Source: an uncultured Kiritimatiellota bacterium (GTDB lineage Bacteria; Verrucomicrobiota; Kiritimatiellia; RFP12; DVOR01). Taken from it: 39,570 bases of DNA. Below are positions 1-39,570 of this stretch, in pieces. The stretch lies in contig CALXMT010000023.1 in the NCBI GenBank assembly GCA_944389545.1, forward strand, positions 1 through 39,570. Reading direction: 5' to 3'. The notes under the pieces are model-generated. The model did no database searches, was not told the origin of the DNA, and saw only the letters and a program-made list of their open reading frames with translations. The position numbers and the translations under genes were made by a program. Each line of letters starts with the position of its first letter. Position 1 is the first letter of the stretch.

Positions 1-500
1 TCCGTGGCTCCTCCAAGCCTCCAAACTTCCAAGTTTCCATTGCGCCCCTTGCGTGCGCTAGCACGCCCAAAATCTGCTCAAAATCTGTGAGATACCGCAA
101 GGTCTTCCTAACGAAGCGACGGAACATCTGCGTTTCCCATTCTGGCAGTCCTTTGTGTCCTTTGTGTTCCTTTGTGTTCCTTTGTGTCCTTTGTGGTAGC
201 CGCGCAGCGTCCGGCTTCATCGCTGCCAAGGGCGGCGGCTCGCGCTCCAACCTCCGTGGCTCCTCCAAGCCTCCAAACTTCCAAGTTTCCATTGCGCCCC
301 TTGCGTGCGCTAGCACGCCCAAAATCTGCATCAATCTGCGTTTCCCATTCTGGCAGTCCTTGTGTCCTTTGTGTTCCTTTGTGTCCTTTGTGGTAGCCGC
401 GCAGCGTCCGGCTTCATCGCCGCCAAGGGCGGCGGCTCGGGCTCCAACCTCCGTGGCTCCTCCAAGCCTCCAAGCCTCCAAACTTCCAACCGGACATTAT
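1..500 (+). repeat. Tandem copies of dispersed intergenic repeat (family A)
   Basis: Two near-identical copies start at 131 and 339 (208-bp offset), and the 3' end of a third occupies the first ~60 bases. Each copy runs from CGTTTCCCATTCTGGCAGTC through a (TTTGTGTCC)-like tract, a hairpin around GCCGCCAAGGGCGGCGGC, and a tail of repeated CTCCAAGCCTCCAAACTTCC, followed by a small GCGTGCGCTAGCACGC palindrome and AAATCTGC units. Relatives occur near 8411 (inverted), 10601, 11052, 19975 and 23399. Open frames through it translate only the repeat and are not genes. Confidence 0.85.
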
Positions 501-525
501 TGATTTCCGTTAGAACAGGGGTTTG

Positions 526-534
526 TGATAAACT
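526..534 (+). promoter_or_regulatory. Extended -10 promoter element (TGA-TAAACT)
   Basis: TGATAAACT fits the TGN-TAnnnT extended -10 form seen before other genes here. It ends 7 nt before the ATG at 542, so transcription would start at or next to the start codon. No Shine-Dalgarno sequence is visible, which fits a leaderless mRNA. This is inferred from position and similarity only. Confidence 0.45.
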
Positions 535-541
535 ACAGTTT

Positions 542-3500
542 ATGAGACTTGTACTTTTCTTCTCCGCCGTTCTCCTTGCCGCCACTGCCGTGGCGCAGGG
601 AACCACATCCACCGACAAGGACCTCACGCCCACCGATGTCCTCGCCCAGTTGCCGGACTTCCCCAAGCACTGGAACCAGGCGCACCTCTACAACCAGGTC
701 ATCCGCGATGAGTATGGCAACGGCGCCCCCGCCGGGTGCGTGGCCGTCGCCGGCGCGGCCTGCATGGATTGGTTCCACTATCCCGCACAGTTCGGTGAAA
801 AGAAATACAACGCCACCGGGCGCGAACTGCGCACGGAGCCGCTCGACTGGGCGCGCCTGGCGCCGGAGCCGTTGGACGCGCGGGGCCGCCGCACAGCCCA
901 GACCATTCTCTACAACCTGGGCCTGCTCACCCAGATTCACTACGTCCAGGGCGGGTCCTCCACCACGCCGTTGGTCTATCTCGCCGCCGCACTGAAAGAC
1001 CCTGCGGTTGGCTACGCCAGCGCCTACTACGTTGAGTTCGGCTCGGGTGCCACGGATGCGGACGTCGAGACCGCCATCTGGGCCTCGCTCCGTTGTGGTT
1101 CGCCAGTGGCGATGAGTATCGAGCGCGATGGCGGCGCCCACGCCGTCGTCGCCACAGGCTGCGGCACCGATGAGAACGGCGCCCCTCTCACGCAGGTCTT
1201 CGGCGGCTACGGCTCCAACCCCACGTGGATGGACGTGCCCACCAACATGCCCATCCCCGGCGGTTACACCTACTCGCGGCTCGCCTCCGTCGTCACCGGC
1301 ATTGTCCCCACCGCGCCCGAAGGTATCTCCGGCGCGGCCCTTCCCGTCCTCGGCACCGTGGTAGACAAAAACAACAACCCCATCCCCTTCGCCAAGGTCA
1401 CCCTCTCCATCGGCGACCAAATCGTCGCCGAGACCGCCACCGACCTGCAGGGCCGTTACGGCCTCTGGGGCTGGTTCGGCTATGACATGACCATTCAGGC
1501 AAGCATCTACACGATTGGCACCGACACCGCCCCCTCCGAAATCGTCAAACTTGACGCCCAACAGCACAACGGCACCACAGACTATCCGCTCCCGGGCATG
1601 CCCGCCCTCCGCGTCAAAGTCGGTGACCTGCGCGCCGCCATTGAAGCCTGTCAAAGCGAACTCAAAATCGACACGGATGTCTCCTCCGCCTCCCCCATCT
1701 ATACCGACCTAGAGACGGCCAAAAACGCGGCACAAAACACCAGCAACTCCAAAGGCATCCTCTGCCTCAACAGCGAGGACCCAGACCTCAAAGCAGCCTT
1801 CCGCAAGACCTCGGGTTACATCTTGCTCTACGCCGACCCGCGCCTCCCCGCCCCCTTCCCCGAGGTCAACTCCCTCCCCGATGTCCGCCTTTTCCGCCTC
1901 GATGCCTCCGGGACCATCACTGATTATAGTACAACTGCGACCAGCAACAATTTAACGGGAGGCCTTGGGCCTCTCCAGTCTCGCGCCATCCGAACAGAAG
2001 AATTTTATATTACGGATGCTACTTGGAATGCCGATGATGTTGACGTGAGACATACAAGTACCGCAACCGTCACAACTGATGCACGCCTCGCCACGCTCAC
2101 TATTGGCAGACCTGTTATCTTCAAAGGCGAAGGAACCATCACTTGGGCCAACCTTAACCAAAAAGACTCCATCACCCTCGACGGCCCCAACTTCCGTTAC
2201 GTGGTGCCGAAGAAGAATGGATTGGAGTCTTATCTCTGCAAATCCGTGACCGTGCAGAACGGTGCGGAACTCTACTTCGGTGCCGGTGATGTCTCCGGTT
2301 ATGGTTATACGACGAAGAGGGATGCCCCCACCATCACCATCGGTCCCGGCGGCATTCTTTGTGTCGTCGCCAGAGACACCCTGGCGCGGCGGCTCATCTT
2401 GGACGGCGGCCATATTGACCTGGGTAACCGCGACACCTCCGGAGATTACGGCTTCGGTTCCCTTGACCTCCTGCACACGATTGTTGAGGTGAAGGGTAAT
2501 TCCTCTGTCTCTGCCCTCTCCGGCGTCGGCAACGCCGCCCTCTGCATCCGCGGCAACAGCGACGAAAGCGAAGAAAACAAAATCGACACGGAGTTCCAGT
2601 TCTCCAACGGTGCACGTTTGGATTGCCCCGTCTTGGTGGCTAAACCCAAACAAGACGGCGACCAAGGCAAGCTCCTGCTTTCCGGAGACGGCGTGGCAGC
2701 CTTCGGCACCGTTGAGGCCCCCACGACGGCCTCCGATGGCGTGCTCTTGGAGGGTGGCACCTTCACCGGCGGGCTGTCGCTCACGGACGGCGCACGGCTG
2801 ACCACGGAAGCGCCCATCACCGTCACAGGCACACTCACCGTCTCCGGCACGGTCTCCATCGAAGAGCCCCGCTCCGGCGTCTTCCTGCACGGTAACGCCA
2901 ACACGACTGTCGCGACCTCGGCCTTTACCGCACCAAATGGGTTCACCGTCAAGAAGGTCGGTAACGATTACCGCTTGGTGGCCTCCTCTGCCACCGACCC
3001 CGTGTGGTATGCCGATGGCGTGCGCGTGAAGGCCAAACCCGATGGCGCGGCTCCCGACAACTGCCTCCTCGTCCTTACCACCACAGACCGCAAGGAGAGC
3101 GGTCTGTGGGAAGGCTACGCCGCCTTTCGCTCCTCCCCCGCCGGCGGCGGCTGGAACGTCTGCATCGCCGCGAACGGCAATATCCCGGAAAATCAAACTG
3201 CCTCCGACTACATCCAATCCGCCGACTGTAAATACGTTCTCATCGGCGCCTCCGCCTCCGCTACCGAGATTCCCGCCCTCGCCGGTTCCCTTGATCGCCT
3301 CGACGGCTTCCACGTCGGCCGCCTCCCCCTCCGTGAAAGCATCAGCATGGGTACGGTGGAGGATCTCGGTAGTCTAGGCAACGGTGCTAAGCAGACGTAC
3401 GCGGATCGCATCGATGCCGAGTTGATTGAGGCCTACGTCGCCAAACTCCGTAAAGCCGGAGATAAACACGCATGCGGAAAGCTTTCCCTGCTCGGCGGAG

Positions 3501-4693
3501 GTTATGGAGTCCCAAATCCGTACAAGAACGACACCGACTTCACGCAGTGGGATGGATTGCCCTCCATCGAGGATGCAGAGGCGTGGACTAAGCCAACCTC
3601 TCGCGGACTCACCGTCTATGCCCTGCGTGACCGTTACCGCCTCTTCAAGGTGGCCGAGCCAGATGTCTTCCCTGACTTGACGCTCTATGACGACGTGACC
3701 ATCCCGCGTGGAACCGCGCCAAACGGTCTCGCGTATGGACGTGGTATCATCGGCAAAACCGACGGTGCCCTGCTTTGGGTGGAGGATCAGGGACGTCGTA
3801 ACCGCCTGAGTACCATCTGCGTCAATGGCACTGCCAATGGCACCGTCACTGCCGAGGCCATCCCGGGGCTCTATTCGCTAGTGGTGACGCCGTCTGGACA
3901 GAGCGGAGACTTCTCACAAGAAACTTCGCTGAGCGTAGGCGAAATGCTCGTGCTCAATCCGCAGGGTGGGGCGCTAACCGTGTTCGCACCCACCGGCACG
4001 GACGCAACCCTCACCGTCTCCGCCACGGGTATCCCTTCGAGTAACACGCACACCGTCTGCGCGGCGGTGGCCGAGGCCCTCATCGAAAATCCCACTCTCA
4101 CCGTCGGTCAAGCCCTCAACCAGGCACTCACGGATAATTCGGGGCTCTCCACCACCCTCACCCTCTTGGGCGACCCCACCGTGCGCGTCATGGCGTGGCC
4201 CGAGCCGGAGCCTCTCCTGCCCGAAGGTGCCACACTTGCAGAGGAGACGCTGGACGCCCTCCGTGCAGTAGCCGAGCAGGGCGGACTCTTTAAGGATTAT
4301 GAGGTCACAGTCACGAGCCTTAATGATGTGGAGCGACCCATCGCGGAATTGGACGACGCGTTGGCGTGCTTTGAGGGACTGGAGCCCACGGTGGAGAACG
4401 ACGACAAGGTGGTCGTAGCCTACGACTTCGGCGTCACGGGCCTCCGCATCGAAGGCGACACAGTGTTCGTCACCCTGTCCGTGCGCGGCAAGGGGCAGAC
4501 CCTCACCTTCGCCGAGGGCAACGCCTACGCCATCGCGCCGCAGAGCCTCGATGACACGCAGCCCCTCGCCGCGCCACCGACCGTCACGCCCTCCACACCA
4601 ACCGACGACGGCACGGTCGAGCTCCGCTTCTCCCTCCCCGAGGGCGACTCCACCTTCCTCTTCCGCGCCACCGTCTCCCGCCCCACGCCCTGA
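542..4693 (+). CDS. Secreted multidomain protein: C10 protease, carboxypeptidase-regulatory-like, beta-helix and degenerate C25-like domains
   Basis: The product is 1383 aa. The start at 542 is chosen because MRLVLFFSAVLLAATAVAQ is a clear signal peptide; the in-frame upstream extension is only repeat sequence. Residues ~40-250 match peptidase family C10 (streptopain): GAPAGCVAVAG gives the nucleophile Cys66 and GGAHAVVATG gives His200, followed by the Gly-rich FGGYGSNPTW. No long pro-region is present. Residues ~265-335 look like a carboxypeptidase-regulatory-like beta-sandwich (GTVVDKNNNPIPFAKVTL). Residues ~500-800 are Gly/Thr-rich beta-helix-like. Residues ~817-1218 follow the gingipain (C25) fold order (YVLIGAS, GFHVGRLPL, PQGGALTVFAPTG, LGDPTVRV) but lack recognisable catalytic His and Cys. 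Residues 1271-1383 resemble the C-terminus of the LamG protein at 12911-16279. Likely an extracellular or surface hydrolase; the domain calls come from motifs, not a profile search. Confidence 0.8.
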   Translation: MRLVLFFSAVLLAATAVAQGTTSTDKDLTPTDVLAQLPDFPKHWNQAHLYNQVIRDEYGNGAPAGCVAVAGAACMDWFHYPAQFGEKKYNATGRELRTEPLDWARLAPEPLDARGRRTAQTILYNLGLLTQIHYVQGGSSTTPLVYLAAALKDPAVGYASAYYVEFGSGATDADVETAIWASLRCGSPVAMSIERDGGAHAVVATGCGTDENGAPLTQVFGGYGSNPTWMDVPTNMPIPGGYTYSRLASVVTGIVPTAPEGISGAALPVLGTVVDKNNNPIPFAKVTLSIGDQIVAETATDLQGRYGLWGWFGYDMTIQASIYTIGTDTAPSEIVKLDAQQHNGTTDYPLPGMPALRVKVGDLRAAIEACQSELKIDTDVSSASPIYTDLETAKNAAQNTSNSKGILCLNSEDPDLKAAFRKTSGYILLYADPRLPAPFPEVNSLPDVRLFRLDASGTITDYSTTATSNNLTGGLGPLQSRAIRTEEFYITDATWNADDVDVRHTSTATVTTDARLATLTIGRPVIFKGEGTITWANLNQKDSITLDGPNFRYVVPKKNGLESYLCKSVTVQNGAELYFGAGDVSGYGYTTKRDAPTITIGPGGILCVVARDTLARRLILDGGHIDLGNRDTSGDYGFGSLDLLHTIVEVKGNSSVSALSGVGNAALCIRGNSDESEENKIDTEFQFSNGARLDCPVLVAKPKQDGDQGKLLLSGDGVAAFGTVEAPTTASDGVLLEGGTFTGGLSLTDGARLTTEAPITVTGTLTVSGTVSIEEPRSGVFLHGNANTTVATSAFTAPNGFTVKKVGNDYRLVASSATDPVWYADGVRVKAKPDGAAPDNCLLVLTTTDRKESGLWEGYAAFRSSPAGGGWNVCIAANGNIPENQTASDYIQSADCKYVLIGASASATEIPALAGSLDRLDGFHVGRLPLRESISMGTVEDLGSLGNGAKQTYADRIDAELIEAYVAKLRKAGDKHACGKLSLLGGGYGVPNPYKNDTDFTQWDGLPSIEDAEAWTKPTSRGLTVYALRDRYRLFKVAEPDVFPDLTLYDDVTIPRGTAPNGLAYGRGIIGKTDGALLWVEDQGRRNRLSTICVNGTANGTVTAEAIPGLYSLVVTPSGQSGDFSQETSLSVGEMLVLNPQGGALTVFAPTGTDATLTVSATGIPSSNTHTVCAAVAEALIENPTLTVGQALNQALTDNSGLSTTLTLLGDPTVRVMAWPEPEPLLPEGATLAEETLDALRAVAEQGGLFKDYEVTVTSLNDVERPIAELDDALACFEGLEPTVENDDKVVVAYDFGVTGLRIEGDTVFVTLSVRGKGQTLTFAEGNAYAIAPQSLDDTQPLAAPPTVTPSTPTDDGTVELRFSLPEGDSTFLFRATVSRPTP

Positions 4694-4734
4694 CCCAACA
4701 GAGTCTGGGGAAGTTTTACCGCGAAGACGGTTTG

Positions 4735-4796
4735 GCGTGGAAACCCTGCGGGCTCCATCGCTCCCGTTGGTCGCGCCGCCCTTGGGATTTCCACGC
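4735..4796 (+). repeat. 62-bp palindromic element (family E), copy 1
   Basis: The element begins GCGTGGAAACCC and ends GGGATTTCCACGC, terminal arms complementary apart from one extra base. A copy of the same 62-bp length lies at 39498-39559, and both lie just downstream of a plus-strand stop codon after a similar AGTTTT-CCGCGAAGACG lead-in. It could fold as a transcript 3'-end hairpin, but no T-run follows. Confidence 0.75.
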
Positions 4797-4808
4797 TATC
4801 GCGCCAAA

Positions 4809-4945
4809 GGGGCGGCTTCGCCGCCCCGGAGAACAGAGAACAGAGAACAGAGAACAGAGAACAGAGAACAGAGAACGGAGCGTGCAGGCGCGAAGCGCCA
4901 AACCTTCCACGGCCACAGAACGCCCCTGCGGGGCGACGGGTGAGA
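4809..4945 (+). repeat. Dispersed element family B, copy 1, with 7-bp microsatellite
   Basis: It opens with the hairpin GGGGCGGC-TTC-GCCGCCCC (4809-4827), then about six tandem GAACAGA units (4831-4875), GGAGCGTGCAGGCGCGAAGC, AACCTTCCACGGCCACAGAA and a CGCCCCTGCGGGGCG hairpin. Related copies lie at 10922-11051 (inverted), 12340-12540 and 16529-16647 (inverted). Only this copy shows the expanded 7-bp run. Confidence 0.75.
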
Positions 4946-4959
4946 CTCCGAAAAACGAC

Positions 4960-5060
4960 AAGGCGCGAAACGGAGGGCGGCGGGCGCGGTCAGCGGCGAA
5001 GCCGCAGAGCGCCCGATGGAGCCCGAGACGTTTCGCGCCCACAGTTGCGTCTTTGCGGTC
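4960..5060 (+). repeat. Dispersed ~101-bp element family C, copy 1
   Basis: It begins AAGGCGCGAAACGGAGGGCG, carries a central GCGGCGAAGCCGC hairpin, and has CGTTTCGCGCC towards its other end, inversely complementary to the beginning. Copies of almost the same length lie at 10457-10556 (inverted) and 12645-12745. There is no coding signal. Confidence 0.8.
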
Positions 5061-5095
5061 CCTTGCTTTTCCCAACCTCTGCAAGCAAATTTTGC

Positions 5096-5125
5096 TTGAC
5101 GGCGGGGGGATGGGTTTGGTAGTGT
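5096..5125 (+). promoter_or_regulatory. Probable promoter of tRNA-Ser
   Basis: TTGACG (5096-5101) is followed 18 bp later by TAGTGT (5120-5125), itself preceded by TGG, giving an extended -10. The tRNA begins 37 nt downstream. It fits a housekeeping sigma-factor promoter by sequence alone. Confidence 0.55.
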
Positions 5126-5162
5126 ATGGGGCGATTTGACGCGTTGGCGTCGTTGTCTTTTT

Positions 5163-5255
<93 letters not shown>

Positions 5256-5274
5256 CTTTTTTATGACTTTTTCC

Positions 5275-5300
5275 GCGCAAACCTCAAAGAAGGCTTGCGC
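5275..5300 (+). terminator. Possible hairpin terminator after tRNA-Ser
   Basis: GCGCAA and TTGCGC, with an inner CCT/AGG, can pair around a short loop, followed by GCTTTGCTTT. The same bases supply a possible -35 (TTGCGC) for the next gene. The U-tract is poor, so this is a weak call. Confidence 0.3.
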
Positions 5301-5323
5301 GCTTTGCTTTAGCTTGGTATCAT
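5295..5323 (+). promoter_or_regulatory. Probable promoter of the exported-protein/PPIase operon
   Basis: TTGCGC (5295-5300) and TATCAT (5318-5323) are 17 bp apart, and TGG precedes the -10. The ATG at 5369 follows after a short leader carrying AGGGAG as ribosome-binding site. Confidence 0.5.
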
Positions 5324-5368
5324 GTGGGGTAGATGATTGTTTGCCATCCTTCAGAAGGGAGCACAGGA

Positions 5369-6406
5369 ATGATCCGGAATGCGATGTTGACAGTGGCGTT
5401 CAGCGCGTGCGTGCTGGGCGCGGCGACGCTTTGTGCCCAAGAGGCAGAGGGCGAGGCCAAGCCCTTGCGGTTTGAGGCCATGGTCCGAGTGCTCAACCTG
5501 GAGGCCCAGGCCGATGCCACGGGCGCGACAGTGCCCGGCGCGGGCCTGCGTGTCACCCTCCCCAACGGCAAGACGGTGAACGCGGTCTCCTATAAAGCCT
5601 ATCCCTACGGCTCGACCTTCGAGGCGACCGCGGGCACGCAGTTCCGCATCTGCTTCTCCCCCCTCACCTACGCGGTGGTGAAGGGCCCCGCCAAGTTTGT
5701 GCCGGCCGCCGCCGAGGAGTGGCAGAAGGTGCAGATGAAGATTGACTTCGGCGACGTCAATACGCGCGTGGACGACCGCGCCCTGGCCGGCCAGTTCGAG
5801 CTGGTGACGCCCCTGGGCACCTTCACGGACATGAACGGCATGGCCAAGCTCCACGTCGGGCAGGACGTCGCCCTGGACAAGCCGCTCAAGGGCGACGACT
5901 TCTCCTTCCGCACGCTCTCCGGCTCCGCCGCCTTCAAGGGTCTGCACTACACCATGAACGACATGACGCAGGCCAACGCCTTCTCCTCCATTGACGCCAT
6001 GGGCTTCTCCACCTCCGAGCTGACCGGCCGTCTGGGCGAGGTCAAGATGGCCATCCCCTCCGGCAACGGCGCCGCCACCGACTTCTCCCTCACCCCCGGC
6101 TCCCAGGTCAAGATCACCCGCGCCAAGCCCCAGGGCTCCGACAACTGGGTGGTCTCCGTGCTGACCCTCTACGCCAACGGCGAGGCCAAGAACTATTTCT
6201 GCTACGTCGAGAACCGCGGCGAAGGCTACAGCACCGGCGAACTGATCGATGAGATCCTCCCCGCCGAGGAAGAGGGCGAACTCGCCGAGGGCGAAGAGGG
6301 CTCCCTCGAGGACGATGGCTCGCTGGGCGGCGAAGACTTCGATGCCTCTGCCTACGGCGACATCCCGGACGAGCTGAACGACTTTGGCGACGGCGCGCTC
6401 CTGTGA
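5369..6406 (+). CDS. Exported protein of unknown function with acidic C-terminal tail
   Basis: The product is 345 aa. The start at 5369 is preferred over an in-frame ATG at 5333 because it directly opens a signal peptide (MIRNAMLTVAFSACVLGAA, cleavage near TLCA/Q) and has AGGGAG upstream. The body (~30-290) is predicted beta-rich, with segments such as VPGAGLRVTLPNGKTVN and GTQFRICFSPLTYAVVKGPA that faintly recall FecR-type periplasmic domains; I do not claim that family. The last ~55 residues are strongly acidic (EEEGELAEGEEGSLEDD). It sits 46 bp ahead of a PPIase-like gene with no terminator between, so the two are probably co-transcribed. An envelope role is inferred from the signal peptide and neighbour. 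Confidence 0.75.
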   Translation: MIRNAMLTVAFSACVLGAATLCAQEAEGEAKPLRFEAMVRVLNLEAQADATGATVPGAGLRVTLPNGKTVNAVSYKAYPYGSTFEATAGTQFRICFSPLTYAVVKGPAKFVPAAAEEWQKVQMKIDFGDVNTRVDDRALAGQFELVTPLGTFTDMNGMAKLHVGQDVALDKPLKGDDFSFRTLSGSAAFKGLHYTMNDMTQANAFSSIDAMGFSTSELTGRLGEVKMAIPSGNGAATDFSLTPGSQVKITRAKPQGSDNWVVSVLTLYANGEAKNYFCYVENRGEGYSTGELIDEILPAEEEGELAEGEEGSLEDDGSLGGEDFDASAYGDIPDELNDFGDGALL

Positions 6407-6452
6407 GCCGCGCCGCCCTTTCACACCAACAAGACAAATATCCCAAGCGACC

Positions 6453-8171
6453 ATGTTCATCTATCGTTTCTCCCGCCTGATCCAAAGTAAATTGTTGTGG
6501 GGCCTTTTGGCCCTCTTGATGGTCTTCGCCTTCGTGGTGGCCGATTCCTGCTCCGGCATGGGCGGGGCCGGCGGCTACCAGCGCGCCGATGAGACCATCA
6601 CCCCCAAGACCTACGAACAAGCCTCCCGCACCGTGGGCACGCTGACGAACAACGACCTCATCGGCATCACCCCGGAGGGTCAACTCTACTCCCTGTTGCC
6701 GCGCGGCTCGGATGTGTTGCGCTACGCCCTCTCCGTCAGCGAGCCCCAGTCCAGCACCGGCAATCCCAACACCCAGCGCCTGATTTGGAAGCTCCTCGCC
6801 GCGCGTCAGCTGGCTGACCGCTTCGACCTGACGCAGGGCGGGAAGAACGCCGCCAAGCAGATGATCGAGACCTCCTACAGGGACGCCCAGGGCGCCTTCA
6901 ACCAAGAGGCCTACCAGCAGTTCTGGATCCAGGCGAACTTCCCCAACCCCGCCGAGTTCGAGCAGCTCTACTCCGACACCTGGCTCCCCGCCCAGGCCGC
7001 GACCGCCGCCGTCTTCAAGTCGGTCGGCTGGCTCACGCCCATGGAGCGCGACTTCATGCTCTCTGTCCTCTTCGATGAGACCACGGCCTACACCGTGACA
7101 CTCAAGAACACCGCCAAGCCCGAAGACATCGCGCTTGACGATGCCGCGCTCAAGGCTTGGTACGACGCGAACCAAGAGCGTTACCGCCGCCCCGAAGAGC
7201 GCACCATCGCCTACTTCGAGATTCCCTCCTCCACCTTCCTCAAATCCGGGGAACCCTCCGAAGAAGAGGAAATCGAGGCGATGCAGTATCACGCCGACCA
7301 CATGGACGAGTTCAAGGATCCCTCCAGCACCAACGCCACCGAGTCGGTCACCTACGAGGCTGTCCGCGACCAGGTGTTGGCCAAGGTGCGCGCCAACGAT
7401 GCCTTGAGCGAGGCCCACACCATCGCCAACGGGACGATTATCCCCAAGATCGAGCTCTCCTCCTTCGAGGAAGTCGCCAAGGCCTATGGCGGCATGAAGA
7501 CCGCCACCCTCACGCAGACCGGCTGGCCCGTCGGCTTCCAGAATGCCATGGACGTGCGCGAGCGCGCCTTCGGCCTGGAGCTGGGCAGCGAAATGGTCCG
7601 TGACGTGGTGGACGGCACCGACCGCGTCTACATCATCCAGTTGACCGGCATCCGCGAGTCCGACATCCGTCCCTTTGAAGAGGTCAAGGAGCAAGTCACC
7701 ACCGCCTGCCGCGCCGCAAAGGTGCGCGAACAGGCCCTCGCCAAGGGCTCCACCCTCCGCGACACCCTCGCCAAGGCCCTCGCCGAAGGCAAGTCCTTCA
7801 CGGATGCCGTGGCCGCCTGCAAGGATGAAAACCTCACCGCCAGCACGGCGCTGACCTTCACCCTCTCCGATTCCTCCACCTACCAGCAGACCCCCTATCG
7901 TGCGCAGGTCTTCGATGCGGCGCGCAACCTCGGCGCCGGCACGCTCTCCGAGCCGACCGTGGTGGGCAACAACGACGTCCTCCTGGTCTACATCGCCTCG
8001 CGTGTGGAGAAGGATCCGCTCAAGAAAACCGAGCAGGCCGCCATCCTCACCCAGCAAATGACCATGGAATCCGCCCTCCTGACCTCCGGCGACTGGCTCT
8101 CTTGGGCCATCAAGACCAGCCAGCCCAAGGATCCCAATGGTGTCCCCGTCAACTTGGACATCACCGAGTAA
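6453..8171 (+). CDS. Membrane-anchored SurA/PpiD-like peptidyl-prolyl isomerase
   Basis: The product is 572 aa. The start at 6453 opens MFIYRFSRLIQSKLLWGLLA, a short cytoplasmic N-tail and one membrane segment (~14-32), the topology of PpiD. Residues ~60-260 are helical with spaced Gln/Ala/Phe, like the SurA N-terminal chaperone domain. Residues ~350-440 (YGGMKTATLTQTGWPVGF to RVYIIQLTGIRESDIRPFEE) follow the end of a parvulin-type domain, where a Val-Tyr-Ile-Ile-Gln-Leu strand leads into a Pro-Phe-Glu-Glu helix. A further helical part follows. The expected role is folding of secreted and outer-membrane proteins in the periplasm. The parvulin core is divergent, so chaperone activity is safer than isomerase activity. 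The gene follows an exported-protein gene and ends at a strong terminator. Confidence 0.75.
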   Translation: MFIYRFSRLIQSKLLWGLLALLMVFAFVVADSCSGMGGAGGYQRADETITPKTYEQASRTVGTLTNNDLIGITPEGQLYSLLPRGSDVLRYALSVSEPQSSTGNPNTQRLIWKLLAARQLADRFDLTQGGKNAAKQMIETSYRDAQGAFNQEAYQQFWIQANFPNPAEFEQLYSDTWLPAQAATAAVFKSVGWLTPMERDFMLSVLFDETTAYTVTLKNTAKPEDIALDDAALKAWYDANQERYRRPEERTIAYFEIPSSTFLKSGEPSEEEEIEAMQYHADHMDEFKDPSSTNATESVTYEAVRDQVLAKVRANDALSEAHTIANGTIIPKIELSSFEEVAKAYGGMKTATLTQTGWPVGFQNAMDVRERAFGLELGSEMVRDVVDGTDRVYIIQLTGIRESDIRPFEEVKEQVTTACRAAKVREQALAKGSTLRDTLAKALAEGKSFTDAVAACKDENLTASTALTFTLSDSSTYQQTPYRAQVFDAARNLGAGTLSEPTVVGNNDVLLVYIASRVEKDPLKKTEQAAILTQQMTMESALLTSGDWLSWAIKTSQPKDPNGVPVNLDITE

Positions 8172-8189
8172 GTGACCCCATGTTCTCCC

Positions 8190-8219
8190 AAAAGGGCCCG
8201 CCACGCGGGCCCTTTTTTT
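8190..8219 (+). terminator. Rho-independent terminator
   Basis: AAAGGGCCCGC (8191-8201) pairs perfectly with GCGGGCCCTTT (8205-8215) around a CAC loop, followed by more Ts. It lies 20 bp after the PPIase-like gene's stop and closes that operon. Confidence 0.93.
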
Positions 8220-8247
8220 GTGTCTAAGGCTTGAAATCCCTGTCCGC

Positions 8248-8393
8248 ACCCTATAAGGGTCGCCCTCAGACCCTATAAGGGTTGACCATGGACCACTATA
8301 GGGGTCGACATCGGACCCTTATAGGGTCTCATAGCGGACCCCTATAGGGTCTCACCCCCGACCCTTATAGGGTCTCATCACCCACCCTTAAGG
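8248..8393. repeat. Array of seven 13-bp palindromes at 22-23-bp spacing (family F)
   Basis: Units of the form ACCCNTATAGGGT or ACCCTATAAGGGT start at 8248, 8270, 8292, 8315, 8338, 8361 and 8384; the last is partial. Arms ACCC(T)/(A)GGGT flank an A/T core and are joined by 9-10-bp spacers, several sharing GGTCTCAT-type flanks. Two decayed units recur at 39419-39451. The constant two-helical-turn spacing puts every palindrome on one face of the DNA, as in operator, iteron or partition-site arrays. The function is unknown. Confidence 0.85.
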
Positions 8394-8410
8394 CCTCCGC
8401 AGAAAATGCA

Positions 8411-8552
8411 GGCGGTTTGGAAGCTTGGAAGTTTGGAGGTTTGGAAGCTTGGAGGAGCCACGGAGGTTTAAGCCCGAGCCGCCGCCCTTGGCGGCGATGA
8501 AGCCTCACGCTGCGCAACTACCACAAAGAACAAGGGGCGCGCTAGCGCCCCA
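8411..8552 (-). repeat. Inverted family A repeat copy
   Basis: GGAAGTTTGGAGGTTTGGAA and GCCGCCCTTGGCGGCGATGA are the reverse complement of the family A tail and hairpin seen at 131-500. The copy ends in a GGGGCGCGCTAGCGCCCC hairpin (~8534-8551), just upstream of the S1 gene promoter. Confidence 0.75.
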
Positions 8553-8574
8553 CCTTTTCTAGAGGCGCGGGTTT

Positions 8575-8583
8575 TGGTAGAAT
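8575..8583 (+). promoter_or_regulatory. Extended -10 element of the S1 gene (TGG-TAGAAT)
   Basis: TGGTAGAAT fits the window's recurring TGN-TAnnnT form. It leaves a ~25-nt leader containing the ribosome-binding site AGAGGAG before the ATG at 8614. No good -35 is visible. Confidence 0.5.
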
Positions 8584-8613
8584 ACGCCCCGTTTTTGCTA
8601 GAAGAGGAGTACC

Positions 8614-9807
8614 ATGAAGGATTCCAAAGCCGATTTCGCCGCCCTGCTCGCCGCCAGCGGGATGGATTACCGCCGCGGGTTCAACCCCGGTGAAGAAGTG
8701 CGCGCCACCGTCGTTTCCACCAAGGGCCACTATGTGGTGATTGACGTGGGTGCGAAGGACGAAGGCGTGGTGCCCAAAGAGGAGTTCATCCTGGAGGATG
8801 GCACGCTCCGCGCGAAAGAGGGCGAGCGCCTCACGGTGTGGTTCGTCGGCATGCGCCAGGGCAACCTACTCTTCACGGCCCGCAACAAGGCCACGGGCCG
8901 CGGCGACGCGGCGCTCCGCCAGGCCTTCGAGGCCGGCACGCCCATCGATGGCCTGGTGAAGGGCGAGGTGAAGGGCGGCTACGAAGTGGAAGTGGCCGGC
9001 CAGCGCGCCTTCTGCCCCTACTCCCAGATGGATCTCCACCGCGCCAAGGACGCCGCGGAGTACATCGGCACCAAGCAAACCTTCCTCATCTCCGAGTATG
9101 GCGAGGACGACCGCGGGAGCAACCTCATCGTGTCGCGCCGGGCCCTGCTCGAGCGTGAGCGCAACGCCAAGAAGGGCGCCCTGCTGGCCGAACTGGCCGA
9201 GGGGCAGGTCCGCGAGGGCACCGTCACGCGCGTGATGGACTTCGGCGTCTTCGTCGACCTCGGCGGCGCGGAGGGCCTGGTGCCCACGCGCGAGATGTCC
9301 TGGGACCGCGGTGCGAAGCCCGAAGACCTGGCCAAGCCCGGCGACACCGTGGAGGTGCTGGTGCAGCACTTCGACCCCGTCACCGAGCGCATCTCCCTCT
9401 CCCTGCGCGCCCTGCGCCAGAACCCCTGGGAAGCCTTCGCCGCGCAGTACCGCGTGGGTGACGTGCTCAACGCGAAGATCGTCCGCATCACCACCTTCGG
9501 CGCCTTCGCCCAGCTCACCCCCGGCGTGGACGGCCTGCTCTCGAACGGCCGCCTGGCCGCCCTGGCCAAGGGCCGCCGCATCGCCTCCGCCCACGAGGTC
9601 GTGGAAGAGGGCCAGACCCTTGAAGTGAAGATCGAGTCCATCGACGCCAACGAGCACAAGATCGCCCTCAAACCCGTCACCGCCGAGGAGCCCGTCAAGG
9701 ACGCCCCCGCGAACGACCCCGACAGCGACCCCTCCGCCTGGATCCGCGCCAACCGCGCCAAGAACGCCGGACTGGGGAACAATCCCTTCGCGGGGCTCAA
9801 CCTTTGA
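8614..9807 (+). CDS. S1-domain RNA-binding protein (short ribosomal protein S1-like)
   Basis: The product is 397 aa, started by ATG with AGAGGAG 7 nt upstream. Four S1/OB-fold repeats are visible: ~24-95 (GEEVRATVVSTKGHYVVIDV), ~108-176 (a degenerate repeat with GYEVEVAGQRAFCPYSQMD), ~195-264 (VREGTVTRVMDFGVFVDLGG, the most canonical) and ~280-350 (LNAKIVRITTFGAFAQLTPG). Such proteins bind single-stranded mRNA at the ribosome and help initiation. Proteobacterial S1 has six domains and ~557 residues, so this is a shortened form; it could be the only S1 of the organism or an accessory paralogue. A small gene overlaps its stop codon. Confidence 0.85.
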   Translation: MKDSKADFAALLAASGMDYRRGFNPGEEVRATVVSTKGHYVVIDVGAKDEGVVPKEEFILEDGTLRAKEGERLTVWFVGMRQGNLLFTARNKATGRGDAALRQAFEAGTPIDGLVKGEVKGGYEVEVAGQRAFCPYSQMDLHRAKDAAEYIGTKQTFLISEYGEDDRGSNLIVSRRALLERERNAKKGALLAELAEGQVREGTVTRVMDFGVFVDLGGAEGLVPTREMSWDRGAKPEDLAKPGDTVEVLVQHFDPVTERISLSLRALRQNPWEAFAAQYRVGDVLNAKIVRITTFGAFAQLTPGVDGLLSNGRLAALAKGRRIASAHEVVEEGQTLEVKIESIDANEHKIALKPVTAEEPVKDAPANDPDSDPSAWIRANRAKNAGLGNNPFAGLNL

Positions 9808-10409
9808 CGCCCCCCATCAACCTCTACTTCGACGCGCACGCCCGCACCCGGTTGCGTTACTGGGCCGCGGGCGCGCCGCGTGAGCGCGTCCTCCCCTGCC
9901 CCGCCGCCCTGCTCATGGCCCCGCCCGACCCCGAGGCCGAGGTGACGGGCCGCGTCCTCACCACGCCGCACGAGGCCCTCTTCCACGCCTTCCGCACCAT
10001 GCCGTTGCGCCCGGAACTCGACTGGATCCTGGCGCCGGGCGAGGCCTTCACGCCCCTCTGGCGCACCGTCTTCGACAAGTTGCTGGAGATGCTCCGCCGT
10101 CCCCCCGAGGCGCGCTGGTGCGTCCGCGGCGAACCGGGCTGGTTCCTGCAGTTCGGTCTGCGCGAGGCCGATGGGAGCTACACAATGGCCGCGCTCATCC
10201 TCCCCAACGGCAAGCCCGCCGTCCTCACCTTTCGCGCGGAGGACCTCATTGAGGCCCTTCCCCCACCCCGCCCCTTCGCCGAGATGGAGGTCATCTCTCA
10301 GGCGGACGGCCTCCCCGCCCAGACCGACCGCGTCCCCTGGGACACGCGCGTCCGCCTGCCCATCGCCACCCCCGGCGCCGCCCTTCTCTCATTTCGGCTG
10401 ATTAGCTGA
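9804..10409 (+). CDS. Hypothetical protein coupled to the S1 gene
   Basis: The product is 201 aa with no family recognised. A TTG start gives a TTGA overlap with the upstream stop; the next in-frame ATG (~9914) would remove MTPPINLYFDAHARTRLRYW, whose codon use matches the genes around it, so I prefer TTG. The chain has alternating hydrophobic and charged strands, an EARWCVRGEPGWFLQFGLRE stretch and no membrane segment or signal peptide, suggesting a small cytoplasmic alpha/beta protein. The final residues (SFRLIS) and the stop fall inside a short GCTGATT tandem repeat (10398-10432), so the original C-terminus may have been replaced by repeat sequence. Co-expression with the S1 protein is inferred from the overlap. 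Confidence 0.6.
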   Translation: MTPPINLYFDAHARTRLRYWAAGAPRERVLPCPAALLMAPPDPEAEVTGRVLTTPHEALFHAFRTMPLRPELDWILAPGEAFTPLWRTVFDKLLEMLRRPPEARWCVRGEPGWFLQFGLREADGSYTMAALILPNGKPAVLTFRAEDLIEALPPPRPFAEMEVISQADGLPAQTDRVPWDTRVRLPIATPGAALLSFRLIS

Positions 10410-10432
10410 TTCGCTGATTGGCTGATTGGTCA
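10398..10432 (+). repeat. Short tandem repeat (GCTGATTn)
   Basis: About four units of GCTGATTN (GCTGATTA, GCTGATTC, GCTGATTG, GCTGATTG) straddle the stop codon of the preceding gene. A similar CAATCAACCAATCAGCC occurs at about 19916, in inverse sense. Confidence 0.7.
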
Positions 10433-10456
10433 CAGGCCTCACCCCATCAATAGGTA

Positions 10457-10556
10457 ACCGCAAAGACGCGAGGGTGGGCGCGAAACGCTTCGGGCTCCGT
10501 CGGTCGCTCTGCGGCTTCGCCGCTGACCGCGCCCGCCGCCCTCCGTTTCGCGCCTT
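10457..10556 (-). repeat. Family C element, copy 2 (inverted)
   Basis: This is the reverse complement of the element at 4960-5060, from ACCGCAAAGACGCGAGGGTG to CCCTCCGTTTCGCGCCTT, with the same GCGGCTTCGCCGC hairpin and length. Confidence 0.8.
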
Positions 10557-10600
10557 GTCAGATAAAAAGCAGGGGTGTGGGGCAACGCCCCACCAAAAAA

Positions 10601-10905
10601 GACCAAGCATCCAAGCCTCTAAGCTTCCAAGCTTCCCTAGAGCGTCCTGCGTGCGATAGCACGTCCTTAATCTGCTCAAAATCTGCGGAATCTGCGGTTC
10701 CCCAATCTGGCACTCTTTCAGTGTACGGTCTTATCGCCGCCAAAGGCGGCTGCCCAGGATTCAACCTCTGTGGCTCCTCCAAGCCTCCAAACCTCCAAAC
10801 TTCCAAGCTTCCCTGAAGCGTCCTGCCGGCGGTAGCCGGCCCCAAATCTGCCAAAATCTGCACAATCTGCGGTTCCCATTCTGGCAGTCCTTGTGCCCAT
10901 TCTGG
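10601..10905 (+). repeat. About 1.5 tandem family A-type repeats
   Basis: Two rounds of the series CTCCAAGCTTCC tail, GCGTCCTGC with a short palindrome (GTGCGATAGCAC, then GCCGGCGGTAGCCGGC), AAATCTGC units and GGTTCCC-ATTCTGGCA, with a GCCGCCAAAGGCGGC hairpin between. The rest of 10410-11195 consists of other repeat families; no gene was seen. Confidence 0.75.
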
Positions 10906-10921
10906 AGTACTGGAAGCCGCG

Positions 10922-11051
10922 GTAGGACACATAGGACCTATAGGACGACTAGGATGGCGACTGTCGCCGCTTTGCACAACGGCCTCACCGTCGCCCCGCA
11001 GGGGCGTTCCGTTCTCCGTTCTCCGTTCTCCGGGGCGGCGTAAGCCGCCCC
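10922..11051 (-). repeat. Family B element (inverted), left flank of dinB
   Basis: It runs from GTAGGACACATAGGACCTAT through GCTTTGCACAACGGCCTCAC and three GTTCTCC units to the hairpin GGGGCGGC-GTAA-GCCGCCCC. Its reverse complement matches 12340-12540 on the far side of dinB over both ends. Confidence 0.8.
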
Positions 11052-11170
11052 TTGTTCTTTGTGGTAGCCGCGCAGCGTTCGGCTTCATCGCCGCCAAGGG
11101 CGGCGGCTCGGGCTTCAACCTCCGGGGCTCCTCCAAGCTTCCAAACCTCCAAACTTCCAAACCTCCAATC
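11052..11170 (+). repeat. Family A repeat copy upstream of dinB
   Basis: It contains TTTGTGGTAGCCGCGCAGCG, the GCCGCCAAGGGCGGCGGC hairpin and the CTCCAAGCTTCCAAACCTCC tail, ending immediately before the dinB promoter. Confidence 0.8.
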
Positions 11171-11177
11171 CGCCCTT

Positions 11178-11186
11178 TGCTAAAAT
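11178..11186 (+). promoter_or_regulatory. Extended -10 element of dinB (TGC-TAAAAT)
   Basis: TGCTAAAAT ends 9 nt before the ATG at 11196. The start of transcription would fall at or within a few bases of the start codon, although a weak AAAGG lies between. No LexA-type operator was recognised. Confidence 0.45.
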
Positions 11187-11195
11187 AAAGGTACG

Positions 11196-12338
11196 ATGAT
11201 TCTGCATGTGGACATGGATGCTTTCTTTGCGGCGGTCGAGCAACACGACCACCCGGAGTGGCGCGGCAAACCGGTCATCGTCGGTGCGCCGCCGGACAAG
11301 CGCGGCGTGGTCTCCACCTGCTCCTACGAGGCGCGGAAGTTTGGCGTCCATTCGGCCATGCCGTCACGTCAGGCCTATCAACTCTGTCCGCAAGGCATCT
11401 TCGTGCGCGGCCGCATGGCTCGTTACAAAGAGGTCAGCGACCAGATCTTCGCCATCTTCGGCCGCTTCACGCCGCTCGTCGAGGGACTCTCCATTGATGA
11501 GGCCTTCCTGGACGTCACGGGCGTGCGCCGTCTCTTCGGCGAACCCGAGGCCATCGCCCGCCAAATCAAGGCGCAAATCCTCGCCGAGACAGGCCTCACC
11601 TGCTCCATCGGCGTGGCCCCGAACAAACTCCTTGCCAAGCTCGCCAGCGAGGAACGCAAGCCCGACGGACTCTTCGTGGTGCCCGCCGACCGCCAAGCCT
11701 GTCTGACCTGGCTCGCCTCCAAACCCCTGCGCGCGCTCTGGGGCATCGGCCCAAAGGTCGCCGACCTCCTCCTCCAAAACAACATCGCCACCGTGCGCGA
11801 CCTCCAGTCCACCAACCCCGACCGCCTGCGCAACATCGTCGGCCCCGCCCTCGCCGAGCACCTGATGAACGTCGCCTTCGGCCGGGATTCCCGCGTCGTC
11901 TCCACCGAGCGCGAGGAGAAATCCCTCTCCCGCGAGCACACCTACCCCGAGGACACCCTCGACCGCGACCAGCTCCGCGCCGACCTCCGCGCCATCGCCG
12001 AGGACGTCGGCCGCCGCCTCCGCAAACACGGCTTCTGGGCCCGCACCGCCCGCCTCAAGATTCGCTACGCCGGCTTCCGCACCGTCACCCGCCAGGCCCC
12101 CTTCCCCACCCCCGTCTGCGACGACTTCGCCCTGCGCGACGCCGCTTGGGCCCTCCTCGACCGCCATCTCGAACCCGAGACGCCCGTCCGTCTCATCGGC
12201 TTCGGCGTCGACAACCTCACCGATTCCCCCCTCCCCACGGACGACCTCTTCGCCGCCGTCTCCGCCCCACCCCGCGACCGTCTGGAGCGCCTCTCCCGCA
12301 CCCTCGATGCCCTCCGCGCCAAAGGCGCCCACCTCTGA
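11196..12338 (+). CDS. dinB: DNA polymerase IV (Y-family translesion polymerase)
   Basis: The product is 380 aa, the usual length for a DinB without a C-terminal extension. It opens MILHVDMDAFFAAVEQHD, where Asp6 is the first metal ligand; SIDEAFLDVTG supplies Asp101 and Glu102, the catalytic pair. CSYEARKFGVHSAMP is the finger-domain signature, GVAPNKLLAKLAS and ALWGIGPKVADLL (helix-hairpin-helix, thumb) follow, and the last third is the little-finger domain (SREHTYPEDTLDRDQL). No beta-clamp motif is obvious at the end. It copies past damaged template bases. The gene stands alone, flanked by inverted repeat elements, and its stop is followed at once by a GC-rich hairpin. Confidence 0.95.
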   Translation: MILHVDMDAFFAAVEQHDHPEWRGKPVIVGAPPDKRGVVSTCSYEARKFGVHSAMPSRQAYQLCPQGIFVRGRMARYKEVSDQIFAIFGRFTPLVEGLSIDEAFLDVTGVRRLFGEPEAIARQIKAQILAETGLTCSIGVAPNKLLAKLASEERKPDGLFVVPADRQACLTWLASKPLRALWGIGPKVADLLLQNNIATVRDLQSTNPDRLRNIVGPALAEHLMNVAFGRDSRVVSTEREEKSLSREHTYPEDTLDRDQLRADLRAIAEDVGRRLRKHGFWARTARLKIRYAGFRTVTRQAPFPTPVCDDFALRDAAWALLDRHLEPETPVRLIGFGVDNLTDSPLPTDDLFAAVSAPPRDRLERLSRTLDALRAKGAHL

Positions 12339-12339
12339 T

Positions 12340-12540
12340 GGGGCGGCTATGCCGCCCCGGAGAACGGAGCGTGCAGCGGCGAAGCCGCAAACCTTCCACG
12401 GCCACAGAGAACGGAGCGTGCAGGCGCGAAGCGCCAAACCTTCCACGGCCACGGAACGCCCTGATGGGCGACGATGAGGCCATTGTGCAAAGCGGCGAGA
12501 GCCGCCGTCCTAGTCGTCCTATAGGTCCTATATGTCCTAC
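12340..12540 (+). repeat. Family B element, right flank of dinB
   Basis: It opens with the hairpin GGGGCGGC-TAT-GCCGCCCC (12340-12358), two bases after the dinB stop, and includes two rounds of GGAGAACGGAGCGTGCAG and AACCTTCCACGGCCAC. It ends in TCCTAGTCGTCCTATAGGTC and TGTCCTAC, inversely matching 10922-10980. The hairpin might serve as dinB's 3' end. Confidence 0.8.
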
Positions 12541-12644
12541 TGCGTCGTGTTATGGCACGTCGCAGACGTGCCTGCGGGTGCAGGGGGTGTTTCCCCCTGC
12601 CGGGGCGTGGGGCAGCGCCCCACATCCTCTACATTCCTTACTTC

Positions 12645-12745
12645 AAGGCGCGAAACGGAGGGCGGCGGTCGCGGTCAGCGGCGAAGCCGCAGAGCGACCG
12701 ATGGAGCCCGAAGCGGTTCGCGCCCATTGCTGCGTCTTTGCGGTT
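12645..12745 (+). repeat. Family C element, copy 3
   Basis: It runs from AAGGCGCGAAACGGAGGGCG to GCGTCTTTGCGGTT, the same orientation and length as 4960-5060. The remaining stretch to 12854 is a decayed family A-like tract (CCCATTCTGGCAATCCTTCT onward); a GGCACGTCGCAGACGTGCC hairpin lies just before, near 12553. No gene was seen in 12339-12854. Confidence 0.8.
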
Positions 12746-12854
12746 CCCATTCTGGCAATCCTTCTCTGTGTTCCTCTGTTCTCCTCTGTGATTCCCTGTG
12801 TCTACAAAACCTCCCGGGCATACCGTCTCCAGAGCCAACGCCAAAGCCTGTAAC

Positions 12855-12888
12855 AAAAAAAGGAGGGGAGGCACTGGGCCTCCCCTCC
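12855..12888 (-). terminator. Rho-independent terminator of the LamG protein gene
   Basis: Read on the minus strand, GGAGGGGAGG and CCTCCCCTCC form a perfect 10-bp stem around a 7-nt loop, followed by seven Ts. It lies 22 bp beyond the stop of the minus-strand gene. Confidence 0.93.
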
Positions 12889-12910
12889 AAGGTTGAGGTT
12901 TCGCTTGAGT

Positions 12911-15900
12911 TTAGAAAAGGGATTTGAGGTAAGCCGCTTGAGCCTCGGAGGTCGTCTCGGGCGGGACGGCTCGGACGGAGAACTCGAGGCGCTCCGCGTT
13001 CGCGGTTCCCTCGGGGAAGGCAGAGAGAGGGATACGGAAACGACGGGTGAGAGAGGTGCCGGCGGCGGCCTCGGCGGCGAGGTCCTCTTCCGTCACCGGA
13101 TCCGCTTCGATGCCCACGTTGTTCACGGAGAAGACGAGCGTCGTGCCCTCGGCATAGGCGGGGGTGGCGTTCTCAATGTCCGCCACGCCCGCGGGGTCTA
13201 CGATGTGCCCCGTACGGTCGGCGAAGTGGGTGGCGAGGTCGTTGCGGAGCGTCACCTCCAGGAGCACCTGCTCGTTGCCTTCCGCATCCTTCTCGATGGT
13301 GGCGCGGGAGATGCCGAACTCATAAGCCACGATCAAGTCGGCGACGTCAAAGTAGTCGTCCGCATGCGTGGTCTCGCCGGTCGCACGGGCGGTGGGCGTC
13401 TCTTCGCCGTGTGTAGCGAGGGCCGCGACGTTGCGGAAGCAAAGCATCGCCTCGGAGATGTCGGAGGCGGAGAGCACCTTCTCCTTGGCCTGGGTGTAGC
13501 CTTCGGCCTCACCGCCGACGAGGAGCTGGTCTTGGTAGATATCGATGAGCGTTTCCTCCAACGCGTCATTCCAGACGTTCTCGTTACCTTCGGTGCCGTC
13601 AGAGGGGGCGGCGGGTTCGATGAAGCCGGGCTCATCGAAGAAGTAGTTCGCGCCGCCCGCGATGAGGTCCACACGGATGTCCCAACGGTCGTCCGTGCCA
13701 TGGGCGGCCTGGAAGGCGCGGCGGCTCTCCAGGTTCGCCGTGTTCTCCCCGGAGCGCAGGAAGACGAGGCCGTGCTTGGCGTCCGCGGGGGCGGTCACAC
13801 GCACCCGCTTCGTGGCCGTGACCTTCCCCGAGACGACGAAGGCAGGTTCCGTCATTGTGGCCGCGGAGCAGTCGAGCGTCGACCCCTCGTTCAGCGTGAG
13901 CGCCTTGGCCTTGCGGCTGGGCTTGTCGGTGGAGAGGGTTGCGTCGGCGGAAGCGGCAAGGGTCGTGTTCGGGACGTCCTGCCCGAAGGTGAGAAGGCCC
14001 TCGCTCCGGATGGTGCCGATATCGATGTTCAGCCCCGAGAAGGTCATGTTGCAAGCGGCCAGGGTCCCCTCGCCGGTCAGCTTCGTCCCTTCAAGGAACT
14101 TCACGGCATCGACCTCTTTGTCGCAGTCGAAGACACGCAAAGTGCCGTCCACGTCAAGCGTCTCGGAGAGGGTGAGAAGGCCATCGCGCGCGACCAGTCG
14201 CAGGACATCGCCCTTCTTCCCGCCATCAGGCAACTCGACGGTGAGGGACTTGGCGCGCTTGGCCGCGTTCACGATGAGAGGACTGACCGTCTTGCCGTCC
14301 ACCAAGCAAACATTCAAGCGGGCCGCGTGCTGGAAGGCTTCCTCCACCTCGTCCTCGGCAATCTGTTCACCGTCATAGCTACCACGCCGCCACGGTTGTT
14401 TCGAGAAGGCATGTTCGTCCTCACTCTCGCTCCCGCCCGCACTCTCAGGGACATCGGCAAGATCAAGGTAAATCGGCTCAATCTGCTTGAAGTACCACGC
14501 GACAAGACCTTGCCTCGAGAAGATGGAGACATCCTGTCCATTCTCTGTAATCTTCGTCTTATCCGTGATGAGCCACGCGTCATCTTCTTCGTAAGTGGGA
14601 ACGTAGACGGCCTCAGAGACTTGGCCGTAGTCGAGGTTGACGTCCGGGTTCGTGCCGAGCGTGCCGCGGTTGCCGGCGTCGCCGGAGATCTCCTGGGTCA
14701 GCTGGCACTTGACCACGGGGCCCTCAAGGCCGCGCACGCGGGCCTCATCGGCCAGGAAGGTGACGGTGGGGCCGCCGCGCAGGAGGACGATGTCGTTGGA
14801 GAAGTCGCAGACCGAGGCCGCGACCTCGGCGTTCGTGCGGAAGATGCCCGTGGCCGTGGCGTTGTGGTCGACGGTCTCCAGGCCAAGGTCATCGTTGGCA
14901 CTGCCGGTGAAGTAGAGCGTGCCGTATTGGTAGCCCGAGACGCGCGTGGGGTCAAGCGTCACATTCTCAGCGTTCTTAGCGGTTTCCCAGCCGGAACAAG
15001 GCCCAATCTTGACCGTGCCCTCGCCGAAGACCTCAAGCTGGGCGTAAGTGCGGTCAGCGGAGGGGAAAAGCCCGCCCTTCTGCGTATTCACATCGAACGT
15101 GGCCGTCCCGCCCCCGCTCACTTGAATCGCGACAATCGATCCTTCCGCAGGCTCGGCGTAAGTGCCGGAAGAGTTCGTCCAAGTGCCTCCATCCAAATAC
15201 TGACGCTTCCACTGCCCCTCGGCCACCCAATTGTACGACCCGGCGCCAGAAGTGGTGACACTGCGGACATAGCGCACGTCCGTATTGTTGTCGTCGTCCT
15301 TGTGGATATAGGGATAGGCTCGGGCCAGCGTGTAGATTTCCGCCTCATCGAGAGGGCGATCATAAAAGAGGCAAAAGTCAATGCCGCCGTCACTGGTACC
15401 GTACGTGACCGAATTAAAGTGATCATCCCCAAACCAACTCGAGATGTCCCCCATCAGCTTGCCATACTGAAGTCCAGGCGCGATTTCAGGTTCCCCATCG
15501 GGAAGATTCACCGACACCATCAGACGGTCGTTCAGGAAGAGATCCACGTGGCGATTCGCGTAGCGCACCGTGAGCAGATGGAAGGAGTCCGTCAGGCAGG
15601 GAACCTCCACACTGCCAAGCCGCGTGATTGTGTTAGTGGAGTGGTCCCCCCAGAAACTAGCGTTATAGTCGCCATCGGAAATGTACCACAAGATAAGTTC
15701 ATCGCCATTACGGTCGTCTTCGCTAGAGCTTAACGATCCGGTGGTCACGACCAACGTACCCAGCGCCTGGAACTCCGAAGCGACGCCGCTGTGGTTCTCG
15801 CCCAGGGCCAAGACAACGCTGTTCTCGTACTCCGGCATCATGACACGTGTGGAGACCGTCCATTCGGGAATACGGAAGTCGTCCGCATCGGCAAGCCCCT

Positions 15901-16279
15901 TGTTTCGCATCGCCGTCATGAGCGTGCCGGCAGCGACGTAGGGACAATAATCCAAGTCCACGGCCTTGCTCGCCGGGTTCCACGCATCAAAGAACCCATC
16001 ATCGAGCTCCACGACAGTCCCTCCGGGGGAGGCGGAGTCCGAGATCAAGCCGTTGGTGCTGTTGTCGTCCGCGCCGCCATCGCCGAGGGTGAGTCGCCCG
16101 GTATTGATGGTGATGCCGTCATTGGCATTAGAGGGATGCTCGCACTGGACGTTGATGAGGGCATCGTCCAAGAGAGCCGTGAGCGCGGCGTTGTCCGCGG
16201 GGACGGCGTGGAGAGGAGATGTGGGGAGGAGGAGCGCGGCGAGGGCCGCGACTGCAAGGGGCGTTGAAGAACGTTTCAT
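12911..16279 (-). CDS. Large secreted LamG/beta-helix protein
   Basis: The product is 1122 aa. The start at 16279 gives MKRSSTPLAVAALAALLLPT, a clear signal peptide cut near SPLHA, with AAAGGAG 5 nt upstream. Residues ~85-310 form a laminin-G-like (concanavalin-type) sandwich: EWTVSTRVMMPEYENSVVLA, FHLLTVRYANRHVDLFLNDR, then FYDRPLDEAEIYTLARAYP, the usual LamG_3 ending. Residues ~320-900 are Gly/Thr/Val-rich repeats resembling autotransporter-type beta-helix (GTLRVFDCD, TKLTGEGTLAACNMTFSG). Residues 942-1122 share motifs with the end of the C10 protease protein at 542-4693. It probably binds glycans or surfaces outside the cell. It is monocistronic, convergent with dinB and divergent from mfd. 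No catalytic site was recognised. Confidence 0.8.
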   Translation of the reverse strand: MKRSSTPLAVAALAALLLPTSPLHAVPADNAALTALLDDALINVQCEHPSNANDGITINTGRLTLGDGGADDNSTNGLISDSASPGGTVVELDDGFFDAWNPASKAVDLDYCPYVAAGTLMTAMRNKGLADADDFRIPEWTVSTRVMMPEYENSVVLALGENHSGVASEFQALGTLVVTTGSLSSSEDDRNGDELILWYISDGDYNASFWGDHSTNTITRLGSVEVPCLTDSFHLLTVRYANRHVDLFLNDRLMVSVNLPDGEPEIAPGLQYGKLMGDISSWFGDDHFNSVTYGTSDGGIDFCLFYDRPLDEAEIYTLARAYPYIHKDDDNNTDVRYVRSVTTSGAGSYNWVAEGQWKRQYLDGGTWTNSSGTYAEPAEGSIVAIQVSGGGTATFDVNTQKGGLFPSADRTYAQLEVFGEGTVKIGPCSGWETAKNAENVTLDPTRVSGYQYGTLYFTGSANDDLGLETVDHNATATGIFRTNAEVAASVCDFSNDIVLLRGGPTVTFLADEARVRGLEGPVVKCQLTQEISGDAGNRGTLGTNPDVNLDYGQVSEAVYVPTYEEDDAWLITDKTKITENGQDVSIFSRQGLVAWYFKQIEPIYLDLADVPESAGGSESEDEHAFSKQPWRRGSYDGEQIAEDEVEEAFQHAARLNVCLVDGKTVSPLIVNAAKRAKSLTVELPDGGKKGDVLRLVARDGLLTLSETLDVDGTLRVFDCDKEVDAVKFLEGTKLTGEGTLAACNMTFSGLNIDIGTIRSEGLLTFGQDVPNTTLAASADATLSTDKPSRKAKALTLNEGSTLDCSAATMTEPAFVVSGKVTATKRVRVTAPADAKHGLVFLRSGENTANLESRRAFQAAHGTDDRWDIRVDLIAGGANYFFDEPGFIEPAAPSDGTEGNENVWNDALEETLIDIYQDQLLVGGEAEGYTQAKEKVLSASDISEAMLCFRNVAALATHGEETPTARATGETTHADDYFDVADLIVAYEFGISRATIEKDAEGNEQVLLEVTLRNDLATHFADRTGHIVDPAGVADIENATPAYAEGTTLVFSVNNVGIEADPVTEEDLAAEAAAGTSLTRRFRIPLSAFPEGTANAERLEFSVRAVPPETTSEAQAAYLKSLF

Positions 16280-16400
16280 AAGGCTCCTTTCGTGGTCTGC
16301 ACGGATGTGCCCGACATGGCTTCCAAAAGAACGGCGCCCTATTTTACGCAGGCCGGGCTTACGCTCAAGTTTGCTCTCCGTTACTTTTGTGTGATGGCGT

Positions 16401-16500
16401 GTTTTCCACGAAGACACGAAAGTGACGCGAGGGCCTGGACCCTTCACCGTTCGGCGCGTTGCGCCTCACTACCGGGCCCATCCCTCGCGTCTCTATCGTT
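16401..16500 (+). repeat. Dispersed element family D, copy 1
   Basis: It contains TTTTCCACGAAGACACGAAA, CTTCACCGTTCGG, GCCTCACTACCGGGCCCAT and CCCTCGCG. The same ordered blocks recur inverted at 27842-27929. It lies between the divergent LamG gene and mfd. Confidence 0.7.
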
Positions 16501-16528
16501 TTCCCGGAAAGCCCCCTCAAGCAACGCG

Positions 16529-16647
16529 GTAGGACCTCTAGAACGACAGTTGACGCCGTTTGCACAACGGTTTGCCCGTCGCGCGCTTGCCGCGCGTTCT
16601 GTTTTCCGTTCTCCGTTTTCCGTTCTCCGGGGCGGCGCAGCCGCCCC
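16529..16647 (-). repeat. Family B element (inverted) upstream of mfd
   Basis: GTAGGACCTCTAGAACGACA, CGTTTGCACAACGG, repeated GTTTTCCGTTCTCC units and the closing hairpin GGGGCGGC-GCA-GCCGCCCC (16629-16647) match 10922-11051 in order and orientation. The mfd promoter starts 6 bp further on. Confidence 0.75.
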
Positions 16648-16652
16648 ACTTA

Positions 16653-16661
16653 TGGTATGCT
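16653..16661 (+). promoter_or_regulatory. Extended -10 element of mfd (TGG-TATGCT)
   Basis: TGGTATGCT ends 7 nt before the ATG at 16669. The likely transcript start coincides with the start codon, so a leaderless mRNA is possible. No ribosome-binding site is visible. Confidence 0.45.
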
Positions 16662-16668
16662 ATCAGCA

Positions 16669-19600
16669 ATGAAACGATTGGCGGAGGTGACGCCGAAGGT
16701 CGCGAAGTTGCTGGAGGGTATCCTCCCGCGGCAGGCTAAGGCTTTTGCGGTGGGGGATTTGCCGATGCCGGTGGCCGTGATGGCCGCGAGCCTACTGGGC
16801 GAGGGGCCGTCGGTGCTCGTGACGCCCTCGCCGGAGACGGCGGACCAGGCGCTTGCGGACGCGGCGGTGTTGTTGCCGGGGGTGCGGCTCCTGCCGTTGT
16901 CGCCGGCGGACGACGAGGAGGCGTTGCTGACGGGCGGACGGATGGCCCAGGTGCGCGACATTCTCGCCGCCGAGGGGCGTTGCCTGATTGTGGCCTCCAT
17001 CCATGCCTTGCTCCAGCCGGTGCCCGACCCCAAGGCGCTCGACGCCGTGAGCAAGACCCTCCGCCTGAACGAGGACTTCCCCTTCGACACCTTGGCCGAG
17101 ACGCTCACGGGCCTAGGCTACGAGCGCGAGGAGTTGGTGGTCGAGCCGCTGACCTTCGCCCTGCGCGGCGGCATCCTGGACGTGTGGCCCGCGGGGGCGG
17201 CGCAGCCCGTGCGCGCGGAGTTCTTCGGCGACACGGTGGACAGTCTGCGCGCCTTTGACCCGGCCACGCAGTGTTCCGTGGCGAAGGTGACGCTCTTGCC
17301 CCTGCCGCCCGCGCCATCGGCCAAACTGAAGACGGCCCAGCTGTTGCCGCAACTGAAGGGCGCGTCGCTCTGGATGCAGGACGCGCCGAGCGTGGAGGCC
17401 GCTCTGGCGCAGCTCCCGCTCGTCTCCCAACGGCAAACCAACGCCGAGTGGCTCGCCGCGCAGGCCGAAGCCCTGGGCGGACGCGTCTGCTGGGCGGGTG
17501 AGCCCCTGCGCGGGGGTGTGCCGTCCGTGGCCCTGGTGGCCGAACCCATCCGCGGCGTGCGCGACCTGGCCGGAGGCGGCCGCGACAACCATCCCGATTT
17601 CTACACCAACCTACGCAAAACCTTGCTCACGGAGTTGGACGCCGAGGCCCGCAAGCGCCGCACCGTGGTCATCTGCGCCGAGGGCGCCGCCGCGCGGGAG
17701 CTCCTGGCCCATGAGTTGCCGCCCGACTCCAAGGTGAAGCTCCTGCCCGAAAGCCTCTCCGAAGGGTTCGCGTTGGCGAACCTCAAGCTCACGGTGGTGT
17801 CGCAAGGCGACCTTTACCCCACCACACGCACTTGGCGGACGCCCACGCGCCCCCGCCCCATCGCCGGACAGCGCCTGGAGTATGCCTTCGACGTGGAGCC
17901 CGGCGAACTGGTGGTGCACCTGGAACACGGCATCGGCCGTTTCCTGGGGCTCACCGAAATCGAGATGGAGGGACGCCGCACCGAGGTCTTCACCCTGGAA
18001 TACGCCGGCGGCGCGCGCCTCCACGTCCCCACCACACACGCCCACCTGCTCTCGCGTTACATCGGGCCCGACAGCCGCAAGGTCAAGCTCCACTCGCTGG
18101 ACGGCAAGCGCTGGCGCAACGAGAAGGAGGCCGCCCAGCGCGGTATCGAGGACCTCGCGGCGGGGTTGCTCGAGACCCAGGCGCGCCGCCGCGTGACGCC
18201 CGGCTTCGCCTTCGACCTCTCCGACCCGTGGATCGCCGAGTTCGAGGCCCTCTTCCCCTGGCAGGAGACGCCCGACCAAACACGCGTCATCGCCGAGGTC
18301 AAGCGCGACATGGCCTCGCCCATGGCCATGGACCGTCTGCTCTGCGGCGACGCGGGCTACGGCAAGACCGAAGTCGCCATGCGCGCGGCCTTCATCGCCG
18401 TGGCCAACCACAAGCAGGTGGCCCTGCTCGCCCCCACCACCGTCCTGGCCGAGCAGCACTTCGCCACCTTCTGCGACCGCATGGCCCACTTCCCCGTGCG
18501 CATCGAGGTGCTCTCGCGTTTCCGCACCCAGGGCCAACGCGCCAAGACCCGCCTCGCCGCGGCCAAGGGGCAGGTGGACATCCTCATCGGCACCCACGCC
18601 CTGCTCACCGAAAACATCGCCTTCCAGGACCTCGGCCTCCTCATCATTGACGAGGAACAGCGCTTCGGCGTGGCCCACAAGGAGCGGCTCAAAAGCCTCC
18701 GCGCCTTGGTCGATGTGCTCACCATGAGCGCCACGCCCATCCCCCGCACGCTCTACCTCTCCCTCACCGGCGCGCGCGACCTCTCGCTCCTGCGCACCCC
18801 GCCCAGCAACCGCGTCGCCGTCGAGACCCTCATCCAGCGTGACGACGACGCCGTCATCGCCGCCGCCGTCCGCCGCGAACTCGCCCGCGGCGGCCAAGTC
18901 TTCTACCTCTACAACCGCGTCAACACCATCGGGCGCGTCCACGAGCGCCTCCGCCGCATCGTGCCCGAGGCCCGCGTCCTCGTCGCCCACGGCCGCATGG
19001 ACGCCGCCGACCTCGCCGAGACCATGGCCGCCTTCGCGCGCGGCGAGGCCGACATCCTCCTCTGCACCACCATCATCGAGAGCGGCATCGACATCCCCCG
19101 CGCCAACACCATCCTCATCGACCGCGCCGACCGCTTCGGCCTGGCCGACCTCTATCAGCTGCGTGGCCGCGTGGGGCGCTCCGCCGTCAAGGGCTTCGCC
19201 TATCTGCTCCTCCCCGGTGAGGGACTGATCGACTCCGATGCCCGCAAGCGCCTCCAGGCCCTCAAGCGCCACTCGGGCCTCGGCGCAGGCTACGCCATCG
19301 CCCTGCGCGACCTCGAGATCCGCGGCTCGGGCAACCTCCTCGGCGCGGCCCAGAGCGGACACATCGCCGCCATCGGCTTCGGACTCTACTGCCAGCTCCT
19401 GCGCCGCACCGTGGCCCGGCTCAAGGGCGAGGCCCTGCCGATGCTCGTGGACGTGACGCTCTCGTTGGACTTCCTGGACACTTCGCCCGGCGCCTCCGGC
19501 CCAAACGCCGCCGCCATCCCCTATCTTTATATCGAGGACGACGCCCAGCGCATGAACACCTATCGCCGTCTGGCCGAGGCCGTCACCATCCAAGAGATCA

Positions 19601-19866
19601 ACGCCCTGCGCGACGAGCTCGCTGACCGCTATGGCCGCCCACCACCCGCCGCCGAGCGCACGCTCCGTCTGGCCCGTCTGCGCATCCGCGCCGCCGGTGC
19701 ACACCTCTCTATGATAGAGGCACGCCAAGGGCTCCTCACCTTCTACGCCCGCCTCAACCACGCCCCCGTCCGTCACTTCGCCCACCTCCCCCTCCCCGAC
19801 AAACCCACCGATGCCCTCCTCGACCACATCGAGTCCCTCCTCTCCCGCCTCCCCCGCCTCGCGTGA
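16669..19866 (+). CDS. mfd: Transcription-repair coupling factor
   Basis: The product is 1065 aa, near the family's ~1150. The start at 16669 (MKRLAEVTPKVAKLLEGI) is preferred; an ATG at 16657 lies within the -10 box. The N-terminal part has UvrB-like fold segments (LTFALRGGILDVWPAGAAQP, PVRAEFFGDTVDSLRAFDP). Next is the RNA-polymerase-interacting domain (GELVVHLEHGIGRFLGLTEI), then the RecG-like translocase: Walker A GDAGYGKTE near residue 560, IDEEQRFGVAHKERLK near 661, SATPIPRTLYLSLTGARDLS, and motif VI LYQLRGRVGRS. The C-terminal TRCF domain ends the protein. Mfd removes RNA polymerase stalled at lesions and recruits UvrA. It is monocistronic. Confidence 0.97.
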   Translation: MKRLAEVTPKVAKLLEGILPRQAKAFAVGDLPMPVAVMAASLLGEGPSVLVTPSPETADQALADAAVLLPGVRLLPLSPADDEEALLTGGRMAQVRDILAAEGRCLIVASIHALLQPVPDPKALDAVSKTLRLNEDFPFDTLAETLTGLGYEREELVVEPLTFALRGGILDVWPAGAAQPVRAEFFGDTVDSLRAFDPATQCSVAKVTLLPLPPAPSAKLKTAQLLPQLKGASLWMQDAPSVEAALAQLPLVSQRQTNAEWLAAQAEALGGRVCWAGEPLRGGVPSVALVAEPIRGVRDLAGGGRDNHPDFYTNLRKTLLTELDAEARKRRTVVICAEGAAARELLAHELPPDSKVKLLPESLSEGFALANLKLTVVSQGDLYPTTRTWRTPTRPRPIAGQRLEYAFDVEPGELVVHLEHGIGRFLGLTEIEMEGRRTEVFTLEYAGGARLHVPTTHAHLLSRYIGPDSRKVKLHSLDGKRWRNEKEAAQRGIEDLAAGLLETQARRRVTPGFAFDLSDPWIAEFEALFPWQETPDQTRVIAEVKRDMASPMAMDRLLCGDAGYGKTEVAMRAAFIAVANHKQVALLAPTTVLAEQHFATFCDRMAHFPVRIEVLSRFRTQGQRAKTRLAAAKGQVDILIGTHALLTENIAFQDLGLLIIDEEQRFGVAHKERLKSLRALVDVLTMSATPIPRTLYLSLTGARDLSLLRTPPSNRVAVETLIQRDDDAVIAAAVRRELARGGQVFYLYNRVNTIGRVHERLRRIVPEARVLVAHGRMDAADLAETMAAFARGEADILLCTTIIESGIDIPRANTILIDRADRFGLADLYQLRGRVGRSAVKGFAYLLLPGEGLIDSDARKRLQALKRHSGLGAGYAIALRDLEIRGSGNLLGAAQSGHIAAIGFGLYCQLLRRTVARLKGEALPMLVDVTLSLDFLDTSPGASGPNAAAIPYLYIEDDAQRMNTYRRLAEAVTIQEINALRDELADRYGRPPPAAERTLRLARLRIRAAGAHLSMIEARQGLLTFYARLNHAPVRHFAHLPLPDKPTDALLDHIESLLSRLPRLA

Positions 19867-19885
19867 AGCGTTCTCCACGAAAACG

Positions 19886-20275
19886 GAGGGGCGTGGGGCA
19901 GCGCCCCACACCCTCCAATCAACCAATCAGCCAAATCCTTCGTGTCCTTAGCCGTGGAAGGTTTGGTCCTTTGGGCCTGCACGGTGTCCGTTGTGATTTC
20001 CAATTATTCTGGCAGTCCTGCGTGCGGTAGCACGCCCTTAATCTGCAACAAATCTGTGCAATCTGCGGTTCCCCATTCTGGCAGTCTTTGTGCCCTTTGT
20101 GTTCCTTTGTGTCCGTTGTGGTAGCCGCGTAGCGTCCGGTTTCATCGCCGCCAAGGGCGGCGGCTCGGGCTTCAACCTCCGGGGCTCCTCCAAACTTCCA
20201 AGCCTCCAAGCTTCCAAACCTCCAAGCCATCTTTGTGATTCTCTGTGTCTACAAAACTTCCCCGGAGACTCCTAA
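19886..20275 (+). repeat. Mixed intergenic repeats including a full family A copy
   Basis: After mfd come a GGGGCGTGGGGCAGCGCCCC hairpin block (relatives near 10570 and 12601), CAATCAACCAATCAGCC, a GCCGTGGAAGGTTTGG piece of family B, and then a full family A copy (~19990-20225) with GCGTGCGGTAGCACGC, AAATCTG units, the GCCGCCAAGGGCGGCGGC hairpin and the CTCCAAGC tail. The stretch ends with TGTGTCTACAAAACTTCCCC, also present near 12800. No gene was seen. Confidence 0.75.
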
Positions 20276-20293
20276 CGATTGAGGCGTGAAAAA

Positions 20294-20302
20294 TGGTACA
20301 CT
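20294..20302 (+). promoter_or_regulatory. Extended -10 element of the HAD operon (TGG-TACACT)
   Basis: TGGTACACT ends 6 nt before the ATG at 20309, with no Shine-Dalgarno between, giving another candidate leaderless start. Confidence 0.45.
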
Positions 20303-20308
20303 ACTCTT

Positions 20309-20920
20309 ATGAAAACGATTCAGGGCATTGTCTTTGACTTTGGTGGCGTCATCTCGCAGGCGCAGGACGCGACCTTCTTCCCGGAGGTGCGCCGCCTGAC
20401 CGGATGGTCGCGCGAGGAGGTGTTGGACGGCTGGAAGGCCCACCGTCGCGCGCTCGATGCGGACGACGTGGACGCGCAGGGGCTCTACCGTCTCATCGCG
20501 GCCGACCGCGGGGAAACCCTGCCGCAGACGACGCTCGACGCGCTGAAACAGCTGGATTACGACTCGTGGTCCGTGCCGAACCCGGAGACACTCGCCTGGG
20601 CGCGAGAGCTGAAGGCCGCCGGGTTCCGTATCGGCATCCTCACGAACATGCCCACCGGTTTCATCCCGTGGTTCGACCGCTGTGCGCACGACTTCCGCGC
20701 CTTGGCCGACGCGGAGGTCATCTCCGGCGTGGAGCGCATCACCAAGCCCAAGCCGGAAATCTACGCCCTCATGGCGCAACGCATGGGCCTCCCCCCGGCC
20801 TCGCTCTTCTTCCTGGACGACACGCAGGCGAACGTCGACGCGGCCCGCGCCTGCGGCTGGCACGCCGAGCGCTTCGTCTCCGTGGCGCAGGCCAAGGCCG
20901 CGCTGGACGCGCTCCCGTGA
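20309..20920 (+). CDS. HAD-superfamily (subfamily IA) phosphatase
   Basis: The product is 203 aa. The ATG at 20309 is preferred over a TTG at 20279 because the HAD motif starts at once. Motif I is GIVFDFGGVIS with nucleophile Asp10; the +2 position is Gly rather than Asp, as in the FDFGG/FDLGN branch that includes YihX-like sugar phosphatases. Motif II is GILTN (Thr112), motif III Lys146 in ITKPKPEIY, and motif IV FLDDTQANVDAA (Asp170, Asp171). A helical cap (~20-90) follows motif I. Substrate is unknown; small phosphorylated metabolites are usual. It is the first of four genes joined by 4-nt overlaps. Confidence 0.88.
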   Translation: MKTIQGIVFDFGGVISQAQDATFFPEVRRLTGWSREEVLDGWKAHRRALDADDVDAQGLYRLIAADRGETLPQTTLDALKQLDYDSWSVPNPETLAWARELKAAGFRIGILTNMPTGFIPWFDRCAHDFRALADAEVISGVERITKPKPEIYALMAQRMGLPPASLFFLDDTQANVDAARACGWHAERFVSVAQAKAALDALP

Positions 20921-21894
20921 ACCGTCGCCACGCCCCTCGCCCCACCGACCTGGACCCCGCGCCGCCGCACCAACCGATGCCGCACGCGGAGGCCCCGAGA
21001 ACGACGCTCGGTTCGGCGCGGCTCTGGGTACGCGTGGCGCTGGCGTTGGTCTTTCCGACGCTTGTCTTTGCCGTGGCGGTAGGACTCTTCCCCGTGCTCC
21101 GCGAAGGCGGCGCGGGTATCTCCGCCCCTGCCTCGTGGGCGGGCTTTTGGGACGCGGCATCCGCGCCGCTCCCGGGCGGGACGTTGCGATGGTGTGCCGA
21201 TGCACTCACCGCGTGGTGGGCGCGACCGTGGTTCGGCACCTCGGCGTTTCTGGCGTTCGGCGGCCTCTCCATCGTGCTGGGGCGTCTGGCACGACTGCCG
21301 CTCTGGTCCGCGACGATGCCCTTCGCGGCGACGCTCTGTTGTGTGGCCTATTGCGGCGTGGCCGGATGGAATGGTCTGGGCGGGGCCTTTCCCTTCGCCC
21401 ACCTGTTGGGCTGGACGGTCTGCCTGGGACTTATCGCCTTGGCGCAGGCAATTGGGGGATGGGCGGCCTTCGCGATGGCCGTGCTCTATCCCGTGGTCGG
21501 GACGCCGGCTCTGTTGGCCGCGCTCGTGGCGCTGACCCTGCCGCGGCTCGGCCCCCTCTCGCGCCTCGCGTTCGCGGCGGCGTTTCTCCTGCCGGTGGCC
21601 TGGCGTCACTGCTTCGCCGCCGATGTGCCGTGGGAATCCCTGTTCCTCGCCAACGCGCCCTTCTTTGATCTGGAAAAGACCCTCATCTGGAACCTGACGA
21701 GTGGTCTCTGCCTGGTGCTCCTCGTCTGGTCGGCCTGGTGGGCCTATCTGCCGCAGGGCGTGTTGCGTCTGGGGCTCGGCCTCTGGGTGCCGCCGCTCGT
21801 CTTCGCCGCCGCAGTCTGGTTCGCCCCGGAGATTCTCCGCTGGAACGAGACGATGCACGCCACGTTGAACCCCGCAACAAGGAGTCTGCCATGA
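20917..21894 (+). CDS. Polytopic membrane protein of unknown function
   Basis: The product is 325 aa from a GTG that overlaps the HAD stop (GTGA). An ATG at 20977 (MPHAEAPRTTLG) would also keep every membrane segment, so the start is not certain. About eight hydrophobic segments are visible, for example VRVALALVFPTLVFAVAVGL, TSAFLAFGGLSIVLG, LLGWTVCLGLIALAQAIGGW and PPLVFAAAVWFA. The sequence is Trp- and Ala-rich, with charges confined to loops. No transporter or enzyme signature was recognised. Coupling to a HAD phosphatase and a DNA glycosylase suggests shared expression but not necessarily shared function. Confidence 0.7.
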   Translation: MNRRHAPRPTDLDPAPPHQPMPHAEAPRTTLGSARLWVRVALALVFPTLVFAVAVGLFPVLREGGAGISAPASWAGFWDAASAPLPGGTLRWCADALTAWWARPWFGTSAFLAFGGLSIVLGRLARLPLWSATMPFAATLCCVAYCGVAGWNGLGGAFPFAHLLGWTVCLGLIALAQAIGGWAAFAMAVLYPVVGTPALLAALVALTLPRLGPLSRLAFAAAFLLPVAWRHCFAADVPWESLFLANAPFFDLEKTLIWNLTSGLCLVLLVWSAWWAYLPQGVLRLGLGLWVPPLVFAAAVWFAPEILRWNETMHATLNPATRSLP

Positions 21895-22526
21895 CAATCG
21901 TTGAATACGGCGATGAGGCGACGGACTGGTTGCGTGCGCGCGACCCGGCCCTCGGGGCCGTCATCGATGCGGTGGGCCACATCCGGTGGGAGGTCGACCC
22001 CGACCTCTTCGCCGCGTTGACCCACCACATCGTGGGGCAGCAAATCTCCACCAAGGCCCAGGCCGCCATCTGGGCGCGTCTGCGTGAGGGCCTCGGCACG
22101 GTCGACGCGCCCCACGTGCTCGCCTGCGGACCGGAGCGGTTGCGCACCTTCGGCCTCAGCCAACGCAAGGTCGACTACGTGCTCGACTTCGCCCGCCGCG
22201 TCCAGGACGGCTCCTTCGATCTCGAAGCCATCGCACACCTGCCCGACGACGAGGCCATCGCGGCCCTCACCTCCCTGCACGGCGTGGGCGAGTGGACCGC
22301 CGAGATGACCCTTCTCTTCACCTTACAGCGGCCCAATATCCTGAGCTACAAAGACCTCGGCATTCAGCGCGGGCTCTGCATGCTCCACCGCCACCGCCGC
22401 ATGACGCCCACCCTCTTCGCGCGGTACCGCCGCCGTTACACCCCCTTCTGCAGCGTCGCCAGCCTCTACCTCTGGGAAGTCGCCGGCGGCGAAGTCCCCC
22501 TCCCGGGGAGAAAGGAAACGCCATGA
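21891..22526 (+). CDS. AlkA-type DNA-3-methyladenine glycosylase (HhH-GPD)
   Basis: The product is 211 aa, started by an ATGA overlap with the membrane protein's stop and an AAGGAG site 6 nt upstream. HIVGQQISTKAQAAIWARL is the typical opening helix pair of the family. LHGVGEWTAEMTLLF (~129-143) is the helix-hairpin-helix that grips DNA, and LSYKDLGIQRGL carries the catalytic Asp155. No C-terminal Cys cluster is present, so it is not an iron-sulfur endonuclease III or MutY. It excises alkylated purines as a monofunctional glycosylase. The length equals the catalytic core; E. coli AlkA's N-terminal domain is absent. Confidence 0.9.
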   Translation: MTIVEYGDEATDWLRARDPALGAVIDAVGHIRWEVDPDLFAALTHHIVGQQISTKAQAAIWARLREGLGTVDAPHVLACGPERLRTFGLSQRKVDYVLDFARRVQDGSFDLEAIAHLPDDEAIAALTSLHGVGEWTAEMTLLFTLQRPNILSYKDLGIQRGLCMLHRHRRMTPTLFARYRRRYTPFCSVASLYLWEVAGGEVPLPGRKETP

Positions 22527-23398
22527 AACACCCCCTCGCCCTCCTGCTCTGCCTCGCCGCCCTCGCGCCGCTCCGCGCCGAGTTCGCCGGCGGTGTCCCC
22601 ACGCACACGCTCTTCATCGCCGGCGGCGGCCACGTCGCCGAGCTCACGCCGCAGAATGAGACGCTCCGCCAGTGGCGCGTGGGCAACGTGAACGACGCCT
22701 GGCGCCTGCCCAACGGCAACGTCTTGGTCGCCGACGGCGCGGCTTGGGAGGCCACCCCGGACGGTAAGCGCGTGTGGGAATACAAGGCCAAGGAGACCAC
22801 GGGCGGCGGCGTCTTCTCCTGCCAGCGTCTGCCCAACGGCAACACCCTCATCGCCGAGAACAGCACGGGCCGCATCTTCGAGCGTACGCCCGATGGCCGC
22901 GACCTCAACGTCCTCCAAGTGCCGCTCAACGAAAAGGACCGCCATCAGACCCTCCGCATGGTGCGCCGCCTGCCCAACGGCGACACGCTGGTCTGCCGCT
23001 CCGGCATCGGCATCGTTGAGCTCTACGGACCGGACCTCAAGAAGAAGTGGAGCCAGCAGGTCCCCGGCCTCGCCTTCGCCGCCGTTCCGGACCCCAAGGG
23101 CAACATCTACATCGCCCTCCTCGACCGCATCCAGCTCTGGTCGCCGGACAACAAGCTCATCTGGGAGTTCGTCGGCAAGGACTCCGGCCTGCCCATCAAG
23201 AACATGACCGGCATCCACCTGTTGCCCAACGGCAACCTCGTGGTCGGCTGCTACGCCTGTGGCCCGAAGGACATCGGCGCCTTCGAGCTCACCCCGGACA
23301 AACGCGTCCTCTGGCGCTACTCCACGCCCAAGCGCGGCCGTGACAGCCACATGGCCATCCAACTCCTCGACCCCGCCATCACCACGCCCAATCGATAA
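22523..23398 (+). CDS. Secreted beta-propeller protein with LPNGN repeats
   Basis: The product is 291 aa, with an ATGA overlap with the glycosylase stop and AAAGGAAA upstream. The N-terminus MKHPLALLLCLAALAPLRA is a signal peptide. Propeller blades are marked by regularly spaced RLPNGNVLVAD, RLPNGNTLIAE, RLPNGDTLVCR and LLPNGNLVVGC, alternating with W-W/Y strands such as KRVWEYK and NKLIWEFVG, the pattern of arylsulfotransferase- and PQQ-like propellers. No catalytic His or quinone ligands were identified. It probably acts in the periplasm or outside the cell as a binding or scaffold protein. It ends the four-gene coupled series. Confidence 0.8.
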   Translation: MKHPLALLLCLAALAPLRAEFAGGVPTHTLFIAGGGHVAELTPQNETLRQWRVGNVNDAWRLPNGNVLVADGAAWEATPDGKRVWEYKAKETTGGGVFSCQRLPNGNTLIAENSTGRIFERTPDGRDLNVLQVPLNEKDRHQTLRMVRRLPNGDTLVCRSGIGIVELYGPDLKKKWSQQVPGLAFAAVPDPKGNIYIALLDRIQLWSPDNKLIWEFVGKDSGLPIKNMTGIHLLPNGNLVVGCYACGPKDIGAFELTPDKRVLWRYSTPKRGRDSHMAIQLLDPAITTPNR

Positions 23399-23497
23399 GG
23401 AAGTTTGGAAGTTTGGAGGCTTGGTTCTTCCCCCGCCCAATCGTGCGCGACAGCGCACAACCAAACTTCCAAACATCCAAGCCTCCAAGCTTCTCCA
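23399..23497. repeat. Inverted-repeat element between the propeller gene and queE
   Basis: GGAAGTTTGGAAGTTTGGAG at the left and CCAAACTTCCAAACATCCAA with CTCCAAGCTTC at the right are inversely complementary, around TGCGCGACAGCGCA. It is built from the family A tail motif and could form a long hairpin directly before the queE start. Confidence 0.75.
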
Positions 23498-23499
23498 AT

Positions 23500-24099
23500 A
23501 TGTATCCCATTCACGAAATCTTTGAGTCGCTCCAGGGCGAGGGCCGCCACACCGGCCGCCCCTGCCTCTTCATCCGCTTCGCGGGGTGCAACCTCGCCTG
23601 CCCCTGGTGCGACACCGACCATTCCCCGCGCCTGACGCTCTCCGTGGACGACCTCCTCGCGCGGGTCGAAGCAAGCGGCGCCAAGAGCGTCATCCTCACC
23701 GGCGGCGAACCGCTCCTCCAGCCCCTCCTGCCCCTGGTCCTCGGCCTCCGCGAACGGGGCGTCTGGGTCGCCATCGAGACCAACGCCACCATCGAACCCG
23801 AGCCCGCCCTCCGCGAGGCCCTGAGTTACATCGCCACCAGCCCGAAGCTCGGCGCCCCCATCGCCCTCACCCGCGCCGACGAGGTCCGCCTGGTCGTCGC
23901 CGATGGCGTGGACGTGGCTTGGTGCGAGTCCGTCCGCGCGCGCCTCCCCGCCGCCGATTACTACCTCTCCCCCTGCGACGATGGCACGCGCCTCCGCGTC
24001 CGCGAGGCCATCACCCTCCTCGGCCGTCTCAACGCCGCCGCCCCCACGCCCCCCTGGCGTCTCTCCCTCCAAACCCACAAACTGGCGGACATCCCATGA
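23500..24099 (+). CDS. queE: 7-carboxy-7-deazaguanine synthase (radical SAM)
   Basis: The product is 199 aa. The ATG at 23500 gives the family opening MYPIHEIFESLQGEGRHTGR; upstream in-frame codons are repeat sequence. The radical-SAM cluster ligands are Cys30, Cys34 and Cys37 in FAGCNLACPWCDTD, the compact CX3CX2C form, followed by ILTGGEPLLQ (the GGE SAM-binding motif) and IETNAT. It converts carboxytetrahydropterin to 7-carboxy-7-deazaguanine in the preQ0/queuosine path. queC, queD and queF are not in the window. The start has no clear ribosome-binding site and follows the inverted repeat by 2 bp. An esterase gene overlaps its stop. Confidence 0.93.
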   Translation: MYPIHEIFESLQGEGRHTGRPCLFIRFAGCNLACPWCDTDHSPRLTLSVDDLLARVEASGAKSVILTGGEPLLQPLLPLVLGLRERGVWVAIETNATIEPEPALREALSYIATSPKLGAPIALTRADEVRLVVADGVDVAWCESVRARLPAADYYLSPCDDGTRLRVREAITLLGRLNAAAPTPPWRLSLQTHKLADIP

Positions 24100-24794
24100 C
24101 CGAGAGCGAATCCATCTTCCAGGGACGCCGCGTCGTCACCCTCACCCCCGACGCCCCGCGCGGCACCATCGTCTGGTTCCACGGCGGCGGCTGGGCCATC
24201 GAGCTCGGCGAGGATGCCATCGACTGGGGACGTGACCTCGCCGCCGCCACCGGCCGCACCGTCCTCCTGCCCGACTACCCGCTCGACCCCTACCCCGCGC
24301 CCAACGCCTGGTGCACCGACTTCTGGCGGCACTGCGCCCACACCCTGCCCGGACCGCTCGTGCTGGCCGGGGATTCCGCCGGCGCCCACCTCGCCCTCTG
24401 CGCCCTCCCCGCCGCGCGCCCCGACCGCGCCCTCTTCGTCTACGCCGTCACCACCCTGCTGCCCACCCGCGACTTCGGTTCCTGGCGCGCCTACGAAAAG
24501 GGCTGGGCCCTCTCCCCGCGCCTGATGGACTACTTCATCGACCGCTACTGCCCCGACCCCGCCGCCCGCTACGGCGCCTCCCCCCTCGAGCAACTCTCCG
24601 GCCTGCCCCCCACCCTCCTCATCACCGCCCAGGACGACATTCTCGCCGACCAGCAGACCGACCTCGCCCGCCGTTTCGGCGCCGAACAACTCATCTACCC
24701 CGGTGCCCGCCACATCTTCCTCTCCCGCCCCGACGGCGCCCCCTTCCGTACCCGCGCCCTCATCGACATCCCCACCTGGCTGGACAAGGAGTGA
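24096..24794 (+). CDS. Alpha/beta-hydrolase (HSL-type esterase)
   Basis: The product is 232 aa, with an ATGA overlap with queE. HGGGW (29-33) forms the oxyanion hole and GDSAG (92-96) holds the nucleophile Ser94, the hormone-sensitive-lipase branch signature. Acid Asp179 or Asp180 (TAQDDILAD) and His205 (GARHIF) complete the triad. There is no signal peptide, so it is cytoplasmic. It is shorter than typical ~300-residue members because the N-terminal cap is reduced. Likely substrates are short-chain or acetyl esters. Coupling to queE is probably co-expression only. Confidence 0.88.
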   Translation: MTESESIFQGRRVVTLTPDAPRGTIVWFHGGGWAIELGEDAIDWGRDLAAATGRTVLLPDYPLDPYPAPNAWCTDFWRHCAHTLPGPLVLAGDSAGAHLALCALPAARPDRALFVYAVTTLLPTRDFGSWRAYEKGWALSPRLMDYFIDRYCPDPAARYGASPLEQLSGLPPTLLITAQDDILADQQTDLARRFGAEQLIYPGARHIFLSRPDGAPFRTRALIDIPTWLDKE

Positions 24795-24799
24795 CGCCG

Positions 24800-27505
24800 A
24801 TGCCCAAGCATATCGATTGGCTGTGGGAGCAACTCGAGGACTATCCCGGAAGTAAGAAGCGCATCCGCATAACCGGGGCGAAACAAGAGCTGACCGGGCA
24901 CATCGTCTTCCCCGCCTGGCTCAACGGTCTGCCCGTGACGGACATCGGCGACCGTTCCTTCATGAATCAACGGAAGCTCACCGCCGTCACCCTGCCGGAG
25001 GGAGTCGTGCGCATCCATCCGGCTGCCTTCGACCGATGCACCGCGTTGCGAAAGGTTAAATTCCCTTCCACATTGCGGCGACTGGACACCAGTGCATTCC
25101 GTGGATGCTCGGCCCTGCAGGAAGCGGACATCCGCCACGTGGACGAGCTCTTCGGGGAGACCTTCCTCGATTGTGTTTCCTTGCGGCGTGTCCGTCTGTC
25201 GGATCGCCTCACCAAAATCTCCGCACGCACCTTCAAGGGATGCCACGCCCTGGCCGAGATCAACCTCCCGCCGCGCTTGACTCAGATTTATGACGACGCC
25301 TTCGATGAGTGCCACGCGCTCCCAATGGCGTTGCGGGAGCCGCTTGCCACCCTGGGCGCGAGCCTGCGTGGTTCCTGCGTGGGGCGGTGGCGCGACCGCA
25401 AACAACGCATCGTCTGGCAGTATCTCATCCGCGACGGGAAGGTCTGGCTCGGCGGAGGAACCGAGGACACGCCGGCAATCCTTGGTTCGGACAGTCCGGA
25501 CTCCGTGACCTTACCAAAGACAATCGAGAATCTCCCCGTTGTCGGCCTCTCGGACTACGCCTTCCTGAATTGCACCTCCATCGAGTCACTCCATGGCTCG
25601 CGGCCCTTGCACAGTATCGGCGAGGCCGTCTTCAAGGGCTGTGTCAGGCTCTGTTCTATCTGCTTGGAACTCGATGCGTGCGACTTCATAGAGCGCGACA
25701 GGGTGCCCCACTGGGGACTCTATTCCGCAAGCGCATCGTTTGAGGGTTGCCAAGCATTGGAACTCGTCTTTTTAAAGGGGACAGGAAACACCAGTCTCTC
25801 TTTCACCGGTTGCGAAAACCTGCTCGCGGTCATCCTGCCACAGGGTGCGCACACGTTGCCAAGCCACGCCTACAGCGGTTGCAAGAATCTGCTCGCGATT
25901 AAGCTCAACGCCACCTCCTGCACCCTTGGCCCATGTGTCTTCGATGGTTGCATCAAGTTTAGGGACATTCAATTCCCAGACAACATGACATCGCTCCCCG
26001 CGGGGACCTTCGATGGATGCCGCTCTCTCACGCAACTCGCGTTGCCGACGCAATTGGAAGAAATCGGTGATAGCGCCTTCAAGGATTGTGTGTCCTTGGA
26101 GAAAATCGTGCTTCCGCCCAACCTCCGTAGCATCGGCCGGGAAGCCTTCAAGGGGAGTGCACTCCGCCGTATCAAGTTACCGGACACGCTTGAGGAACTC
26201 GGCGACGGCGCCTTCGCAAAGACCAAACTCACACGGATCACCTTGCCCAACCTCCGTGGCCCGCGTCCGACAGCCCTGCCGGCAAATCTGTTCAAGGACT
26301 GCGAAACGCTTCGATTCGTTGACCTCCCCTCAGACGCCATCGCCATCGGGAACGGATGTTTCGCAAACTGCCGCCAACTCAGCCGTATCAAGTTGCCGCC
26401 GACGCTCCAGACAATCGGGGACGAAGCCTTCTTCTTCTGTGAGCGTCTTCCCGCACTCCCGTTGCCAAAGACGCTCGGCCGCATCGGGAACCGAGCCTTC
26501 GCCTATTGCGTCCGCCTGCGCCACCCTCGGATTCCGAAAGGGTGTACCGTTGAGGACGAGGTCTTCCTTGGCCATGGCCTAGCCTACCGCTACGATTACG
26601 TAACAAACCTGTACTGGCTCTGCGAGACCCTGCCAGACGGTTCTTTGCGCCTGGGCGGCGGTATCCGTGAGGCCCCCGCCCTTCCGCCTGCGACCACCGG
26701 CGCCATCAAGATCCCCCTCGCCTTGGAGGGCCATCCGGTCTCCGCCCTCGCACCCTACGCCTTTTCCGGCGTGGCGCTTACCTCGATCACCCTCCCGACC
26801 CCGCTCGCCTGCGGTGAAGGCCTCTTCGAAAATTGCCCCGCGTTGCGTAAGGTTACGCTCCCGGACGGCATGTCCGTCCTCCCGCCGAGTACCTTCACCG
26901 GGTGCGCCAAGCTCCGCGCCGTCCGCCTTCCCGCCGATCTGCGTATCATCGGTAAAGAGGCGTTTGCGTGGGCCGGCATACGCACACTTGAGCTTCCGGA
27001 GACGGTGCGTACAATCGGGCGTATGGCCTTCCGTCACTCTGGATTGGTGGAAATTCGGATTCCACCGCGCGTCACCTGCATCCGTCATGGGACCTTCGGC
27101 GACTGCCATCGGCTTCGCCGGATAGCCCTGTCGCCCGGGCTTATTGCCATCGGCGATTACGTCTTCTATCGATGCCAAAGTCTGCGCGAGGTAAACTTCC
27201 CAGATTCCCTCAGAGGCATCGGACATTGTGCATTCTTGGGGTGCAAACACTTCCAGTTGCCGCCCCTCCCACCCAACCTGACCGTCCTCAAGAGCGCGGC
27301 CCTTGGCTCCTGTATAACTGGCGGCCAGGTCGACATCCCCGCTTCCGTTAGGGAACTTCCGGACAATCTCTTCGATGGTTGCCAAGACCTCCGCATTCTC
27401 AACGTCGCAAGCCGATTAACCAAAATCTCTCCCCTCGTCCTCCCCTACGGCAGCGCTGCGCGCATCTTCGTCGCCGGCCGGGAAATCTACCTCGCCAAAC
27501 CCTAG
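24800..27505 (+). CDS. BspA-type leucine-rich repeat protein (LRR_5)
   Basis: The product is 901 aa. The ATG at 24800, 6 nt after the esterase stop, has AAGGAG upstream. Repeats of ~23 residues of the type F-x2-C-x2-L-x2-I-x-LP-x2-L-x2-IG-x2-AF run through nearly the whole chain, as in treponemal/Bacteroides BspA proteins. Three larger modules are visible, each opened by a G-V-L-PV type header: near residue 30 (HIVFPAWLNGLPVTDIGDRS), ~210 (GKVWLGGGTEDTPAILGSD) and ~615 (GSLRLGGGIREAPALPPATT). Unlike most relatives there is no signal peptide or anchor; MPKHIDWLWEQLEDYPGSKK looks cytoplasmic. Such repeats bind proteins. GC content is somewhat lower than in the neighbours. Confidence 0.85.
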   Translation: MPKHIDWLWEQLEDYPGSKKRIRITGAKQELTGHIVFPAWLNGLPVTDIGDRSFMNQRKLTAVTLPEGVVRIHPAAFDRCTALRKVKFPSTLRRLDTSAFRGCSALQEADIRHVDELFGETFLDCVSLRRVRLSDRLTKISARTFKGCHALAEINLPPRLTQIYDDAFDECHALPMALREPLATLGASLRGSCVGRWRDRKQRIVWQYLIRDGKVWLGGGTEDTPAILGSDSPDSVTLPKTIENLPVVGLSDYAFLNCTSIESLHGSRPLHSIGEAVFKGCVRLCSICLELDACDFIERDRVPHWGLYSASASFEGCQALELVFLKGTGNTSLSFTGCENLLAVILPQGAHTLPSHAYSGCKNLLAIKLNATSCTLGPCVFDGCIKFRDIQFPDNMTSLPAGTFDGCRSLTQLALPTQLEEIGDSAFKDCVSLEKIVLPPNLRSIGREAFKGSALRRIKLPDTLEELGDGAFAKTKLTRITLPNLRGPRPTALPANLFKDCETLRFVDLPSDAIAIGNGCFANCRQLSRIKLPPTLQTIGDEAFFFCERLPALPLPKTLGRIGNRAFAYCVRLRHPRIPKGCTVEDEVFLGHGLAYRYDYVTNLYWLCETLPDGSLRLGGGIREAPALPPATTGAIKIPLALEGHPVSALAPYAFSGVALTSITLPTPLACGEGLFENCPALRKVTLPDGMSVLPPSTFTGCAKLRAVRLPADLRIIGKEAFAWAGIRTLELPETVRTIGRMAFRHSGLVEIRIPPRVTCIRHGTFGDCHRLRRIALSPGLIAIGDYVFYRCQSLREVNFPDSLRGIGHCAFLGCKHFQLPPLPPNLTVLKSAALGSCITGGQVDIPASVRELPDNLFDGCQDLRILNVASRLTKISPLVLPYGSAARIFVAGREIYLAKP

Positions 27506-27533
27506 CTAAAAGGGCGAGCGAGAAAAGGGCCGC

Positions 27534-27650
27534 TCAAGCCAGGCGAATGGAGAGTTTGGCGAGCCAGTCTTTCGGATTGGCGGGGCAACCCTTATCCTCC
27601 AAATATTCCTCGTAAGCATCTCCAATAAGAGTCTCACCACGCGCACGAAA
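27534..27650 (-). pseudogene. Possible minus-strand 3' gene remnant
   Basis: On the minus strand a coherent peptide, RGETLIGDAYEEYLEDKGCP then ANPKDWLAKLSIRLA, runs to a stop at 27534-27536. Its amino-acid mix looks like a real protein end, but no start or upstream part remains. It overlaps the plus-strand ABC fragment. The family was not recognised, and a chance reading cannot be excluded. Confidence 0.35.
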
Positions 27651-27787
27651 TCGTCCACACCACCATCCGCGATGCCGACCTCATCCTCTACATGGAGAAA
27701 GGCGACATCACGGAAAAAGGCACCCACGAGGAACTCCTCCACCAAGGCGGCGCCTACTCCACCCTCTACGCCAGCCAATTCGCTTGA
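27629..27787 (+). pseudogene. 3' remnant of an ABC exporter (MsbA-like) gene
   Basis: An in-frame stretch ends ..TTIRDADLILYMEKGDITEK, GTHEELLHQGGAYSTLYASQ, FA-stop. This is the well-known end of exporter-type ABC ATPases, where the switch His region AHR-LSTIRDAD is followed by the D-loop-distal G-I-V-E-x-GTHEELL and YA-x-LY. Here the switch region reads AHEIVHTTIRDAD and is interrupted upstream by a stop at 27626-27628. The Walker A, signature and membrane parts are absent. It is a non-functional fragment of roughly 50 codons, left by deletion or recombination next to repeat family D. Confidence 0.8.
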
Positions 27788-27841
27788 CAGCCTGTCTCTT
27801 TTCCCGAACCGCAGAAGTGCGGCTTCTAAGAGAAATCAGAT

Positions 27842-27929
27842 GCGCGAGGGATGGGCACGGCAGTGAGGCCCGCAGGACCGAACGGTGAAGTGCCCAGCCC
27901 CTTGCGTTCCTTCGTGTCTTCGTGGAAAA
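27842..27929 (-). repeat. Family D element, copy 2 (inverted)
   Basis: Reverse-complemented, it shows TTTTCCACGAAGACACGAAG, CTTCACCGTTCGG, GCCTCACTGCCGTGCCCAT and CCCTCGCGC, matching 16401-16500 block for block. It lies next to the 3' end of the AAA gene. Confidence 0.7.
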
Positions 27930-27935
27930 AGGCTC

Positions 27936-29519
27936 TCAGCGTACGGTCTCGATGGCGGTGTCGAGGAGCTGATGGGTCTTGAGATCGAAGACCAGGCCGA
28001 TGCGGTGAAGCGTCTGGGCGGAGGCAAGATAGGGCAGATCACAACGGCTGTCGCGGATTTGCGCAAGGGCCTCCTCGGCCGAGCCATCGAACTTGAGCGC
28101 AAAGAGATAGACGTTGGCACGCCATCGAGCGACAAGAAAAGCGGGGTCTTGCGGCTGGGCATCTTCAATGACGACCTCAAAGCAGAGGTTACGCAAACAG
28201 GCGATGAGAAGATTCCGGTAAGCGACCGGGGGCATACATCTGCCCTGGAGCCGGGGACTCAGCGCAGTCTCATAAAAGTATTGAAAACGGGAAAGGAACG
28301 AGGATTGATTGTCATCCAGGAATGCACTCCGCGCCTGGCAATACCAGAAGTCATCCCCACCTGTCGTGAGGCGATCGACCAGAAGATAGCTAAGATCTCT
28401 GAGAGTCGCCCTGTTGGTGGCGCCAAGGGTGTAGGTGGCGGTGGCGGGGTCGTAATCCTTGATGGTGAGGTAACCGGCCAAATAGAAGACGGTCGCAAGA
28501 TTGAGCTCGTCAAGATTGGGCCAGACAAACTCAGATTCAGAGACGGTAACGTGATTATAATCGCATTCCAAAAGGCGTTCCGGCGCGCGTTTCCCTTCGC
28601 GCTTCAACGTGTACATGAGGAGCGAGATATGGCCAATCCTCGGCCAGAGCTCTCCGTACACGCCACCGCATTCAGAGAGTTCCTTGGCAATGACCAGGGG
28701 GTTGTAAACCATTTCGGCATCATGCGAAAAACGGTAACCACCATACCACTGGCGAAGGGTTTCCCGATAATCGCTGTAGGTCATCCCCGTTTTCTGGGCG
28801 CGTGCGCGAAGGCCTTCATCGAAATAGGCCGTCAGTTCGTCTTCTGTGTAACCGAGGAGCGTGGCGACCTGGGGGGCAAAAGTAAGGTCTATGAGGGCAG
28901 GAAAGTCGAGAAGTGGGGCGCGCTCGGTGGTACCGGTCAACATCAAGAAGCGGATATCATCGAGACAACCCTTGATTTCCCCATAGAAAGCGGCCAATTG
29001 GTCGCGGATAGCCGTAGCCTTGGAGGCATCTTCCATCACACGGCTGATCGGGGCATCGTATTCATCGACAAGAACAACGACAGACTTGCCGGCGCGAGCC
29101 GCGAGCGTACGAATGGCGTTAACGACATTGGCCCCAGGTGTGGACTCGGGATTATAGTCGAGTTCCTGCTCGCGAAAAGCCCACCTCACGGCTTCACGAA
29201 ACCCTTGTTCAAATGCTTCCGGAGAATAAGACGGTACGGTAAAGAAGTTGAGACACAAAACGGGATACTCCACCCAATCATAGTCCATCTTGTCGATGGC
29301 CAAACCCTTGAAAAGGTCACGACGCCCCTGAAAGAGACACTTCAGCGTCGTAAGCATCACAGATTTGCCGAAACAACGTGGGCGGGAGAGAAAGAAACAT
29401 TTGTCGTTTGGGTTACGGACGAGCGGATACAACATCGCCGTCTTGTCCACGTAAAGCGTACCTTTAGTGCGTATTCCGCAGAAATCATAGGCATTCAATG
29501 CGATTGGCTGCATCTTCAT
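27936..29519 (-). CDS. AAA-ATPase_like / PDDEXK_9 family protein
   Basis: The product is 527 aa. The ATG at 29519 has AAAAGGAG upstream. The N-terminus follows the AAA-ATPase_like family (PF09820): YVDKTAMLYPLV, then Walker A-like SRPRCFGKSVMLTTLKCLF (Lys52, Ser53), and Walker B-like VVVLVDEYDAPISRVMED. The C-terminus occupies the place of the PDDEXK_9 nuclease domain (PF08011): YLFALKFDGSAEEALAQI with IGLVFDLKTHQ after it. The usual GRxD and ExK catalytic residues are not seen; ALK stands where EFK is expected, so nuclease activity is doubtful. The family is abundant in gut Bacteroidota and some PVC bacteria; its role is not established. GC content is lower than in the neighbours, suggesting later acquisition. 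Confidence 0.88.
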   Translation of the reverse strand: MKMQPIALNAYDFCGIRTKGTLYVDKTAMLYPLVRNPNDKCFFLSRPRCFGKSVMLTTLKCLFQGRRDLFKGLAIDKMDYDWVEYPVLCLNFFTVPSYSPEAFEQGFREAVRWAFREQELDYNPESTPGANVVNAIRTLAARAGKSVVVLVDEYDAPISRVMEDASKATAIRDQLAAFYGEIKGCLDDIRFLMLTGTTERAPLLDFPALIDLTFAPQVATLLGYTEDELTAYFDEGLRARAQKTGMTYSDYRETLRQWYGGYRFSHDAEMVYNPLVIAKELSECGGVYGELWPRIGHISLLMYTLKREGKRAPERLLECDYNHVTVSESEFVWPNLDELNLATVFYLAGYLTIKDYDPATATYTLGATNRATLRDLSYLLVDRLTTGGDDFWYCQARSAFLDDNQSSFLSRFQYFYETALSPRLQGRCMPPVAYRNLLIACLRNLCFEVVIEDAQPQDPAFLVARWRANVYLFALKFDGSAEEALAQIRDSRCDLPYLASAQTLHRIGLVFDLKTHQLLDTAIETVR

Positions 29520-29534
29520 CTCCTTTTACCTTAT

Positions 29535-29543
29535 AGTATAACA
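29535..29543 (-). promoter_or_regulatory. Extended -10 element of the AAA gene (TGT-TATACT)
   Basis: On the minus strand TGTTATACT lies 15 nt upstream of the ATG, with AAAAGGAG between. It fits the TGN-TAnnnT form found at other starts in this window. Confidence 0.5.
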
Positions 29544-29722
29544 TAATCCCCTACCCCCTCGAAATCCCCTCATTTCTTACCACCCGCCGAAGGCGCTCAC
29601 TCACCATAAGCATACCCTTCCAAACAAAGCCCAAAAGGACTTCTCACGGCCTTTTCCCGTCCGACTAAAACCACGCCTCCGCCCTTCCCGTGCGACCACT
29701 CGCCGCGTGGGATGGGCGTTTT

Positions 29723-29731
29723 TGCTATTAT
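29723..29731 (+). promoter_or_regulatory. Extended -10 element of the acyltransferase gene (TGC-TATTAT)
   Basis: TGCTATTAT fits the common form. A start near 29738 would give a leader of ~190 nt, unusually long for this window and almost entirely made of inverted repeats. Confidence 0.45.
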
Positions 29732-29760
29732 GAATGGCACGCGGCGGGTGAGCCGTCGTA

Positions 29761-29925
29761 AACTTGCGCTTTGCGCAAACAAGTTGTTCCCAACGAAACC
29801 TAGGAAATTTCATCCGTGAACGACGTGTTTGGCGAGGCGTGCCGTTTTGGCACGCTTTCTTCACGTATTCACGGATGGGCACATTCCTAGGGCCTCGTTG
29901 GGAGTACGTCAAGAAAGCGTGTTTT
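29761..29925 (+). promoter_or_regulatory. Structured leader with two mutually exclusive stems
   Basis: Stem 1 pairs 29789-29820 with 29868-29902 in three blocks (CCCAACGA, CCTAGGAA, CATCCGTGAA) and encloses the hairpin GCGTGCC/GGCACGC (29837-29843 with 29849-29855). Stem 2 pairs 29851-29867 (CACGCTTTCTTCACGTA) with 29905-29921 (TACGTCAAGAAAGCGTG), 16 of 17 positions, ending 4 nt before the ATG at 29926. The stems cross, so only one can form fully. This resembles an attenuator or translational switch. A palindromic mobile element is the alternative reading. Confidence 0.55.
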
Positions 29926-30993
29926 ATGCAATCATCAATCTCTCCCGCCCTCAGCCACAAGCTGGCCAACATGGGCTTTGTCTGTGCCTGCCTGGTGGTC
30001 TTCATCCACCTTCGTCTCTCGACCCCAGAGGCAGTGGAGCCGCCAATCCGATATTTCTTGGGTAATGGGATTTGCCGTATCGCGGTTCCCTTCTTCTTCA
30101 TCGCGTCCGGTTACTTCTTGGCCGGACATACGAATGAGCAGGGTTGGTGGCCACGCGAGTTCGGGAAACGCATCCATACGCTTCTGATTCCCTATCTTTG
30201 TTGGTCCCTCATCGCGGCAGGGGACCTTCTCTTCCGTTACCTCTTGAAGACGCAGTTGCTTGGAATAGCATGGGAACATGAGTCTCCATTTTCGGCCTCT
30301 CAGCTTCTACGGATTTTCGGTTTATACCCATTGGACCACCCCTTACTTGTGCCGCTCTGGTATGTTCGATGCCTTCTCCTCTTTCTGTGCATCACGCCCC
30401 TACTCAATTGGATACTCTCCCGAACGCGCACGCTCGGCTTGATCTGCCTGGCTACATTCTTTTGTCTCGGCGTGACAATCGGAGCACTGCATGCCGCTCC
30501 TGACTCCATGTTGCCTTTTTGGCAAAAGTGCTTTGCTCTTGGTGGACTGTTCTATTTTAGCCTCGGTCTCTTTTTGCGGCACTGGCCGATTCGCTTGGCG
30601 TTACCGAAAGTAGTTGCATGGGCACTCTTGTTTGTCGCCTTTTCCTGTTACACGTTAAGCATGTGGGGCACATGGGCAAATGCATGGTGGACCCCCTATC
30701 CACGATTTATTGCCATTCCTATCGCCCTCTTGGCGGTTTGGCGTCTCATTCCCTCCTGTCCGTGGCCGCGTTGGCTTACAGGGCTCTCCTTCCCTCTCTT
30801 CCTTATCCATTACTTGGTCATCGGACTTTATCAGACTCTTCAAGGTTATCTCCTTCCGCTTTCCACCGCCTTGCCGCCCACACTCAACTATCTGACGCAA
30901 TGGATTGTCGCCACGGGCGTCAGTATACTCTTGGCCCTTGCCATGAGAAGGTGGTTCCCACGAATCTCGGCGGTTCTCTTTGGTGGGCGGTAA
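29926..30993 (+). CDS. Membrane acyltransferase (acyltransferase family 3)
   Basis: The product is 355 aa. The ATG at 29926 (MQSSISPALSHKLANMGFVC) is chosen because the upstream in-frame extension from 29764 only translates the inverted repeats. About ten membrane segments are visible. The family marks are the early CACLVVFIHLR (His in membrane segment 1) and ICRIAVPFFFIASGYFLAGH, equivalent to the VPLFFFLSGYL motif of OafA/NodX-type proteins (PF01757), plus the late FPLFLIHYLVIGLYQTLQGY. These enzymes transfer acyl, often acetyl, groups from a cytoplasmic donor to cell-surface glycans. No sugar-transferase partners are nearby. Third-position GC is lower than in secA. Confidence 0.88.
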   Translation: MQSSISPALSHKLANMGFVCACLVVFIHLRLSTPEAVEPPIRYFLGNGICRIAVPFFFIASGYFLAGHTNEQGWWPREFGKRIHTLLIPYLCWSLIAAGDLLFRYLLKTQLLGIAWEHESPFSASQLLRIFGLYPLDHPLLVPLWYVRCLLLFLCITPLLNWILSRTRTLGLICLATFFCLGVTIGALHAAPDSMLPFWQKCFALGGLFYFSLGLFLRHWPIRLALPKVVAWALLFVAFSCYTLSMWGTWANAWWTPYPRFIAIPIALLAVWRLIPSCPWPRWLTGLSFPLFLIHYLVIGLYQTLQGYLLPLSTALPPTLNYLTQWIVATGVSILLALAMRRWFPRISAVLFGGR

Positions 30994-31108
30994 CGCATAG
31001 GGCTCCGGCACATTCCTCCCTGCCCCCACTCCCTTGTCTTTCGTTTTCGCGTTCTCTCGTCGGCAGTCGTGCCAAATGGCGGAGGGGAAAACGGAGGGCG
31101 GGGAGTTT

Positions 31109-31117
31109 TGGTATACT
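31109..31117 (+). promoter_or_regulatory. Extended -10 element of secA (TGG-TATACT)
   Basis: TGGTATACT lies 27 nt before the ATG at 31145, leaving a short leader with AAGGA as ribosome-binding site. No -35 match is apparent. It probably drives the whole block to 39410. Confidence 0.55.
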
Positions 31118-31144
31118 GAGGACTACATTTGACAAGGATTTGCC

Positions 31145-34353
<3,209 letters not shown>

Positions 34354-34354
<1 letters not shown>

Positions 34355-36135
34355 TGCTCGGACGGGGGCAACGTCTCCCCTTTGACGTGCCCGACGATGG
34401 GTTGGGCGTGGGGCGGCATACGCTCACGCTCCTGGCCGCCATCGCCCTCTCCGTGCTGATTCACTTCGGGATCCTGCTGTTGTGCGCACCGATCCGTTTC
34501 GGCGGAGGGTTGCCGCAACTGCAGGAGGCCCAATCGGCCATGGAGCGGATCCCGCCGTTGCAGGTCTCCCTGGTGCCGAAGACCGCCGCGCCGCCCCCCC
34601 TCGAGCCGGCGGCGCCAGACCCCGCCGCCGCGGCCGGGCAATCCGCGCAGGAAGTCGCCGATCGGGCGGAGTCCGCCCCGACCCAGACGCCGCCGGCGCC
34701 CGCGCTCCCGCAACTCGCCGCGGCGCCCGCCCCGCCCCCGCCCCCCCAAGCGGAGGCGCCGAATGCCTTCACGCCCCCGCCCTTCCCGCTTCCCGATTTC
34801 ACGGGTGCCGTCGACTCCGCGCCCACGCCGCGCTGGTCGCTCGAGGCCGCCCCCGCGCCCGCGCCGACCGCACCCTCCATCGAACGGCTTGTCGCGGAAG
34901 GCTCCGCCGCTTCCCTCTTGGCGCCGCCCCTGCCTCCTGCCGCAGACACCACCGAAACCCCATCCAACCTCCCGGCCTCCCCGCTGCTGCCCCCGGCGCC
35001 ATCGGCCGTGCCCGCGCCCAACGCCGCCGCCCTCAGCACCAGCCGCTTGGCCGAGGTCCTCGCGAAGGAAGACACCGAGGCACCGGTCTTCCGCGACATC
35101 GACGACCGTCTCGCCCTCGCCCTCACCGTGCAGGACAGTCCCGCCGACCCCAACCACCGCTATTTCCGCCTGGACATCCGCCGCAAGGTCGACAGCCCGC
35201 TCCCCATCATGCCCAAAGACGTCCTCCTCATCCAAGACGTCTCCGGCTCCATCGGCGCCGACCGCCTCGCCGCCGCCAAGCGCGTCCTCAAGGCCGCCCT
35301 CGCCAACACCCTCCGCCAGGGCGACCGCTTCATCGTCTTCGCCTTCCGCCACAACACCCTCACCCCCTCCGGCGACTGGCGCCCCTACAACGCCGACTCC
35401 AAGGCCTACGCCGAGGGCTTCATCGACTCCCTCCGCGCCATCGGCAACACCGACATCCTCAACCTCCTGCAGGACATCCTCACCCTCCCCACCGACCCCA
35501 AGCGCCCCCTCATCGCCGTCCTCGTCTCCGACGGCGACCCCACCGTGGGCGACACCCGCACCGCCCACATCATCAGCGAGTTCTCCGGCAAGAACGATGG
35601 CCGCATCGCCATCTACGCCTTCGGCACCGGCTCCGCCGGCAAGCGCACCTCCCACTACGATCCCTACTTCCTCGACCTCCTCAGCTACGCCAACCGCGGC
35701 GAGAACGTCACCGCCTCCGGCAACGTCGCCACGCTCGCCGATGAGCTCACCCCGGTCTTCGACTCCATCCGCCACCCCGTCCTCAAAGACCCCATCCTGA
35801 CCTTCGACTCCTCCAGCGGCGGGGAGATTCACCCGCGCCACCTCACCCACCTCTTCGCCGATCGCCCGCTCATCGTCTATGGCCGCGTTCCCAAGCGCGC
35901 CAAGACCGTCACCTGCCAGCTCCGCGGCCAGGCCGCCAACGACGCCTACGACGCCGTCTTCACCTTCGACCTCTCCGCCGCGCCGCAAGCCACCGGCGAC
36001 CTCCGCGCCAACTGGGCCCGCCGCGCGCTCTTCGACCTCCTCGTCGAATACGAGACCAACCCCTCCGACGCGCTCCTCCGCCGCATCGGCGAATTTGCCC
36101 GCGCGCACGGTCTCCCCAACCCTTACCACCGCTGA
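34354..36135 (+). CDS. Membrane-anchored VWA-domain protein
   Basis: The product is 593 aa. The ATG shares its A with the secA stop (TGATG), a re-initiation arrangement. One membrane segment (~23-45, LTLLAAIALSVLIHFGILLL) is followed by a ~200-residue Pro/Ala-rich linker and a von Willebrand A domain (~285-470). Its MIDAS metal site is complete: Asp295-x-Ser297-x-Ser299 (DVSGS), Thr366 (GNTDI) and Asp393 (VSDGD). The last ~110 residues are beta-rich and end in a helical RRALFDLLVEYETNPSDA and GLPNPY, the pattern seen in VIT/inter-alpha-inhibitor-type VWA proteins; a VIT domain itself was not found. It should face the periplasm and bind protein partners. Coupling to secA suggests an envelope role. 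Confidence 0.85.
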
Positions 36136-36138
36136 CCC

Positions 36139-37512
36139 ATGCCCACACTGACCTTCCAAAGCACGGACGGCGCGCTGGCCGAGCGGGCCTGCGCCATTGT
36201 CCGCCGCCTCCGCGACCACGGCTTCACCGCCTACTTCGCCGGCGGCTGCGTCCGCGACGCCCTCCGCGGCGCCCCCGTGAAGGACATCGACGTCGCGACC
36301 TCCGCCACCCCCGACCAAATCGCCGCCCTCTTCCCCGCCCAAAGCGTCGGCGTCGGCAAAAGCTTCGGCGTGATGCTCGTCCTCCAAGACGGCGTCCCCT
36401 ATGACGTCGCCACCTTCCGCACCGACGGCGGCTACCAGGATGGCCGCCACCCGGAATCCATCGTCTACGACACCGCCGAGCACGACGCCCAGCGCCGCGA
36501 CTTCACCGTCAACGCCCTCTTCTACGACCCCCTCGAAGGCCGCGTCATCGACTACGTCGGCGGCCTGGACGACCTCCGCGCCGGCCGCCTGCGCACCGTC
36601 GGCGACCCTCTCCGCCGTTTCCGCGAAGACCGCCTCCGCCTCCTCCGCGCCATCCGCTTCGCCGCCGTCTGCGGGTGGGAGATCGAGCCCGCCACCTGGG
36701 CCGCCCTCTGCGCCGAGGCCCCCGCCCTCCCCTGCGTCAGCGCCGAGCGCATCCGCGCCGAGTTCCTCCGCATGCTCTGCGAGGCCCCCCGCCCCTCCCG
36801 CGCGCTCGACCTCCTGTCCGAGAGCGGCCTCCTCGCCGCCTTCTTCCCCGAGCTCCTCGCCCTGCGCGGCTGCCTCCAGGATCCCCGTTGGCACCCCGAA
36901 GGCGACGTCTGGATGCACACCGCCAAGATGCTCGACCTCGCCCCGCCCCCGCCGCGCGACCCCGCGCTCGTCTGGGCCATCCTCCTGCACGACATCGGCA
37001 AACCCACCACCCTCCAAACCTCCATCGACCCCGACGGCACCCCCCGCTATCGCACCCCCAACCACGCCGCCGTCGGCGCCGAAATGGTCGAGCCCGTCCT
37101 CCGCCGCTTCAAGGAGAGCCGCGCCCTCATCGAGACCGTCGTCACCGCCGTCCGCAACCATATGCAGTTCGTTGAGCTCCCCAAGATGCGCGCGTCCAAC
37201 GTCCGCAAGATGCTCGGCCGCCCCACCATGCCCCTGGAGCTCGAGCTCCACCGCCTCGACTGCCTCTCCTCCCACGCCAAGCTCGACCTCTACGACCTCG
37301 CCAAGCGCCGCCTCGCCGAGTTCGCCGCCGAGCCCATCCTCCCGCCCCGCGCCGTCACCGGGCGCGACCTCCTCACCCTCGGCTTCACCCCCGGCCCCGC
37401 CCTCGGCGAACTCCTCGACCGCCTCTACGCCCGCCAGCTCGAAGGCGCCGACCGCGACACCCTCCTCCGCGAGGCCGCCGACCTCCGCCCGGCCACCCCG
37501 CCTAACACCTGA
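36139..37512 (+). CDS. cca: CCA-adding enzyme / tRNA nucleotidyltransferase (class II, with HD domain)
   Basis: The product is 457 aa, starting 4 bp after the VWA gene. AYFAGGCVRDALRG and VKDIDVAT (Asp49, Asp51) form the nucleotidyltransferase metal site; RRDFTVNALFYDP (119-131) is the class II nucleotide-recognition stretch, and FREDRLRLLRAIRFAA the neck. An HD-type motif, LLHDIGKP (His284, Asp285), lies in the C-terminal part, as in bacterial CCA enzymes with phosphohydrolase activity. It adds or repairs the 3' CCA of tRNAs. Poly(A) polymerase is related, but its extended basic tail is absent. The local tRNA-Ser already encodes CCA, so repair may be the use for that tRNA. Confidence 0.92.
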   Translation: MPTLTFQSTDGALAERACAIVRRLRDHGFTAYFAGGCVRDALRGAPVKDIDVATSATPDQIAALFPAQSVGVGKSFGVMLVLQDGVPYDVATFRTDGGYQDGRHPESIVYDTAEHDAQRRDFTVNALFYDPLEGRVIDYVGGLDDLRAGRLRTVGDPLRRFREDRLRLLRAIRFAAVCGWEIEPATWAALCAEAPALPCVSAERIRAEFLRMLCEAPRPSRALDLLSESGLLAAFFPELLALRGCLQDPRWHPEGDVWMHTAKMLDLAPPPPRDPALVWAILLHDIGKPTTLQTSIDPDGTPRYRTPNHAAVGAEMVEPVLRRFKESRALIETVVTAVRNHMQFVELPKMRASNVRKMLGRPTMPLELELHRLDCLSSHAKLDLYDLAKRRLAEFAAEPILPPRAVTGRDLLTLGFTPGPALGELLDRLYARQLEGADRDTLLREAADLRPATPPNT

Positions 37513-37523
37513 CCGGCCCCGCC

Positions 37524-39410
37524 ATGATCATCCTCCCCACCGAGCGCAAGACCTTCCGCGCCAGGCTCATCCTGGCCGTCATCTACCTGGTCCTCGCCCT
37601 CGGCGCCCTCACGATGGTCTGGCCCTTCCTCATGATGGTCGCCGGCTCCATGTCCGGCCGCTTCGACTACGACCGCCACTCCCCCCTCCTCACCTCCGTC
37701 TGGACCCCCGAGGGCCGCTTCGTCCGCGTCCTCTCCTCCTTCCACCCCGCCTTCCCAAAAAACACCTTCCCCAACGCCCCCGCCGACTGGACCGCCTGGT
37801 CCGCCATCGCCGAGGACCCCGAGGCCATCCGCGCCTTCGCCCGACCGTGGATCGACGGCATGGACGACCCCGCGACCGCCGCCGCCTGGCGCACCATGGC
37901 CCAAGACTACGCCGACTTCAACCGCGCCTACGACGTCCGCAACTCCGTCTGTTCCTACGACGAGCGCGACGTCGCCCCCTACGTCCGCGCGACCTTCGAG
38001 GCCAAAACCGGCCACCAAAGCGAACAGGCCGCCCTCGACGAACTCAACCGCACCTGGGACATCCGCTACAACTCCTTCCACGCCATCCGCTTCCGCGCCC
38101 AGTCACGCGTCCCCCTCCACTATCCCGACTGGGATTGGCCCGACGACCCCAAGACCGCCCTCTGGCAAGCCTTCAAGGCCCACTGCCGCGACGTCCCCTA
38201 CCCCTACGCGCGCACCCGCCCCTACCGCCTCGCCCCCCGCTGGACCCGTTGGCGCGCCCAGCGCAACCTCGCCCCCGCCCCCTTCCCCGGCGACGACGCC
38301 GACCCCGCCTGGCGTGAATTCGTCACCACCGCCTACCCCCGCCGACTCCTCCGCGTCCGCATCAACCAAGAGACGCAGGCCGACTGGATCCGCTTCGTCC
38401 AAGCCCAAATCCGCTCCCCCGCCGACTACGAACGCCTCACCGGCCAAACCGCGCCCCACCGCCTCGCCGACATCCCCCTCAAGCCCTACGACAACACCCC
38501 CCTCTGGCGCGCCTTCGTCGCCACCCTCCCCTACGACGCCCTCATCGCCACCTCCGCCGAGGCCGATTGGCAGGCCTTCCTCAAGGCCCGCTACCGCACG
38601 CTCGACGCCCTCAACGCCGCCTACCGCGACGCCCACGGCGCCCCCTACGCCGCCACGGACTGGCGCGACGTCCCCCTTCCCCTCGCCCAGGCCTACGCCG
38701 TCACCTTCGCCGACCACGGCGCCGCCCTCCTCTGGCAAGACATCACCGCCAGCTACCGCACCGTCGTCGATGCCCTCTTCCTCCGCGGCCGCGCCTGGTG
38801 GAACACCCTCGTCCTCGTCCTGCTCACCATCCTCGCCACCCTCACCGTCAATCCCCTCGCCGCCTACGCGCTCTCCCGCTTCCGCCTCCCCCACACCGAA
38901 GGCATCCTCCTCTTCCTCCTGGCCACCATGGCCTTCCCCGCCGCCGTCACCGCCATCCCCGGCTTCCTCCTCATCCGCGAGCTCGGCCTCCTCAACACCT
39001 TCGCCGCCCTCGTCCTCCCCACCGTTGCCAACGGCCTCTCCATCTTCGTCCTCAAAGGCTTCTTCGACGCCCTCCCCCGCGAGCTCTACGAAGCCGCCAC
39101 CATCGACGGCGCCTCCGAGTGGCAAATCTTCCGCCACATCACCCTCCCCATGACCACCCCCATCCTCGCCGTCAACGCCCTCAACGCCTTCATCGCCGCC
39201 TACAACTCCTGGGAATGGGCCCTCCTCGTCTGCCAGCGCCAAAGCCATTGGACCCTCTCAGTCTGGCTCTACCAGATGAGCCAGACCTACGCCGGCACCC
39301 CCTGGGTCACCCTCGCCGGCTTCGTCCTCGTCTCCATCCCCACCGCCCTCGTCTTCCTCCTCTGCCAGCGCGTCATCCTCCGCGGCATCGTCCTCCCCTC
39401 CATGAAGTGA
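37524..39410 (+). CDS. Carbohydrate ABC transporter permease (MalG type) with ~375-residue insertion
   Basis: The product is 628 aa against ~280 for ordinary MalG-type permeases. The ATG at 37524 is 12 bp after the cca stop, with no good ribosome-binding site. Membrane segment 1 is at ~13-42 (LAVIYLVLALGALTMVWPFL). From ~45 to ~420 an extracytoplasmic insertion follows, containing three related blocks (near 153, 286 and 347) of the type W-x-A-F-x-A-R-Y, aLN, d-x-P-L. The rest is a normal binding-protein-dependent permease: NPLAAYALSRFRLP, FPAAVTAIPGFLLIRELGLL, and the EAA loop near 523 (EAATIDGASEWQIFRHITLP) that docks the ATPase. The partner permease, binding protein and ATPase are not in the window, though some may lie downstream. 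MalF's P2 loop is the nearest known analogue but is much smaller. Confidence 0.88.
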   Translation: MIILPTERKTFRARLILAVIYLVLALGALTMVWPFLMMVAGSMSGRFDYDRHSPLLTSVWTPEGRFVRVLSSFHPAFPKNTFPNAPADWTAWSAIAEDPEAIRAFARPWIDGMDDPATAAAWRTMAQDYADFNRAYDVRNSVCSYDERDVAPYVRATFEAKTGHQSEQAALDELNRTWDIRYNSFHAIRFRAQSRVPLHYPDWDWPDDPKTALWQAFKAHCRDVPYPYARTRPYRLAPRWTRWRAQRNLAPAPFPGDDADPAWREFVTTAYPRRLLRVRINQETQADWIRFVQAQIRSPADYERLTGQTAPHRLADIPLKPYDNTPLWRAFVATLPYDALIATSAEADWQAFLKARYRTLDALNAAYRDAHGAPYAATDWRDVPLPLAQAYAVTFADHGAALLWQDITASYRTVVDALFLRGRAWWNTLVLVLLTILATLTVNPLAAYALSRFRLPHTEGILLFLLATMAFPAAVTAIPGFLLIRELGLLNTFAALVLPTVANGLSIFVLKGFFDALPRELYEAATIDGASEWQIFRHITLPMTTPILAVNALNAFIAAYNSWEWALLVCQRQSHWTLSVWLYQMSQTYAGTPWVTLAGFVLVSIPTALVFLLCQRVILRGIVLPSMK

Positions 39411-39418
39411 AAACCGCC

Positions 39419-39451
39419 ACCCTAAAGGGCCCTCCCGGACCACGATAGGGT
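39419..39451. repeat. Two decayed units of the 13-bp palindrome family F
   Basis: ACCCTAAAGGG (39419) and ACCACGATAGGGT (39439), 20 bp apart, with a GGTCTC flank, resemble the units at 8248-8393. They lie 8 bp after the permease stop and just before a family E element. Confidence 0.6.
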
Positions 39452-39497
39452 CTCGCCCAATACTGTCCTGGGAAAGTTTTTCCGCGAAGACGACCTT

Positions 39498-39559
39498 GCG
39501 TGGAAACCCTGCGGGCTCCATCGCTCCCGTTGGTCGCGCCGCCCTTGGGATTTCCACGC
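39498..39559 (+). repeat. 62-bp palindromic element (family E), copy 2
   Basis: It is nearly identical to 4735-4796, from GCGTGGAAACCCTGCGGGCT to GGGATTTCCACGC, preceded by AGTTTTTCCGCGAAGACGAC. It follows the permease gene by ~90 bp; the window ends 11 bp later. Confidence 0.8.
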
Positions 39560-39570
39560 TATCGCGCCCC

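Follow-up and report, generated by a model that had tools for sequence, protein, structure and literature searches.

A MalG-type ABC permease encoded at the end of the 39,570-nucleotide stretch analysed here (the window) carries a large extracytoplasmic domain between its first two membrane helices. This domain, about 360 of the 628 residues of the protein (P0001), is predicted to be rigid and to consist of four beta-alpha-alpha-alpha units, and a small element is common to these units and to glycosidases. In relatives, the permease recurs together with a second protein in which a MalE-type binding protein is fused to a MalF-type permease. The repeat domain may dock this tethered binding protein over the pore, which we take as the most likely reading, at about even odds. 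The features of the gene are as follows.

37524-39407, forward strand: MalG-type ABC permease of 628 aa (P0001); open reading frame, PF00528 match and phmmer match to MalG 2r6g_G.
37554-37652, forward strand: first membrane helix, residues 11-43; AlphaFold2 helix 11-43, hydrophobic at 15-33, with the MalG alignment beginning at residue 11.
37653-38738, forward strand: predicted extracytoplasmic insertion, residues about 44-405; no internal hydrophobic segment, folds alone in the model, conserved in the family, in the order and beyond.
37692-37928, forward strand: N-terminal helical cap, residues 57-135; AlphaFold2 helices 57-60, 62-73, 92-96, 99-114 and 116-135.
37944-38189, forward strand: repeat unit 1, residues 141-222; strand 141-143, helices 147-161, 167-178 and 209-222, unit HMM match 169-192; kept in short forms.
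38214-38330, forward strand: repeat unit 2, residues 231-269, eroded in P0001; strand 231-233, helices 237-246 and 261-269.
38349-38519, forward strand: repeat unit 3, residues 276-332; strand 276-278, helices 282-295, 299-306 and 326-332, unit HMM match 286-309.
38541-38681, forward strand: repeat unit 4, GH42-like, residues 340-386; strand 340-342, helices 345-357 and 360-366, unit HMM match 345-391, PF02449 match.
38682-38783, forward strand: long helix 387-420 leading into TM2, with the canonical NYR region; AlphaFold2 helix 387-420.
38790-39404, forward strand: permease core, TM2 to TM6, residues 423-627; VIA match to MalG 3rlf_G.
39090-39167, forward strand: EAA coupling motif, residues 523-548 (EAATIDGASEWQIFRHITLPMTTPIL); read from the sequence and from alignments of 33 and 54 sequences.

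P0001 is a MalG-type permease and belongs to a type I ABC importer, whose substrates are most likely sugars. Residues 460-618 matched PF00528 (BPD_transp_1) at 53.5 bits against a curated cut-off of 26.4, and the closest PDB entry to the C-terminal part was MalG 2r6g_G (phmmer, E 2.5e-20). The MalG membrane fold was recovered in the P0001 model, which aligned to 3rlf_G over 260 residues with a Z of 16.5 in VIA. These results bear out the initial annotation, in which the protein had been called a MalG-type permease. The EAA coupling motif is present (EAATIDGASEWQIFRHITLP at 523-542) and is conserved in both alignments. Transport of a sugar is suggested by the family and by carbohydrate genes that lie beside some relatives (GH3, GH29 fucosidase, FGGY kinase and LacI regulator).

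Hydrophobic segments of P0001 were located at residues 15-33 and next at 424-442. Since none lies in between, the insertion was placed at about residues 44-405, and the unusually large extracytoplasmic insertion described in the initial annotation is thus confirmed. AlphaFold2 modelling of the full protein with 54 family members gave a pLDDT of 87.3 overall and roughly 90-98 over most of the insertion; residues 44-413 modelled alone with 37 sequences reached a pLDDT of 93.9 and a pTM of 0.91. In the model, a helical cap is followed by the four units, each of which opens with a three-residue strand and continues in helices. The invariant residues of the insertion (W89, W92, P233, W240, P255, P272 and E346) look more like structural positions than like one contact patch. 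The whole insertion gave no Foldseek match to PDB folds with E below 0.001 and no match in a viral fold library, and VIA returned single-unit matches only (best Z 5.5); absence of the whole insertion from these match lists is no proof of a new fold.

The modelled domain lies between TM1 and TM2, which corresponds to the TM3-TM4 position of MalF. MalF (9nxc_H, 56-511) was aligned to residues 8-621 of the model, across TM1, the insertion and the core, and the insertion site therefore appears equivalent to that of the MalF-P2 domain, which comprises MalF residues 91-271 (PMC3150292). A P2-like fold was not among the Foldseek and VIA matches listed for the insertion model, and this absence is likewise no proof.

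An internal repeat was detected independently of the model. A jackhmmer search started from the third block of the initial annotation alone matched residues 169-192, 286-309 and 345-391 of P0001, so that the three blocks noted there were recovered as units 1, 3 and 4. The same search against 83 insertions gave 165 matches of 10 bits or more, and zero matches in 20 rounds of shuffled insertions. Within P0001 itself units 1 and 3 score weakly (21.2 and 7.8 bits). Circularity was avoided by two tests, in which units were taken from orthologue columns, or the unit-4 profile was run against short forms that lack unit 4. In the first, profile-profile comparison of units from 28 orthologues related unit 2 to unit 3 (P 1.7e-8) and unit 3 to unit 4 (P 3.6e-5), and unit 1 had no match. 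In the second, the unit-4 profile matched unit 1 of the short forms with a best E of 1.7e-9. The proposed three-fold repeat thus stands as a repeat and is amended in number, as structure prediction gave a repeated fold with four units plus a helical cap. Unit 2 is shortened in P0001 but full length in longer homologues. The number of detectable units in relatives varies from 1 to 5, and arrays of up to five clear units, of the form YRxWLxxKYGTIxxLNxxYxxxYxSxDxIPLP, occur in more distant MalG-type relatives. Four such frames (L191, L192, L193 and L210) have 769-878 codons and five detectable units, and exceed P0001 by up to about 250 codons. Elsewhere in the genome of origin no significant copy of the unit was found (third hit E 0.35).

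The units resemble a segment of glycosidases. When a profile was made from 23 permease units and nothing else, 31 PDB sequences matched it with E no higher than 1. Of these, 30 were carbohydrate-active enzymes or, in the case of 6ptm, an 'uncharacterized protein'; the remaining one was an unrelated chain (E 0.93). The GH42 enzyme 1kwg scored best (E 2e-10, residues 158-195), and GH50, GH14, GH167 and beta-1,2-glucan enzymes were also matched. With a profile of the whole insertion, the same glycosidase families appeared at E 0.002-0.2. Unit 3 (residues 275-336) superposed on GlmA 5gsl over 60 residues at 2.2 A with a Z of 5.5 in VIA, followed by GH50 enzymes. This Z is modest by VIA's own note, and it was given weight because the sequence points to the same enzyme families. 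The matched part of GlmA, 190-258, begins just past its acid/base residue, Glu179 (PMC6566704). In Pfam, residues 343-405 of P0001 matched PF02449 (GH42) at positions 148-206 of 376 without reaching the cut-off of 21 bits (16.1 bits, E 0.0077). The relative L053 exceeds that cut-off with 29.2 bits, but over profile positions 148-196 only. By the permease-unit profile, the GH42 resemblance pointed out in the initial annotation is significant and non-circular. A complete glycosidase domain was considered and rejected, given the partial, sub-cut-off Pfam match in P0001 and a model without a barrel: apart from four isolated strands of three residues each, the insertion is mostly helical, with no eight-stranded TIM barrel. 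The GH42-matched segment starts after the acid/base strand, and there is no barrel to hold the catalytic glutamate pair. Common descent of the shared element over 33-60 residues is plausible, not proven.

This resemblance is the ground for the main rival to docking. The units could be carbohydrate-contacting modules that keep an oligosaccharide close to the pore, or steer it there, until the fused binding protein takes it over, and the domain would then be an extra substrate site and not a dock. The almost exclusive matching of glycosidases by the unit profile, the superposition of unit 3 on GlmA and GH50 enzymes beside the acid/base strand, and the carbohydrate genes adjoining some relatives are in keeping with such a role. 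The shared stretch, however, is just about 33-60 residues long, its recurring positions look like packing positions, and no known binding site is reproduced in the units. We consider sugar contact of this kind rather unlikely, and docking is retained as the preferred reading.

The permease with its insertion is widespread. In the genus, full-length forms with 71-99% identity were found in nine genomes besides the genome of origin, and fragments in others. P0001 had matches in 98 of the 162 genomes of the order (E 1e-15), and across the phylum the insertion profile matched 108 of 388 sampled genomes (67 of 199 genera), some of them with several copies. Named relatives come from gut and rumen Kiritimatiellae, Lentisphaeria/Victivallales and Armatimonadota/Fimbriimonas, and Oligosphaera ethanolica DSM 24202 (L189) is also among them. 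Short forms of about 470-520 aa have the cap and unit 1 only. As a separate feature, three relatives of the order families f6 and f3 (L056, L057 and L058) have, within the MalG-type core, a second insertion that is about 70 residues long and includes two hydrophobic stretches; its position near P0001 residue 485 was seen for L056 and L058.

Upstream of the P0001 gene lie genes for an enzyme of the poly(A)-polymerase/CCA type, a VWA-domain protein and SecA, and the gene is thus not part of a transport operon in this genome. About 160 bases beyond it the contig breaks off, inside a copy of an interspersed repeat. Two copies, at window positions 39468-39568 and 4705-4805, are 94% identical over 101 bases, and such repeats may be the reason for the contig break. 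The window also encodes a protein with Peptidase_C10 and Peptidase_C25 matches (362-4690) and an AAA-ATPase_like gene (PF09820; 27939-29519), and similar-looking genes to the latter occur elsewhere in the genome (L074:1-465 and 698-2341).

The insertion might be a sequence or assembly artefact, or a decayed domain without a role: no gene follows P0001 on its draft contig, whose end lies in an interspersed repeat, and unit 2 is eroded. This explanation is very improbable. Full-length forms without stops recur across many genomes, the insertion is 61-75% identical among close relatives, its fold is confidently predicted, and its conservation in the named genomes, the isolate Oligosphaera ethanolica among them, refutes it. 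An assembly join in particular was rejected since full-length relatives carry the insertion; close homologues keep it in the genus, in the order and in the named genomes.

The recurrent companion of the insertion permease is a single open reading frame in which SBP_bac_1 is followed by a BPD_transp_1 permease. Hydropathy indicated one extra membrane segment between its binding protein and permease core, and AlgM1 and SugA are collinear with the MalF part, which contains no insertion the size of P2. At many loci of Lentisphaeria and Armatimonadota the fusion gene, of about 870-1010 codons, lies directly upstream, with its end close to the MalG start or overlapping it. The pair is mostly unlinked in Kiritimatiellae, yet co-occurs there. 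The fusion was present in 104 of the 162 genomes of the order, in 87 of them together with the insertion permease; 17 genomes had the fusion only, 11 the MalG gene only and 47 neither, with a Fisher p of 3e-16 that is distorted by shared ancestry and incomplete genomes. Examples of the fusion, which is common in the order, are L080:8812-11589, L079:8276-10951, L189:4550-7429 (with the MalG gene of Oligosphaera ethanolica next at 7464-9425) and L136:4745-7429. In the genus, it adjoins type II secretion-like genes and not the MalG gene.

The genome of origin encodes a MalK homologue (62% identity over the full length), and no MalE-MalF fusion was found in its assembly, either by an SBP_bac_1 search or with the protein of a sibling genome. 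In this sibling (G010), whose permease is 99% identical, the fusion gene lies inside a block that is wholly missing from the assembly studied here. Searched as DNA against the genome of origin, the 7 kb block produced 174 matches, mostly short interspersed repeats, plus marginal stretches. Because the block was found only in this form, an assembly gap is probably the cause of the absence and is likelier than gene loss, which is not to say proved.

A functional importer would consist of the P0001 MalG-type subunit, the MalE-MalF fusion and a MalK-type ATPase encoded elsewhere. The fusion would contribute the binding protein, one extra membrane helix and a MalF core without a P2 loop, and the repeat domain would stand over the pore and dock the tethered binding protein. 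The insertion would in this way replace MalF-P2, so that the task which P2 performs on MalF in E. coli would fall to MalG, and the number of units (1 to 5 detectable in relatives) might adjust reach or geometry. We infer docking because the insertion lies at a site equivalent to that of MalF-P2, the MalF-type partner is without P2 and both proteins recur together. Against it stand the structural-looking invariant residues, the GH42-like motif, which could equally mean sugar binding, and the lack of a fusion in the assembly of origin. Since the short forms have lost all but the cap and unit 1, and a fusion gene is still present in many of their genomes, units 2-4 are not essential for any docking.

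A purely structural domain, which clamps or stabilises the permease heterodimer or ties it to another component of the envelope (an outer-membrane porin or peptidoglycan, for example), would also be conserved, show a confident fold and differ in its number of units, as for a spacer. Such a role appears distinctly improbable: no recurring porin or peptidoglycan-binding gene was seen among the neighbours in the contexts read (most neighbours are unannotated), and the recurrent companion that was found is the MalE-MalF fusion.

More broadly, it is possible, though doubtful, that a supersecondary element of a glycosidase barrel was taken up and multiplied into a tandem array on MalG, where it would form a ladder over the pore for oligosaccharide contact or docking, alongside a MalF-fused binding protein. 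In the sources searched, no MalG-type permease is described with such an extracytoplasmic architecture. If true, a maltose-type importer can be remodelled in its extracytoplasmic half, with MalE fused to MalF, P2 absent and a repeat domain on MalG. The relatives would then offer a natural series of domain lengths for testing the handover of a tethered binding protein to the pore, and the reuse of a short glycosidase-barrel element, repeated in tandem within a membrane protein, would be documented. The family is widespread in Kiritimatiellae, Lentisphaeria and Armatimonadota, gut and rumen lineages among them.

The importer type is known, as are fusions of binding protein and permease in other subfamilies. 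A repeat-built extracytoplasmic domain with a glycosidase-like unit on a MalG-type subunit was not found in Pfam, PDB folds or the open literature searched, and that literature held nothing on point for MalE-MalF fusions either. Compared with MalG of the E. coli maltose importer (MalFGK2-E, CUT1 type I), P0001 has the same permease core and EAA motif. E. coli MalG, however, is a protein of 296 aa with a short TM1-TM2 loop, where P0001 has its repeats. In the E. coli cycle, MalE makes contact with MalF as well as with MalG (PMC3150292). MalF-P2 and the P0001 domain are both large extracytoplasmic domains at an apparently equivalent site, but the latter belongs to the MalG-type and not the MalF-type subunit and is predicted to be built of mostly helical repeats.

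In GH42 beta-galactosidases (A4 beta-gal 1kwg), GlmA, GH50 agarases and GH14 amylases, a catalytic-barrel segment matches one unit of 33-60 residues by sequence, and in GlmA and GH50 the likeness is also structural. Unlike these enzymes, the P0001 domain has no barrel, carries the unit in tandem and is part of a membrane permease. OpuA is an importer fused to its substrate-binding protein (SBP), and both it and GlnPQ belong to other ABC subfamilies. In GlnPQ, the binding domain is covalently joined to the permease (PMC8025302). The MalE-MalF fusion of the relatives also joins a binding protein covalently to a permease; in contrast to GlnPQ and OpuA, the SBP is of MalE type and sits at the N-terminus of a CUT1 MalF core, with the repeat domain located on the other permease subunit.
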